Below the pieces are notes generated by a model that saw nothing but the letters and a program-made list of their open reading frames with translations, did no database searches and had not been told where the DNA came from. Positions 1 to 64,000 of a stretch of 64,000 nucleotides of DNA are shown here, piece by piece. Made by a program: the position numbers and the translations under genes. Source of the stretch: Craspedostauros australis (Eukaryota > Bacillariophyta > Bacillariophyceae > Mastogloiales > Achnanthaceae); assembly GCA_026770025.1 (NCBI GenBank), contig JAMXDE010000023.1, positions 868,001-932,000 on the forward strand, read 5' to 3'. Numbering within the stretch: the stretch's first letter is position 1; the number at the start of each line of letters is the position of its first letter.

Positions 1-847
1 ATGCCGATTCCATGATGAACCAGGAACCCCGCATGGAGCTGCGCAGGCTGTTCTGCCGGTGGTACTGCCCGTACGAAAAGAAGATGATGCGTCCCGCCCT
101 GTCGGTCACGGATGGCAGGCACTGCAGGGAACCACCGTGGATGTGGTGCCGATCGGAGTCGGTGAGATCCTGCACCCCGATGTGCTTCACGAGCCGGTCC
201 TGTCCGAAGAGATCGAGCTTGGTCGAATAGTACATGACCATGCGCCGAGCTGCGTAGACGGGATCGTAATTCTCCGCGCGCAGGAAGGACATGCGGAATG
301 CCTGGTCGTTGACGTACTTGGGCGACATGAAGAGCGCCCTTTCGTAGGCCGGTTTGGACTTGATCGCAGACACGTGCTCGTCCATCTGGTGCAGCAGGCG
401 GCGGTTGTGTTCCTCCGTTTCGTCGATGAGGTGGGGCATGCCGTGGATCTCGTCGTTGCCGATGTTGCGCTCTTCGACCGTGAGATCGTTGAGCTCCTTC
501 GCGAGCACGCGGTCCGTCTCCGTGATCGTGGCTTTGTGCCTGCGAGGATTGTCGTCCGCCTCGGTCCAGCACGAGCCGTGCTTCATGCCCTGCGACGGAA
601 TCTTCGATGCTGCTGCTGCATCTTTCAATGTGACGGATTTGGGCAGGCACGAGGCGCTGGCCGCAGACGAAGGCACGGGTAAACAGCCGGCGCTGCAGCA
701 AGCGGGAGATGACGAGGGCAGCAATGGCAGCACTTCGCCATGTTGGTGCGGATCGCGGCCGCGGGATTCCGCCGTGCGAAGTTCGTTGTCACCAGGGTCT
801 TCCAAGGCTTGGCTTGCATCCAACGAAAGCAGATTGTGGCGATTCAT
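1..847 (-). CDS. CRAL-TRIO-type lipid-binding protein, C-terminus cut by window edge
   Basis: An open frame runs from the only in-frame ATG (845-847) leftwards off the window, giving 282 visible residues with no stop. The N-terminal 95 residues are low-complexity and Ser/Ala/Cys-rich. From about residue 115 it reads like the algal CRAL-TRIO N-terminal region: a helix around LAKELNDLTVEERN, then EIHGMP, then FLRAENYDPVYAARRM near residues 188-203 followed by YYSTKLDLFG and VKHIGVQDLT. That FLRA...YD...AA.R pattern is typical of Sec14-like proteins of stramenopile algae, which bind hydrophobic ligands such as phosphoinositides or tocopherol. The sequence enters the lipid-binding fold (DRAGRIIFFS) just before the edge. 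Ligand and location cannot be judged. Family call is by recognition; moderately sure. Confidence 0.65.
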   Translation of the reverse strand, partial: MNRHNLLSLDASQALEDPGDNELRTAESRGRDPHQHGEVLPLLPSSSPACCSAGCLPVPSSAASASCLPKSVTLKDAAAASKIPSQGMKHGSCWTEADDNPRRHKATITETDRVLAKELNDLTVEERNIGNDEIHGMPHLIDETEEHNRRLLHQMDEHVSAIKSKPAYERALFMSPKYVNDQAFRMSFLRAENYDPVYAARRMVMYYSTKLDLFGQDRLVKHIGVQDLTDSDRHHIHGGSLQCLPSVTDRAGRIIFFSYGQYHRQNSLRSSMRGSWFIMESA

Positions 848-1135
848 GGATGTGTATGGGTTGGTGTGGGATGAGTAGTCATATGTGTGTTTGTTAGAAG
901 TGTTATGATGAACTGCAATTGGTTTTATGAAGTGTGGAATTGCCTCTTTGTGTGCCAGCTGACCGCAAGGGAAGCCGGTGGTGACCAAACGGAACTCCAA
1001 AGAAGCCGCGTTGTCGTTGTTGGTTGTGGAGAAACGCTTCAGTTCGCGATTCAATTCAATCACGAATCCGATCCACTTCTGGTCGCACCGTATCAACAGT
1101 TTCACGATTCTTGGCGCCCACTATTGTTCTCCACC

Positions 1136-4100
1136 TCAGATGCCGCCATCGTCATCATCCCCATCATCACCACCGCCATTCCTCTTGGGCTGCTGCTGTC
1201 CCACGACGGAATCCTGCTGGTAGTACATTTCCAGCACCTGATCGCTGCTTGTGGCCTGTTCCGGATCCTTGTCGTCGCGCACGCGTTCGAACCTTGGGAA
1301 TCGCAGGCCGATGCCGCGTCCTGGATCCGTCTTGCCCACTGCGCCCTTGTGCAATGATGATTTGGACAGGTCGGCGGCCTTGATCTCCCACACTTGGCAC
1401 GCGTCGAACCAGACATCGCACGCCAAACCGTCAGCGACGTTGTACTGCGACGACTTTGTGTCAATCTTGCGCTGACTCAAGGCTTCCGACAGCGTCTTCA
1501 GATCTTCATCGGAGAATCCGGTTCCGATCTTGCAAACGGACTGGAATTCCTCGGACTCGACGTCGTAGCAGGCGAGGAGGTAGGCGCCGTAAACGCCCGT
1601 GCGCTTGCCTCGTCCGAAGTACGCTCCCAATGGCACAAGATCGAACGAATCGCCCAATCCGTCCAGATAGTCCTTCTTCAGCTTCAGCCAATTCAGCGAT
1701 CGCCGAGATGGTTCGTAGACGTCGTCCAACGTCTTCACCATCAGACCTTCGCACTGTCCCTTCACTGCCTGGTCCAAAAAGTCTTGCAGTTGCGTCGTAT
1801 CCAGCGCATCGTCGGCCTCTACTGTTGATGCTGCTGGTGTTGGTGTTGTGCCATCCGTGGTGGCGTCGTCATCGACATCGTCGTCTGCATTCTCCACCTT
1901 CGGTTCATCCTGCTTCGAGCCAAAGTCCATGCTCGTCGCGAATTGGAATTTGTGCATCACGGGGGCGAAATGCAGCTGCATCAAACGACGGCGTTCGTGC
2001 AGCGGGTGGCCGAGCAACGATTCGCCATTGAGGAACATCAGATCGAACGCCTGCACGATGATCTTCACCTTGGCCGTTGTCGCGGATTCCTCGGAGCGCT
2101 TGCGCGTCGAAAGGACCTGGAATGGCACCAGCTGCTGCGTTTCGGCATTGTACGCCACCACTTCGGCATCCAGCACGAATGAAGTTGTTGTAACAGATTC
2201 AGCCCCCACGTCGCTCTTGACTTCCTGCCTCTGCTTCTGTGCTGCATCCGCTGCCTCTTGCACCAGCAGCGGCACTTCTGGGTACTTGCCAGTCGTTTCC
2301 AGCAGGTTGCGCGAGAACACCTTGGTCTTGCCATCCAGCAGATGGATCTGCGCTCGTTCGCCGTCGTACTTGTACTCGCACGTGAATGGGCACCCCTCCA
2401 GGCGTTTCAGCACCTCCTGGATGGACCTGGTGGGCTTGGCAAGCATGGGCACGACTGGGATGCCTGGCTGGAAGGAGCAGGCCTGCGGCAAGTACCGCAA
2501 TGGCGTGCTCAAGGCAGCATCCAGCAGAGCATCGTAGCTGGGAACCTGGCTGTACACCTGCTTAACGATAGCAACAGCCGCCTCCAACCGCTTCTCGATC
2601 GGTTGCGATACGTCATCGTACTGCTGGATGATGGCGGATGGCTTGGAAGCGGAAGACGAAGCGGAGTCTTCGCTGTTTTTATTGCTGTTGGTCTTCGTTT
2701 TCTCCTTGAATATGTCAGCCACCTTTTCGTCACCATCGTCGTCCTCTTCCATGTCACTACTGCTGTCCCCATACAGCTGCTCTGCTTTTGCGACATTCAC
2801 CGTGTTGGGAACAGTGAAGGACATGGTGTGCGCAAGCGAAATGAGCACAGTGGATGCCGCCAAACCGATTCTCAACTTTCCCTGCAATCCACGGATGATG
2901 TACTTGGTCTCGGAACCCTTGGTGCACATGACGAGAAGCTTCTTGATGGCGTCAACCTTGAGCTTCTGGGAGGACGATCCTGTGATCTTGGCGATGGCAC
3001 GGAAGACGGAGAGGACGTGATTGCAAGTCAACGGCTTTGGTTTGAAACCGAAGGACAGGGTGGACTGCTTGGATTTGTAGCCCATGGCGACGGTTCCCAA
3101 ATCTCCATCGAGCTCGTACTTTTGCTTGACCTGTGATGGTTTGCTGCCGTAGGCCTCCGCGATGGCCTTGATGAGGATGGAATCACCGATGCCCAATTCG
3201 ACGCATTCGTAGGCTGGCGCCACCGTGTTGCTGGCAAGGTAGAGGATGGTGTACAGATCGTGCTTGGCCTGTTCGGCTTGCTTTTGCTTCGACATCTTCT
3301 TTTTGATGGTGCCATTTCCCTTTGCGCTTGTTGTGTCCTTGTTGCCAATGTTGTTAGACAGCACGACGCGTCTCATGAGATCCGTGAGCAGGGCCTGGAT
3401 GTCCAGCCGACCCGTGATGGCCTCGATCTTATCCAGCGTTTGCACGAGAGTGGAATAACGTAGCGGTGACGCTGTGTTGGCCTGATTCTGTTCGATATCC
3501 TCCAGGATGGCCTTGTTGGATGGAACCTTGGCTTCTCTGGCCCACTTCCTGGCCTGCTTCAACAGGCGCTCCTGCAATTTCTCCTCCTTCGTTTTTGGCT
3601 TTGCGTTATCATCGCCCATCTTTTCGTCCTTGTCGCTATCGCTGTCATTGGTGTTGCCGTCGCGAGTAGTTCCTCCTTGTGCTTCTGCTTCTGCTTCATC
3701 GACATCCACGTCCATGGCCTTGCCCTTGGCATCATCGTCTTCTTTTTTCACCTTGGTCTTCGCCGTTGCTTTTGCCGCTACCTTGGATTTGGTGTTGGAG
3801 TCTGCCGTTTCTTCTTTATCATCACGGTTGGCACGACGATGGCGTTTGTGAGTGTTGGTCCTTGTCTTTTTGTTTTTCGACTTGGCGATTGCATTTTCAC
3901 CATCGCTGCCATCATCGCAGTACTCGTCATCAATCTTGTCGTCATCATCGTCGTTGCTGTTGCCATCGTCCTTGTAATCAGCGTCATCATCATCATCACC
4001 GTCGTCGTCGTTGTTGTTGTTGTTGTTGTCATCATCATCATCATCATCGTCATCCATGATGGCCAACTTACGTCTCTTGATGGCAAAGGATGTCAACTTG

Positions 4101-4315
4101 TTGTCATTGTTGTTGTTGGTTCCACCCTCGCTGTTGTTGTTGTCGCTATCCTCCAATTGCCTCTTGGCCGAGGATGCCTCATTGGTGTCCGAAGAAGTGT
4201 CTTCCTGCGTCTCCTTCGCTTTCTTGGGAGCGAACATGGACGTGATGGTCGTCTGTTTGGTCCCCTTGACCTTGAAGAACGAGTTCAACGTCGATTGCTT
4301 CGCTGTCTTGCCCAT
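1136..4315 (-). CDS. LIG1: ATP-dependent DNA ligase I
   Basis: Predicted 1059-residue nuclear ligase that seals Okazaki fragments and repair nicks. I start it at the ATG at 4313-4315, because the protein then opens with a PCNA-binding PIP box (QSTLNSFF, residues 7-14); the upstream in-frame extension looks like leader. A second PIP-like motif, QTTITSMF, follows at residues 21-28. Residues about 80-260 are an Asp/Asn/Lys-rich disordered tract. Then come the helical DNA-binding domain, and the nucleotidyltransferase core: motif I KYDGER with the adenylated lysine at K649, motif III FVLDAEVVAYN, IIIa QAFDLMFLNG, IV EGLMVKTL and V NWLKLKKDY, then the OB fold. All core motifs are intact. The C-terminus ends in an acidic Gly/Asp tail. 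Single exon. Very confident of the family. Confidence 0.95.
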   Translation of the reverse strand: MGKTAKQSTLNSFFKVKGTKQTTITSMFAPKKAKETQEDTSSDTNEASSAKRQLEDSDNNNSEGGTNNNNDNKLTSFAIKRRKLAIMDDDDDDDDDNNNNNNDDDGDDDDDADYKDDGNSNDDDDDKIDDEYCDDGSDGENAIAKSKNKKTRTNTHKRHRRANRDDKEETADSNTKSKVAAKATAKTKVKKEDDDAKGKAMDVDVDEAEAEAQGGTTRDGNTNDSDSDKDEKMGDDNAKPKTKEEKLQERLLKQARKWAREAKVPSNKAILEDIEQNQANTASPLRYSTLVQTLDKIEAITGRLDIQALLTDLMRRVVLSNNIGNKDTTSAKGNGTIKKKMSKQKQAEQAKHDLYTILYLASNTVAPAYECVELGIGDSILIKAIAEAYGSKPSQVKQKYELDGDLGTVAMGYKSKQSTLSFGFKPKPLTCNHVLSVFRAIAKITGSSSQKLKVDAIKKLLVMCTKGSETKYIIRGLQGKLRIGLAASTVLISLAHTMSFTVPNTVNVAKAEQLYGDSSSDMEEDDDGDEKVADIFKEKTKTNSNKNSEDSASSSASKPSAIIQQYDDVSQPIEKRLEAAVAIVKQVYSQVPSYDALLDAALSTPLRYLPQACSFQPGIPVVPMLAKPTRSIQEVLKRLEGCPFTCEYKYDGERAQIHLLDGKTKVFSRNLLETTGKYPEVPLLVQEAADAAQKQRQEVKSDVGAESVTTTSFVLDAEVVAYNAETQQLVPFQVLSTRKRSEESATTAKVKIIVQAFDLMFLNGESLLGHPLHERRRLMQLHFAPVMHKFQFATSMDFGSKQDEPKVENADDDVDDDATTDGTTPTPAASTVEADDALDTTQLQDFLDQAVKGQCEGLMVKTLDDVYEPSRRSLNWLKLKKDYLDGLGDSFDLVPLGAYFGRGKRTGVYGAYLLACYDVESEEFQSVCKIGTGFSDEDLKTLSEALSQRKIDTKSSQYNVADGLACDVWFDACQVWEIKAADLSKSSLHKGAVGKTDPGRGIGLRFPRFERVRDDKDPEQATSSDQVLEMYYQQDSVVGQQQPKRNGGGDDGDDDDGGI

Positions 4316-5030
4316 TGTGTTGAACGTTGTTGGTGTGTCTGTATTGGTATTGAGGATTGTGTACTCCGTTGTCACGATGTTGTGTGTGCGGCACAATGTA
4401 ATGTGTCTGCAAGAAATGCGATATCCCCTTCAGATTGCTTAGTCGATCGTGTGAACGGATGAAGAGACCTGATTTGAAAAGGATTTGTGGAAACAAAGAT
4501 GAAGGGGAAGAGAGGGAGAGGAAGACGCAAGAGAGGAACACAACAACAAATGCTGCCCGCAACACAAATTGAACCGTTGTGGCCGCCGTTCCTCCACCGT
4601 TGTTGGCAGCAAGTTCCTTTGTTCGATTTTGTTGGCTGCAAAGTTTTCATTTTTCAAATTCATGGTAGGAAACCTACGTACACGATGTACGATTCATTCG
4701 ATCAACATCACACGAAACAAGAGATACAGATTTCTGTCTGCCCGTTGCTTCACCCAACTACAACGCAAACAACACCAACCAAATCACGATTTCTCAACAA
4801 TCACCATTCTCAATGCCAATCGGTTGTTCGACCAAGTGCGGTTTGATGTGAGTTACGTGCCTTGAACGAGTGAGTATTTGCCGAGAGGCAGTTGTGATTG
4901 AGGAGTATTCTATAATATAATATTCTACAATCTATGATACCAAAAGGTCGTACCTATCCAACTGTTTGCACCATTGCTCGTGCAGTGCCAACCAAGGACT
5001 CTTCGAACCACTCCTAGTTAATCATCTACC
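4316..5030. other. Divergent intergenic region between ligase and WDR75 genes
   Basis: Shared 5' region of two divergent genes, without credible coding sequence. It contains an AT-rich near-palindromic island at about 4906-4927 (TATAATATAATATT), roughly 105 bases before the WDR75 start, which could serve as a TATA-like core element. No other feature stands out. Confidence 0.5.
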
Positions 5031-8000
5031 ATGAGAAAGAACAACGGCAACGGGGCATCCCGTTCGAGGTCTGCCTCCAAGTCGCGATCTCCCTCCAGAT
5101 CTCGGTCCAGATCCCGATCCAGATCCATGTCGGTGGACGATGCTGAAATCGGCAGATCCTCGTCAGCTCCCAACAGCCCCCTACGATCTCAAAGTCCCAT
5201 GCGAGAGCGCAAGGCAAGGGAACGATCTGGATCGGATGTTGGCATGCAGGATGCCCCAGATTCGAACGGCAGCAAGGCCAACGCAACGGCCAATGTCGTC
5301 CCGACGAACAGCTCGGTGGACAAGCTCCTGCTCGGCGGTCCCATGCTGGGCCTCAAGGAGGACGTGCGCAAACACCGCGGCAGCAACCGATCGGAGCAGT
5401 ACCATCCGCACCGTCTGCAGTCGCCGTTGATCACGCCCAAGATCAAGGATGAGCGGTTCATTTTGTTGCCGCAGAAGCACGTTGTGACGGTGTTGGCATT
5501 GAAGACGGGTCAGATCGTTGCCACCTTGATTCCCAAGTACGTCAATCAGGACGACGACGACGACGACGTGCGCGAGAGTCTTGTGGAGAGCGTTTGCATG
5601 GGGTCCTTCGCGGCGCAGTCCTTGCCTGAAAACCACGCCGAGTCGTCATGCAACGGCAACAGGGGTGGTTCCCACAAGGGATCCGGTGCGGCCACGCCAA
5701 AGTCGAGTAAGAAATCCAAGCAGCAGGGTGGCAAGGGGAAGAACAGTGCCGGGTCGGAGGACATGGTCGTGGATCATCCAGCTTCCGATGATGTGGTGGT
5801 GGATCACACCACTGGTGATATGTCCATCGCACGCACGAGCAACAGCGGCAAGCACAACAGCAGGGGCAAGAGTAGCCGCAAGTACGGACGCGGTGGTTCC
5901 GATTCTGTCATTCTGAGGGATTATGTCGTCTTCGTCGGATGTCGCGATGGGTACTTGTACGAATTCTCTCTCAATGATCTCGTCGCAAGCAGACGCACGG
6001 GTCGATCCACCGTCGTGAACACCTCCAAACCCACGATCTCTTGCGGTCACTACCATCTCTCCACCAAGGATAACATCCTGCGCCTCATCCCCCGCCGTGT
6101 CTTCCGCATTGGCAACGACAACACGGCACCGGCATCGTTGATCCATCTGGCGTGCGCTCCTCGCATGGAGACTGCCGAGAAGCGTGGTGCTCTCGTCTAT
6201 GCGCTCACCAGAGAACGCGACGGTACCGTCAACCCAAACATCAACAATCACATGCGGGAGCAGTCGAAGCGCAACGCGAATGGCGGCAAGCACAGCAACG
6301 GTCACGCGTTCAAAGCCAAGAGTGGCCCCACCTCCTTTCACGAAGTCCGGTTGCTGCAGATCGACATCCCGCCACCGGACCATACCAAGTCGCTCGGGTA
6401 CAACACCAACCTTGCTAAACCCGAGTCCATCGATTTTGCCAACGACAAACAGATCCAGGTCTTGGACCATCTCACGTGCGAGTACGACGAATCCGAACAG
6501 TTCGGCAGCGAGATTCCGTTCGAGCTCACTGTCATCGCAAAGGCCAAGCGCGATCAACCCCACATGCGGGGTCTCTTCGTCGTCGTCGCACAGAGCACGC
6601 GCATTCGCATGTACTACGCCGAGCAGGACACGACGCACAGCTCCACGACCGGTGAAGGCCTCGTGGGAGTCAGCGTCCTCAAGCCCAACATATACATTCG
6701 GGCTCCCACACACCGCCCCTTCACCGCCATCACGGCCTCCGGCAACGAGCTCTCGTGCGGCTACAGCAACGGATCCATCAAGGTCTTTCACGACCTGTGG
6801 AACATGGTCGCGGCCTACTCCCTCGCGCGCAGAGCCAGGATGCGTCTCAACGCGGAAGGCCGCACCGGCAACTTCAAAATGCCCAAGCATCCCAGCTTGT
6901 CCACGACGACCCGACTGCATTGGCACGCCCACGCCGTGACGTGCATGTCCAACTTCCAGCAAGGTCAGTCGACCAGTCTGGGCAGCCAGACGAGCCACAT
7001 CATCGACCCGCAGCTCTTTTCCGGCGGTGAAGAATCCACCATCGTCGAATGGCGCATCGGCACGGGATCCACCAAACCGGCCTCCTTCATGGCCCGCATC
7101 GCCATGTCGCCGTTGGCCAAGTTGATCGCCATCAACGATAAGGGCGATGTTTCCGCGAGGGCCAACAGCCTGCTGGCCGTGACGCGTGACAACACCATCC
7201 AGCTCATCACGTCGCACAACAACTCGGTGTCGTGGAAACTGCAAGGACTGTCCACCGCTCCCGAGGCACTGCCATCGTCGTCAGCCGGAGGCAAGAAGCG
7301 CTCCGCCTCCACACCGGCGGCCATCGCGCCCAAATCACTGTCACGCAAGGTCCACATCTCCATCGACCCAAGAAGCAACGCTGGTGCGAGGAAGAGGTAC
7401 CCCACCGTCCTCCTCAGCGGCCTGCATGACACTCCGGGTGTCATCCATCGGTACGATCCGCACCGGCAGGCCATCACTGCATCCGTGGAAGTCGCGCCGT
7501 ACAATCGCGTCAGCCGACTGGAATCGTACCATGAAGAACTGCCGGTCTCCTCCATCGTCCATCAGGCCGCGTCCGGCACCGACGTCGTCACAGTCGAAGA
7601 ATGTGCCACCGAGAACAGCTACATCGGCGCCTGCAGCAGCGGCCACAACGGTTATCCCGGCGAATCGCGCGGCTGCGGTATCGTGACCAGCATCCACTTC
7701 TGGACGTACCGCTTGCCCACACAGCGGCAGCTAGCCCACGCCCCGATCGATCGCATAGCGTTGGTGTGCGATGCCATGATGACGTTCCCGCATGGTAAGA
7801 AGAATCGAATCAACGCGCTGGCGTTGTCTCAGGATGGAACGCAGGCATGCACCGTCAGCGCCGGTGAGAGTGCATTCCGAGTGTGGTCCAAGATCGTGGC
7901 GCCGCCCGCCTCCCACAACAAGGATGGCGGTTTCGACTCGTCTGGCAACGCCGTCGGTGGTCACCAATCTCCTCCCAAATACACGTGGACTTGCCGGTAC

Positions 8001-8921
8001 CGCGTCGCGATTCCGGCTGGATTCAGCAACCACCTGACGGGCAAGGACGCCGTATCCTTCTCGTCGGACAATTCGGTGCTCGCAATCGGTTTCGGCAACA
8101 TGGTGAGCATCTGGGACAACAACGCTATGCAGCTGCTCACCACGGTCCGTCATTTGGATCATTCCCTGCGGGACGTCGCGAAGATTGATTTCATCAACGT
8201 GGGGCTGATGAAGGATCTCATCCTCACCCAATCCACCGACGGTGTGTCGCTGCAGTCGCCTTTCATGCAGCAGCATACCTTCTCGTCGTGGAGCTACGTC
8301 GTGCGAGGCGACCAGCTGGGTTCATCCACCATCCAACCACAATCACGACCGAAAGGCAAGCAGAAGGATCTCATCATCACCGCGTCGCAATTCGTGAACT
8401 CCCACGACGCGGTCGCAATCGCCGTGCACAATCCAGCCACCGGCGCGAGCAGCGTGCAGCTGATCAATGCCTGGACTGGCAAATGCGGCATCCGGTTGCA
8501 TCGCAACAAGCAGACCACGACATCCGAAGTGTCGCTGGGCGATGCGCGCATCGAGGGCGTCGTCGCGTACGATGGATCGACGAACAGCAACGAAGCATTG
8601 CGGGTCTACTGCCTCACGGCCGACGGCAACTTCGTGCTGATCCAGGAAAAACAGATGCAGAGCGACGCGTGGTATCCCGTGGTCGCACCTCGATCCAAGA
8701 ACGGTGTCAAGCTCACTTTGCCATCGACCAACGAGAGCAAAAAGCGTCGCGCTGCAACCGATTACTTCGAGACGATCCAACCGCATCGCAAGAAAAGCAC
8801 GCTGGATGTGTTTGCTGCGGCGGAAACCGGCGGTACATCCTCGCTGCTGTCATCGACCTTGCCGACGTTGAGCGGTGCCTTCGTGCGGTCGCTTGTCAAG
8901 CAGCTATTGCCGACGCGATGA
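5031..8921 (+). CDS. WDR75: WDR75/UTP17-type WD-repeat protein of the small-subunit processome
   Basis: Predicted 1296-residue single-exon protein; ATG in the context ACCATGAG. Family members (yeast Nan1/Utp17, human WDR75, about 830-900 residues) sit in the t-UTP complex that binds nascent pre-rRNA in the nucleolus and couples its transcription to processing. Two beta-propellers fit the spacing of blades: the first begins near residue 140 (FILLPQKHVVTVLALKTGQI), with VVFVGCRDGYLYEFSL and ELSCGYSNGSIKVF further on; then the family hallmark TTRLHWHAHAVTCM and LFSGGEESTIVEWRIGTG near residues 620-680. The extra length comes from low-complexity insertions and from an N-terminal SR/RS tract (residues 5-31) unlike the animal and yeast proteins. 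Other WD proteins are possible but the HWHAH...SGGEE pair favours WDR75. Confidence 0.8.
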   Translation: MRKNNGNGASRSRSASKSRSPSRSRSRSRSRSMSVDDAEIGRSSSAPNSPLRSQSPMRERKARERSGSDVGMQDAPDSNGSKANATANVVPTNSSVDKLLLGGPMLGLKEDVRKHRGSNRSEQYHPHRLQSPLITPKIKDERFILLPQKHVVTVLALKTGQIVATLIPKYVNQDDDDDDVRESLVESVCMGSFAAQSLPENHAESSCNGNRGGSHKGSGAATPKSSKKSKQQGGKGKNSAGSEDMVVDHPASDDVVVDHTTGDMSIARTSNSGKHNSRGKSSRKYGRGGSDSVILRDYVVFVGCRDGYLYEFSLNDLVASRRTGRSTVVNTSKPTISCGHYHLSTKDNILRLIPRRVFRIGNDNTAPASLIHLACAPRMETAEKRGALVYALTRERDGTVNPNINNHMREQSKRNANGGKHSNGHAFKAKSGPTSFHEVRLLQIDIPPPDHTKSLGYNTNLAKPESIDFANDKQIQVLDHLTCEYDESEQFGSEIPFELTVIAKAKRDQPHMRGLFVVVAQSTRIRMYYAEQDTTHSSTTGEGLVGVSVLKPNIYIRAPTHRPFTAITASGNELSCGYSNGSIKVFHDLWNMVAAYSLARRARMRLNAEGRTGNFKMPKHPSLSTTTRLHWHAHAVTCMSNFQQGQSTSLGSQTSHIIDPQLFSGGEESTIVEWRIGTGSTKPASFMARIAMSPLAKLIAINDKGDVSARANSLLAVTRDNTIQLITSHNNSVSWKLQGLSTAPEALPSSSAGGKKRSASTPAAIAPKSLSRKVHISIDPRSNAGARKRYPTVLLSGLHDTPGVIHRYDPHRQAITASVEVAPYNRVSRLESYHEELPVSSIVHQAASGTDVVTVEECATENSYIGACSSGHNGYPGESRGCGIVTSIHFWTYRLPTQRQLAHAPIDRIALVCDAMMTFPHGKKNRINALALSQDGTQACTVSAGESAFRVWSKIVAPPASHNKDGGFDSSGNAVGGHQSPPKYTWTCRYRVAIPAGFSNHLTGKDAVSFSSDNSVLAIGFGNMVSIWDNNAMQLLTTVRHLDHSLRDVAKIDFINVGLMKDLILTQSTDGVSLQSPFMQQHTFSSWSYVVRGDQLGSSTIQPQSRPKGKQKDLIITASQFVNSHDAVAIAVHNPATGASSVQLINAWTGKCGIRLHRNKQTTTSEVSLGDARIEGVVAYDGSTNSNEALRVYCLTADGNFVLIQEKQMQSDAWYPVVAPRSKNGVKLTLPSTNESKKRRAATDYFETIQPHRKKSTLDVFAAAETGGTSSLLSSTLPTLSGAFVRSLVKQLLPTR

Positions 8922-10788
8922 AGATATTCGATTAGATCGAGTGGATTGCAGGTGGAATAGAGTAGTAGTGCTCGTGATATGACGAAGATACAAAGCAGAG
9001 TCGGAAAATGCACTGGAAGCGGCTGAAGTGCAGATACGATTCTATTCAACCCTATCTTCCTCGATATAGTAGGGATATTCATGCTTGGGCATTGCGAACC
9101 GCGCAAACCAAGGGTCTACAACCACAACACCAGTCGTGGCAAGAGTCTTTGTCGGAAAGAATGCGTGCAAAGGGAGTTCCGTTTGCCGAGAATTACATGC
9201 GGGTACAACAGACAAGTTTGCAGGAAGTGTGATCATCGAAGACAGTGCCTGCTCGGCACGAACACGTGCAGTGGTCTTGGCAACAGTGACAGTTCAACCA
9301 ATGACATCATCATCAGAGAGCAGAAGTCTGCACGGCAGACACCACCTGCGAGAATTGCGCCCAAGGATCACTGTGTGATTTAGACACAGAAACTTTCGTA
9401 ATCGACGACGCAACCGCGGATTGCCGTGGGCCATTCCAAACTGCCTGTGAAGTCGTCTAATCATCACATACACAACCACACATACTAGCATGCCTAGCTT
9501 GTACTCTGGCACCATGTTTCTATTTTGTTGTTGTCAAAGCAGAGCACTCTGTGACGATGATGCACACTCGCTTCGCTTGTGTCTTCTACACTGTCTCAGT
9601 GGCTAATCGAATCGAGGATACTGTCTTGGCGCCAAATGTCTCTTTGTTCTTGTTGTTCCTGTTGATGCTGCTGTTGCTGTCGATGTCGTTTTGTGCGGAA
9701 TTGCGCACAGTGATCATCACCAATCATCACCACCACCAACACACAATCTGGAGTCAAGTTGGGAACGGTACTTGGCAAGTATGGGGACATCGATGAAGAT
9801 CACAACGACAACAATAGCGACGGCGGTCCTGGCAATGGCGATATCAATGGCATCAAACACTCTACACTCACATTACGTACAAGTACGAAGAATGTGAGAG
9901 ACTGTGCTGTCCTTCATGATCCGTTCCATCGAACGACATCATCACGATGGTCACAAAAGAAGACAGGCGAGATCCATTGTCATATGTAAGGCTGCTGGCA
10001 TTCATGAGAACAAGGTCATTGGGTCATGCTGATGGTGATGGCGGTGATGATGATGGTGGCGCTTTGGAAAATGAATCATTCCCTGCAGTCCTCTGCGTTT
10101 CGCACCATTGATGGCCAGGCAGAGTCAATGATGGCAGATCCGTCTCATCCCAGATGATCAAATCCCAACACCCATGCACAGCCGTCGATGCACAACTTGC
10201 ATCATCACTTCGCGCAGTTGCCCCAGTGGATCCAGTCGTACTCGTGATGGCATGACGAGATGCATCCCCAGTCCCCAGATGACGCCAGCAACAGCAACCC
10301 TGGTGCACCACCCTTGCTGATTCGTCAGTTGCTGGAAGCAGTGGCCAACAACACAAGTATTATATGATCTCTAGTATAATATTATGCTATTCTATATTTA
10401 ATTATATTGTTACACTTGATGATGCGGCCACCCTCCTCGGCGACTCGTCATGTGTCTGTTCTCTAGAATATTCTAGTTTTGTGCAAAATTAGGGTACTTT
10501 AGTCCATCTGGTCGAAACGTTGCTCAGCGAAAGTTCGATCGCGATCCATCATGTTCGTTTTCGCGATGTCTGGGCGAACGTGTTGACACAGAGAGGTTCC
10601 GATGAGCAGCGCTGCTGCGCATTCCCACACATGCGCAACACGCTCACAACATTCACAACAGGGATTTCTGCAACAGGGACTTCCACAACAGCGAGGCTCA
10701 CAAGTCAATACTCTATAATACCTCGAATAATATAATATTGTTGTTCTGGAATAGACCAGACCATTATCAAGCAGAGAGACAGAGAGAG
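8922..10788. other. Intergenic region, AT-rich islands, no supported gene
   Basis: About 1.9 kb between two genes on the + strand. Short open frames show no recognisable domain or convincing codon bias. It contains AT-rich islands at about 10356-10410 and 10709-10740 built from TATAATATTAT-type strings; the second lies some 50-80 bases before the DDI1 start. Nothing else could be supported. Confidence 0.5.
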
Positions 10789-12201
10789 ATGAGCTCCCAG
10801 ATCCAGATCTCGTTGCTGGATGGACGGTCCGGCAGCTCGGACTCCATGGCTGTGTCCACGGACATGAAGGTCTTCGACCTCATCCAGCTGGCAGTTGCGC
10901 TGTTTGGTTTGGATGGCAACGGCGAGCTGCTGCTCATCAAGGATGCCAAGCCGCTCAATCCCGCTTCGACGCTGCAGCAGGCCGGGGTGGGCGACGGCGA
11001 TCTGCTGGCCGTGGCGGACAGACAATCCATCAGCAACAACAACAGCAGCAACAACAACCCGGCACCAGCGCCTGCCCCAGCTGCTGCAGGCGGTGGCTTG
11101 GACTTTTCCAACCTGCTCGGGGGTTCCGGCGCACCAGCTTCTGCTGCGAGCGGCGGTCTCAACTTCTCCAGCATCCTTGGCAACGCCAGTGGCAACGCAG
11201 CCGGCGCCAAAGACGATGGCAGCGACCGCATCCCGGTGTACTACGCGGGCATGACGCTTGACGATGCCATGTCCAACAACCCGCATCCCAACCAGATCGT
11301 TCAGCTGCTCAAGGGTCCCCATCCGCACCTGTTCAAGGAGCTCAATCATCACAATCCCACCTTGGCGCAGAGAATCCAATCGGCGACCTTCGACCAGGCC
11401 GTGCAGATCTGGAGAGAGTACACTGTCAAGACCGGCATCCAGAACGCCATGCGGCAGACCAAGCTCTTCCAGACGCAGCAGAGCATGACCAAACGGCTGC
11501 AGCAGAATCCCGACGACGCAGAAGCCAAGGACTACTTCCACAAGCAAGAGAAGCAGAAGGAGATCCAGCAGCAGTACTTCCAGGCCATGCAGGAATACCC
11601 CGAGAGCATGGGCAAGGTCCTCATGCTCTACATCGAGACGACCATCAACGGCCATTCCGTGCAGACCTTCGTGGACAGCGGCGCGCAGGTATCCGTCATG
11701 AGCAAATCCTGCGCGCGGCGGTGCGGCTTGCTGGATCTGGTCGACACGCGCTTCGCAGGCTTCGCTCTGGGCGTCGGCAAGGGCAAGATCTTGGGACGCG
11801 TGCACATTGCGCATCTCAAGATCCACAACGTCCATTTCCCGTGCACCATCACCGTGATGGACAGCGAAGGCCTGCCCTCGGCCGGTGCGACGCAGAAGGA
11901 CATGGACTTCCTGCTGGGCTTGGACATGCTGAAGCGGCATCTGTGCACCATCGATCTGGCATCGGGCGTGCTGCGATTTCCGACGCAGAACATGGAAACG
12001 CCCTTCCTTCATGAGAAGGATCTGGATGAGAGCAAGGGCGGGACGAAGGGTTTCAACGCCGAGGAGGCCAACATGGAGCTGGAGAAGCAAATGCAGGAAG
12101 CGGAAAAGAAAGCCGCCGACGACGATGGTGATGGTGACGGCAAGCCTGACGGTGGCGACAAGAAGGGTGATGGCAGTGGCGATGACATGCAAACATCATG
12201 A
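10789..12201 (+). CDS. DDI1: DDI1-type ubiquitin-like/retropepsin-like aspartic protease
   Basis: Predicted 470-residue protein, start at the ATG 10789 (MSSQIQISLLDG). DDI1 proteins are proteasome shuttles and proteases that cut heavily ubiquitinated clients such as NRF1-type factors. Residues 1-75 form a ubiquitin-like domain; residues about 155-255 hold the helical DDI region; the retropepsin domain follows with the catalytic FVDSGAQVSVMS (Asp296), then DTRFAGFALGVG and KILGRVHIA, and FLLGLDMLKRHLC, all diagnostic of DDI1. The protease works as a dimer in known members. No C-terminal UBA domain is visible; instead the protein ends in an Asp/Gly/Lys-rich tail. Single exon; an AT-rich island precedes it. 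Confidence 0.93.
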   Translation: MSSQIQISLLDGRSGSSDSMAVSTDMKVFDLIQLAVALFGLDGNGELLLIKDAKPLNPASTLQQAGVGDGDLLAVADRQSISNNNSSNNNPAPAPAPAAAGGGLDFSNLLGGSGAPASAASGGLNFSSILGNASGNAAGAKDDGSDRIPVYYAGMTLDDAMSNNPHPNQIVQLLKGPHPHLFKELNHHNPTLAQRIQSATFDQAVQIWREYTVKTGIQNAMRQTKLFQTQQSMTKRLQQNPDDAEAKDYFHKQEKQKEIQQQYFQAMQEYPESMGKVLMLYIETTINGHSVQTFVDSGAQVSVMSKSCARRCGLLDLVDTRFAGFALGVGKGKILGRVHIAHLKIHNVHFPCTITVMDSEGLPSAGATQKDMDFLLGLDMLKRHLCTIDLASGVLRFPTQNMETPFLHEKDLDESKGGTKGFNAEEANMELEKQMQEAEKKAADDDGDGDGKPDGGDKKGDGSGDDMQTS

Positions 12202-12535
12202 ATCCTCTCGTCGTAGAGCTCTGACGCTCTCTGACACGCCGGCCAGGGTTTGCGTATCTCTCCATGCTTTCCATACCATGCGGGGTGCACACATCACAAA
12301 TGCGTAAACGGATACACTCTATGTACGTCCGGAAGCGTACTTGAATCGTCCTCTCCTCGTCCTCGTACTTCATGTCTACCATGGCATGGTAGATAAACTC
12401 AAAAGCCGTCATCAGGTCTATACTCCCTCTTCTAGACTCGCGGTGTGATTGTTCATTTTGTCTTCTCCAGATTTGGCGCCAATCGTGAAACAACACAGAA
12501 CCTCGTCGTTGTCGCACAAACAAAGACCATTGACC
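12202..12535. other. Intergenic region with a 19-bp palindrome
   Basis: Lies between the DDI1 stop and the GT77 start, both on the + strand. At 12375-12393 there is a perfect 9-bp inverted repeat around one central base (arms TCTACCATG / CATGGTAGA). It could be a protein-binding site or chance. No gene is seen. Confidence 0.4.
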
Positions 12536-13819
12536 ATGGCGAAACACCGCCGCTGCGTGCTTGGGCTGCGAGGACGGGCTCTGATCCTGCTCTCCATCCT
12601 CTCCGCGTATCTCAGCATCCAATTCTCTGCAAAGACGGTGCCATCTCTCACTGATCCGCGAAATAGCAATGTTGCTGCTGCTGGTGAAGATGTGAGCAAT
12701 GTTGGTGGTGGAGTCTTCGAGGCGAGTGCCCGTACCACAGCTTCGCTGGTAGGAAGCGCTCAGTCATGGCAAACGCAGCAGCAGCAGCAGGATGATGTAG
12801 CGATGGAAACAACTGCCGTCAGTGACTCACAACGAGCAGCATCCGCAACTTCGAATCCAGTCGCAGTCGCCACCAACGTAGAACCTGCCGATGCCGCATC
12901 TCTGCGAAGGAGAACCCCACGCAAGCGGCCATCAACGAGAGAGCTGCCTCGCAGCTGGCCAGAGCCGCAGGTTCTTCGCGATGTCGCCATCGATGGCACC
13001 GTCGTCGTCTTCATCACGACGTGTCCGTACATCCACTTCCTGGAGAACGCCATCGCATCGATGCAGAACATTGGTTACACCAACTACGTCATCGTCCCTT
13101 TGGATCGGCTCACCTTGAGCCGCGTCACGCAGCTGTGGCCCAACCACGTGGTCTCCGTGCCCGACGCTGCGCACAACGACGCGCCATTCCAAAGGCCGGC
13201 GAAGTTCAACACCAAAGAATTCCGACTCATCACGTCATCGCGTGCCATCGTCCTCAAGGCGTTTCTGTCCAGCACGGCCAACCTCAACATTCTCTACTGC
13301 GATGTCGACACGTACTGGCAATCCGATCGCACCATCCCGCGCTTCCAACGCATTCAGCAGCAGCATCCTGCAAGCGAGATGATCGCCATCGTCGATGCCA
13401 AGACCGTTCGGGATGGTTTGATTTGCAGCGGAATTCTCTACCTGCCAAAATTAACAACATCCTCATCACCTCGAATCCTCGACTTCCTTTCCATCTGGGA
13501 TGCCTGGATCCTGACCAATCAATTCCTCAGCGATCAAGCGGCATTGTACAAGGCGTACGCCCAGATCGTGAAGGCGCAGCAACAGGAAGGCAACAGCTCC
13601 TCGTTCATTCATGTCCTCGCCAAAAATAACCCGCACTTCCCCACTGGCAAGGTGTACTTTGAAGTCATGACGCAGGAGCAGCGCAGCGATGTGTGCATCG
13701 TGCACAACAACTGGATCCGAGGTGCTGCCGCCAAACGCACGCGGTTCAGAGAGCATGGCATGTGGATTCTGCCGGGACGCGTGTACAAATTGCCGAATCG
13801 GGCAGAGTGCGGGATATGA
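12536..13819 (+). CDS. GT77-family nucleotide-diphospho-sugar transferase, type II membrane protein
   Basis: Predicted 427 residues; ATG 12536 sits in a strong context (GACCATGG). A short basic tail (MAKHRRCVLGLRGR) is followed by a hydrophobic anchor at residues 15-33, the arrangement of Golgi type II glycosyltransferases. A Ser/Thr/Ala-rich stem runs to about residue 135. The catalytic domain shows VVVFITTCPYIHFLENAI, FRLITSSRAIVLKAFL, the DxD metal/nucleotide motif in NILYCDVDTYW (Asp256/Asp258) and the C-terminal VCIVHNNWIRGAAAKRTRF block that marks the PF03407 family, whose plant and algal members add sugars to glycoproteins or cell-wall glycans. Donor and acceptor are unknown. Single exon. 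Confidence 0.85.
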   Translation: MAKHRRCVLGLRGRALILLSILSAYLSIQFSAKTVPSLTDPRNSNVAAAGEDVSNVGGGVFEASARTTASLVGSAQSWQTQQQQQDDVAMETTAVSDSQRAASATSNPVAVATNVEPADAASLRRRTPRKRPSTRELPRSWPEPQVLRDVAIDGTVVVFITTCPYIHFLENAIASMQNIGYTNYVIVPLDRLTLSRVTQLWPNHVVSVPDAAHNDAPFQRPAKFNTKEFRLITSSRAIVLKAFLSSTANLNILYCDVDTYWQSDRTIPRFQRIQQQHPASEMIAIVDAKTVRDGLICSGILYLPKLTTSSSPRILDFLSIWDAWILTNQFLSDQAALYKAYAQIVKAQQQEGNSSSFIHVLAKNNPHFPTGKVYFEVMTQEQRSDVCIVHNNWIRGAAAKRTRFREHGMWILPGRVYKLPNRAECGI

Positions 13820-14138
13820 TTTGTTCAAGGTTGGGCGCGAGATATGCAGTCCGTGCTTACGGGGACTCTAGAGTAGTATGCTTGAGTAGAATAGAAAAAC
13901 CATTGGGGGCATTGGCATGCTGTCGCAAACTAACAGGATGGCACCACGGGTTGTTTTGAGGTTGGTGGCCGTCCCTCGCTGTCTGACTTTGGGGGAGAAG
14001 CGACTGCTCCACTCGAAGCTCAACGGAATAGCTCGGGACACGCTGCTCGGCAGACAGTTCGTGGTTAGCAGAACTCAAGCCGCTCAATTTCGGTCTCCGT
14101 CCCTCTCGCATATCGCTCTTGATCTGCGTGTCACGCTT
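13820..14138. other. Convergent intergenic spacer
   Basis: Short spacer between the 3' ends of the GT77 gene (+) and the SET fusion gene (-). No open frame or repeat of note; presumably both 3' untranslated regions. Confidence 0.4.
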
Positions 14139-17100
14139 TTACAGCTCATCGCTACCCTCAGCAGCAGGTGCATCATCAGCGTCTTCCTCATCTTCCACAT
14201 CGTCGGCAAAGTCCGTCACGTAGTTAATGACGCGACCAACTCCGCGAGGGAAGTCGTCACGAAGCTCCTTGGCCCAACCATCCTTGAGCAATGACAGTAT
14301 CATCTCCAGTAGCTTGTCGGCAGTCGCCTTCTCCTGATCCAAGGAGAAGTTGCTCACGGTGATGTGGCTTCGTCCGTCCCACACCGCTACGATGTTGCCA
14401 CCCTCGTACTCCGCGACGGCCATGGAACCGTCACCCATGAAGGTGTACCACTTCGATGAAAGGACCTCGCGATCCAGATCTTCGACGACATCTAGAACGA
14501 CATTCATCAGGTCGGGAACCCTGCCCGCCTTCTTTTCGTTGCGCCACAGCTGATACACGGTCTGGCGTCCGATCGGGATTTGCATCTGGAATTGCTCCTG
14601 GCCCGGCATACTGTCGTAGTCGGTGTCAGCGAACTCCCTCGGCTTGTACTCGTCCTTGTCCTGGTAGTAGAACGCGCCGCTGCTGACTTCCTCCATCCAA
14701 AACTCAATATCTGAGAACTTGGCGTTCAGCTCCTCGGCGGATTTGGACATCTGCGCCGGAGACGCTTCATTGTCGACGGTCAGGATGGAGAACTCGGCGG
14801 TCACGGTGTCTTCGCCCTTGGCAAGGAACTCGAAGCGGGTCAACGGATCGACCTCGATGAACCGACGGGTGCGTTCGATGGCGTTGTGACGCCACCTTGC
14901 GTTGTCACGGTTGGACAAGACGGCCATCATGAGCTTGACGGATTCCTTCTGGAAGGATGTGCGTCGGTTGGCCCAGAAACTGGCGAAGATTTGGCCCATA
15001 ACGTACGAAGCATTGTCATCGAGGATCGCTGCAGTCACAGTCAAACCGGATTCCATGAGATCTTCTCGCAGGTCATCCACAAGCTTGGTGCGGCATTCGT
15101 GTCGGTCCTTTTCATCAGCATCTTCCTCAGCAAGATCAGGACATTCGTACAGCTTCGTCACCTTCTCGAAGTGTCCGGTCTCCTCGGTCAATTTCGCCGA
15201 CTTGCAGTCCTCCGATGCGAGTCCGCAGAAGATCAAGGCGACGCCACCCTTGGACAGCAGATTGCTGAAGGTGACTGCGTACAGCTCCTGCCACAGTTCG
15301 CTTGTCATGACCTCGGACAGCTTCGGCTGTACCGCGTTCTTTCCCTCGTCATTTGTGGCGTTGCAGTTGCGGCTGTGCCAGGCGAGATCAGGACCAATCA
15401 GCATGTGATCGCGATCCCACGAGTGGCTGCCGTACATTCCAGACACGATGATGCGGTACGATGATACGGTCCCCTTCTTGATGTCGTTGCCAGCACCGAG
15501 GGCCTTGACGATGAGACTGCGCGTGGAGTCCATGAGATCGAAGCGTCCCCACAGATGGATGTCCAGAGCAACGTAGTTGGCCTCTGGCCAGCGCCTGATG
15601 ACGACGTACCCTTCGGCCAGAAGGATGATGGTCTTGGACTTTGCATCGTTGCTGCCGTGAGAGGCGTGCACACTGAAGCCTTGGTCATCCAAGACGCGCA
15701 TGATCAGCGACGTGGCTTGGTCCAACGGCACAGCGACATTCTCAATGTCCACGATCATCAGCATGCCCTCGCTCTTTCCGTCGCGGATGCCTTGGGTTCT
15801 GATTTGATCTTCGATGGCGGCGTCCAGACGCGTGCACCCGCCATCCTTGACAGGGTCATTTGCCCTGAAGTCGTGCACCAGGTAGTGCGAGTTGGGGTAG
15901 TCCTTGAGGTCCGGGAGGAGGATGGTTTCCACGCCGTGATCGGTCAACGGCTGCGTGAACAAGTTGCGCTCGTTGCTACCAATGATCATGGCCTGGCCGC
16001 AGATCATGGGGCAGTCGTGGAAGTGAAACTCCATGCTGTAGTCCATGACGTTGGACATCCTGGGGAAGTAGCGTTCGTTCTTGACGAGGATGCCATCAGG
16101 TTTCACCAGCAGGGACATGGCCTCGAAGATATCGAGGTGGTCGCTGACGGTGAGGCTGGTGGCGGTCTCGGACAGGTCGATGATGACGAGGTCGAACGAC
16201 GAGGTGTACTCGCGTGGTAGGAGGAGGAGAGACTTTCTGGCGTCGCCGAACCACCATTCGACGCGGTCGTCGTCGAAGTGCGGTTGGGTGTGGAACCACT
16301 TGAAGGAGGTTCGGACGACCTGCTGATCGAGCTCCAACCCGACCACGAGCTCGACGTCGGGATACTTCAAGACTTCGTGCAGGATCATCGAGTCCCCGCC
16401 GCCGATGAAGGCAACGCGCTTGACTTGGTCGAGGAACCGAGCCGGGTAGTGAACGCCGTACTCGTGATAGTGCGGTCTGTAGTTGTCGCAGATCTGGACC
16501 GTGTCATCCAGATCGAGGCAGAGGCAGCCATCCGGGATGTCGCCGCGCACGCGTCTCGAGTAGTTGATTGTCTGGTATTCTGATTGGATGGATTCGACTT
16601 CATCAAACTCCTTGAAGCCCATCATCTTGGAGATGTCGCAGGAGTTGTACCTGTAGAGGACGTCCGCGAGCTTGCCATCCAGCGACATGTACAGATCTCT
16701 GGATGTGCACTCGTCGTCCACGACGTTCGTGCAGGACAGCGGGTCGTGGTCTGGCATGGAAACCCTCGCGTTTGAGAGCGCGATGATGGCAGAGTCGACG
16801 AACTTGCTGACGATGTCCCATTCGATTTCCGGGACGAGCTGGGCTGGTCCCTCTCGCTTTTGCCGACCGCCGGTCTTGGCGTACGTCTCGCGTCCCAACC
16901 GAAGGAGGTTGGACCGCAAGACAGTGAGTCGTCGCAGCTGCTTCAAGATGTAGGGCTGGTTCATTTTGTCGGACTGCCAGGTGAGTTTGTACTTGAGCGC
17001 GCCACCGTTGACGTCCGTGGATTCTTGAGTCTCGTTGGCGTCCATGCCAAAGTCCTCCATCTCTTCGGGAGTCAGCGGAGGAACGACGTCGATCCGAAAC

Positions 17101-18266
17101 TTCATCTTTGGATCTGAGAAATACCAAATCTGCGGGTAATCCTCGACGAATCCGTAGTCACGCAGGATTTCTGTGCCACGCATAGCAGATGACGTGGGGC
17201 GGTGTGAACCGTGTGTTGGTGGGGAATGGGCACGCAGATGTGTGGAGAGCATATTATGTGAGCAAAAGAGCGGGGGCATGATCGAACGCACGCATTTGTG
17301 GGCATGTCTGAACTGAACGCGCATACTCGCACGCAGACAGGGTTGGTTGCAGCACGATCACAACGAAGAGTCGCAGTCGCAATCAACTTCATGTTCGTGT
17401 CCATGCTCACCTGCAACACCGTAAATGTCCTGACGTCCTCCACAAGTCTCGCACATATTGAGCGTCATGTAGAGCTGCTCGCCAGCCTTGATGTCTCGCG
17501 TTGCGTGCACGGAATAGGCCCTGCCATCCGCTGAGGTGTCGATGTTGGTGTAGTCCCCATTGCGGTGGTTGTAGATATCCGCGAAGGGCACCAGCAGGTG
17601 GTTGTCACCTCGCGACACCAGGATGGCCGCTGCCAACCGACCGATGTCCGTGTCCTCGCCCTTGCAGTCCTTAAGGTAGTCTTCGTCGATCCATTCGATG
17701 GGCTCCATGGGTGGCAGCCCATCAAAGACGCCGGCTTCGCCGGACAGGACCTCCATGAGCAGGTCCTTGCCCTGGGGAGACCAGATGCTGGGAATCGCCA
17801 GCTCCTGCGGGCTGAATTCCTCCAGCGCCGCGAGGAAGTCGAGGTAGGGCTTGTGCGGCGAGTTGTCGGGATCCTTGAAGGCCTCCACCAGCTTCTCCAC
17901 GCTCTCGCAAGGCAGGACCGTGTCCGGCGCAGGCCCCTCGGTGGGTCCATCCAGTTCTTCGAAGTAGGCGAGGATGTTCGGCACCGGGACGCTGGCCAGC
18001 ATCTCGCCCTTGGGGATGTCCTTGGTGGCGAAGACGCCCAGCTTGGACTGCTTCAGCGGCTCCTGGATGATCTGCACGTTCTGCAGCTCGATGTTGACGA
18101 AGCCTCGCTTGGTGTTGCTGATCCAGTGGATCAGGCCGTCCACGGCGGTCATCATGGCATCCGCGGCGGCGTCGCTGGCCTGCGCCGATGCGACCGCCCC
18201 GTTGCCGGCCAGCAGGGCCTGCAGCAGCAGCAGGGACACCATTCCCATGGTCCGCAAGCCGCCCAT
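14139..18266 (-). CDS. SET methyltransferase - aminopropyltransferase-like - SpeD-like fusion, predicted ER-luminal
   Basis: Two exons (18266-17411 and 17170-14139) join in frame to 1295 residues. The join restores the SET/post-SET sequence RQDIYGVAEILRDYGFVEDY, continuous across both exons, so the fusion is not two genes. Start ATG 18266 gives a signal peptide (MGGLRTMG then SLLLLQALLAGNGAVA). The SET domain resembles Rubisco-LSMT/SETD3 types: KLGVFATKDIPKGE, NH at about residues 232-233, EQLYMTLN. A spermidine-synthase-like Rossmann domain follows: YRPHYHEYGVHY, AFIGGGDS near residue 540, LVIIDLSETA where active enzymes have DSSDP. A SpeD-like domain (about 770-860) contains RRWPEANYVALDIHLWG but lacks the catalytic Ser, His and Cys. 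The remaining 400 residues are unassigned. The protein ends in GSDEL, an ER-retention-type tetrapeptide. The substrate is unknown; catalysis by the last two modules is doubtful. Confidence 0.85.
17171..17410 (-). other. Intron of the SET fusion gene
   Basis: 240 bp with donor GTGAGC and acceptor CACAG. Exon 1 ends GCA-G and exon 2 begins AA-ATC, giving a GAA codon and an uninterrupted conserved motif. Read-through would stop after HEHEVDCDCDSSL. Confidence 0.88.
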
Positions 18267-19118
18267 GGTTGCTGCTGTCTTCCAGTTCCTCTGCTTGCAA
18301 GGATGCTGATCACTCGGCAGCCTCTGCGTCTTCTTCTCTCTGTCGCTCTCGATCTCTTCGTCTCTTCTTGCGATGCAATCGGGTGCGTGCAGAACAAGAT
18401 TATGGAATGCCAACAGCAGGTGTTCTGGATCGCAGCTTGTGCGAGTGTCGGATGTGAGGATTCGGTTGCTGCTGTGTTCGCGGTTGACTGCGCTGCAACG
18501 CCTCTGTGCAGGAATGGCGGATGACTCCCTCGCACTTTGTGGAAAATGAGTTCCGGTGCGCGAAAGATCTCGTTTTCGAACCGTTGGATATGCTTTTGGG
18601 TGCAAAAAGACATACTTCATTGTCGTATGAGACCTGAAGACGGTTCACATGAAATCGTGATAGTGGCTCATGCGGAATTCGGACTCTCTTGTGTGTTGAT
18701 TTTCTCCCTATTGTTCGCTTTTGGGAGAAGCGGTTATTAACAATATGGCTCTACTTTGGTGATTCAATGTCAGGCGAAGGACGCCAGTACAATGTGGGAC
18801 ATCGTCAGCATTGTTTCGTTGTGATGGAGGGGTTGTGTGGTTTGGGTACTCACAAAGTGTTCAGCAACTGGAGACATTCGGCTCTCTACTATTAGTATAA
18901 TACGATATAGAGTATTATATACTTCAAGAACTCGATAGATATGGTGTATAACTACGGAGCCAATATGATGTGCGGCTTGCAGGAATACCAGGACAGTGAT
19001 GATGATGATGATGATGGATACTGAAGGGAGGGCAGCCTGGTGCCATCCAGAATTGCATGAATCCACGTCGCGACGGATAGCAAGCCATGACAATATTGAA
19101 CAGATGATGCATAATAAT
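18267..19118. other. 5' flank of the SET fusion gene, no supported gene
   Basis: The in-frame extension upstream of the chosen ATG looks like leader sequence. An AT-rich island (TATTAGTATAATACGATATA, about 18892-18911, continuing to 18925) and a short GAT repeat at about 18999-19015 are present. No credible open frame. Confidence 0.4.
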
Positions 19119-19150
19119 GGAGGTGGTTGTAAGGGTCATAATTTCATAAC
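19119..19150 (+). repeat. Left arm of a long inverted repeat
   Basis: 32 bases beginning GGAGGTGGTTGTAAGGGTC. It matches the reverse complement of 24470-24501 at 31 of 32 positions, 5.4 kb away, pointing inward. The base triplet AAT abuts both outer edges, as a 3-bp target duplication would. The arms enclose the piggyBac element. No other copy of the arm was seen in the window. Confidence 0.75.
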
Positions 19151-19424
19151 TGGTCAGCCTCGTTCACCCCGATTTCAAGTCACGACCAGAAGTCCCGTAT
19201 CCAAATCTGCCCCCAAGACTAAATCAGTGCCTGTCAATCCATTGATTCCTTCCATGCATCACCATTTCTCTCCACGACCATTTTCCTCGTATCACCCTGT
19301 TCAGGGTTGTCATGTCATCATTTGCGGATTGTTAAGATAAGCATTATGTACATCCTATTATATTGTGGAGAGTATAGTATACTTTTCATACCATAGGATG
19401 AGTCACTGTGCTCTATTGTATTAT

Positions 19425-19443
19425 CCCTTAACGACCCGGGTCC
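19425..19443 (+). repeat. piggyBac left terminal inverted repeat
   Basis: CCCTTAACGACCCGGGTCC; pairs with 22452-22470. Sits 167 bases beyond the transposase stop codon. Confidence 0.7.
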
Positions 19444-19591
19444 AACGCGTTCATTATATCCTTTTTTTTTCGGCCCGTGTTAAATTTTGAACGAGGTTTC
19501 CCTACCAGGAGCTACGACAGAAAGCTTTCTTTTTTAATCTAGTTCGGAACCATTCTTCTTATTCACACGGTTTTACTGGTAAAAAATTTCG

Positions 19592-22090
19592 TCAGCCCTG
19601 ATCCTGACCATGGTATGTAGCCCAGTGTTGCTTGCAGATGTAGACATCACAGATGTTGCACATCCTTCTCACTCTTTTCGGTTTCACCCCTGCCTTTCCG
19701 TCTTTCTTTGCTTTCGCCTTCAAGAACGCACAGTATGTGCAGGTCCGCTGGCACCCTTCTCTCACGATGAGCTCCTTGTGGTCGCGATACTCTCCTGTCA
19801 GTCTCTTCAAACTCAGCCTTGGTGACTTTCTGCTCATTCTCGATGCTGTTCGGATCGATCTTGGCACTGGCCTTGATGGTGTGGTTGCCCGTGCCCTTGC
19901 CCTTGTTAACCTCGATTCATACATGACACCTTTCGCAACAAGCCGTTCAATCATCTGCAAACCAAATGCCTTGTGCTCCAATTGATGCTCCTTTTTGACC
20001 AGCATGTTGTGGGCGATCCAGGCATTCACCCTCAGGATGTCCAGCAGGTGAAACATCAGGGGCATCCACACTCGTCGGCATCGGAGATTCGGTCTGTAGT
20101 AGGCGATGAACTGATCGCACTTGTCCACGCCTCCCATCCAGTGATTGTAGTCGTCAATCATCTTCGGTATGTGAATCCTCGCGTTCCAATTGCTCCCCCA
20201 CACTTGTTTGAGGTGAGACTTGTTCGTCTGGGTCTCCCTTGGCTTGTGGCGATCCTTCTGCACTGTCTCATTTCCGTAGTGGATGGTGCTGACCATCAAG
20301 ACAACATTGTTGTCGACCCATCTTGTGATGACATGATCATCAGATTGTGTCCACAGATACAGCGAATTGAAGCGTCCATCCTCAATATCTTTCATCTCCT
20401 TCGGAGGGAAGCCACGACGATTCCGAGCAGTGCCAACGATTCCCAGCCCCATTCTCCTGGAGTTCTCAATCACAGTCTTTGTTGTGAAAAGATTATCCAT
20501 TGCCACGACGTGCCCCAAATTTGGATCAAGAACAGCCATCAACTCTTGCACTGTGTTGTTGATCTTCGTTGTCTTATCCAGTCTTCCAGCAGGAAGGATA
20601 TGGTACATGAACCCAGATGCAGAGCAGCACAGCGCGAAGAACTTGTATCCTTCTTTGATGGGCTTTTGCTTCATGCAATGGGTTTGGCTTGATTGGCCTT
20701 TGAAGCGTACCATCATCTCGTCAATGGAGCAGGCAAACCCTGGCTTTGTGCACACCTTCTGAGAGACCCGGTTGGTATGGTCCAGCAGAAGTTGGACCTT
20801 GGCATACCATGAGCGATCGGAAATGATCACAGGAGGCATCGAAGGTGGTGGTGGTGCAGGTTTGCAGGCTGCTCTGCTCTCGGACCCATGTAGGGCAACA
20901 TTGTCAGAGAGGTCGGATAGCGTTGATGAAGATGTTGACGCATCAGCTGACGTTCCAGAAGTTGTGGCTGTCTGCGATGATGATCTGGTGCCGCGGCTCT
21001 GATCTGTTGGAGAGACATCATCATCCATATCGTCTGCAGATGTATCGCTGCTGTCAATTGAAGAATCTGACTGGCCATCCGAGTGTTCAGCCATTGCAGT
21101 GAGATGGATGTGATTCCAAATGACTTGGTATCGTGCTCTTGTCATGTATGTCATGAGCTCGTGAGAAGGAATGGAAATGGAAGCAGCTCTCCAGTAGTCC
21201 TTCTTTGCAGGGGCGCCGAAGAAGCCCATGTAGAAGTACATTGCAAGGAATATGTACAGTTCACATACTGTCACCAGTTCAGCCTTGGATCGACTGTTTC
21301 GAATATGATTGTTGGTGTGAAGCTGGATGCTCTCCACAAGAGTCTCAGGGAAGAAGATTTCCAAGATGCTCTCAATTGTGGTGGCAATATTTGGTAGTCC
21401 ACGGAACTTGGGCTTGTGATTGCCCACAGGGAGTGGTGTGTAGTTGCTTCAATGGTTGCTGTTGATGTTGATGGTGTACTGACTGCCATCAACTGTTGCA
21501 CGGGTGCCAATGCTTTCCTGGTTCCCAATGCTTCCTTCAGATGGGTCAGCTGTGATTGCAAAGTCAGTTGTGATGGTTCCATTCGATGGGCTGGCATCAG
21601 TTTTGATGCATGCAGTGTTGCTCTGATTGGATGCCGTGTCCATCTGTGTGGCCATACGCGTTGACATGCGTGTGGCCAAGTGCCCAGCAATGCCAGATGG
21701 ATTGCTGACGATGCTCGTTCCATCCACTGCAGGTAGTGTGACGATGCCGGCATCAATTTTGCGATCCACTGCAGGTGGAATGATGATGCTGGCATCGATT
21801 TTGCCATCCACCGCAGGTGGAACGATGATGCTGCTCTTGTCATTGGTGTGCATGGTGGTTGATGAATGATTGGTTGTTGGCGGGTTGTCGTCGAGGCCCC
21901 TGAGGGTGGTTGAATCCAGAGGCAGCCATTTGCATGGAGGAGACCAATTCAACTTTGGAGAATCGTTGAGGAAAACCACATGCGGACGAGAGCTGGTGTA
22001 GGGGAGATCAGGCTCTGCGAAGAAGGACGGCTGGCTGCTGGTTGGTGTGGAAGGTGGCTCCTTGCGCTTGGCACGGGCGAACTTGACCAT
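19592..22090 (-). pseudogene. piggyBac transposase interrupted by one in-frame TGA
   Basis: One frame runs from ATG 22090 to the stop at 19592, broken by a single TGA at 21449-21451 (after INSNH). Without it the product would be about 831 residues. The N-terminal part (to residue 213) is low-complexity with three copies of a 14-residue repeat. The transposase core is downstream: SIDEMMVRFKG, VVAMDNLFTTKTV and MGGVDKCDQF supply the three catalytic aspartates of the superfamily, and YYRPNLRCRRVWMPL follows. The C-terminus has the Cys-rich finger typical of piggyBac (CTYCAF, CNICDVYICKQH). There are no frameshifts, so the break is recent, or the core is translated from an internal start; no in-frame ATG lies just after the TGA. 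Confidence 0.88.
21723..21834. repeat. 42-bp tandem repeat, about 2.7 copies
   Basis: Units 21723-21764, 21765-21806 and a partial third copy at 21807-21834, each starting TCCACYGCAGGT. In the transposase frame they encode 14-residue repeats around PPAVDGKID in the N-terminal region. Confidence 0.75.
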
Positions 22091-22451
22091 GATGGATGAT
22101 CAGTGTGGTGATGTGATGATGTGATGTTGTGATGTTGTGATCTTTTGATTTTATGATGTGATGGGAAGGGGAGATGTGACGACAAAAATGGGATGGAGAG
22201 ACCGAAATTGGGAGGGACGGGCTCGCCGAATCAATTTTTGCGACAGTCCCGCTGGCCAAAAAACGATTCACGAGTAGTTCAGGCTCTGATTGCGACACAA
22301 GCATCCTAACAACCCCATCGAAAGCGACACATGGCTGGATCGCCCATCTCTCAAGCTTTCTTCAGGTATGAAGAAAATGATATGTTACACGTAAACGTCG
22401 ACGTCAAAATGGAGAATCCGTGAAATTTTTTTGCTATTTGGATTCACTATA

Positions 22452-22470
22452 GGCCCTGGGTCATGAAGGG
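22452..22470 (-). repeat. piggyBac right terminal inverted repeat
   Basis: Reverse complement reads CCCTTCATGACCCAGGGCC, 15 of 19 positions matching the left end. It lies about 360 bases upstream of the transposase ATG, leaving room for the promoter. Confidence 0.7.
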
Positions 22471-24469
22471 ATATAATATTATGCTGCATAGTATTCGCAA
22501 GTGTTGCTGTTGCCGTGAATGTGGATGTGAACGTATAGGGATGCCACAAACAACCCTGTGCTACTTGACACAACACACATAAGGGAGGAAGCACACAACA
22601 GAGCCCAATCGCCTACAACGTGAGGAATCAACGCACCACCGAAGCTGTCACAACATCACGACCCACACTGTTGGATACCATCGCAGTCTGATATCGACCA
22701 AAAGCGACGGCATCATGTCTGTCCACAGTGAGCACAAGCCATGTACTTGTGTTGTAAGAGCTATCTAAATATATCTAACCCTAATGGACAACATGCCACA
22801 TAGCTTGCTAAAATGTCATGTTGTCCAATTCACAATTGGCAGGATGATACTTGACCTCGCTGAATGGGGCTGTATGCTTACACATCCACAGCTTCAGTTT
22901 CGCACATCTCTTGCTGCTTCACACATTCACAAATACATGTGTCTTGCCCAAGTGCAGTTTTCAACTGCCATATACCAGATGGATGTGTATGTTTGTACGT
23001 ATGTGTTGCTCCTCACCATCCGCAGTTCATCTCCATACTATTCACTTTGCGTTGCCACTTTCCTGCTTCCCCCGTCTTCCTTTCTCCATTGGCTGTGCTG
23101 CTGGTGTCCACTCCTTTATTCATTGAATGCTCAACGTACCTATCCCAACTATTGCAGCATTCACTGCAATCGTTTGCTTGCCAATCATCTCATTGTCACT
23201 GCTTTGATGATACAAATGGCCATTGTAGCTTCCCACTCGCGCCTTCTTTGCTTCTGGGTATCGTTGATGCATTCCACATCTTCCTTTGCTTTCTTCTCAA
23301 GAGCCATCACTTCGTATGTCAGGTTGCAATTGTCATCCATAGTCCCTGTTTTGCAAGAGTGCTCTTCCATTGCCTCAACTTCAGCTTCTGCCATGTCCAT
23401 TGCTCTCCACATCCTCCAAGATCTCTTCCAACCTTCCAACAAAGGCAGATCCTACCAGAAATGGTTCTTCAATGCTGACTTGAAAGTCAGATACTTCGTT
23501 GCAATGGCAGTGACATCGATGTAGTCGAACTTACAACTATTGAAACGGAGACGGTAGTTGGGTAAAAGTTTGTATCTAATGCAATGTTTGACGGATTGTG
23601 TCTGTTTCATGTTGCTTCGCTCCGATGTCCTTTTCTCTGTGTTGCACCTTTCGTGCTCGTTTCTGTGGCTGTTGTTGCTCGCTGCTGTTCATGACTCACT
23701 CGAGCCCTCGTGACTGGTTTCGCTCCAACAACAACAGCGAATATCAGATGGTCGTGGTGGCGCCGTGGCTTGCGGATCAACGGGCAACGCTTCGATGCCG
23801 GGCTCTAGCACTTCAGCCAATTGATCGAACGATGGCCTGGTGAGTCCGATGAAGTTGTAGAACTCCATGAAGTCGCCATGCTCTCAAATCAAAGACCAGA
23901 AAGATAGCACTTGATGATGGAAGATGCCGGAGCTGAGGTACCAACCCCTTCGCACACTTGTAGGCATGGTGTCGAGGATGCAGTGTGCCACAGCACACAT
24001 GAGGAGGTGTTGCTGTGCAGCAAGATGCTCAAGAACGACAAGGATGATGGCAATCAAGGCAGCCTGGCGCTGACGATGATGGTGGGAAGATATGATCCGC
24101 TGGAGTTCATCAGATGATAAATACAGAGGTACACTAGGTGCATCTAAAGAAGGAGTTAAATTTCAACAGACAGTTGCGATGCAACGGGTGGGAACGAATA
24201 ATCAATTTGCAGTAGAGCACATCGGATCAATCTGGTGTGAGCACAAAGTTTCCCTCTGATGTAGCCGTTGAGAACGAATTTTGGACTACCACGACTCGTC
24301 AGAGAGATTATGAAATTATGAACGGTCTCCGAGGAGCGTTCATATTCGCGGACAAGGAGTTCATAATTATTTCGATTGACGTTATGTCGACGTTGGCCCC
24401 CAATTCGACGAGGAGCCAAAAGGTATCTTGTGCCCTAAATGGAGCGATATGATTGGCCGAGAGGCCCAG
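22471..24469. other. Gene-poor segment inside the outer inverted repeats
   Basis: About 2 kb between the piggyBac right end and the outer right arm. No domain-bearing gene. A possible decayed frame on the - strand is listed separately. A 16-base string, GATTATGAAATTATGA, occurs at 24306-24321 and again at 24469-24484, where it overlaps the right arm. The segment may be the body of a non-autonomous element. Confidence 0.4.
23185..23640 (-). pseudogene. Possible decayed coding fragment
   Basis: One frame on the - strand reads through about 150 residues with a single TAG at 23452-23454. Before the stop: YKLLPNYRLRFNSCKFDYID; after it: a charged, coiled-coil-like stretch (EVMALEKKAKEDVE, KQRRREWEATM). 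I recognise no family. Its place inside the outer repeats would suit a remnant of that element's gene, but chance cannot be excluded. Confidence 0.22.
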
Positions 24470-24501
24470 ATTATGAAATTATGACCCTTACAACCACCTC
24501 C
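24470..24501 (-). repeat. Right arm of the long inverted repeat
   Basis: Reverse complement of the arm at 19119-19150 with one mismatch in 32. Followed outside by AAT, the same triplet that precedes the left arm. Contains a copy of the 16-base string also found at 24306-24321. Confidence 0.75.
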
Positions 24502-25838
24502 AATGGTGCACATTCTCCCACAATAGTCCACGTCAATCAGAATCGCTGATGGCGAGGAGAGACAGACAGAGAGAGCGAGAGTAGACAATCCGCAAATTGT
24601 TTCGATACGTGTTCATTTGCAAGAGAGGCTGGTCCAACTCGTCATCTCCGGGGTTGTTTCTCCAGCCTTTGTGGAATCTTGAGTTGCTGCACTCCCGGCA
24701 GGTGGGTACGCAGAGAGGGAGAGGGAGGGAGAGGGAGAGGTGGAGCTTCATGCCTTGGTTGGGCGTATGTACGGCAGGAGCGTGGCCGCTGCGCAGAGAC
24801 TTGGCGACAACTGCGCGTGTGCGCGCCAATCGTGCAATTGCGCTGGGGAGTTACTCATGATCCACGCCCAGGCCCAACGTATCATCAGATGTGAGTTGGC
24901 GATGTGACAAAGCGCCCATCTCGCAACATTGGTTTCCTCTTGACTCGATTGGGAGGCAATTCGTTGTCCACTCTCGCTCTGCTCTGCAATTCCGAGTACC
25001 TGTACGCATTTCGGCACTTTGCGGTTCTGAATCGACGTAACTTCGTCGGCAGGTACAGGCACCCGCCTTCGGCTCACTCCACGCACATTGATGTTTTGCA
25101 AACAGAGATCCAGTTCCGGGCCGCTGCGAAGAGGTGTGGCAGAGTATCGCGTGAAGAACGAATTCCAAAGAGATCTATTTTTGCCACCGACATCCGTTCT
25201 TCCGCGAAGTCGGATGGGACTTTCCACGTCTCAGACTCGTGAACGAGCCACATAATGCCGGTGTTGATTGACAGTTTCTTTGATGTCGTTGTGACATATC
25301 TGTGATATTCCGCACGACAAACCGTTCTTTTGTTCGCCAAGTTCGAACCACCAACACAAAACCAAACACGTCTTTGCATGCACTGTTGTGCTTGGATACG
25401 TCCGACGGGATTCATAGTGTGATTGTCACGCTGTGGACCATTGCCCATGCCACCCGTGCTATTGGTGCGCGCAAAGTTGCTCCGACGGTGTGCACCACCC
25501 ACACCCGTTTCCAGTCGCTGCGTGCTGCTGTTTGTTCGCAGTTCCTTGTTGGCCACGAAATACACCTTGCCTCACCAATGGTTGTTGGGCCAAAGAGGGA
25601 GACCACGATCCCCAAAAGGCCCACCTGCGAATGACCACACGTTCCCAAACGCAGGAGCACAGAAGAGGATCAGACGGCGAAACCGCAAACGACCACACAA
25701 TCCACCTTACAATACCTCCCACAATACTGAACACAAGAACAACGATAAAACGCATAAACAAAGCAAAGCAAAGGCCACAACAACACCATAAACAACAGCA
25801 GGAGGAACCATAACAGACAGACACAACCACCACGCACC
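24502..25838. other. Intergenic region, no supported gene
   Basis: About 1.3 kb leading to the acidic orphan gene. Overlapping short frames on both strands show no motif. A purine-rich GAGAGGGAGAGG stretch lies at about 24714-24740. The last 150 bases are A/C-rich, as in the 5' leaders of other genes here. Confidence 0.4.
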
Positions 25839-26762
25839 ATGCCGACAGGACATCATTCAAGACGATCATCCAGCTGCGATCTGGATTTCACATCGCACAG
25901 AATCGCCACGGGAGATCTCAGCGAGCTCGAGTACGACGAACTGTCTTACGAGGAGATCGAGATCGAGGATTGGGACGGCGAGGCGGACATTGACGACGAC
26001 CTCTATTCGTATGAGGAGTTCGAAGAGTACGACGAAGACGACGACGCGGCGACATTCGTGACGATCGAGGATGAGGGCGACTTCGGAGCGCTGTACACCA
26101 TCTACGAAGTCGACAACGAGGATGTCTTCGATGATGATGATGGCGAAGTCTTGTGCGATGTCCCGCCCACGCCTGGTCGCACTGCGATCAAGGCAGCGGA
26201 AAGCAGCAACGATGCCACCGCGGTCATCTCGCCATCAACTGCGCAGCACCGAAGCCAAGACTCTTCCTCCAAGGCCATCGAGAACATGTCGCCGACTTCG
26301 GTCATCCCAACCACATCTAGCTTGGCTCCGCCGCCTGCACCCCAGCTACCACCTTGCCACGACACGGGCAGCTGTGACGACAGCAACAACGCGACGCCCA
26401 AGTCCGCCAACCAGCGCAAGAAGTGCCAAGGTCATAAGAACAGCACCAGCTGCTGCGATGATAACACCACGACACCGCCAGCGCCACCCCTCTTCACTTC
26501 TCGGGATTTCCGATCCCAAGCAACACACCAGCCATCCACAGCAGCAGCCCGTGCGGTGAGGAGGAGGTCGTTGGACAGCGAGTCCTTCGCCGACGCATCT
26601 GTCATGCGAAGGACATACGCAGATGATAGCCCGCATTCCTACCTCCTCATGTGTCTGCAAGATCAGCGGGGCAGCAGCGCTGCGCGAGGAACCTACCTGC
26701 GCAGGGGTTCGCTAGACAGCAACAGAGGCGGCATCAATCGCGTGATGCCTGTTGTTTGTTGA
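25839..26762 (+). CDS. Acidic, disordered protein of unknown function
   Basis: 307 residues, single exon, ATG in the context CACCATGC. No family recognised. Residues 25-115 are strongly acidic with regularly spaced Tyr (ELEYDELSYEEIEIEDWDG, LYSYEEFEEYDEDDD). The middle is Ser/Thr/Pro-rich. The C-terminal 80 residues are basic and repeat a short RRRSLDSESF / RRGSLDSNRG motif, with SYLLMCLQDQRG between; RRxSLDS resembles a basophilic-kinase phosphorylation site. Third codon positions are GC-rich as in neighbouring genes, which supports real coding. No signal peptide or membrane segment. Confidence 0.65.
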   Translation: MPTGHHSRRSSSCDLDFTSHRIATGDLSELEYDELSYEEIEIEDWDGEADIDDDLYSYEEFEEYDEDDDAATFVTIEDEGDFGALYTIYEVDNEDVFDDDDGEVLCDVPPTPGRTAIKAAESSNDATAVISPSTAQHRSQDSSSKAIENMSPTSVIPTTSSLAPPPAPQLPPCHDTGSCDDSNNATPKSANQRKKCQGHKNSTSCCDDNTTTPPAPPLFTSRDFRSQATHQPSTAAARAVRRRSLDSESFADASVMRRTYADDSPHSYLLMCLQDQRGSSAARGTYLRRGSLDSNRGGINRVMPVVC

Positions 26763-29700
26763 GAGGGGGCAATTCACAATGCTCTGATGGAATCCGCTGG
26801 GGGATTCCGATTCATGGTCGTAGATGCCAGTCGAAGCGAGGGAAGGGAAAGATCGGATCATGTGGAATTTAAACATGAGACAAACCAGCAACACTTGCGG
26901 GCCAATTTAACCACGCTACTCTAACACGCACAACGCCACAACATCGTAACACTATATCTGACTGCAAAAGCGTACCTCATCCTGACGACGAACGTATGTA
27001 CGGTATTGTGTGCTATGTCAGCGCTGCTCGTGTGAGTCTGCGTGCATGTTCACACCAGCGGAACAGTCGTCTTTCTTGCCGTCCACGCGATCATTCGACC
27101 ATGCCATCCTATACCACGCTATGCCATGTCATACCATGTGTAGCTGCGCGGCGGTTCCCAAGATGACAGAAACCCTGAGTCACTCTCCGGCCGCGGCCAG
27201 TTGCGTCCACCTCAGTGTATGGTAGGCACACATGCACTCGAGCAGCTCGACCATAAGTTTATCTTAAGCGGCCTGCGAAAGGTCCAACGCCGGCTTGACG
27301 TGGTTGCATTGTTCATTTTAAAGTGCGCTCCTGCTGTTGCACTCCGCACGATAGTCTCACACTCCAGGGCTCGGATACACCGTGTCCTCTCTCTCTCTAT
27401 ATATAGAGTCTACGCCGGAGATCAACCTGTGGCTATTGGCGATCTCACACAGTTCAGTCTGGCACTGATCGCACAGTGACTGGCGGAGCGTTTTGGAGAA
27501 ACATTTCCTAATCAGATTTCATAGTATGCTATAAGAGATACCACAATAACTGTATTGAGACAACACCATAGGTACCAAAGACGAAGCTTGTTGAAACAAA
27601 CATCATCCAACAAAATGGGACGGACTACTGGAGCAAACACCAACTACGAAAACTGACGAATCCAACAGACGAAGCAGCCGCAACATGATCACTCTCATGG
27701 ACGAGAATGGCAGCAGAGCACACAGGAATCCATGCGACTCCGAGAATGTTCTAGTACTTGCGGAGATTCGACACCTCGAGCACTCGAATGGTGGAAACGG
27801 ATAGCCTTCGATGCGAAATCCCCTGATCTGGAGAAAGCCAACGCTTGGACCAGCAGGCTGCGCAATGGCAGCAATAGGAGTAGTAGCAGAGCCCTCGGTC
27901 TCAGCATCAAAAGACCGCAAGCATCAGAGTCAGGGCATCTCGAAGAGTTGGGGCAGGCGCGACGAGCCAGCGGGGCTGGGCTCCATCAGCACAGCGCACA
28001 GTGCATCGGAGTTGGTTGTTGACCTGCCAGAGAGACACAAGGGCAGACCTTTCCACAGCTCGAGCTTCTCCGCTCCGCATACAAAGAGCAACAGACCGAA
28101 GATGGTATGACATCTTCAAGGAACGAAGGGATGGACGGCGCTGCTGCTAGTGATGAGGACACACTCTTGCAAACATGAGCCAGCACAGAGCGACACTTCC
28201 TCGAGTGGACAAAACGAATTTGAACGTGCAGGAGCACGGGTTGCAGCGAAGAAACACCTCCAAGGGAAGGGGACCCAGCTGGGTGCAAATATGCTCTGCC
28301 TGCGCATACAAGTCCCCCAACCCGTTTGTTGATGTGACGAAAGTGAGAAAAACAAGACAACAACTTGCGAGATGTGAATCGGAAGCTAGGAGCCGCCAAT
28401 GAAAATCCCTCGAATGGACAGGCGCATGAGCAAGTACTCGCGCATTGTCAATAGCCCGTTTGATTGATTTATCCGAGCATCACGCTTCATTGGAGTTCAA
28501 TTATCATTAGCGATACGTACGTGTCGTATTTGAGAAATCTTTCATTTTGGCTGCTTGTCTTAGTGGCCGGTGCGCCACAGGGTCACAATCGTCATGTTTC
28601 GGCAAACCACAAACCAGATGACCGCAGATGTCACACTTCCATAAGTAACTCCGAGGCGAGAAGCGCCCGAATAGCGAAGCATAGGCGTTCCTTGTGACCG
28701 ACTCCCCATCCTTCATACTTGTTCGCCTGTACGTCCCCAACTGCGGCGCAGTAAATACAAATCTTGTTTATGTTTGACAAGGACACAAAGTTCGAACAAC
28801 GAAGCGAACGCTAACATACCTACCGTTTCTCATTGACACACAATCCACTCACGCTGTTGTTAAGTATTCAACGTGGAACGCTTCACATGCGTGACATTGT
28901 GAGCAAAGTTCGTTCTGCGCTCGTTGGTCACGTTTCTCACGAGATGAGGAAACTCACAAATTGAATTCTGGTGTCGTCTTTGAGAACACAGGACAGACGA
29001 ACAGAAACGACAACAAACCGAACAATGCGCAGTAAGCAACCTGATGACGGAAGAACATTAGCCGCATCCACATGCCCACATGCTCACATGCCCACATACC
29101 CACATGCCTCGATGGCAACACGACACATACAGAGGTGTGCAAATACGGAAATGCATGAATTGGATCAGCAACGATGCCCATTCGGAAGAAGCCAAGCGAT
29201 GCCACACTTCCATCCATCGATCCATCCAATCAGCCCAATGTAGTCGATTATAATACATTTCAGCAGCTATCAGCATTGAACCAGCTTCGTCGGAGTCCAC
29301 GCCGCTCATACAACGCTGCGACAGTATCAAAACGACATGTTGCGTGTCAAAATCATGACCAACAGCAACTTCTGCCGTGAACTGCAGATATGCACGAGAA
29401 ACAATCGGCATCATGTGTTAGAAACCCTATGATCTTAGCCAAGGCAGAATGCCAGAGTTTGTGCAGCAACCTGTAGAGGTCGAGCTATTGGTTGATTGTT
29501 GTTGCAGTGAGTGAGTGTGTGTGTGTGTGAGGTTGTTTGATTGTTGTCCAAGTTGGGGTTTTATGATTAGATTTTATCGTATGATTGTTTCCTGCAATTT
29601 TTATTACGGTGCTATCGCGGCCCCCGTGTAAATTCCCGCAGTAATCACTTCCGACTTTTGGTTTTCCTTTTTGTATCCTCTCCGTAGTATACCGTGTTGA

Positions 29701-32244
29701 TCCGGTGTCGTCCCACGAGATTTTTCGTCTTGTTGGTGTCGCAACGAGTCCAAACGTGTTGCACCAAAAGACGGACACTCTTCGAGTTTCTCCGATGTTC
29801 TTTTGAGTTTCCGAATTTCTCTCGTCATCGCACACAGAGAACATGACAGGATGTCCATTGCATTCCAACAATCATGTTCATTGGCGGCTCTCTCTGGCAT
29901 GAGGTTGATGCCGGTGGAGCAACGGAGCAGACAGTACAGGTGGATGGAGAGGACTGCAACAGATGCGTGAGAGACTGAGAATAAGGGATCGGTCGGTTGC
30001 AACCGATATCCTCCCACTCCCATCGAATGCGTCTGCAAGCCAAGCAGGCAACACCGATTGACATGGAAGCCCACTGCGTCGGAAGCAGCAAACATCATGC
30101 TGCGTCAGCGGCGAAAGCACAATCGGCGGCCACGGATCCGAGTATCAACTTGGACGAGGTTGCATTCATGAGCAGATCGACGATTATCCCATCCCATGCC
30201 ATACATGCATCATCCACCGATGTCAACTGCGCTGGCGTTGGTCGGAGGGTCGTTGCCACTATGCAGCACAAGACACCACGCAATCGCCAAGGCGCGCCCT
30301 CAAAGCAGAACCGGTACTGTGCCCACGCGATGCTCATCTGACTTCGCGTGGTTCATTCGAAGTACGCCTGCGCCATATCATTCTACTTCGTCCTCGATGG
30401 GTCAGCAATGTACTTGGTGGAAAGAAACAGGCGACAACCCAATGCGTCCAGCATCCAGCACCCTCGTCGTCTTTTCATGTCTCCATCCAACCATCAGTGG
30501 TGCCGATGCGAGGATTTTTGGGCTTTGCACACAGGTCAAGAACGACGCGTCGTGTCCGCAAATGCTGCTGTATGCCCAGGCGGGACTGCAGCATCAAAAA
30601 CAATGGAGACTCTCGTCGTGAACTGGACCGCCGGTGCTCTTTGTGAATTGAACATGCTCACACCCGTCGGCGCACATAACACAGAGCGAACGTGAAACAA
30701 ATGATCGAACAAACACACAGAATGAAGCTCAGACGAAGGCGCACACGTCGAATGCAGCCATGAATCGATCGGTGCATTTACCACAAGGATATGGTATGTA
30801 CTCGCATGAGCGAAGAATGAGCCGCAAGGCCACGAGCAAGTTCCATGAATCGACTCATCCAGAGGACATGGTTGACAAGCATGTTTTGGTTCGTTGCACC
30901 AACAAGGATTCTTGTGATGACTGTGGTTCTCTTTGTTCTCTTTGTTCTCTTCATTTTTTCCATCAGCGTCGTCATTCTCCACATCCCTTTGGCGGAGAGA
31001 TCGCAACACGTTGCTTCTCCACACCCCGATCGCGTGGGTTCATCGCACAGGTACTCGCACGAGTATCTCCCACGATGGATAGAACGCACCAGCGACGGTC
31101 GCGGCGAGTGTACGTCCAAAGATCGACAGACGAAGGAGCAAGCACAATAGAGCGCGGCGAGGTGCGCACCATCCATTCCACACTTCTCGATCCCGCGTGA
31201 TGTGCCAATTGCGAACCACGAAATGATCATCATGGTGGTTGCTTCGCAACTTCACGGGTACGAGTACAGCGATTCGGTGGACACCCACGGACATACGAGT
31301 AAATGGCACTGTTCAATCACATGGCCCACAAAAGCAGACAGGGGCATTCCGCTCCGCTGCCCGAGACTGCCACCATGGCGATTTTTCAATACACCATCGC
31401 TGACACTGGGCTCATCCCGTGAGTTGCTTTTGGAGCAGCCCAGGATAACGAGAGAGCATTCTTGCAATGGCTTTGGTTCTCCTTCCGCACTCATTCTTCA
31501 TTCACCAAAGAGGGTGCGGGCGAGGCTGTGGTTGGTGGCAACGAACTAGCACCAATTACTGCTCGAAGCTGGATTTGTGAACTTTTGAAGTGCATCTCAG
31601 GCAGACCGACAGCATCGTGAAGCACAGAATTGAGGTCTCGCAGATGCCATACTATGCCATGCCATACACCAACAGCACGATAAACCTTTAATAATGTAGT
31701 GCTTCAGAGTCCATACTCCCATGCCAGCGAGAAAATCCGTGCAGCAACATACGACCAACCAAGGAGAAATGTCGATTGAGCGCTAGTATGGACGTAGTAT
31801 CCATAGATTTGGGTGAATGTCACGCTTTTCAACATTTCAAAGCATAGTATAATAGGTTTGAACAGGAAACACAGCTGTCTTTCGCAGAGACCCTTGCACG
31901 CCGCCTTCGTTGGAGTTGATCCTACCCCTTCCATTTGGCAGTGACCGCAGCCCCTACATGAAGCTTTCAGCTCCTTCAAAAGTCTCATTCAAGCACTCGG
32001 TGGCAAACTCGCCAAGATCGTGGCGCATGTTCGAGCATCATATTCGTGCATAGATCCGGACTACAACGCAAGAGCTGTTCCGAGCCTTTGCACATCTCGT
32101 CAATGATATCGTGGTTCATTATAATACATATTATATTAAAATAGAGTAATATTCTCCCGAGTAACTGCATGCTTTGTGACAAGCGCAAACGCACGAAATA
32201 GAAGCATCAGAGTCATGTCACGCCATCTCCATTTCATCCAACGG
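26763..32244. other. 5.5-kb gene-poor region
   Basis: No frame here shows a domain, and open frames are short and overlap on both strands. Features noted: a palindromic CTCTATATATAGAG near 27394-27408, a short irregular array of CACATGCCC-like units at about 29070-29107, AT islands near 29249-29262, 31840 and 32118-32152 (the last just beyond the HSF stop). No tRNA, rRNA or recognised transposon. Confidence 0.45.
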
Positions 32245-34072
32245 TTAGATCGAAGCTTGCGATGGTGGGTCATCGTCGAACAGTGTTGTGGGCTCGAAAT
32301 CTGTCTCTGGCGGAAGCTCGAATTCTCCGCCGTTGATGTTGTTCGATGCTCGAGGGTCTGCGGCGACTGAGTCGAACAATTTGTCCAACCATGTATTCCC
32401 ATACGTGTTGGTGATGCTGTTGGTTGTAGCAGTGACAGCTGGAGCGGTGATGCCGTTGGTGATCCCGTTGGTGCTGCTGTTGTTGCTGCTGCTCTTTGGG
32501 CCGCCGAGGTTGTCCCAGTTCTGTGCATTTTGCTTGTGCTCGCCAACACTGTCACCAAGATGCCCCACGGAACTGAACAGCTTGTAATCGTCAGCAACCG
32601 GGATGGTCTTTGGCACTCGTAGACTATGCAGTGGCGGGTTGATTCCAAAATTTTGCCCTAGTAGAGAATCGGTGTCACCCGTGTCTTCGAGTTCAAACGG
32701 GATGTCGAAACCCACGTTGCTCCAAGAACCCCGAAGCTGCTTGTCGAAGGACCTCGATGGCTGACCTTGTTGGTCGACCATGGGGTGGCGCAATTGCGAC
32801 TCGGTCGAGCTCGTTTGGGCGCCACAATGAAGATTTGTCATTCGCGAGTGATTCATCTGGATAGCGTTCGTCACGGCTGGGTTGCTCGGCACGATATCGC
32901 AAGAGGCAAAGGCTTCGTCGCCATGCTGTATCGTCTTTTGGTTACCATGCGGCCACTGCTGATGAACATCAATTGGCAGAGAAGTCCGCAGTGGTATGCC
33001 TGATGTAACTTGCTGCAACCCAGGAGCTACGGCAGCTTTCTTGGCAATGGGTGGCAAGTGGGCTGGTTTCGTACCTGCCGTCTTAGCTGCAGCGGACTCT
33101 TCATTCTTGACTTGCTGTCTCGATCCACCCCGTTCCTTCGTTTGGTGGTCGCAATACTCGCAAAACTTAGCATCCTTGTTTTTGCACTTCTTGATCTTAG
33201 TGCGGATCATGTTGTGGCTGAGCGCTGGCGCACCGCGAGCGAAGAAAGGGTGGAAGTCTGTGGAGGAGAGTGGGCGTAGACGGCGAGAAAGCGAGCAAAG
33301 AGCAGAATAAGAGATGTACAAGAACCGAAGCAGGTATGTATGTATGTTAGCGAGAGATCTTGCGGGCGCTGCTGTCGCTTGCTATAGCGGCCAAGAGGTC
33401 TCTCAGATGAGTGCGATGCGCTTGGGGCATTGGTAGGTCCACGACGCGATACAGACGCTTCGTTTGGCAGAGAGCTTACATCGACGCCTCCGAGCCGTAC
33501 TTACATGATCCGCGAACTGACTTGCCGCAGCAGGTGCGACAGGTGGTGAACCCCCAAAGATTGAGAGATCTCACGAAGCTCTTGTACTTGGATTGGTGGA
33601 CGTACTTGGGCAGAATGAGCTTCAAGAAGAGATCGCGTTGATGGACCTTGAAGACGCGGCCACATGGCATCCAGGAGATGATGTTGGTGTTGTTGTCGTG
33701 CTCGGCATCCGAAAGCAGCTTGTGCAGGACCCAAGGAAACTGGAGTCGTCCGTCCTTGTAGGTCTTGGGAGCCTCAAGGTCGAACGTCTGGCCAACACTC
33801 CTGGAACTATGCATGCTCATGCTTTGGTTCTTCCTCTTTGCTCTTTGTGTGCCTGCAGATGGGAGATGGGCTCCTTGCCTTTGCTGCTGCTGAGGTTGCT
33901 GCTGAGGTTGCTGCTGAGGTTGCTGGTTTGTTGCGCAAATGCTTGTTAGATTTGTGTGGATATTGCCACGCTCGTCTGTTGTAGCATCTGCTGGTGTGGG
34001 CGAAGAAGAGCGTTTCCACTCTGGCATCAACTGTGCCCGCTGATGCTGCATGGTGTGGACGTACACGCGCAT
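32245..34072 (-). CDS. Heat-shock-factor-type transcription factor, two exons
   Basis: Exons 34072-33505 and 33257-32245 join to 526 residues. The N-terminal 105 residues are Gln-rich and disordered (QQPQQQPQQQPQQQQ). The HSF DNA-binding domain occupies about residues 112-215: FPWVLHKLLSDAEHDN, IISWMPCGRVFKVHQRDLF, ILPKYVHQSKYKSFVRSLNL, WGF, then across the splice GSYFHPFFARGAPALSHNM. The winged-helix core is complete once spliced. After it come KKCKNKDAKFCEYCDHQTKE, a possible small Cys/His site, and a long Ser/Asn/Thr-rich tail. I see no heptad HR-A/B trimerisation region where one is expected. HSF-like factors are expanded in diatoms, and this reads as one of those rather than a classic trimeric HSF. 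Confidence 0.85.
33258..33504 (-). other. Intron inside the HSF DNA-binding domain
   Basis: 247 bp, donor GTAAGT, acceptor CCACAG. Exon 1 ends with T and exon 2 begins AC, making the Tyr codon of GSYFHPFF. The join restores the conserved end of the domain. Confidence 0.88.
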
Positions 34073-34190
34073 AGAGTATGGTAGGTATGGTGAGTGGCGT
34101 AGGTATGGGCACTATGCTTCTGTTGCGGCGTCTCGGTATGCAAGTACTGTTGCGAAAGTGGGGCTCAGATGACTGTGAAGACGAAGAAGG

Positions 34191-34194
34191 CTGC

Positions 34195-34226
<32 letters not shown>
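34191..34226. repeat. CTG/GAT triplet microsatellite
   Basis: About nine CTG units followed by three GAT units, some 120-150 bases upstream of the HSF-type start codon (CAG on the transcribed sense strand). Confidence 0.8.
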
Positions 34227-37200
34227 TTGATTCTTGTGTCGGCGTTGTTATTTTATGATAGCGGTCAGTGACTTTGCCTGTGTACGAATGGTAACCGAAG
34301 TCGTCGCCGGAGACTTCAAGACAAAGTGCGTGCAGGGACTTCGATGGCTCGACGAGCGGTTTGGCCTGCCAGCGCTTCCCTTTCTCGTTGTACTAAACAG
34401 AGGGAGTGGTCGTGAAGCGGTACAACGAGGTTGGTGGATGAGAAACGTTATTTTGGTGTGTCTCTGCGGAGTCCTGGGAGAGATACAATTGAGAGGTGCG
34501 GCGAGAGGCAGGGAGGAGATTTTGAATGTCATTGAGCGCATTGGTGTATGCACGGTACCACACGGGTATGGCTTTTTGGAATGTGTAGATTGGTACGAGG
34601 AGTGCAGGAAGCGTGACCCTCAAGACAAAAGTCTAGCACGAGCACGTACCGCAAGTATGGCACATGTGGTAGCTCGTACGACTACTAGCATGCAGTTAAC
34701 GGCGCACCGCTCGATACCGTGGTGGCCCCCAGCGTCTTGGTTTGTCGCTGTTCGGCGGGTTTGGCTTGCCTGTGCAATCTATTTGGTCGTGTTGTGTCAG
34801 CCACGGTCGAATTTGCAATGGTGCATTTGTCTTGTGTTGTGTGGTGCCTCTCCTTGGCGTTCCTGCTGGCTGGAGAGAGTAAATTCCACGTGTGTCTCTC
34901 TGTGCACTCACACAAGTTACGACTATAATGTGTCCGCGTACATGGTCGCCACACAGGCAAGATGTCCCCTCCCCACCAGCGCCAAGGGCCAAAGATTCCA
35001 GCCGGTCGCGAGAAATAAGACACGGAGCACACAGAGAGCGATGAACACAAGGCAAGAGAAGAGAAGAAAAAGAGGCGCGGCCCACATCCAAGCCATGCAA
35101 CCAGAAAATGTCTCCGGAACAGCCCAACAAATCGAACGCCAACAACAACGGCCGAACGCGAGAAGTATGCAGACCCAACCAGATAAGTAGTGACGTCGGC
35201 ATATCACGTTGATGAAACATTGTCTTCTCCAACGAGTTCGCCTTTGTTCCGCAAAGAGACAGCGACAACAGAACCAAATAACCAAGGAGCCAAACCAATA
35301 ATTATGGCCAAGTCCGCGCGTCTCGCATTCTGCATACGTTGACTACATGAGAAAAGTTAGGTTTGGGGGCACTATGATTGGTCATCGCGTCACCTCCGAA
35401 GTATCGCGCTGAGCCAGCGATTTCGCTGGCTGCGTTCCACTCTCCCAATCCGAACACAACAGTCTTAAAATTTCTCATCTCTTTTGGTCACGTAAGCGAA
35501 GTCGTCCCCAACGCCGCTTCACTGTGGAACCTTATTGCGCGCAATGTACCTACGCACTCCAGCTCGTGCCCAAGATAGCTGAGAAATGTAACAATGGAGG
35601 AGAACAATCCACCAATAGAGTACGCGCAATCTACTCTACAATGCCCGACATGGTCAACTCCAGGCCACGTCGCTCCTGAACTATCTCTCCATGGAGACAG
35701 ACAAGAATTGGATGAAGGGGTTGGGGCAACTCTGCGCCCAGACCATCCATACGCGATCTCCTCCGCCAATCATCTCAGCAGTCGGGATCCGAGTTGGGGT
35801 TGCGAATAGATGAAATTGTGACCGCTGCCTTTATGTCCTCGCCACGGCATGGGACTCTTGATCCACACTTGGATGGGATACTCTGGTAGATGTCTCTACC
35901 TGCTAGTTGATACATGTACAAACTGCATGGTACTCTGCTAAGATTTGCTCCTGTTGCTGAAGTCCTCATGCCTGCCCTCGCACTGTTCCCGCATCGCTCC
36001 ATGGACATTGACGTTCAATTCCCATTCCATTTGAAGCGTCATGGGTACTATACACCCCGGTCTGTTCCGTTTCTTTTCATTCTTCATTCGTCTTCCTTGC
36101 TGTCATTGCGATGCAATATAGAATATTATACTATACAGTAGAGTATGGAACTTCACCTTTGCTACCACATCTAATATGCAATAATACTACTACGACTCTA
36201 TTCCACTCCACTGATGCTTGGTGCAACTCACTCATCACCTTGGGCGCATAGTGGCATTTCCTCCTTGTCTCAACACTTGCAATCCATCTTAGACCTTTGC
36301 TGTTGTCGCTCATCCGAACATCACAGCAAATCTGGAACAATCGCGTTGCTGCTGCAGCTGTTACTTCTCTGCATGCAGTTGCTCTGGCGTAAAATAAGAT
36401 TGAGGGAGTGCGAGTACAATCACGTCAGCTATGAGCTACTGTGTTCTACTCTGCTATGCCCGTTCTGCTTTGTTCTGCCACAGGTCCAACAGAGGAGTGT
36501 GTGCATGATGCGCCCCAAACCTATCGAAGGTAGCAAAAACGCACTACTGACTCGTCCTCAGGAGTGCCCCGCTCTTCTCTGCTCTGGTCTGCTATATCCA
36601 AGTTCGTGTTCTGAAAATGTTACCGCTACCTCGGTGTGTGCGTTCTTTGTGGGTGTTGCACAATTGTAGCGCGGGCCGACGTACATAGTGCTATGAGAGA
36701 CAAAGGCAGACTGAGATGGTGATCGTCCTCGATTGAGGGGATGCGTGGTGGTCGCTGCAACTCAGCGACAAACGCAAAGATCACGCAAAACAATATGTCC
36801 GCTTCGCACACATATGGCATGACTATTGGTAAGAGTGCGAGTCGTAACTCATGCGCTGTGGATTCTTCAGTGCACGTCACCGTCGATGCAGAAAAGGTCC
36901 CCAACTCCGATAACACCAACGCAGAAATCCGACGCAATTTGATTCCACATGCTTCCATTGGGTTCCATCGTTCATTGATGCTCTCCTCATTGTTGGTACT
37001 TTTTTGTCAAACCATCGCATCACCACATCCGAGTTGTATTCTTTCGTTTGTCTTGTTTTTCTCACCATAGTTTTGCGCCAGATTTATCTTGACCGTCGCG
37101 GCGACACCACCAACCCCAGCCGCCTCTGACTTTTTCAGCCTTCGTCGTCGATGCGTGCTGAAGAGGTTCCGTTCTGTCGCCCTCCCACAATTGTCCCTGT

Positions 37201-39133
37201 TATGTTCGACGCCAATTCAGCGCCACTTCGCGACGTCGGCGGTCCGGTCCCGTGGCTGCTTCCGTCTCCATCCAGATTCGGATCGTGGGGCCTCTTGGTC
37301 CGAGCATGCGACGTGACCACTTCCGCGCTCTGGATACTCGCACACATTCCTGGCAGAGGCAGCGCGAATAGTTGCCTCTCGCTGCGATCCATTCCACCTC
37401 GCTTCAACCCGCGAACCCCTCCATCTGAGGACAAGTCGTATCACTTGTGCGGTCGTGGCGGTGGTTGCGAGATGTGGACGCGATACAGTACTCGCAGAGT
37501 ATGTATTCCACGCTACACGTCCCCGTGAGATGCCTGCAGTACAAATCGTGCGCAGGTTAGAGTAGTTGTGCACCGCAAAAGGCAAAGACCAGAACAGCTC
37601 TTGGAACAGGCAAGAAGCGCATCACGCCACAGCAATCTACCACAGCTCGTACGTTGTGTACTCGCATGAGGTCCCTCCCAACTCGGCATTGACCTCAATG
37701 CGGATACAAGGGTTCGAGGTGGACAGGTATCCTGCTGCTTTATCTTCTCTGCTATGGCTCAGCCCATGAACATTCCTACAACTGTGCGGCTCCCCGAAAC
37801 TGCGGTGGCTCGCCCGCCTACTTCTCGTGTTATCGATGCCATCTATTATATAATATTATACATACGACTCTGATGTCAATTGAGATAGTCACAGGCGACA
37901 GACTCTGCTCGTAGATGCAGTGCACAGTTTGTCTACTCGTGCTTTCTCATGCTCCACCAACGTTGTTTCTTCAGAATGCGATTAATGCCACGATAGTCGG
38001 GTTGCTCTCCCTTCGCTTTGATCGCCGCATCCGGACGACTGGAGTACCTTCGCGCAGAGGGCCATCCCCGCGCTGCAGCGTCACCTGATCCCAAGCGCGA
38101 GGCCCAACACGTGATCAAAATCGGAGAATACTGACATGCACAAACAGCCAAGGTTTGGTGGTACTTCAACAAACATCCATGGTATTTAAACAGACAGTCA
38201 ATTCTCTTTCTTGCACAAACTGACGGGGCATTCTGTTAAGCCTGAGCAGACAATTCTGCACTGTTCGTTAATTGATGAAGGAGCCAAGAACAAGGAGTCG
38301 AGGCAGAAAAATGTCCGAGGAGAATGGGAGAAATAAGCCTGTTGGGGATGACGCATTTCGCCTCACAAGACCACGACATCGCATAACATCCATTCATGTT
38401 CTTTCACAAGACAAAGTGGCCTCTCTGTGTCGAGTTTGTGAGGTCATTCATCGCACCGCGCTCCGCTTGTGGCTTGTGCTACCGAGTTGAATTCGTGCGT
38501 CTCCGACCGCAGAGGCAATGGAGGAAGCATTTACCGCAAGTGGTGGAATCAACGCCGATCGTAGTTCATGCTCGTGCTCCGCTAGATACGACGTTGGATC
38601 CGTCCCTATGAGCTCTCCGGGAAACCGTACCAAACAGTGCCTGTTAGGCCGGTGCCGATAGCCGCTGTTCGGCTTATCCTATCTCGAGTGCGCGATGACG
38701 GTACGGATACGTTCGATCTTCCATGCGCCCCCCGACGACTTGTTGGTTGCTTCTCTGGAGGGACGGGAAGATCCCTTGCACAAGCGATAAAAAATGAACA
38801 CCACGAGCGACTTCACAGCCGTCCCATTCAGTCCTCCCTCGCGGGTACAGTTGGATTTGTTTGCTTCTTGGATGTTGATTGCCTCTTCGAACCTACTACT
38901 ATGGTGTAATGCTGTACCAGTCCTCGCACTTGTCCTTGTACAGGTTGCGGTGCTTTCCTTGGAATGAACACCCTTGCGTGTCCAAGTTGCGATGAGGATT
39001 CCGACATGATTGCCAGCGTCCTGCACCATCATACTCACACATGCAAAGGAGCCAACTATTCTCTCACACATACTCGTATGTAACATGTGCATGTAATTCG
39101 ATACAAGAGGAGAGTGCCGCATCTACATTCACA

Positions 39134-39187
39134 TCCACACTGACATCCACGTCCACACTGACATCCACATTCACATTGACCTTCACA
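39134..39187. repeat. 18-bp tandem repeat, three copies
   Basis: Units TCCACACTGACATCCACG, TCCACACTGACATCCACA and a diverged TTCACATTGACCTTCACA, ending 83 bases before the ATPase start codon; probably in its leader or promoter. Confidence 0.75.
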
Positions 39188-39269
39188 TCCATTTTCGCTT
39201 CCGTCATCACCATTTCCATTCGACGTTCTCAGCAACCTTCGCTGAGCAATACCACTTTGATTTCTAACA

Positions 39270-42200
39270 ATGCCTTCCAGCGAATTGGGAAAGACTCTGA
39301 CGAGCAGTTGGTATGGAAGCTTGATTCCCCTGAGTGATGCCAACATTAAGGTCGGCATCGACGTCACGGGGACGAACAAATCAAACATTAACGCATCGCT
39401 AACCGAAGAGTCGTCCATCTCCTACTCTTCCTTCGATGATCACCAGCACGGATACTGTTTCAACTTTGAAAGAGCCGGGCTCATCGGACGGGACACCGAA
39501 AAGCGGGTGCTGTCGAATGCCATCGATCAATTGCTCAAGAGGCAATCAGCCGATGCCCAGGGTGATGGAGATGGCAGAAGGAGCAGCACCCGCCGACCTT
39601 CTCAGCGGCAGCACCAAAGCCAAGCATCGAGCACAGCTCTTGGCAGCCTCAAGACGCTGTGCCTCCTCTCCGGACTGTCGGGAACCGGCAAGTCCGCCCT
39701 CGCAATGCACTACCGACAGCACTGCTTGGACAAGTTCGGCTTCTCCGTGTCCGGAAAATTCGATCTGCAGCAAATGGAGGAACCTTACGCGGGCATCAAG
39801 AGTGCGATGGGACAGTTGATGGGACAGATCAGGGCCCTTCCATCCGACGAGGATACCGATGCGACGACGGATGATCCACGAAGCCTGTCGGCGTTCCAGC
39901 AAGCCATGATCCTAGGCTTGTCGCCAAGCGAACTGAGGACTCTGCACAAGATCATCCCTGGGCTGTCGCAGGTGATCACTGGGAATTATGCCACCCACAA
40001 TGGCAAGGCGCAGGACGGTGGCAGCGTCAGTGATGGCGACAGCGCCCATTTCCCAGCGGACGAAGACAGCATGGGCGAAAGCGCGAGCGTGCAGTATTGG
40101 AACGCCCGTGGTCTCGTCAGGCAATCGTCATGCACGAGCATGGCCAGCTCGGCGTCGGGCAGTGATGGGCGTACGCTGGCGATGGGAGCAGCGGGTGCGG
40201 TCACAGAAGGTTACCAGAACATTTCCGATCGGATCAAGCACGCATCCAAACGTTTTCTGCAGATCGTTTGCAAGCATGCCCCATTGGTGCTAGTCATGGA
40301 CGACATCCAGTGGGCTGACAAGGCATCCCTCGATCTCATCCAAGCGTGGACCCTCGATAGCGAGGTTTCTTCGCTCATGATCATGGGCTGCTATAGATCG
40401 GATCATTTGGAGCACAACACCATGCTCCAGAACATGATCACAACGTTGGAGGAGTCCAAACGCGAACGAGCCATCCGCATCATCAACATCTCGATGAACG
40501 ATCTGCCGTTGGGAAGCATCCGCGAGATCCTCATCGAGATCATCTTGCCAGACAACGACGTTGATGTCAATGGCCTTGCAGACATCGTCTATCGCAAGAC
40601 AGGCGGGAACGTGTTCTTCATGAAGCAGTTCCTCGAGTCGTTGGTAGATCAAAGGCTGCTATCGTTTGATGTGGACGGTGGCATGAAGTGGGTGTGGGAC
40701 GAAGGCAAGATCATCGCCGAATCATCGGCCACTGCGAACATCATTGATCTCATGAATCAGAAACTGCACCGCGTGGACGCCGCTCGCCATGTGCTCCCGG
40801 TCGCAGCATGCCTCGGTTCCACCTTCTCAAAGCGGAAGCTGATTGTCGTGATGCGAGCATTGTCCATCCACTCCGATCACAGCGCTTTCTTCAGGGACCT
40901 GCTGATGTCGAGTGATGATTCCCTGTCATCGGACTCATCTCAAGACCCGTCGCTGGCCCCAAAACGGCAGCAGCCACAGCAAGGTCGGCGCCAATCTGAC
41001 CCTGCCTCAAGCTCCAACATCCGCAAGAGCCTCGATGTCTGCGAAAGAGAAGGTCTGATCGAACAGCACAACTACGAGTACAGCGATCAAGATTCTCGCC
41101 GACGACAACCACGAGGACGGCGAAAACAAAAGGAGCAGCAGCAGCAGCAGCAGCAAAGCTTCAGAAGCATGCAGACCAAGACGCAGCTCAAGCTGGCAGC
41201 CAGCGGAAATCGCGGCGATGCATGCACCTTCATTCACGACAAGATCCAAGAAGCGGCATTGGCGCTGCTTCCTGAAGAAAAGCTCTCCGAGCTGCGATTC
41301 AGGGTTGGAGACGTTCTACTTGCTTCGAGCACCGCAGACTACATGCGAGAAGATGAAGTCTACGCGACAGTTGGTCTCATCAATTCAAGACTCGACCTTG
41401 TTCCCACCAGCACGCAACAATCGGCCCGTCGCACGAGAATCGCCATGCTCAATGCCAAGGCAGGCCAGCTGGCTGTCGAGTGTGCGGCGTTCTCCCCGGC
41501 ATTGGGATACTTCAAGACGGCGATCAAGCTGCTGCCTCCCGACCACTGGAAGTCCCACTTCCATGAGAGCCTCAACATCTACTCATCAGCAGCCGAGTGT
41601 GCGCACATCATCAAGGATTCCGATGAAAGGAACAGATACTGCTCCGCCATCCTGTCGTTGGATTGCCCCATCCTCGACAAGGTCAGGGCGTACCACATAT
41701 CCACCGATGGGTTGTTGGCAGAGAAGCGGGCCGAGAGTACGGCGCAAGTCATCCCCATGATCCTCCAGTTGCTCGACCAGCTCGGTTGCAAACTTCCGAA
41801 GGGCACGTTTCGCAGGTCCATAAGATTTCTGCGCGGTCTCTTCAAGCTGAAGCGAGCGGCGTCGAAGTGGACCCTGCAAACGTTTCAAGACAAATCAACG
41901 CCGCCTGACGCGACGCAGGTTGCCATCACAGAGACGTTGGAGAAGCTGGCGTTGGTAGCATTCCTGATCCGTCCAGAACTTTTCCCCTTCTTTGCGTTGG
42001 AAACCACTGAGCGGACTCTGAAGTACGGCATCATGCCAAATTCGTCGACGGCTTTGGCAGCCCTCGCTGCGATCGTGGGGTATTTTATGGGCGATTTTGA
42101 GGCTTCACGAAACATCAGCGAGATCGCGCTGCAAATGACCGACCTTCCATCGAACCAGCACAGCAAATGCAGCGCGATGTTCACCATCAATGCTACCTGC

Positions 42201-43115
42201 CAGCATTGGATGAAGCCGCTCGGTAGCACAGTGGACGACTATTGGAGAGCGTACGAGCACGGAATGGCTTGCGGGGACGTCGATTTTGGGCTGAGGAGCG
42301 CGGCGGGCCATTTGCAGGGCTGCTTCTACGCGGGGAGGCCGCTGGATCAGCTGGACGAGGAGATGGCGAAGATGTCCAACATCATGAAAGACTTCCAGGA
42401 GCTGGAGCAGAGGGACTTCCTGAGCGCCAACTGGCAAGCCGTGCGGAATCTCCGAGGCCTATCCAGCAACGAAACCAAGGTGGTCGGTGAGTTGTTTGAC
42501 GAAGATGCATTCTCCAAGCGACCGTCGGAGGATGTCGATGAATTCTCAGCCCTCATGTTCTTGGTGTACCGCCAGATCCTCGCCGTGTTTTTCGGTGACT
42601 ACGAGCTGGGAGCCAAGACATCACTTGATGTCTTCGATGAGCAGGTTGACAAGTTCGCTGGGCTCAGCTACCTCCCGATTGGCGCGCGCTATGGAGGCAT
42701 CTGCTGCTACGTCATGTGCCAAAGGAGCGGGAAGACTGCAAAAGCAAAACAGTATCGTAGACATGCTGATCGATGCCGCCAGATGTTGCGAAAGTGGAAG
42801 AAGTGGGGAAATCCGAACTGCGACCACGGCCTTGCCTTCTTGGATGCCGAACGCAAGATGGTGCAATCGAAGTACGATGCTGCCGTTGTCAGGTTCAATG
42901 ATGCGATCAACTTGTCCAAGGCCATTGGCTTCACCCACGATCAAGCCTTGGCCAATGAGCGTCTTTCGGAATGCTTTATGAAGATGGGAATGAAGGGCGC
43001 TGCGCTATTGGCTCTGGACGAATCGGTGAGACTGTATGAAGTCTGGGGTGCGACAAGGAAAGTCCAGAAGTTGAGCTTGAGTTGCGAAAAGATGCGAGTG
43101 GCGACACCAAGTTGA
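39270..43115 (+). CDS. STAND-type AAA_16 ATPase with helical-repeat C-terminus
   Basis: 1281 residues, single exon, ATG 39270. The ATPase module begins at RAGLIGRDTEKRVL (residues 68-81); the Walker A loop GLSGTGKS is at 135-142 and Walker B in LVLVMDDIQWADKASLD near 337-353, followed by a sensor-like CYRSDH and TGGNVFFMKQFLESL. This is the predicted-ATPase/AAA_16 branch of STAND NTPases, which act as nucleotide-driven switches. The middle has charged disordered inserts (around residues 540-620). From about residue 640 the protein is alpha-helical with TPR-like character (AAECAHIIKDSDERNRYCSA, GKTAKAKQYRRHADRCRQML). There is no kinase, cyclase or DNA-binding output domain in this frame. Related proteins are numerous in diatoms. 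The trigger and partner are unknown. Confidence 0.82.
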   Translation: MPSSELGKTLTSSWYGSLIPLSDANIKVGIDVTGTNKSNINASLTEESSISYSSFDDHQHGYCFNFERAGLIGRDTEKRVLSNAIDQLLKRQSADAQGDGDGRRSSTRRPSQRQHQSQASSTALGSLKTLCLLSGLSGTGKSALAMHYRQHCLDKFGFSVSGKFDLQQMEEPYAGIKSAMGQLMGQIRALPSDEDTDATTDDPRSLSAFQQAMILGLSPSELRTLHKIIPGLSQVITGNYATHNGKAQDGGSVSDGDSAHFPADEDSMGESASVQYWNARGLVRQSSCTSMASSASGSDGRTLAMGAAGAVTEGYQNISDRIKHASKRFLQIVCKHAPLVLVMDDIQWADKASLDLIQAWTLDSEVSSLMIMGCYRSDHLEHNTMLQNMITTLEESKRERAIRIINISMNDLPLGSIREILIEIILPDNDVDVNGLADIVYRKTGGNVFFMKQFLESLVDQRLLSFDVDGGMKWVWDEGKIIAESSATANIIDLMNQKLHRVDAARHVLPVAACLGSTFSKRKLIVVMRALSIHSDHSAFFRDLLMSSDDSLSSDSSQDPSLAPKRQQPQQGRRQSDPASSSNIRKSLDVCEREGLIEQHNYEYSDQDSRRRQPRGRRKQKEQQQQQQQSFRSMQTKTQLKLAASGNRGDACTFIHDKIQEAALALLPEEKLSELRFRVGDVLLASSTADYMREDEVYATVGLINSRLDLVPTSTQQSARRTRIAMLNAKAGQLAVECAAFSPALGYFKTAIKLLPPDHWKSHFHESLNIYSSAAECAHIIKDSDERNRYCSAILSLDCPILDKVRAYHISTDGLLAEKRAESTAQVIPMILQLLDQLGCKLPKGTFRRSIRFLRGLFKLKRAASKWTLQTFQDKSTPPDATQVAITETLEKLALVAFLIRPELFPFFALETTERTLKYGIMPNSSTALAALAAIVGYFMGDFEASRNISEIALQMTDLPSNQHSKCSAMFTINATCQHWMKPLGSTVDDYWRAYEHGMACGDVDFGLRSAAGHLQGCFYAGRPLDQLDEEMAKMSNIMKDFQELEQRDFLSANWQAVRNLRGLSSNETKVVGELFDEDAFSKRPSEDVDEFSALMFLVYRQILAVFFGDYELGAKTSLDVFDEQVDKFAGLSYLPIGARYGGICCYVMCQRSGKTAKAKQYRRHADRCRQMLRKWKKWGNPNCDHGLAFLDAERKMVQSKYDAAVVRFNDAINLSKAIGFTHDQALANERLSECFMKMGMKGAALLALDESVRLYEVWGATRKVQKLSLSCEKMRVATPS

Positions 43116-43368
43116 ACGACGGGAGTAGAAAAGCGCCGTGGTAGTGCTGTAGATGAGCAAGTACATATTATATATACATAGAGAGCGATAAATAGCAATG
43201 CAGGTTTCGCCTTACTCTCTGGAGGATGATTGTGGATGGCATTGTTGACTATCCTGAAGCAGCTTGCGCTCTCTGCCTCGCTCCCAGTCGTCGTTTGTGC
43301 ACACCTGTTCCGTACAGACGAGCTGGGAGCACCAGTCTATCCCCGGGTATTCTTCTATTCCATCATTC

Positions 43369-44148
43369 TCAGTCCTGATGCGATCGAGGTGGCGAACGAT
43401 GCAAGCACGATCTCAGCTTGTGCACTAGATGCTCCATGGTCCGGCCGACAACCAAAGCGGCCACCTGCAGGAAGCGGGCGACGAGTTGGCGAGTTGGGTA
43501 TGCTGTCGCTTGAAAGGAGCTGTGTGCAAGGCTCCACTGCGGAGCAAACACGTGCACATCATTCGTTGGCTTTCCAGATGCTGCAGGTTGGATTGATGCT
43601 ACCGGTTGGACCAAACCGCCAAATCGAGCGTGCATTTCTTGTTGCGGATGGCTGTCCATCGTGCCGCTGTGCTGAGATGATCCGACGCATCGAACATCGT
43701 TCAATGCATGCGTGAATGCGACGATCCCGTCCAAGCTGTAGATCCGTCCCTTGAGGTTGTACTTGTCCTTCAGCCGGCGCGCCTCCAGCCCCGACCTGTA
43801 ACCGATGGTGCAGTACGTCACCACGACCATGGAGTCAGTGCGCGCTGGCGGGTGTTGCGCATTCTGCGACCCCGGCTGCATCCGCTCGAAATCTTCCAAG
43901 GAGATGGCATCGCGAATCATGGACACGGCTCGTTCGGGCTGTGTGCGAACGTCCACGAGCACCGTCCTGCATGCGATGCTGCCAGCATCATCCGCGGCAG
44001 CAGCCTGCGATGGAACACCGTTCCCGTAGTCCCCACTCAAGAAGTCGGACGATGACAATGCAGGGACTTCGGAGAACTTGGATTGGTAGAAGCCGCATGC
44101 CTTGCGGCACTTCCGAAGCTGCTCTGCGTCGTTGTCTGGTCCATCCAT
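43369..44148 (-). CDS. Rhodanese-domain protein
   Basis: 259 residues, single exon, ATG 44146-44148. The rhodanese fold is recognisable from VLVDVRTQPERAVSMI (about residues 63-78), then MVVVTYCTIGYRSGLEARRL with the active-site cysteine in CTIGYRS, and the closing KGRIYSLDGIVAFTHA. Rhodaneses transfer sulfane sulfur or serve as phosphatase-like or regulatory modules; the conserved Cys suggests catalytic ability. The C-terminal 90 residues have a family-like NDVHVFAPQWSLAHSSFQA block, seen in single-domain rhodaneses of algae. The gene is convergent with the ATPase gene (253-bp gap) and divergent from the RING gene. No targeting peptide follows from the chosen ATG. Confidence 0.8.
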   Translation of the reverse strand: MDGPDNDAEQLRKCRKACGFYQSKFSEVPALSSSDFLSGDYGNGVPSQAAAADDAGSIACRTVLVDVRTQPERAVSMIRDAISLEDFERMQPGSQNAQHPPARTDSMVVVTYCTIGYRSGLEARRLKDKYNLKGRIYSLDGIVAFTHALNDVRCVGSSQHSGTMDSHPQQEMHARFGGLVQPVASIQPAASGKPTNDVHVFAPQWSLAHSSFQATAYPTRQLVARFLQVAALVVGRTMEHLVHKLRSCLHRSPPRSHQD

Positions 44149-44538
44149 TGTCGTGGCTTGTTTGTGGTTCCCTGTGTCTGGTGAAGCAACCGGAGGACGA
44201 CCTCGCGAGCAAATGATCAGTGTGCGGAATCACTGCCAGCAAAGAGACAAGTGCGGCCAACACCACAGTCCGGATGGGTGTTCTGTTCGTCACTATTTGG
44301 CCGTTTGTGATGTGGTGTCACGAATGAAGCAACGAATCGTGTCAAGGCGAATCTTCAAGTCGTGATTTGATTAGATCGATTCGTGGTCACGACTCAAATC
44401 ACCACTTTTTCTTGTGATGCGACAAACGCAACTTCCGCACAGACGTGAAGCCCTGCGCCCAACAATCCCACAAAACAGACAGTCTCCAAAGTAAAGTGCG
44501 AACCAACAAGCACACACATCATACTGACACCACCGATC
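44149..44538. other. Divergent promoter region, rhodanese/RING genes
   Basis: 390 bases between two divergent start codons. A signal-peptide-like frame on the - strand has no ATG and is out of frame with the rhodanese, so it is not annotated. No clear regulatory motif. Confidence 0.4.
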
Positions 44539-45408
44539 ATGGACCAACAGCAGCAACGATTTCTCCAGGACGATGGGACGCCGCCGGCAGGCCCCGGAAT
44601 CTTCATCATCGTATTCGTCACGATCTTCTTCTTGATCTGGAACAGCATTATGGCCATCAATGTCGTAGGCGCCATCTCGGGAGCTTTCCGAGGCAACTTC
44701 TCCGGTCTCCTCATCCTTGTTTGTCCGCATTGGCTGGCGGGTCTCATCATGCCAGTTTTCATATGCGGTATGCTTCTCGGGACCATCGGAACGGCAGTCG
44801 CATTGATCGTTCCCATTGGGATTCCGTACACTTGCGCGATCGTGTACTTCAACTGCGGATTCCACAATTGGCCGGATGCCGACAGCGACAGCGACGACAG
44901 CGACGACAATGAACAGCCAGTGGGTCACGTGCCCGAGAGCGACATCGAAGTCGTGCACAATGCAGATGATATGGACATCGAAATGGCCCAACCCGCAGTG
45001 GCGCCATCCGCGCCGTACGAGACTGATCCCATCCTGGAAAAACTCATTTTGAAAAAGGTCGTGAAGCACCAGCCATTCTCATGGACGACGTCCTTCACGA
45101 CATCCTTCCGATCGCATCATCCAAAGACGGACATTGTTGCCTCATCGGTCGCAGAATCGACGATAAAAGACATGGCGCCGCACAAAGACACGGCGCCGAA
45201 CAAGGACATGGCGCACAACCACATCTGTCAGCAGACGCATGAACCATCGGAACGCGTTTGCACCATCTGCCTGGAAGGATACAGCGTGGGCCAGTCCGTG
45301 GCATGGTCCAAGAATGAAGAGTGCCATCACGTGTTCCACACGGATTGCATCGCTTCCTGGCTGCGCAATAGGAATGGCGACTGTCCGGTATGCCGCAGGG
45401 CGTACTGA
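44539..45408 (+). CDS. RING-H2 membrane E3 ubiquitin ligase
   Basis: 289 residues, single exon, ATG in the context GATCATGG. The N-terminal 105 residues hold about three membrane segments: IFIIVFVTIFFLIW (from residue 19), then LLILVCPHWLAGLIMPVFIC, and a hydrophobic stretch to IPYTCAIVYFN. An acidic Asp/Ser tract follows (residues 113-150). The C-terminal RING-H2 finger is at 241-286: CTICLEGYSVGQ, then CHHVFHTDCIASWL and CPVCR, with all eight zinc ligands in place. E3s of this plan ubiquitinate endomembrane or trafficking substrates. The short MAPHKDTAPNKDMAHN stretch before the finger is an internal repeat. Substrates are unknown. Confidence 0.88.
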   Translation: MDQQQQRFLQDDGTPPAGPGIFIIVFVTIFFLIWNSIMAINVVGAISGAFRGNFSGLLILVCPHWLAGLIMPVFICGMLLGTIGTAVALIVPIGIPYTCAIVYFNCGFHNWPDADSDSDDSDDNEQPVGHVPESDIEVVHNADDMDIEMAQPAVAPSAPYETDPILEKLILKKVVKHQPFSWTTSFTTSFRSHHPKTDIVASSVAESTIKDMAPHKDTAPNKDMAHNHICQQTHEPSERVCTICLEGYSVGQSVAWSKNEECHHVFHTDCIASWLRNRNGDCPVCRRAY

Positions 45409-45843
45409 TTGGAGGCGTATGAGCATCTGGTGAGGTGCCCCACCGTACGTCTACGACTACGAGCGTGGCAATTCAAGTTCGTTTTTGAGACGCAAGTGTT
45501 CCAGCTGTGGACAGGCACTTGTGGAGGTCGGCAGTCGATTGCGCAGTTCGTATTGAATGTGGAGCAGAATATTAATGTATATTACAATTTTGATTTGATA
45601 TGATTCGTTTCGATTCACGTAGAACATGGCGCAGAGTATTCAAGTTGGTGATATCCCCCTGTCGCTGCGTGGCGATGTGTTGGCCATAGTCGTTGCTTGC
45701 GTTGGGATGGAGCCTCGTCGCGGTGGTAGGAGAAGTCTCATCATGCAATTGTCACCACCATGCGAGCAAGTGCGATGCGATCTGTGCGGTCGCACTTGGT
45801 TGCATCCCACTGCGCCATCGCACTGCGCCATCACACGGCAGCT
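45409..45843. other. Convergent intergenic spacer
   Basis: Between the 3' ends of the RING gene and the AP-2 sigma gene. Contains an AT-rich island (about 45568-45602) some 160 bases after the RING stop. No gene seen. Confidence 0.4.
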
Positions 45844-46580
45844 CTACTCCATCTTTTCCAACATTTTGACGCGATCCAGAATTTCACGCTTCGATGTTTC
45901 CTGAATCTCACCCGCCATCATGAACTCGTCGAGCATGCCGTAGACCTTGTTGAAGTGAAAGACGATGTCGAGTTCGCAGACGTTGGAGAAGTAAGCATCG
46001 AGCAGTTCGACGAAGAGATGGATCGTTTCGAGGTAGCTCAATTCGTTGTCCTGCACGTCGACGGCGATCGTGAAGAAGAGACCGGCGTAGCGTCGGTAGA
46101 TGAGCTTGTAGTTGTTGTATTCAATAAAGTTGGTGTACTTCTTGTCACGCGCCGTAACGAGCCTGTGGACCTCGGCTTCGACGCGGACCTTCTCCGCCTC
46201 CACCGTCGTGGCGCTGGACGCGTTGGTGGATGGCGGGATGTACCATTTGGACAAGCGCGTTTTGCCTTGCCGATTTTGCAGCAGGAAGAATCGGATCTGA
46301 AGACGAGAGAGAGGGCAAGCAGGCCAATGGATTGTGCATAATGTGGCATGTGCGGGAGGGGAGTGATCGTGTTGTCGAGTGTGCATAATAGGCAAGACAG
46401 CATGTCAGCATCGGTGTGAGTAGCTCGCATGGGTGTCAGTATCGTCATCTTCATGGTCATGAAAGGCTTCGTTTGTTGGCTGTTTGGTTCTTCGCTTGTC
46501 TGTCGCAATGAAGGTCGATGGGAACGAGGCAGGCTTGGACGGAACCAACCATGGCGTTTGGCGTCGGCCACAACTACCAT
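45844..46580 (-). CDS. AP2S1: AP-2 adaptor complex sigma subunit
   Basis: Small clathrin-adaptor subunit for endocytosis at the plasma membrane. The main exon is 46296-45844 and starts exactly where family members do after the initiator Met: [19 protein letters not shown], then [58 protein letters not shown] and LAGEI-like MAGEIQETS. It is preceded by a good acceptor (CGTCTTCAG). The best candidate for exon 1 is the ATG alone at 46578-46580 followed by GTAGTT, which joins in phase as Met-Ile-Arg-Phe; this ATG is tentative. The [13 protein letters not shown] block separates it from AP-1, AP-3 and AP-4 sigma. A short extra loop ([11 protein letters not shown]) replaces the usual segment after KWY. 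The family call is firm, the first exon is not. Confidence 0.88.
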
Positions 46581-47331
46581 GCCTACATCCGCAGAGCGAG
46601 CTTCAACCATGGTCCTCGCAATGGAAGGCGATCTGCGGATGTAGTCTGAGCTTCCTTGATCGCCAACATCACAAAAGCACAACGCCTTCCCCGTCATGGC
46701 ATCTCCGCCCGTCTGGACACCATCAACGCAACTGTCCCGCCTTCTCCCTTGCTGTCTCGGCCACAGCACCACATCATGACGGCATCATGGAACGATGCAG
46801 CCCAACGCACCATTGCGAAATTGGAAGCTGTTCGAAGGACTGTGATCTATTGTATGATACTTGTACTCCTGTAACTACTATATGCAATAGCTGGTTTGGA
46901 CACGATCAATGTCGTTGGATGCAAGTGTGGGTCTCTGTGATGTTCTCCCAGTGTTCTTCTTGCGCTTGCTCCACTGCTGTTGATAGCGATGTTGCGCTGC
47001 GGTTTGTGCTGAATGCATGTGTTGGCAATCTTGTTGCTGAGGACGGTGATTGCTGCGATGACCGCGCTTCGCCGCGAAACACCGTCGCCATGGTCAATTC
47101 CAGAAACCGCAGCGCTTTCGTGTCGGTTTGGTGTTGTTGGCAGCAGCTTCCGTTTGGTAACTCTTCTGACCGATAAAGTCGTTAAATAACGGTTTAGTCT
47201 AAACGAAATTAGATAGACCAGAGTCGGTGCGAGAAACTGTACTCTGCGCAGTTTTCGCCATTCCGACTGTCGGCACAATGGTGCAACATGCTGCATGCGG
47301 GAACACCTTCTCAATGCAATCCATACTAGCT
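46581..47331. other. Intergenic region, no supported gene
   Basis: Lies between the AP-2 sigma start and the sulfotransferase stop, both genes on the - strand. Short frames only; no repeats or RNA genes seen. It should carry the AP-2 sigma promoter and, if the one-codon exon is wrong, its real first exon. Confidence 0.4.
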
Positions 47332-49288
47332 TCACTCATTGCCGCTGAGTTCATTCATGCGAGCCAAACGCGGAGCCATGAACGTCTGCACGGCGAGGCG
47401 CACTTCCTGCGTGGCCGTTTCCCGTTTGCGTTCCGAATCCCCCTTCCACGCTGTCACGGCCGTCCTGCCTCGTGCCTTGCTGTAGGATTGCGACATCCTT
47501 TGCATCGCCGAAATATTGATCTCGTCCTTTGGCACGTGAAAATGGTTTGGCAGGACGCTGTCCCACATGATGTCTGGGAGCTGGTTGTAGTTCACGAAAC
47601 GTCCCTTTCCTTTGCTTGCCGCGCGCTCGTATTCGGTCAAGGCGGATTCCGCCAGGCCGGCCTGGTGATGCAGTGGGCAGAGGCAGCGACGCGCCGCGAA
47701 ACATCACGATGAGAGTGCGAGATTGAAAACGAAAGTGAGAAAGGAAATGAAGCGAATGAAATATACTGCAACACAGATCAACATCAGCTCTATCAACACG
47801 CCACGCGGATAGCTATAACGTACCAGATGCGCCGCACAGTATTCCTGCTTCGTCAAATCGGACGGTGACGCGCGCTGCGCGCTCTTCACAACCTGAAGCG
47901 TCCACTTGGATTGCCTGCCCATGGCCTGATGGGATGCGCACTTGACCTGCGCTCTCGCGGATTTGACGCCTCTCCAATATGACTGCATGACCTCAATGGA
48001 ATCGCGGTAGACGAACACCCACGGCACGTCCGGCATCGCCTTCGTGAAAGCGGCGATATGCTGCGTGGAGATGGATTGAAACTTGACGTAGTATCGGTGG
48101 TTGGATGACATGGCGTTGGACGCTGCAACCTTCTTGCGTCCCATCATGTAAAACACATCCTGGATCAGTTGCGCGTGTTTGCCGTCATCGCAACGATGGG
48201 CATCGACGCATGCTCGCAACGCATCGATGGGTGGCCGGCTTTCGGACCAGACGCGTGATTCGGAATAGTCAGGAATGTCCGGTGATTTCTGCGACGTGAC
48301 CATCAGATTGGATGTCAGAGTGGACCCACAACGTGATTGATGAAACACAACGCCAGTTGGTTGCTTCAGGCTGATGGTAGCGTGGCTGTCATCCTCTTCT
48401 TTCCCTGCGGTTGCCGCAGCGCCGTTTGCGTGGGAAGCGTCATGCGCTGATGCCTTCCGCGTCATATCCCACAGATCGACGGTCGTCATGGTTTCATCGC
48501 ACAGCTCGGATTGGGTCATGAGATCACGGAACATGGGCACCTCGGAAGGATCATGTGCTTGCAACGACCAATCGATGTAGCAAAACACGCCTTGCACACC
48601 CCGGTAGCGCTTGGACATGTCGACATTTCCTGGATTTGCAGAAGTATCTCTATCGTGGCGCGTATCTGCGTCGACCGCACCCGGTGGAACATGGAGCTTG
48701 ACCAGAGTCAGATCGCCTTGCAGAATAGCATCGACCTTGTTTCTGTATTTCGTGGGCGTGACAAAAAAGAAAATGGATTGAAGTTGAATCGGCGGCAGAT
48801 CGATTGGTGGCAGTGTGAGCGGTCGTGTGGAGAATGAAACATGGATTCGAACTTTGCAGCGACAAGCGCATGCGTCGGCCATCGAAAATAACCGCCGGCT
48901 CGATTTGATAGCGATGCTCCATCCAATGATATGATGCACGTGTGCTGCATGCGTTCCGGAATCGCACCGCAGGGAAGTTCCGATCATCAACTCACGCTGG
49001 GAGATTGAGAAGGTTCTGGTTCCGCGATTTGCGATTGAAGCCGTTGCGTTGGCGACGCTGCGCACGCAAGCGCCCCGGATGCTCGCCGATCAGATCAACC
49101 TCCGACATCATGGAAGGCACGACGAAGTTGTGCCACATCGTCAACGTCATCAGGATGAAGATGGCGAGGTACATGGCGGTCTTGCTCCAGCTGGCCCACC
49201 AAGGACGCCGCGCGAAACCTGCGTCGTTGCTACTCCTGCCCTTCTTGCGGAGGTATCGAATCTCCTGCTGGATCTGGTTCGTCATCAT
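47332..49288 (-). CDS. Type II membrane sulfotransferase-family protein, three exons
   Basis: Exons 49288-48996, 48742-47824 and 47661-47332 join to 513 residues. Exon 1 (ATG 49288) gives a basic cytosolic tail (MMTNQIQQEIRYLRKKGRSS), a membrane anchor near residues 36-55 (AMYLAIFILMTLTMWHNFVV) and a stem, as in Golgi sulfotransferases. Exon 2 carries the 5'-PSB-like loop GVVFHQSRCGSTLTSNLM, where the PAPS phosphates bind, and the 3'-PB-like WVFVYRDSIEVMQSYWRG. Exon 3 continues AGLAESALTEYERA, GRFVNYNQLPDIMWDSVLP. Both joins are in phase and restore plausible continuous sequence (LPANKVDAILQ; AAHLAGLAES). The acceptor substrate is unknown; a sulfated polysaccharide or glycolipid is a guess from algal biology. 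Confidence 0.82.
47662..47823 (-). other. Second intron of the sulfotransferase gene
   Basis: 162 bp, donor GTACGT, acceptor CACCAG, phase 0. Joins AAHL to AGLAESALTEY. Confidence 0.8.
48743..48995 (-). other. First intron of the sulfotransferase gene
   Basis: 253 bp, donor GTGAGT, acceptor ATACAG. Exon 1 ends CCA-GC, exon 2 begins A-AAC, giving Ala-Asn. It links the membrane anchor to the catalytic domain. Confidence 0.78.
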
Positions 49289-50618
49289 GGTGGAATCTGT
49301 CGTTCAACGATAGAGAACGGTGCCGCTGATAGAGTCTGATGGGGTTTGGTGCTCTGCTCGTGTTGGATGGACCACAGCGATGCAAGCGATGGTTGCGTTG
49401 TGAGTGTGCGCAGTGTCTGATCTCTTCCACGTCTTGTTTTGCCAATGGCGCCCACCAATGCACGCCTTCCCTTTCTTTGAGCTTCTTTGTCGGCCAACGC
49501 AACGCATCCCGCTTTTGATCGTGTGTGTGCAGATCTTGTTTGCGTCGGTTTGCTTTGCTGTGGTCGACGTTCCGCGGGTCGTTGTGGCCATTCTTGGCGC
49601 CAACGCACGGAAATGCGTTCGGATACTATTTTGTGATTGGACTGGAATGATTCACCGGACTCCTCAATTGTTAATGTGCTCAAACTGGTCAAAGAAACGA
49701 AACGTGATCGACGTGTCTTTTCCGCGATCTTGATTCCCGGGTTCGTTTCTCTTTTGTCATCACATGGAACAACCTCGCACGTCTCGACGCACGTCTCCAC
49801 TCCTGGGTTGATCAAGATGTGGTTGATGGATCTCGAGAGGGAGGCGTTCCGAAGAAGGACAATCTGGAGCAATCGTATCAAATCGAAGGTCGCCACCAAC
49901 ATCCTCATCCTCCTTTGTGACAGAACAAACAACTCCAAACCATCATGATCAAGAGGCAACGTCTCGCGTTGTGTCGCAAGCAAGCAATCAATCGTGCATG
50001 CTGGTGCGGCATCTACTCGCACCACGTACCTCCAGCATCAGGGTATGCGGAGAAGGAAGGAATGTTGCATTTGCGGCTCATTCGAGACACTTTTCCATGC
50101 CGTGTCTGGCAATTGGAGACCGTGAGCTGGCACACAGAAGTGTGCCTAATACGAAGTTTGGCATCAACCACGCTGTGATTGACAGCTGGTGCCAAACAAG
50201 ATACCAGGCAGGGAAGCATACCCACTTCCCTCCGAATCGTCTTCACAAAGTTGCATCAAATCCGATCCTTCGATTGTCCCAAATGAGAAATTTGCTGTCG
50301 CGGTGTCCCACAGCAAGCCAGGATACGTATGTATGGTAGTGGAGTGGTTGAAGGTGTCAGGGTTGCGAGCCACCTGATCTCATTCCGGAGTGATCCAGGA
50401 AGGGGCTCTCCTCTTGGGCACAGAATCCAAGCGCCCTCCCCAGATGTTCTGCGCAGGTCCGCAATGGATCCTTGCTGATGGATGAGTTCCCTTTTCTCGT
50501 ACACCGCAGTATGATCTCTACGTTGCTCATCGAGATGGTGTCAGTGATGTTGTATTGTCAGAACACGACAAGAGTACCATCACAGCCTCAACCACCGCGG
50601 ACGGGAGGTTGAAGCGTG

Positions 50619-50649
<31 letters not shown>

Positions 50650-50650
50650 C
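50619..50650. repeat. CAA triplet microsatellite
   Basis: About ten uninterrupted CAA units, some 290 bases upstream of the SLC13 start codon. Confidence 0.8.
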
Positions 50651-50905
50651 GACAAACGCAAATCGAGAAATGGAGTTGTCCTTCTCACAATTTCAGTTTC
50701 GCAGCCCAACCAGGCCACGAAATAACCCAGCACAAGGACGCACAGCGGAACGCCGTGCATCCAAAAACAGGGTCATCTCCATCCAGACACTCGTCTAAGC
50801 ACGCATCCTAGCACACACACCATACTGGTACGTATACTATTATACACGCCCTCACAGTAACAGCAACAATAACGATAACAGAAGCGACAACGAATACACA
50901 CAAAC

Positions 50906-50917
50906 ATGACAGAGTGA
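50906..50917 (+). promoter_or_regulatory. Three-codon upstream ORF before the SLC13 start
   Basis: ATG-ACA-GAG-TGA, preceded by CAAAC, ending 17 bases before the chosen SLC13 ATG and in a different frame. If within the mRNA it could lower or regulate initiation at the main start; this is inference. Confidence 0.35.
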
Positions 50918-50934
50918 GCGCAAAGGAAGCAGGC

Positions 50935-52839
50935 ATGGAGCAAGGATGGGAGGACCATGGTGAAGACGCTGCCGACGATGACGCCAAGGTGATCGAAGAA
51001 AACGGCAGCGAGGAGTTCGAGCAAGGTCATGGTGAACGTCACCATAATCGCCATCATGTCCATGAACCCCATCGCCGACACCACCCGTACAATCAAGAGC
51101 CAGAGCGCACTCTATCCGAGCTCGACGAAGACCTCGTTGAAGACGAGGAGGATAAGTACAGCCACGTGCGCCACCTCATGTGCGGTGCGGGCATGATCCT
51201 AGGCTTCGTCTTTTGCTTCATTGAGCTTGGCGACGACCGCAAGATCAACCAAACCCTCGCCATCGCAGTTTGGATGGCAACCCTCTGGTTGACCGAGGTC
51301 ATCCCTCTCGTCGTCACCGCGTTCCTGCCGATCATCCTGTTTCCACTCTTTGGCATCCTGAGCAGCGCCACAGTCACCGCACAGTACGCCAACAACACGA
51401 TCTTCCTGTTCATCTCCGGCTTCCTCATGGCGCTGACCTTGCAGCGATGGAATCTGCACCGCCGGTTCTCCCTCAAGATCCTGTCCTGGTGCGGCGTCAA
51501 CCCCGGCATCCTGGTCCTTGGCATCATGGGGGCCACGTTCATCCTCTCCATGTTCGTGTCAAACACCGCCACAAGTCTCATGATGGTGCCCAACGCCCTG
51601 TCCATCTGCAAGGCCCTCGAAGAATCCGGCACAGGATCCAACACCCGCGAAAGTCGTCGTTTCTCGACTGCCGTCATGCTGGGCATCGCCTACTCCGCCA
51701 ACGTCGGTGGCATGGCATCTCTCATCGGCACCCCACCTAACCTCGTCTTCCAGAAGCAGCTGGCCGCCATCTTCCCCGATGCGCCCGAAATGACCTTCGC
51801 CGTCTGGCTCGGCTTTGGATTCCCCATCGCCTTCATCATGCTGCTCGTCATCTGGGGCTACCTGACCTTCACCTACCTTCGCGGTCTGGATATGGCATCC
51901 CGCGTCGATCCTGAAATCTTCAAGACCCAGTACACTAACCTCGGACCTTGGTCGTACGAGCAGATCGCAGTCACCGTCCTCTTCACTCTCGAGGCCTTCC
52001 TGTGGATCTTCCGCAAGGATCTGGAATTCGATGCTGTCACCATCGAGGGCTGGGCCAACATCTTCTCGGAGCCGAAGCACATCGCCGATGCCACCGTGGG
52101 CATGACGATCGCTGTCATCCTCTTCATCGCACCAGGTCGATCCGCGTACATGGCTGAAGACGCTCCTGGATACGAAAAGGAAGAGACCGAGGAAGAGAAG
52201 GCCAAGGCTACAAAGAAGGAAGAAGTGGCCGACGACAACGCACCGGCATCGAACGAGCAAGGATCGCAGTCCTCCAATCACCATCACCACCACCCTCGCC
52301 ATCATCACCCCATGACGACGCTTCTCGATTGGAGGACCGCCAACACCATGCCGTACAACATCGTCTTCCTCTTCGGCGGTGGCTTCGCCCTTGCTAAGGG
52401 CTTCGTCGACAGCGGTCTGTCCGCTTACTTGGGCGAGGAGCTCAAGGGGCTCGATTCCTTGTCTACCGCCGGCATCGTGTTCATCGTCATCACCCTCATC
52501 ATCTGGCTGACAGAGCTCACATCCAACACTGCGACCTCGAACATCATGATCCCAATCACTGCCTCTCTCGCCATCGCGCTCGAGACCAATCCGTACACTA
52601 TCATGATTCCCGTCACCTTGGCATGCAGCTGCGCGTTCGCTCTGCCAATCGCCACTCCACCCAACATGGTCGTCTTCTCCACCGGACGCTTGCCGTTGCA
52701 AGAGATGAAGAAGGCTGGTTTGGTCCTCAATATCATCTCCTCTGTCGTCATCCTCGGCTCCGCCTTCACATTCATTCCGTGGGTGACTGGAGAGGACGCG
52801 GATGGATTCCCAGATTGGGCCTTCACCCCATCCACATGA
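50935..52839 (+). CDS. SLC13/DASS-family sodium-coupled dicarboxylate or sulfate transporter
   Basis: 634 residues, single exon. I chose the ATG at 50935 (GGCATGGAG). A hydrophilic His/Glu-rich N-terminus of about 75 residues precedes a two-halved membrane domain. The paired SNT signatures that bind sodium and substrate carboxylate are both present: FVSNTATSLMMVPNALSI in the first half and LTSNTATSNIMIPITASLA in the second, with LIGTPPNL and PIATPPNMVVFSTG as the matching loops. Eleven or so hydrophobic segments fit the fold. A cytosolic loop between the halves is acidic and His-rich (SNHHHHHPRHHHPM, about residues 443-456). Substrate (di/tricarboxylate versus sulfate) cannot be decided by eye. 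The N-terminus has no plastid targeting signal. Confidence 0.9.
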   Translation: MEQGWEDHGEDAADDDAKVIEENGSEEFEQGHGERHHNRHHVHEPHRRHHPYNQEPERTLSELDEDLVEDEEDKYSHVRHLMCGAGMILGFVFCFIELGDDRKINQTLAIAVWMATLWLTEVIPLVVTAFLPIILFPLFGILSSATVTAQYANNTIFLFISGFLMALTLQRWNLHRRFSLKILSWCGVNPGILVLGIMGATFILSMFVSNTATSLMMVPNALSICKALEESGTGSNTRESRRFSTAVMLGIAYSANVGGMASLIGTPPNLVFQKQLAAIFPDAPEMTFAVWLGFGFPIAFIMLLVIWGYLTFTYLRGLDMASRVDPEIFKTQYTNLGPWSYEQIAVTVLFTLEAFLWIFRKDLEFDAVTIEGWANIFSEPKHIADATVGMTIAVILFIAPGRSAYMAEDAPGYEKEETEEEKAKATKKEEVADDNAPASNEQGSQSSNHHHHHPRHHHPMTTLLDWRTANTMPYNIVFLFGGGFALAKGFVDSGLSAYLGEELKGLDSLSTAGIVFIVITLIIWLTELTSNTATSNIMIPITASLAIALETNPYTIMIPVTLACSCAFALPIATPPNMVVFSTGRLPLQEMKKAGLVLNIISSVVILGSAFTFIPWVTGEDADGFPDWAFTPST

Positions 52840-52858
52840 AACCGCCTCTGGTGCCAAG

Positions 52859-52865
52859 AAGAGAG

Positions 52866-52896
<31 letters not shown>

Positions 52897-52904
52897 CAGA
52901 GAGA
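52859..52904. repeat. GA-rich microsatellite
   Basis: AGAGAGAGA with occasional CA interruptions, starting 20 bases after the SLC13 stop, so probably in its 3' untranslated region. Confidence 0.8.
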
Positions 52905-52956
52905 CGATGGACCATGGCCTCTCTCATGACTATGATCATGACCATTCACAACGGGT

Positions 52957-52998
52957 CATCTGCATGTGAACATCTGCATGTGAACATCTGCGTGTGTG
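52957..52998. repeat. 14-bp tandem repeat, three copies
   Basis: Two exact units of CATCTGCATGTGAA followed by a diverged third (CATCTGCGTGTGTG). Confidence 0.75.
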
Positions 52999-54093
52999 CA
53001 CGTGCTAGCTTCACTTCGGGAGTATGCCTCTCCACTTTGCCATACGAATACATACGATACGAGCTCTACACCACAAACGAGTAAGCATGCACATGGGAAG
53101 GGCCACCGGTTAGAGAGTATGGCCACCTGTGCATCCACTATCGACAGTAGTGTCACTAATCCACACTACATGTAATATTCTATAATACATCGAACAAGAA
53201 CATCGCATTGTATTCAATCCAAGGGTACCTACTTCTGACCTACCTGGCCGAAAGCCATTCGCATGATGCATTTGTATGTGTGAAACACAACAGTCGGTGC
53301 GCATGCGCCAGTGCTCACAGAAAGTAGATGATGGTGCTGTGCTTTCCGGAGATCAGTCGGTGTTAACTCGCTTCAGTATCGTAGCCTCCCATGTTGCGAT
53401 CGTTTGGACGAATGTCGCATCGTGATTCATATCTGATCCGTGACTTCTCAGATCTTGGATCCTTGGCACGAAATTGTTGGGGTTAGCGCAAGACAACGAG
53501 AAGACGATGAACACAACAGAGAAACTGGCGGCAACAGGCAACAACGAACACCATCCGCAACATTGGATCATTGATCATGAGACGCAGCATGCAGCGAATA
53601 CAACCATAGCACGTGGACCATGAGCGGCGATGAAGCATTGAACACTGCAATCAAGAGGCGAGCGCAGGCATAGTCACAGAAAAGGCGGTCAAACGATGTC
53701 AATGAGGATGCCAGGCACTCTCATCTCCATCCACTTTGACGGATCGGTCCTGCAACGGCAATGATGCGGCAAGTTGGCGCCAAACCAATCCTTGGTGGCA
53801 CATGCAAGGCGATTCATGGCACCTACTACTGTGCTGTTATATATTCATTGAATGTGATGGCGCCAACTCCGATAGCATTGGTTGGCATCAATGGAGCTCG
53901 CAAACACGCGAAATATATGGCAGACTTTGCCACCACCACCACCAACAACAACTAGTGGACGGCACTCGCAACAACGATCGCAGCAGCAACTACTACACCA
54001 CAGCTGCAGCACCACCACCACACCACTCCATAAGGTGCAGCCAACTTCCAATGCTCACAAATCAATCATTTCATCATCTGCACATATACCAAA

Positions 54094-54126
54094 CCAATCA
54101 ATCAACCAGTCAATCAATCAATCAAG
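54094..54126. repeat. CAAT tetranucleotide repeat
   Basis: Interrupted CAAT units about 190-220 bases upstream of the GT2 start codon. Confidence 0.7.
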
Positions 54127-54315
54127 CTAAGTCCAGCCAACACCACACTCCAGATCCAGCCATCATACTAGTACAACACATCCAGGAGATCCTCCTGTTG
54201 CGAATTGCTGCCAAGCTCGACAGAACACCACACAGAAGGTGGCATTCCGATCACAAGCAAACAGGAAAGATCGAAGAGCGACAGACACAGACAGCCTCCA
54301 ACATCTCGAGCCATC

Positions 54316-57300
54316 ATGGTGTTCATCATGCAGAAGCGTGAGGTGGAGGCGCTGCTGCGTGGCGATCTTGGCTGCGAGAACTACCTCTTTGCTCTGGTGT
54401 ACTACCTCATCATGGCATCCATCTTCGTTTTGTTGTACGAATTTGGGGTCTTGCAGGCGTACATCTCATTCCTGCTCACGGAGAAAGACTTCGTGCTGAC
54501 AGTCCTCTTCGTCGCGAGCTTCGGGATCTTTCTCATGCTTGCCCTCCTCCAGGCGACAACCCTCTCCGTTCGCCCGCTCGAGGAGCTTCCACCGACAGAT
54601 CCGGCATTCCTCGATCAAATCGCAGTCATCATCCCCTGCCACAACTCTGCCGATTGTCTCGCCGACACGTTGGAGCGAGCATTGCGGCACTTCAGACCCG
54701 ACCAAATCTTCGTTGCCGACAACAACCGCAGCCCATGGCCGACGGACAACGCGCCGTTGATTTCGGAAGAATTCGGCGTCAATTACCGATACTTCCCCCA
54801 TCCAGGCAAGACCAATGCGCTGTTCCAGATCGGCGCAGAACTGCTCGAGGAGTTCAACTACTTCCTTCTCCTGGACGATGACACGCTCCTCCCCAAGCAT
54901 CTGTCGCTGGATGCCGGGGTCTTCAACTCCAATCGCAACGTCGCAGGCATGGGCCTCGGCATCCGCATCAAGGATCGCAGTTGTATTTCGCAGGTATTGG
55001 CGGATTGGGAGTACAAGTGCCTTTCCACACGCTGGTCCGTAGTGTCGCAGCTTGCAGGCACGGCGAAGATGGCACATGGGTAAGTGCGATGATGATCGCA
55101 CACATGCTGTTGCAGTTCTCTAGCTGCTTCCCATCGCTCTGCTCTGCTCTTCTCGTCACCCTTGCGTTTCCTACAATGTCGACCCTTTCACGCACGTACG
55201 CATTCACTTGCACGCACTCACATCCAATACTCGTTTGCCTCCGCAATATGCTGCCGGTACACTGGATCTTATTACTAATTCACTCCATCATCGTATGGTA
55301 CACATGCAGAATTGCCGTCCTGTACAGGGCAGAAGCATTCATGATCATATACGAAAAGAACCCCGCGAGAACCCGACTGCCTTTTGGTGAAGATGGCTGG
55401 TCTGGTATGATCGCTCGCCAGGAAGGCATGCAAATCATCCAAGATGCCCAGAACTATGTCGAAACGTTCGCCCCCAGCCGCCTCTTCTACAACTGCAGAG
55501 ACTTGGGATGGACATCGCCATCCCAGCAAAATCAATCGTCAGCATCAGCATCCTCGACAACGCCCGCATGCATCTTGTCCAAATGCTGGCCAGGCTTGAA
55601 TTTCCGCAATGCTAAGAATTCCGATTCCGCTGCTCCTTCCACACCGACAGTCGCCTCGACGCCAGGTTCGGCGTCTCTTCTCCACACCCCACAGGCAGCG
55701 CGCCAGAGCAATCAGATCTCAGGATACGATGCCACGAACATGTGGAAACAACGGGCCCTGCGCTGGTATCGCAACTACCCCAAACGCATACATCTCGAAA
55801 TTGGATTGTGCTTCACGTACGACGCGGGCGGTTTATGGCGCAACATCTTCTACCGACTCTTCTTCATCTACTCCGTCCTTCTGGTCTACTGGTCCCTCTC
55901 CATCCCAATCACGCTCGTCACTCTGAGTATCGGGACAACCTCGTCACGACTTTTCGGGTACTACACGGTCTTGGTCTACCTGTGCGGCATCGGCTGCACG
56001 CTGCTGCAGAACTATGTGGTGTTCCGCAGACGACCTGATCTTCAGTTTTCATCATGGAAGGTCCCCATCCTGTTCCCGCTCTTCACGCTGTACATCGCGA
56101 TCATGAGATGTTTCGGTGCTCTCGGCGGTATCTTGTACTACATCCCATTTCGCAACTTTCCAAGCAACGGGAGCAGGAACAAAAAGCAAGCTCAACGCCG
56201 CAAGTCATCCCGCCAGATTTCTCCGAGCCAAACCCTCTCAGACGACTTGGATCATACGGTTGGCACGTTGGATTCCAACGATGGGACCACCGATTCTCTG
56301 GGAATCTCCCCATCATTCATGATGCACCGCCGTGCCAAGCCCTCTTCGAGCCTCCGTCAATTCCCCTTCGATTGGTCGCCAGGATCCAACGTTGACGATG
56401 ACTACGTCGGCAGAGCCAACCGACGCAAGTACCATACATCCCCAGTGAGTTTGGACGCCATCGCCAAGGGTTCAAGTCTTCTCACCAGAGGATTCGGAAG
56501 CGGAGATGCTATCTGCCTTGATGAATTTGACGATATTGCTCCAGACCTGGTCAACGCAGACAGCAGATGCAACAGCCGCAACGGTCGCAACCGTCGCAAC
56601 GTCACATTCTCGGAGATCGTGGAGGTGGCAGGGGAGAAGCCAAGGGTGTTCCATGTTACCCAGCAAGATGGCTCGGTCAAACAGGTGTTCGGTTCGAAGA
56701 AGCTGAGCGGAGCAGGTGATGTGGGTGACGACGAAGATCGGCCAATGGGAGAACTCCATGGGATCCTCCACGCATCCACGGCCAACAGTGTACAAGATCA
56801 CGCCAGTCTCGGCTCTGCGCTTCCCATGTCCCCGACGGCGGCTGCTTCGATCGTTGAAGCTCGTTTGGAAGAGCTCAGCACAGTTTCGTCGAGATATGAC
56901 ATCGAGCTCCCCACATCGCACCAGGAAGCCTCTTTTTCTCCACCTCCCGACGCCGTGAATGCAGGATCACATGATCTCATTGAGAGATTGTCACAGAAGC
57001 ACCGACGCAAGGAGTCATTTTGGAGATTGGTCCGCATCCTCGTCGAGGTGCTGCGCCGGTACGATCCAGGCCTCCATGCACAGGCCAACGCGACTATTGA
57101 TGACTGCGTTGCGAGATATCGGCAAGGGGATCCCTGCTACTTCCGGCTATCATCAGCAACCAAGAGCCGCCTCAAGCTCGTCATCCCACCTTCATACTGG
57201 AGGTTGGCACGACAAGAGCAAAACTGCTTCATGGGTCGAAGACTGCAAAGGCCAACCTCTGCCTCCATAGCAGTCCTACCTTCGTCATCGTCCATGGGTC

Positions 57301-57860
57301 GGAATATGTCAACAGACCCGCGCCATGATCGAGCCAGGTGCTCGGCGACGACGATCAAGCCCCTATCCTCCAGATCGATGGCCTTGGTACCGGGAAATCG
57401 TCAAGACATCCATTCTCGCATGGAACACGCTGGCGAAAATGCGATTGAAGTTGCTATCGTGTCGCCATCTGCAGCTCCAGCATGGAAGGATGATCGGCGC
57501 ACCCACGATCGCGGCGATGATGGCTGCCACCATGTCGGTGACGAGGAGAGTTGCAAAGATCACAGCAATCCTTGGGATGCGAGCTTTGAGTCCAGCTCGA
57601 GCCATGACGTGAGATCTGATCTGGAAATGGCTGAAATGGAAACGAGCGGAAGAAGCAGCAGCAGCAACAGCAGTCGAACTAGCTATGACGGCAGCCACTC
57701 TGAAAGTACCGACTCTGATGGCGACATCTTTGAAAGCGACAGTGCCGATGATAGTGTGGCCGATGCATCACGCAGCTCGCACTTCCTGCAGCGTCTGGAT
57801 GCGGAGGCTGATGATGCGTCCCCAGGCAACGCACACCATGCAAGAAGGAGTGACGTTTGA
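54316..57860 (+). CDS. Family 2 polysaccharide-synthase-like glycosyltransferase, two exons
   Basis: Exons 54316-55079 and 55310-57860 join to 1104 residues; ATG in the context CATCATGG. Two membrane segments (LFALVYYLIMASIFVLLYEF; VLTVLFVASFGIFLMLALL) precede the GT-A domain: AVIIPCHNSADCL near residue 103, the metal-binding LLDDDT (Asp187-189), TAKMAHGIAVLYRAEAF restored across the splice, the catalytic-base motif LPFGEDGW (Glu282/Asp283) and KQRALRW (Gln402-Trp407), a form of the QxxRW motif of processive synthases. Further membrane segments follow at about 435-560. This is the plan of chitin, hyaluronan and cellulose synthases; it matches none of them clearly. The last 540 residues are a hydrophilic, Ser/Asp-rich tail, unusual for such enzymes. 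The product is unknown. Confidence 0.87.
55080..55309 (+). other. Intron of the GT2 gene
   Basis: 230 bp, donor GTAAGT, acceptor ATGCAG. Exon 1 ends CAT-GG and exon 2 begins A-ATT, making Gly-Ile in AKMAHGIAVLYR. Read-through would stop at once (GGG-TAA). Confidence 0.9.
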
Positions 57861-58872
57861 AGGGAACATTCGTAATCGGACTAGTAGAGATGCACTTGTA
57901 AGTGGACGTGGTGAGCGCTCGACGGCTCCCACGACCCATGTGATCACAGCAGCAATAGACGATGTGTTGTGTCTGTATCGTGTATTATGTGCATGACACG
58001 GCAGCAAGCACCACCACGCTGGCAGTTGGATCGAGGTTGGCACCAACCAGCGAAGAGAAGAAACTGCGCTAAGATTCCAGACCAGGAAGTGCCTGCCTTG
58101 CTTGTGCGACAATACCATCCCGAAGTGCATTTTCAAGGTTTGGCTTCAGTACCAAAGAAGAAACGCACGGAAATGAAGCAAGATCAACCCTGTTGAAGTA
58201 TCTAGCTTCGGTTCCATCCAGTACTCTCGCTCAATTCTGTGCTGCGATGGGCTTAGCTGCATGTAGCTCAGCAGCGGTCCAACCGGATACGTTGACATCC
58301 CGGATTTCCCGCATGACTACATCAAGAAGGTCATCAACGAAGGGGTGGACAAGCACGAATGCAACGTCTACGAGGGACAGATCTTGACCTCATCACAGAA
58401 GTGCGATGCTCCGGCTGCACCTACTAATACAACACTGACGGCCCATGCCAGGAAATCTGCACGCGCGCTTGTTTGCCGTACGAAGATGAAGCCACGCAGA
58501 GATCAATGAAGGATACGGACAAGGGCTGGGGACTCGGTCAACCACCCTGCCCTCATGGTCGGGAATACAGCATAGACAACTCTCACTTTGACTTGCCAAT
58601 AAGAACTAACCATAGTTACATGTATTTGACACCAGTCAGCGAGTCCTTCATAGTAGTTCGTGGTGTGACATCGAATCCTTTGGCGTCACCAAAATCGCAG
58701 AGCAGCAAAACAGGAAGTCGATTTTTTAGCAGAATCAAGGCAGGGTCAATAACAGCAGAGGAGAGCGGATTGGTGTCATCTCGGAGACAACCAGGAAGTA
58801 AAAAATGGAAGGCAGGAGCCATGGTGCATGAGATATGGTGTGCAATTCGCGCCATTCGTGTGCCTCCTTCCA
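57861..58872. other. Convergent region with a possible orphan exon
   Basis: About 1 kb between the GT2 stop and the LRR stop. Most is without features; one coding-like segment is listed separately. Confidence 0.4.
58267..58509 (+). other. Coding-like fragment, possible orphan exon or gene remnant
   Basis: An 80-codon open stretch follows a TAG. Its first 40 codons read like real protein (GYVDIPDFPHDYIKKVINEG, then DKHECNVYEGQIL), with G or C at most third codon positions as in the genes of this window. A possible acceptor (AGCTCAG) lies at its start. No ATG, no family match, and the coding character fades after about 58400. It could be an exon of an unseen small gene or a remnant of one. Confidence 0.28.
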
Positions 58873-61800
58873 TCATTTGAGGCTACTGACGCTGTTGCTG
58901 CGCTTGTGCGATGACTTCATCCCACCAGGTTGCTTTCTCCAGAATTTGCCCTTGGGCGTTCCATTCGATTTCGGCGTGGTATCGATGGACCGACGATGAT
59001 GGGAGGAAGACGTCGACAGGGTCGAGCTTATCATCTTCAACGATGCCGACAGCGTCGATCGTGCCTTGCGTAGCGATCCACGTTTCTTGTTGGTATCGGA
59101 GGGGTCGACCGTCGCGATTGGTGCGGGGGTCTTCTTCTTGCTGCTGTTTTTCGTTGGTGATGCCGTGATTTTAGCAGGCGCTTTCTTCAGCGATGACTTG
59201 CGTGGCACCTTCAAGGAGGTCATGGGCTTGGTCTTGCTGGAATCTTGGCTATGCACACCGATGCTGCTGTTGCTGTGATTGCCTTTGCTGTTCTTGGCAT
59301 GAGCTCGGTCCTTTCTCAATTGATTGGATGCGGCAGAAGAAGACAACGATGGCAAAGATGTTCGGGTTTTGATACTTTGGCTGCCCGTCGAAGATATCGA
59401 TGAGGATCGGATGGGTCCCTTCAGCAGAGAGGATGAAGGTGACGCTCCGGGCAATTTCAGAATAGATTTGGGAGTCGGCGGCGTGGAAATCGTCGGCATT
59501 TTCAGCATCTTCTTCTTGGACGACACTGGTGAGATGATGGGCGATTTCAGATTCTCGCTCATCGAGTGCAACCGCGAGGTATACTTAATCCCCGTCGCTG
59601 GTTGGGCATTCTTGTTGTTCTGTTTGCTCTTGGTCTTGACCTTGGTCTTGCCCATGGTACTTGTGACATCGGCGGTGGTGCTGTTGCCGGTCTCGTCTGA
59701 AGCTGGATTTGGAGCCAGACCAGTTTCAGTTGCGGTAGCGGCGTCTGCAGCTATGGCTGGATCAGCACCTGCATTCATGTTTGCGTTCACGTTTACGCTT
59801 GCTTTTACATTGCTCTTGCTTGCGACGTTAGCATCGATGTTGGCACTCCCATCCACATCACTATTTTTCTTCAAATCCGGGCTCACTGCTGCTGACGTGG
59901 CGACCGAGGTTGAGGATTTGGGTTGTTGGAGAGGTTGCGGGAGACTCGATTTCCTTCTCATGGCAGAAGCTTTGGATCTCAGCGGCCCTTGTGTTCGCTT
60001 CTGGTCCTTGTCGCTTTCGGAAGAGTCGATGCTGCTGGCAGTGCTCTGCCGTTGTTGTCTAGCTCTCCAATGATCGTTGCTGTTCCGACGGCTATCCGTG
60101 ATGCTGATATCTTCAGCGTCGAGATCTTCGTCGATGTCGGTATCAGCATCATGACTGGCATTGTCTTTGTCTGTGAGCGCGCTCAGCAGGCTCAAGGTTG
60201 ACATCCGCGGCGGTGGTACCTCGTCCAATATTTGCTGTGGCGGGAAATTTTGCGCCTCTACCTCCACCTTCGGCTGCGACTGTGACTGCGATTGTGCATG
60301 TGTATGTGGCTGCGCGTCTGCTAAGATAGTAGAGTTTGACGCAGATGCTCCCCAAGCGTTGGATTGAAATGTGTTTTGACCACTCGGTGGCTCAAGCTTG
60401 TTCCAAAGCTTGCCTGCTGCATTGGTACCGACGCCTTGAGAGGGCGTAGTTTGGACTGTCCGTAGGGGGTGGTCGGGTATTGCGCTTGGCAGCGCCAGTG
60501 GTAGCGACTGTCGCTGCGCAGCCGCTGCGTACGGTTGCGGTGGTGCAGGTGGTGGCTGCGGTGGCGTTTCGAGCATTGCGACAACAGGCGATATTTCCGT
60601 TAATTGCGGCACGGCAGCCGATCTCGTCATTTGGATCGCCGTGGCTGTCATCGTCGTCGTCGTCGCCACGCTCGTCGTGATTGTCCCCATCGCAGTCGTT
60701 TTGGCGATATTGGTTGTGCGGAAGGTTACATTGGGATTTGGCATCCTGGCTGCTGCAATGACGGCCCTTCGTGGTTGCGAGTTGTCCTCCCTCACTCCGT
60801 CCGGCTGTGAGTAGCCGTTGGATCGCTGCGATCTGGAGTGATTGCTGCTGAATTGCCGAACCGCCTGAGGTGCCATAGATACGGCAAACGGCCTTGTCGA
60901 TCTGATCGGTGATCTGGCATGACCTGACAGACTCAGACGTGCTCGATTCTTCGAATGAGACTTGCTGTTTTCTGCCACCGGCTGCAACGGGCCTCCCATT
61001 GCAACAGTATTAACCTGCTGTGATGTGAGATCGACTGTCCTTGTCTGCCTCATGGATTGCGACGCGGGCATGGATGATGTCAACGAGCGTGAGGGTTGCT
61101 GCTGGGCTTCTGAGGAATTGTTGCGAGCGACGCCACGGATAGGAGTGCGGCTATGGTTCGATGCGCCAAGCGTTGCAGGACCAGGCGATAGCATGCGCGA
61201 ACGGTCTCTGCGCAATGATCGCGAGCTGGCGGATCGGCTGTACGTCGGACGACCTCTCAAGGAATTCCTTGGGATGGACTGGTTCCGTGTGTGAGAAGAT
61301 GACTGCATGCTGGACATGCTCCTCGTTTCATCGTCGTCGTGCGAAGATGATTTGTGGGTGTGCGATGACACTCTGTCTTCCTTGGTGATGATCCGCATGT
61401 TGTCGATCTGCGCCGTCGCACTCGTGGAAGATGCCGTCGTCGCCAACGTCCTGGCTGATCGGTTCGTGGCAAGGAAGCGTTCGCTGGACAAGGTGCTCCT
61501 CGAGGAACGCCGGCTTTCCGTCGCTTCCGGGTCCGGGATGGTGACGATGGCGGCACCTGACTCCGTGAGATCCGTGGTGCGACGCCCTCGCATCGAACGG
61601 AATGACTCGGTTCGCATCAACGACGCTCGTAGGTGGGACGAATGCGACGATCGCGCGGATTGGGCGGCAGAGTGTTCGTCGCGACCACGTGCTTTCGGGT
61701 CATGCCCTGACCAGTTGAGCGTATTGGGACCACCACCCGCGGCATTTTTGTTCTTTGCGCGTTGGGCCTGGAAGAATGCCAAGTCCGAACGCATCTGCGT

Positions 61801-64000
61801 CCGCACCTGCTCTCTCCTGGCTTGTAAGCTGGCGACCTCGGCAAGGACATGCGCGCGGACTTGGTTCTTCTTTTCGTTGAAGGATCCATCCTCGCGCTGC
61901 TGCTGTATGCGTCTCACACCGCGATCCATGGCGACCGCGACCGCCTGTGTCATGGCCTGCGCCTTGATAGTTCGACGCTGGTGGACTGACTTGGTGACGT
62001 CCACATCCCGCGGCATCGATGTGTTGGCAGCGCGCGCCGTATCCTCCACTCGCACTGGATCTGCGATACGGACGCTACGATTCGTCGCCCACATCCGTTC
62101 TTCCCTCAACGCCTTCACTTGGGCCTCCAGCATATCCATCCGTTTCATGGTCTCGAGACGTTCCTCCACCTGCTTGACAGCACCCATCACGGAGAATGCC
62201 TTGATCAGGGCATCACGTTCCTCCACTAACTCCTCCACACGTTTGTTGAGTATATTCACCTTCATCGTCATGAGATGATTCTCCCGTCTCAACTCCTCCA
62301 TCTCTTCTTCATCGTCCTCGAGGTCCCCGCCTGTTGATTCGTCGTCATCCATGCTGATGTCCACGCTGTATCCCATGTTGTCACTTGGGGCGATGGAGAC
62401 ATCACCGATATCATCATCGTCGTCATCAGCCAGTTCATAACTTCCGTCGTGGATGAGATCATTCAATGGAATCTCTTTGGACTGATCGTCCATTTCATCC
62501 GCCAGCTCCTCGTCTTCATCCTCGTCAGTGTTGCTGCCGCTGCCTGTACTGGCGCTACTGTTATTGCTGCCACTGCGGCTAACGCTGTTGCTACCGCTGC
62601 TGCTGCTTTGGTCATTCTCATCTTCTTCCATGATATCATCCAAGTGATCATCGTGCAAATCATCATGCAAATCATCGGAGCTGTCATCGTTGTCTTCCTC
62701 ATCTCCTTCCATGATATCATCCAAAAACTCATCATTAACTTCGTCATCCTCTTCTTCGGACGTGTATTGCAACGCGAGTTCCTCGTCGCTGTAATCGCTG
62801 TCGGACTTGGTGGGATTGAAAGTATCGTCGTCGCTCGACACGTACTGCGGCGGCTGCGGCACGCTGTCGGATCCGGTCGACACATCGTGGCCGCTGTCAT
62901 CATCGAGGAGCATGTCGCTGCTGATGGAATCGTCGAACCGATCCTCCATGAAGTCATCTCGCTCGCGTGACGCGCGTGACACCTGCATGGCCAACGTGAG
63001 GGCGACGCGACACATGTCGACGGGGTTCTGCTTGAGCACGATATCCATGGCCGATCCGCGCACCGACGTGCCGAAGGCCAGGAACAGCGCGATGGCACCA
63101 TCCGTCGTGATGCGGTTGTCCTGCAAATTCAATTCCTGCAGCTGCGACGACGTCGCCGCGTCGCCCAAGCGACCCATGGCCGTGGCGCAGTCATTCTCCA
63201 TAGCGTTCCTTGAAAGATCCAATCGTTCCAAGTGGCTGCGGCCCGTGCGGATGGTCTGCACGAGGATCTGCATGCGATCGGCGTCGAGGCCTATATTTTC
63301 CAATTTGAGGTACCGCAATCCGCTGAGGATACGCAGGGCGCCGCACAGGCCGCGGTCGGCAAAGTCCATGTCCGACAGCACGGGGCTGCCGGCAAAGACG
63401 ATGGACTTGAGCTGCTTCTTGCCGTTGCGATGCATCTTTGTGGCCAATTCGAGCAAGCCGGCGCATGGCAGACGCGTGGAGATGACGGATCGGCGTCGGC
63501 TGCGGCCGGAGCTGCTGCGGCGCGATTGGCTGTCATCGTCCGTGTCGTTGCCATTCGCGTGCGTGAGAGTGACGGCGCCGAGGTGGGTCCATTGCAGCGT
63601 TTCCAAATTCTCGCATCGTGACAGGAAGCGGTTGGCGGATTGCACGGCGTGGGACACGGCGAGGGCGTCGATCTGGTTGCTCAATGAGAAATACTGCAGG
63701 GATGCGGCGGAAATCTGCTCCTGAAACGTGACGTCCATCATGATGAGACTGCGCGGATCGAGGTGGACGTTCTCCAGGATGAGCTTGCGGAAGCGCTGCT
63801 GCTGACCCAGGCATTTCCAGACCGTGAAGGGCAGGATGTTGTGCGACAAATCCAGGACCTCCACGGGGCTATTAGCATAGACCGAGACGAGATGATTGAG
63901 AGTGTCCTCGTCTGTTTTGGGTGGCGGGACGCCAGCGAATTCATCCATGTCGGGCAGGGCGACGATATCATGCATCGTGACGCTCCAAACGTCGCGTGCG
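58873..64000 (-). CDS. Very large LRR / coiled-coil protein, N-terminus beyond window
   Basis: The frame stays open to the right edge (ARDVWSVT precedes the first visible Met at 63975), so the start may lie outside. From that Met there are 1700 residues. About 1-330 hold ribonuclease-inhibitor-like leucine-rich repeats: VEVLDLSHNILPF, LRYLKLENIGLDADRM, LERLDLSRNAMEND, LQELNLQDNRITTDGA. About 340-540 is a strongly acidic tract with repeated LDDIMEGDEE / LDDIMEEDEN units. A coiled coil follows near 545-640 (EEMEELRRENHLMTMKVNIL, VEERLETMKRM). The remaining 1000 residues are Ser/Arg/Lys/Pro-rich and disordered, ending in a basic tail (KRSNSVSSLK). The LRR style resembles algal/oomycete cytosolic scaffold proteins. 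Function unknown; not a receptor by the visible part, which has no membrane segment. Confidence 0.75.
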   Translation of the reverse strand, partial: ARDVWSVTMHDIVALPDMDEFAGVPPPKTDEDTLNHLVSVYANSPVEVLDLSHNILPFTVWKCLGQQQRFRKLILENVHLDPRSLIMMDVTFQEQISAASLQYFSLSNQIDALAVSHAVQSANRFLSRCENLETLQWTHLGAVTLTHANGNDTDDDSQSRRSSSGRSRRRSVISTRLPCAGLLELATKMHRNGKKQLKSIVFAGSPVLSDMDFADRGLCGALRILSGLRYLKLENIGLDADRMQILVQTIRTGRSHLERLDLSRNAMENDCATAMGRLGDAATSSQLQELNLQDNRITTDGAIALFLAFGTSVRGSAMDIVLKQNPVDMCRVALTLAMQVSRASRERDDFMEDRFDDSISSDMLLDDDSGHDVSTGSDSVPQPPQYVSSDDDTFNPTKSDSDYSDEELALQYTSEEEDDEVNDEFLDDIMEGDEEDNDDSSDDLHDDLHDDHLDDIMEEDENDQSSSSGSNSVSRSGSNNSSASTGSGSNTDEDEDEELADEMDDQSKEIPLNDLIHDGSYELADDDDDDIGDVSIAPSDNMGYSVDISMDDDESTGGDLEDDEEEMEELRRENHLMTMKVNILNKRVEELVEERDALIKAFSVMGAVKQVEERLETMKRMDMLEAQVKALREERMWATNRSVRIADPVRVEDTARAANTSMPRDVDVTKSVHQRRTIKAQAMTQAVAVAMDRGVRRIQQQREDGSFNEKKNQVRAHVLAEVASLQARREQVRTQMRSDLAFFQAQRAKNKNAAGGGPNTLNWSGHDPKARGRDEHSAAQSARSSHSSHLRASLMRTESFRSMRGRRTTDLTESGAAIVTIPDPEATESRRSSRSTLSSERFLATNRSARTLATTASSTSATAQIDNMRIITKEDRVSSHTHKSSSHDDDETRSMSSMQSSSHTRNQSIPRNSLRGRPTYSRSASSRSLRRDRSRMLSPGPATLGASNHSRTPIRGVARNNSSEAQQQPSRSLTSSMPASQSMRQTRTVDLTSQQVNTVAMGGPLQPVAENSKSHSKNRARLSLSGHARSPIRSTRPFAVSMAPQAVRQFSSNHSRSQRSNGYSQPDGVREDNSQPRRAVIAAARMPNPNVTFRTTNIAKTTAMGTITTSVATTTTMTATAIQMTRSAAVPQLTEISPVVAMLETPPQPPPAPPQPYAAAAQRQSLPLALPSAIPDHPLRTVQTTPSQGVGTNAAGKLWNKLEPPSGQNTFQSNAWGASASNSTILADAQPHTHAQSQSQSQPKVEVEAQNFPPQQILDEVPPPRMSTLSLLSALTDKDNASHDADTDIDEDLDAEDISITDSRRNSNDHWRARQQRQSTASSIDSSESDKDQKRTQGPLRSKASAMRRKSSLPQPLQQPKSSTSVATSAAVSPDLKKNSDVDGSANIDANVASKSNVKASVNVNANMNAGADPAIAADAATATETGLAPNPASDETGNSTTADVTSTMGKTKVKTKSKQNNKNAQPATGIKYTSRLHSMSENLKSPIISPVSSKKKMLKMPTISTPPTPKSILKLPGASPSSSLLKGPIRSSSISSTGSQSIKTRTSLPSLSSSAASNQLRKDRAHAKNSKGNHSNSSIGVHSQDSSKTKPMTSLKVPRKSSLKKAPAKITASPTKNSSKKKTPAPIATVDPSDTNKKRGSLRKARSTLSASLKMISSTLSTSSSHHRRSIDTTPKSNGTPKGKFWRKQPGGMKSSHKRSNSVSSLK

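Follow-up and report, generated by a model that had tools for sequence, protein, structure and literature searches.

Whether a SET domain, an aminopropyltransferase (APT) and an AdoMetDC (SpeD)-like domain can really be encoded by a single gene, and what such a protein would do, is the question raised by one locus in the window, that is, the whole 64,000-nucleotide stretch of Craspedostauros australis DNA analysed here. Passages of the literature describe the diatom route to long-chain polyamines as not yet clear, and name APT fusion proteins as in need of study.

Gene structure and family

Two long frames on the minus strand had been read in the earlier note as the exons of one gene separated by a 240-bp GT–AG intron, with the domains following one another in one protein and splicing giving an unbroken motif of the SET/C-terminal region, and our results bear out this reading in each point. 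In fact the coordinates are exact (Table 1), the spliced frame is open over 1295 codons and reads DIYGVAEILRDYGF, and exon 2 ends in TAA at 14139 (minus strand, the stop being included in the coordinates), while a Pfam scan of the spliced protein gives SET, Spermine_synth and a weak AdoMet_dc match in this order. The paralog models were picked by likeness to the window protein near the junction, with the intron phase left free; every one of them (12/12) has as its best in-frame splice a GT–AG intron of phase 1 in the corresponding position. Because 12 more genes of the same layout share this intron place, the fusion is no misjoin, and a SET/aminopropyltransferase/AdoMetDC-type fusion in a single gene with one intron is confirmed at the level of sequence. 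It is extremely improbable that two separate genes are present, the second beginning at an ATG within the presumed intron: the second frame is indeed open upstream across most of the intron, with an in-frame ATG just before the acceptor (SAMRGTEILRDYGF), but the phase-1 junction is common to the 12 models, the SET end motif sits in exon 2, and a similar end continues the same frame in each of the six standalone SET ORFs that were examined.

Table 1. Features of the fusion gene, in window coordinates
Feature	Position	Strand	Remarks
Whole coding region of fusion gene	14139..18266	-	two exons, 1295 aa
Exon 1: signal-peptide-like N-terminus and Pfam SET match	17411..18266	-	
Signal-peptide-like segment, aa 1-28	18183..18266	-	hydrophobic stretch MGMVSLLLLQALL; AVASA before possible cleavage site
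SET domain, Pfam match aa 76-267	17466..18041	-	PF00856, E 1.1e-6
aa 269, Leu at presumed SET catalytic Tyr position	17460..17462	-	
Intron, 240-bp GT-AG, phase 1	17171..17410	-	homologous place in 12/12 paralog models
Exon 2: SET end motif EILRDYGF, linker, aminopropyltransferase, pseudo-AdoMetDC, C-terminal region	14139..17170	-	
Aminopropyltransferase (spermidine/spermine synthase) domain, Pfam match aa 519-650	16077..16472	-	
AdoMetDC (SpeD)-derived pseudo-domain, about aa 735-846	15489..15824	-	
Putative dead active site, aa 806-826: Gly806, Arg811, Trp826	15549..15611	-	
Middle region, aa 895-1135	14622..15344	-	no known family found
C-terminal conserved region, aa 1155-1272 (..LRDDFPRG..)	14211..14564	-	
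C-terminal SDEL, ER-retrieval-like	14142..14153	-	sequence

The genome holds at least 13 members of this fusion family, namely the window gene and 12 modelled genes of the same domain order. An exon pair that might pass for a thirteenth further gene, L047b, seems to be the beginning of the L047 gene. Outside this genome, the search pattern matched 14 stretches in GTDB genome contigs and 29 in viral contigs, among which no relative was confirmed.

SET enzymes and aminopropyltransferases had been supposed to be normally separate proteins, but the fusion is not without precedent. Diatom AdoMetDC–APT fusions are described in passages of PMC3820600, PMC6356823 and PMC12029483, of which PMC3820600 and PMC12029483 also describe fusions joined to a histone N-methyltransferase domain, and Michael 2011 (FEBS Lett 585:2627) is cited as the source for such fusions, including some with the histone-methyltransferase domain. 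Moreover, 32 APT fusion proteins are given for Nitzschia inconspicua in a JBC 2025 paper. By its domain content the window protein belongs to this already known kind of diatom fusion. As far as the Michael 2011 fusions are described in those passages, they have the same three domain types and occur in diatoms likewise, whereas in the family studied here the AdoMetDC part appears dead in all 13 modelled members and stands C-terminal to the APT. The new details are the dead AdoMetDC, the best-conserved APT, the Leu in the SET domain, and the signal-peptide-like start together with SDEL.

The aminopropyltransferase domain

Spermine_synth (PF01564) matches the window protein with E 3.2e-17 and 63.1 bits against a cut-off of 22.9, and PDB spermidine synthases match the APT domain with E down to 4.3e-12. 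NCBIfam PRK00811 reaches E 8.9e-25, yet its 87.5 bits fall short of the cut-off of 260, and the score of the domain lies far under the NCBIfam equivalog cut-offs. Identical in all 13 members are Q511, Y520/H521/E522, GGGD at 542-545, E565, D595 and D617. The APT loop is D-x-S-E-T throughout the family (13/13), with the first Asp retained, while the ordinary spermidine synthase of the same genome has D-S-S-D-P, and by this difference the activity or the substrate of the fusion APT could differ. The dN/dS ratios, computed on exon-2 regions, are 0.16-0.26 for the APT (seven pairs), where the window copy is on average 62% identical to 11 paralogs, the highest value among the five exon-2 regions. 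The comparison of the copies shows the APT core as the best conserved part of the fusion protein, under strong constraint.

The AdoMetDC-derived domain

The AdoMet_dc Pfam match (aa 799–846, E 5.8e-5) scores 23.8 bits in the whole protein against a cut-off of 25, and 27.1 bits in a separate scan of the C-terminal 548 residues that end at aa 1272; of the 12 members scanned, 10 show PF02675 with E no higher than 0.1. The profile of the pseudo-domain matches four AdoMetDC chains in the PDB across about three quarters of the chain length, and its HHalign comparison with intact SpeD gives E 1.9e-4 and a probability of 47%. Similarity to class 1b SpeD, with modest scores, extends across the domain. 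However, the residues at the positions which we take to correspond to the pyruvoyl Ser63, His68 and Cys83 (T. maritima numbering) are Gly806, Arg811 and Trp826 in the window copy, and the pyruvoyl Ser, the catalytic His and the catalytic Cys are kept in no member (0/13). For the dN/dS of this pseudo-AdoMetDC, six pairs give 0.17-0.44 and the seventh (window–L048) gives 0.66, which in most pairs points to a dead domain retained by purifying selection.

By contrast, all three catalytic residues (LLESH..HTWP..FTCG) are kept at four further SpeD loci of this genome. They adjoin an APT, in one frame at two loci and as neighbours on one strand at the other two; three of the four show an N-terminal hydrophobic stretch, and the scan of the genome gave no SET match at any of them. 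SpeD–APT fusions of bacteria and of this genome (PF02675 + PF01564) resemble the window protein in bringing an AdoMetDC-type domain and an APT together, but in them SpeD is N-terminal and ESH, HTWP and FTCG are kept. The presence of dead and intact AdoMetDC next to APTs in one genome splits two classes that review passages lump together, and as the domain is dead in the fusions and intact elsewhere, the SET–APT–pseudoSpeD proteins are predicted to need decarboxylated SAM from another protein.

Further downstream, no Pfam family is matched by the C-terminal 395 residues, and the sole PDB match of the C-terminal 333 residues, at E 0.27, is a designed protein. The region aa 1155-1272 may be another SpeD-like repeat, strongly diverged: its HHalign comparison with SpeD is weak (E 0.0043, probability 8%), and a PDB profile search for a second repeat matched the first SpeD-like stretch only.

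The SET domain

The PF00856 match of the window protein scores 29.5 bits, above the cut-off of 22.4, and the NH motif is kept (N233 H234). We take aa 269 to be the catalytic Tyr position, which agrees with where the alignment to SETD3 has its edge; it is Tyr in 10 of the 13 family members, and its equivalent is Tyr in all six standalone SET ORFs examined. In the window copy it is Leu, and the GxG reads K75-L-G77 with Lys replacing the first G, both the catalytic Tyr and GxG being absent from this SET domain. The match to SETD3 is weak (E 0.22). The domain is presumably LSMT-like: Rubisco LSMT and SETD3-type enzymes share with it the NH motif and a YG..GF-type end, but differ at the Tyr position. 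Earlier work, as cited in two papers, connects diatom SET proteins with the formation of the cell wall. The present genome, too, has standalone SET ORFs, at least six, whose SET ends are similar, and outside these six, four additional SET-like matches, two on C11 and two on C42. A SET tree (midpoint root, many weak forks) places the 13 fusion SETs apart from the six standalone ones; the L047 row in it is a wrong stretch (52 aa), whose position is to be disregarded.

Two assignments of the earlier note have to be revised here. Its SpeD-like domain stands as a similarity detected by profile but not as a working pyruvoyl decarboxylase, because the three catalytic residues are gone in 13/13 members. 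Its proposed coupling to protein lysine methylation is doubtful for the window copy, as is any methyltransferase activity of this SET domain, because the Tyr position carries Leu.

Termini and probable secretory targeting

Near the start of the window protein, 13 residues have a Kyte-Doolittle hydropathy of 2.15, and in 12 of the 13 models a run of 13 residues near the start averages 1.9 or more in hydropathy; the signal peptide is a candidate from hydrophobicity, with the cleavage site after AVASA judged by eye. The C-terminal SDEL is not the commonest ER signal; L048 ends in KQEL and the other 11 paralogs have no comparable ending (2/13 members in all). The signal-peptide-like N-terminus together with SDEL points to the secretory pathway, where the window protein probably resides, and to silica biology, neither of which the earlier note took up. 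According to passages of PMC5501833, silaffins are methylated and polyamine-bearing and cingulins are polyamine-bearing, and their precursors have ER signal peptides.

Proposed role in silica formation

Altogether we propose, with a probability of roughly 0.53, that the fusion family serves silica formation, the window protein being an APT of the ER lumen that works on long-chain polyamines or on the lysines of silaffins, in which the pseudo-decarboxylase has a structural part and methyltransferase activity is doubtful. The protein would enter the ER lumen and be retained there, and its APT would transfer aminopropyl groups, with decarboxylated SAM as donor, to polyamine chains or to lysines of silaffin-type silica-forming proteins; the family could thus also attach amine chains to silaffin lysines. 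Decarboxylated SAM would be supplied elsewhere, by the four intact SpeD–APT loci or by a separate eukaryotic AdoMetDC, and such a lumenal reading requires that both SAM and decarboxylated SAM reach the ER lumen. The SET domains of sister copies may N-methylate the same amines, while that of the window copy may merely bind substrate or be weakened. The pseudo-AdoMetDC would be a scaffold or dimerisation unit, by analogy with the AdoMetDC-derived part of human spermine synthase (SMS). To our knowledge, human SMS has no SET domain and is not in the secretory pathway. As described in passages on it, human SMS likewise has an APT fused to a catalytically lost AdoMetDC-derived domain, but this part is N-terminal there and C-terminal to the APT in the window protein; in animal spermine synthase the domain that lost AdoMetDC function is still required for the dimer, according to PMC12803844. 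As a whole, the family is a concrete and expanded candidate for diatom long-chain polyamine synthesis.

A more elaborate scheme, which we regard as tentative and of rather low probability, is an assembly line in the lumen, where membrane-anchored intact SpeD–APT proteins would make decarboxylated SAM and the SET–APT–pseudoSpeD proteins would build chains directly on silaffin lysines, with copies differing in SET methylation and the dead domain holding the assembly together or controlling it. If so, the mix of copies would set a species-specific amine pattern.

It is unlikely that the dead domain is regulatory instead, binding SAM or a partner AdoMetDC to tune it, or sensing SAM for the SET and APT domains, the sensing idea being that of the earlier note. 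The purifying selection on this domain in most pairs would suit such a function. Trypanosome prozyme is of the eukaryotic AdoMetDC type and not of the bacterial type seen here. As a dead AdoMetDC with a regulatory role it offers a precedent, described in PMC6221367, but the structural role in animal spermine synthase is the closer one.

That the window gene is decaying toward a pseudogene, with a SET domain whose activity is being lost, might be read from the Leu and from the Lys for Gly in GxG, but seems quite unlikely with the 1295 open codons, the intact splice sites and the intact APT residues, and with a window dN/dS of 0.22-0.66 over five exon-2 regions against two paralogs, several dS being near saturation. 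Very unlikely is a bifunctional machine in which the APT immediately consumes the decarboxylated SAM made by the AdoMetDC domain and the SET domain methylates the product: this is the general reading of diatom fusions in reviews, from passages of PMC3820600, PMC6356823 and PMC12029483, but the pyruvoyl Ser, His and Cys are missing in 13/13 members and the SET Tyr is Leu in the window copy.

The Thalassiosira pseudonana silicon-response work looked at makes no mention of methyltransferase, spermi- or aminopropyl. In the C. australis genome the silicon-transporter family PF03842 has 88 matches, 32 of them near full length, by which a diatom host, and hence a stramenopile alga, is very probable, and PMC4742977 reports silicon transporters outside diatoms too.

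Fusion gene, host and paralogs

At odds slightly better than even (about 0.53), we read the window's fusion gene as coding for an aminopropyltransferase (APT) of the ER lumen that would belong to a diatom fusion family and serve silica-forming amines, the host being taken for a diatom. The host is very probably a diatom as judged from the silicon-transporter family PF03842, which has 88 matches in its genome, 32 of them spanning at least about 480 of the 513 model positions; of these 32, 28 have no internal stop. With 88 matches the family is larger than is known for model diatoms. Silicon transporters also occur, going by the title of PMC4742977, in certain algae other than diatoms that silicify or calcify.

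The earlier note had claimed a single gene with SET, spermidine-synthase-like and SpeD-like domains, its two frames being split by a GT-AG intron, and this structure is borne out. Splicing leaves 1295 stop-free residues, and a profile search of the spliced protein returns the three Pfam families in the table below, of which AdoMet_dc lies slightly below the cut-off in the scan of the whole protein and exceeds it in a separate scan of 548 residues from the C-terminal half. The whole protein has at least 39 matches in the genome that the window comes from, a lower bound as only the best candidates were scored, and from these another 12 genes sharing this order of parts were modelled. In 12/12 models the best in-frame splice is a phase-1 GT-AG intron at the homologous place, preceding an (E)-x-x-R-D-x-G-F-like stretch, where splice pairs were picked by likeness to the window protein and the phase was left free. 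The intron lies past the Pfam SET match and ahead of the motif ending the SET region, and in those standalone SET ORFs that were examined a similar end motif follows within one frame. The shared intron, the SET-end motif beyond it and the like end of the standalone ORFs make it very unlikely, with splicing predicted from sequence, that the SET and APT parts are separate genes.

Features around the fusion gene (window positions), parts of its protein (residues), and layout of the paralog L047 (locus positions)
Feature	Position	Strand	Remarks
Aspartyl protease	10606-12201	+	PF09668; ubiquitin-like N-terminal part
Nucleotide-diphospho-sugar transferase	12449-13819	+	PF03407; adjoins fusion gene, convergent
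Exon 2	17170-14139	-	stop codon included
Intron	17410-17171	-	240 bp, GT..AG, phase 1
Exon 1	18266-17411	-	
Transposase, DDE_Tnp_1_7 family	19592-21448	-	PF13843; upstream of fusion gene
SET	aa 76-267		Pfam match
Spermine_synth	aa 519-650		Pfam match
AdoMet_dc	aa 799-846		Pfam match
L047 SET1	979-1722		
L047 SET2	2463-3252		
L047 last exon	from about 3617		

Residue counts below refer to 13 members, namely the window copy and the 12 paralogs, and are based on gene models built in this analysis; they include L043 (G000:C56:174000-180700), whose APT part is broken by an extra stretch of about 970 bp and whose two parts were set together.

Aminopropyltransferase and AdoMetDC-derived parts

Residues Q511, Y520-H521-E522, GGGD at 542-545, E565, D567, D595 and D617 of the APT are identical in 13/13 members. 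Its loop reads D-x-S-E-T in 13/13, where the genome's ordinary spermidine synthase has D-S-S-D-P, and the first Asp, which we take to be catalytic, is kept throughout (13/13). Compared with 11 paralogs, the window copy averages 62% identity in the APT, 44% in the pseudo-AdoMetDC, 37% in the C-terminus, 29% in the linker and 24% in the middle region. The APT is the best-conserved and most enzyme-like part of the protein.

For the next domain, the family profile aligns with some three quarters of the length of four AdoMetDC chains in two profile searches (E 0.0016 to 0.0081 in one, 0.0011 to 0.0046 in the other), the second search giving no match besides the four up to E 10; HHalign against the intact SpeD stretches of the same genome gives E 1.9e-4 with a probability of just 47%. 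When Thermotoga maritima AdoMetDC (ISESHLTIHTWPE...FTCG) is aligned to the window copy (LLAEGYVVIRRWPE...HLWG), the pyruvoyl-forming Ser position is Gly in 12/13 members and Ala in 1/13, the His position Arg in 12/13 and Thr in 1/13, and the Cys position Trp in 13/13. These presumably correspond to Ser63, His68 and Cys83 of the T. maritima enzyme; chain 1tmi, which carries Ala in place of that Ser, is in line with this numbering. On these matches, whose scores are modest, the domain is AdoMetDC-derived, yet by its residues it cannot be a pyruvoyl decarboxylase; the SpeD-like domain of the earlier note stands as to descent, whereas the pyruvoyl Ser, His and Cys are absent from 13/13. A precedent for an APT with a dead domain is animal spermine synthase, whose AdoMetDC-derived domain, as passages of PMC12803844 have it, lost catalysis and is still structurally needed.

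Values of dN/dS were obtained from seven gene pairs for the exon 2 regions only. Since many dS values exceed 1, near saturation, and L041, L042 and L045 are near-identical in the APT, which suggests recent duplication or gene conversion among these three paralogs, the values are rough: 0.16-0.26 in the APT, 0.17-0.44 in the pseudo-AdoMetDC of six pairs and 0.66 in that of the window-L048 pair, 0.36-0.62 in the linker, and 0.13-0.65 in the middle and C-terminal regions. Despite this roughness, the dead AdoMetDC-derived domain is, on these ratios, a kept one.

Six SpeD matches occur in the genome, two of them weak and both from the fusion family. The other four score strongly (E no higher than 5.1e-22; L056-L059 on contigs C24, C1 and, twice, C10), retain LLESH..HTWP..LFTCG, and are each followed downstream by an APT match on their own strand. 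SpeD and APT share one open frame at L056 and L058, the APT match of L058 containing one stop; at L057 and L059 the frames differ, so we infer a fusion there, perhaps across introns. A eukaryotic-type AdoMetDC is also present, its three exon matches lying together at a single place and one of them containing a TGA. Given this enzyme and the intact SpeD loci, decarboxylated SAM can probably be made by proteins other than the fusion family. By eye, L057-L059 have an N-terminal hydrophobic stretch, a candidate membrane anchor.

SET domain

N233-H234 is kept in the window SET, with N in 11/13 members and H in 13/13. The position presumed to be the catalytic Tyr, a placement that also uses the SETD3 match, holds Tyr in 10/13 members and in 6/6 standalone SET ORFs examined; the exceptions are the window copy (Leu269) and the paralogs L049 (Gln) and L051 (Phe). 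The window copy also has Lys for the first Gly of GxG, a position that is Gly in 8/13 members. With Leu and Lys at these positions, methyltransferase activity of the window copy is doubtful; in most sister copies the SET domain looks better preserved. Diatom-specific SET proteins were reportedly described by Nemoto in 2020.

At least six standalone SET ORFs (in L052, L034, L053, L036 and, twice, L054) lie apart from the fusion SETs in a tree, and a hydrophobic N-terminal stretch is seen in 4/4 of those whose start was seen (L052, L053, L036 and one in L054).

Location and known fusions

The window N-terminus, MGGLRTMGMVSLLLLQALLAGNGAVASA, is signal-peptide-like, and a hydrophobic stretch lies near the start in 12/13 models; the sole exception, L047, begins inside an apparent upstream part of its own gene. 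The window copy ends in SDEL and L048 in KQEL, a comparable ending being absent in the other 11. Passages of PMC5501833 describe silaffins as methylated and polyamine-bearing, cingulins as polyamine-bearing, and the precursors of both as having ER signal peptides; a SET-bearing APT in the ER lumen would fit the making of such amines.

Diatom AdoMetDC-APT fusions, some with a histone N-methyltransferase domain, appear in passages of PMC3820600 and PMC12029483, which credit them to Michael 2011; SAMDC-APT proteins are believed capable of direct SAM use in a passage of PMC6356823; and an excerpt of PMC12803844 (2025) counts 32 APT fusions in Nitzschia inconspicua and describes those of diatoms as a field in need of study. 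Since such fusions are already described, diatom fusions of the SET/APT/AdoMetDC kind are already known. No statement on the AdoMetDC residue loss was found in the excerpts consulted from papers on diatom fusions later than Michael 2011, and novelty is not claimed.

Genomic surroundings

A single contig carries five of the 13 fusion genes in a span of about 120 kb (G000:C56:114-234 kb), and L047 (G000:C10:1027000-1034500) apparently has two tandem SET domains ahead of its APT and pseudo-SpeD parts. Near the window gene, the aspartyl protease presumably resembles DDI1, and we take the transposase to be of piggyBac type.
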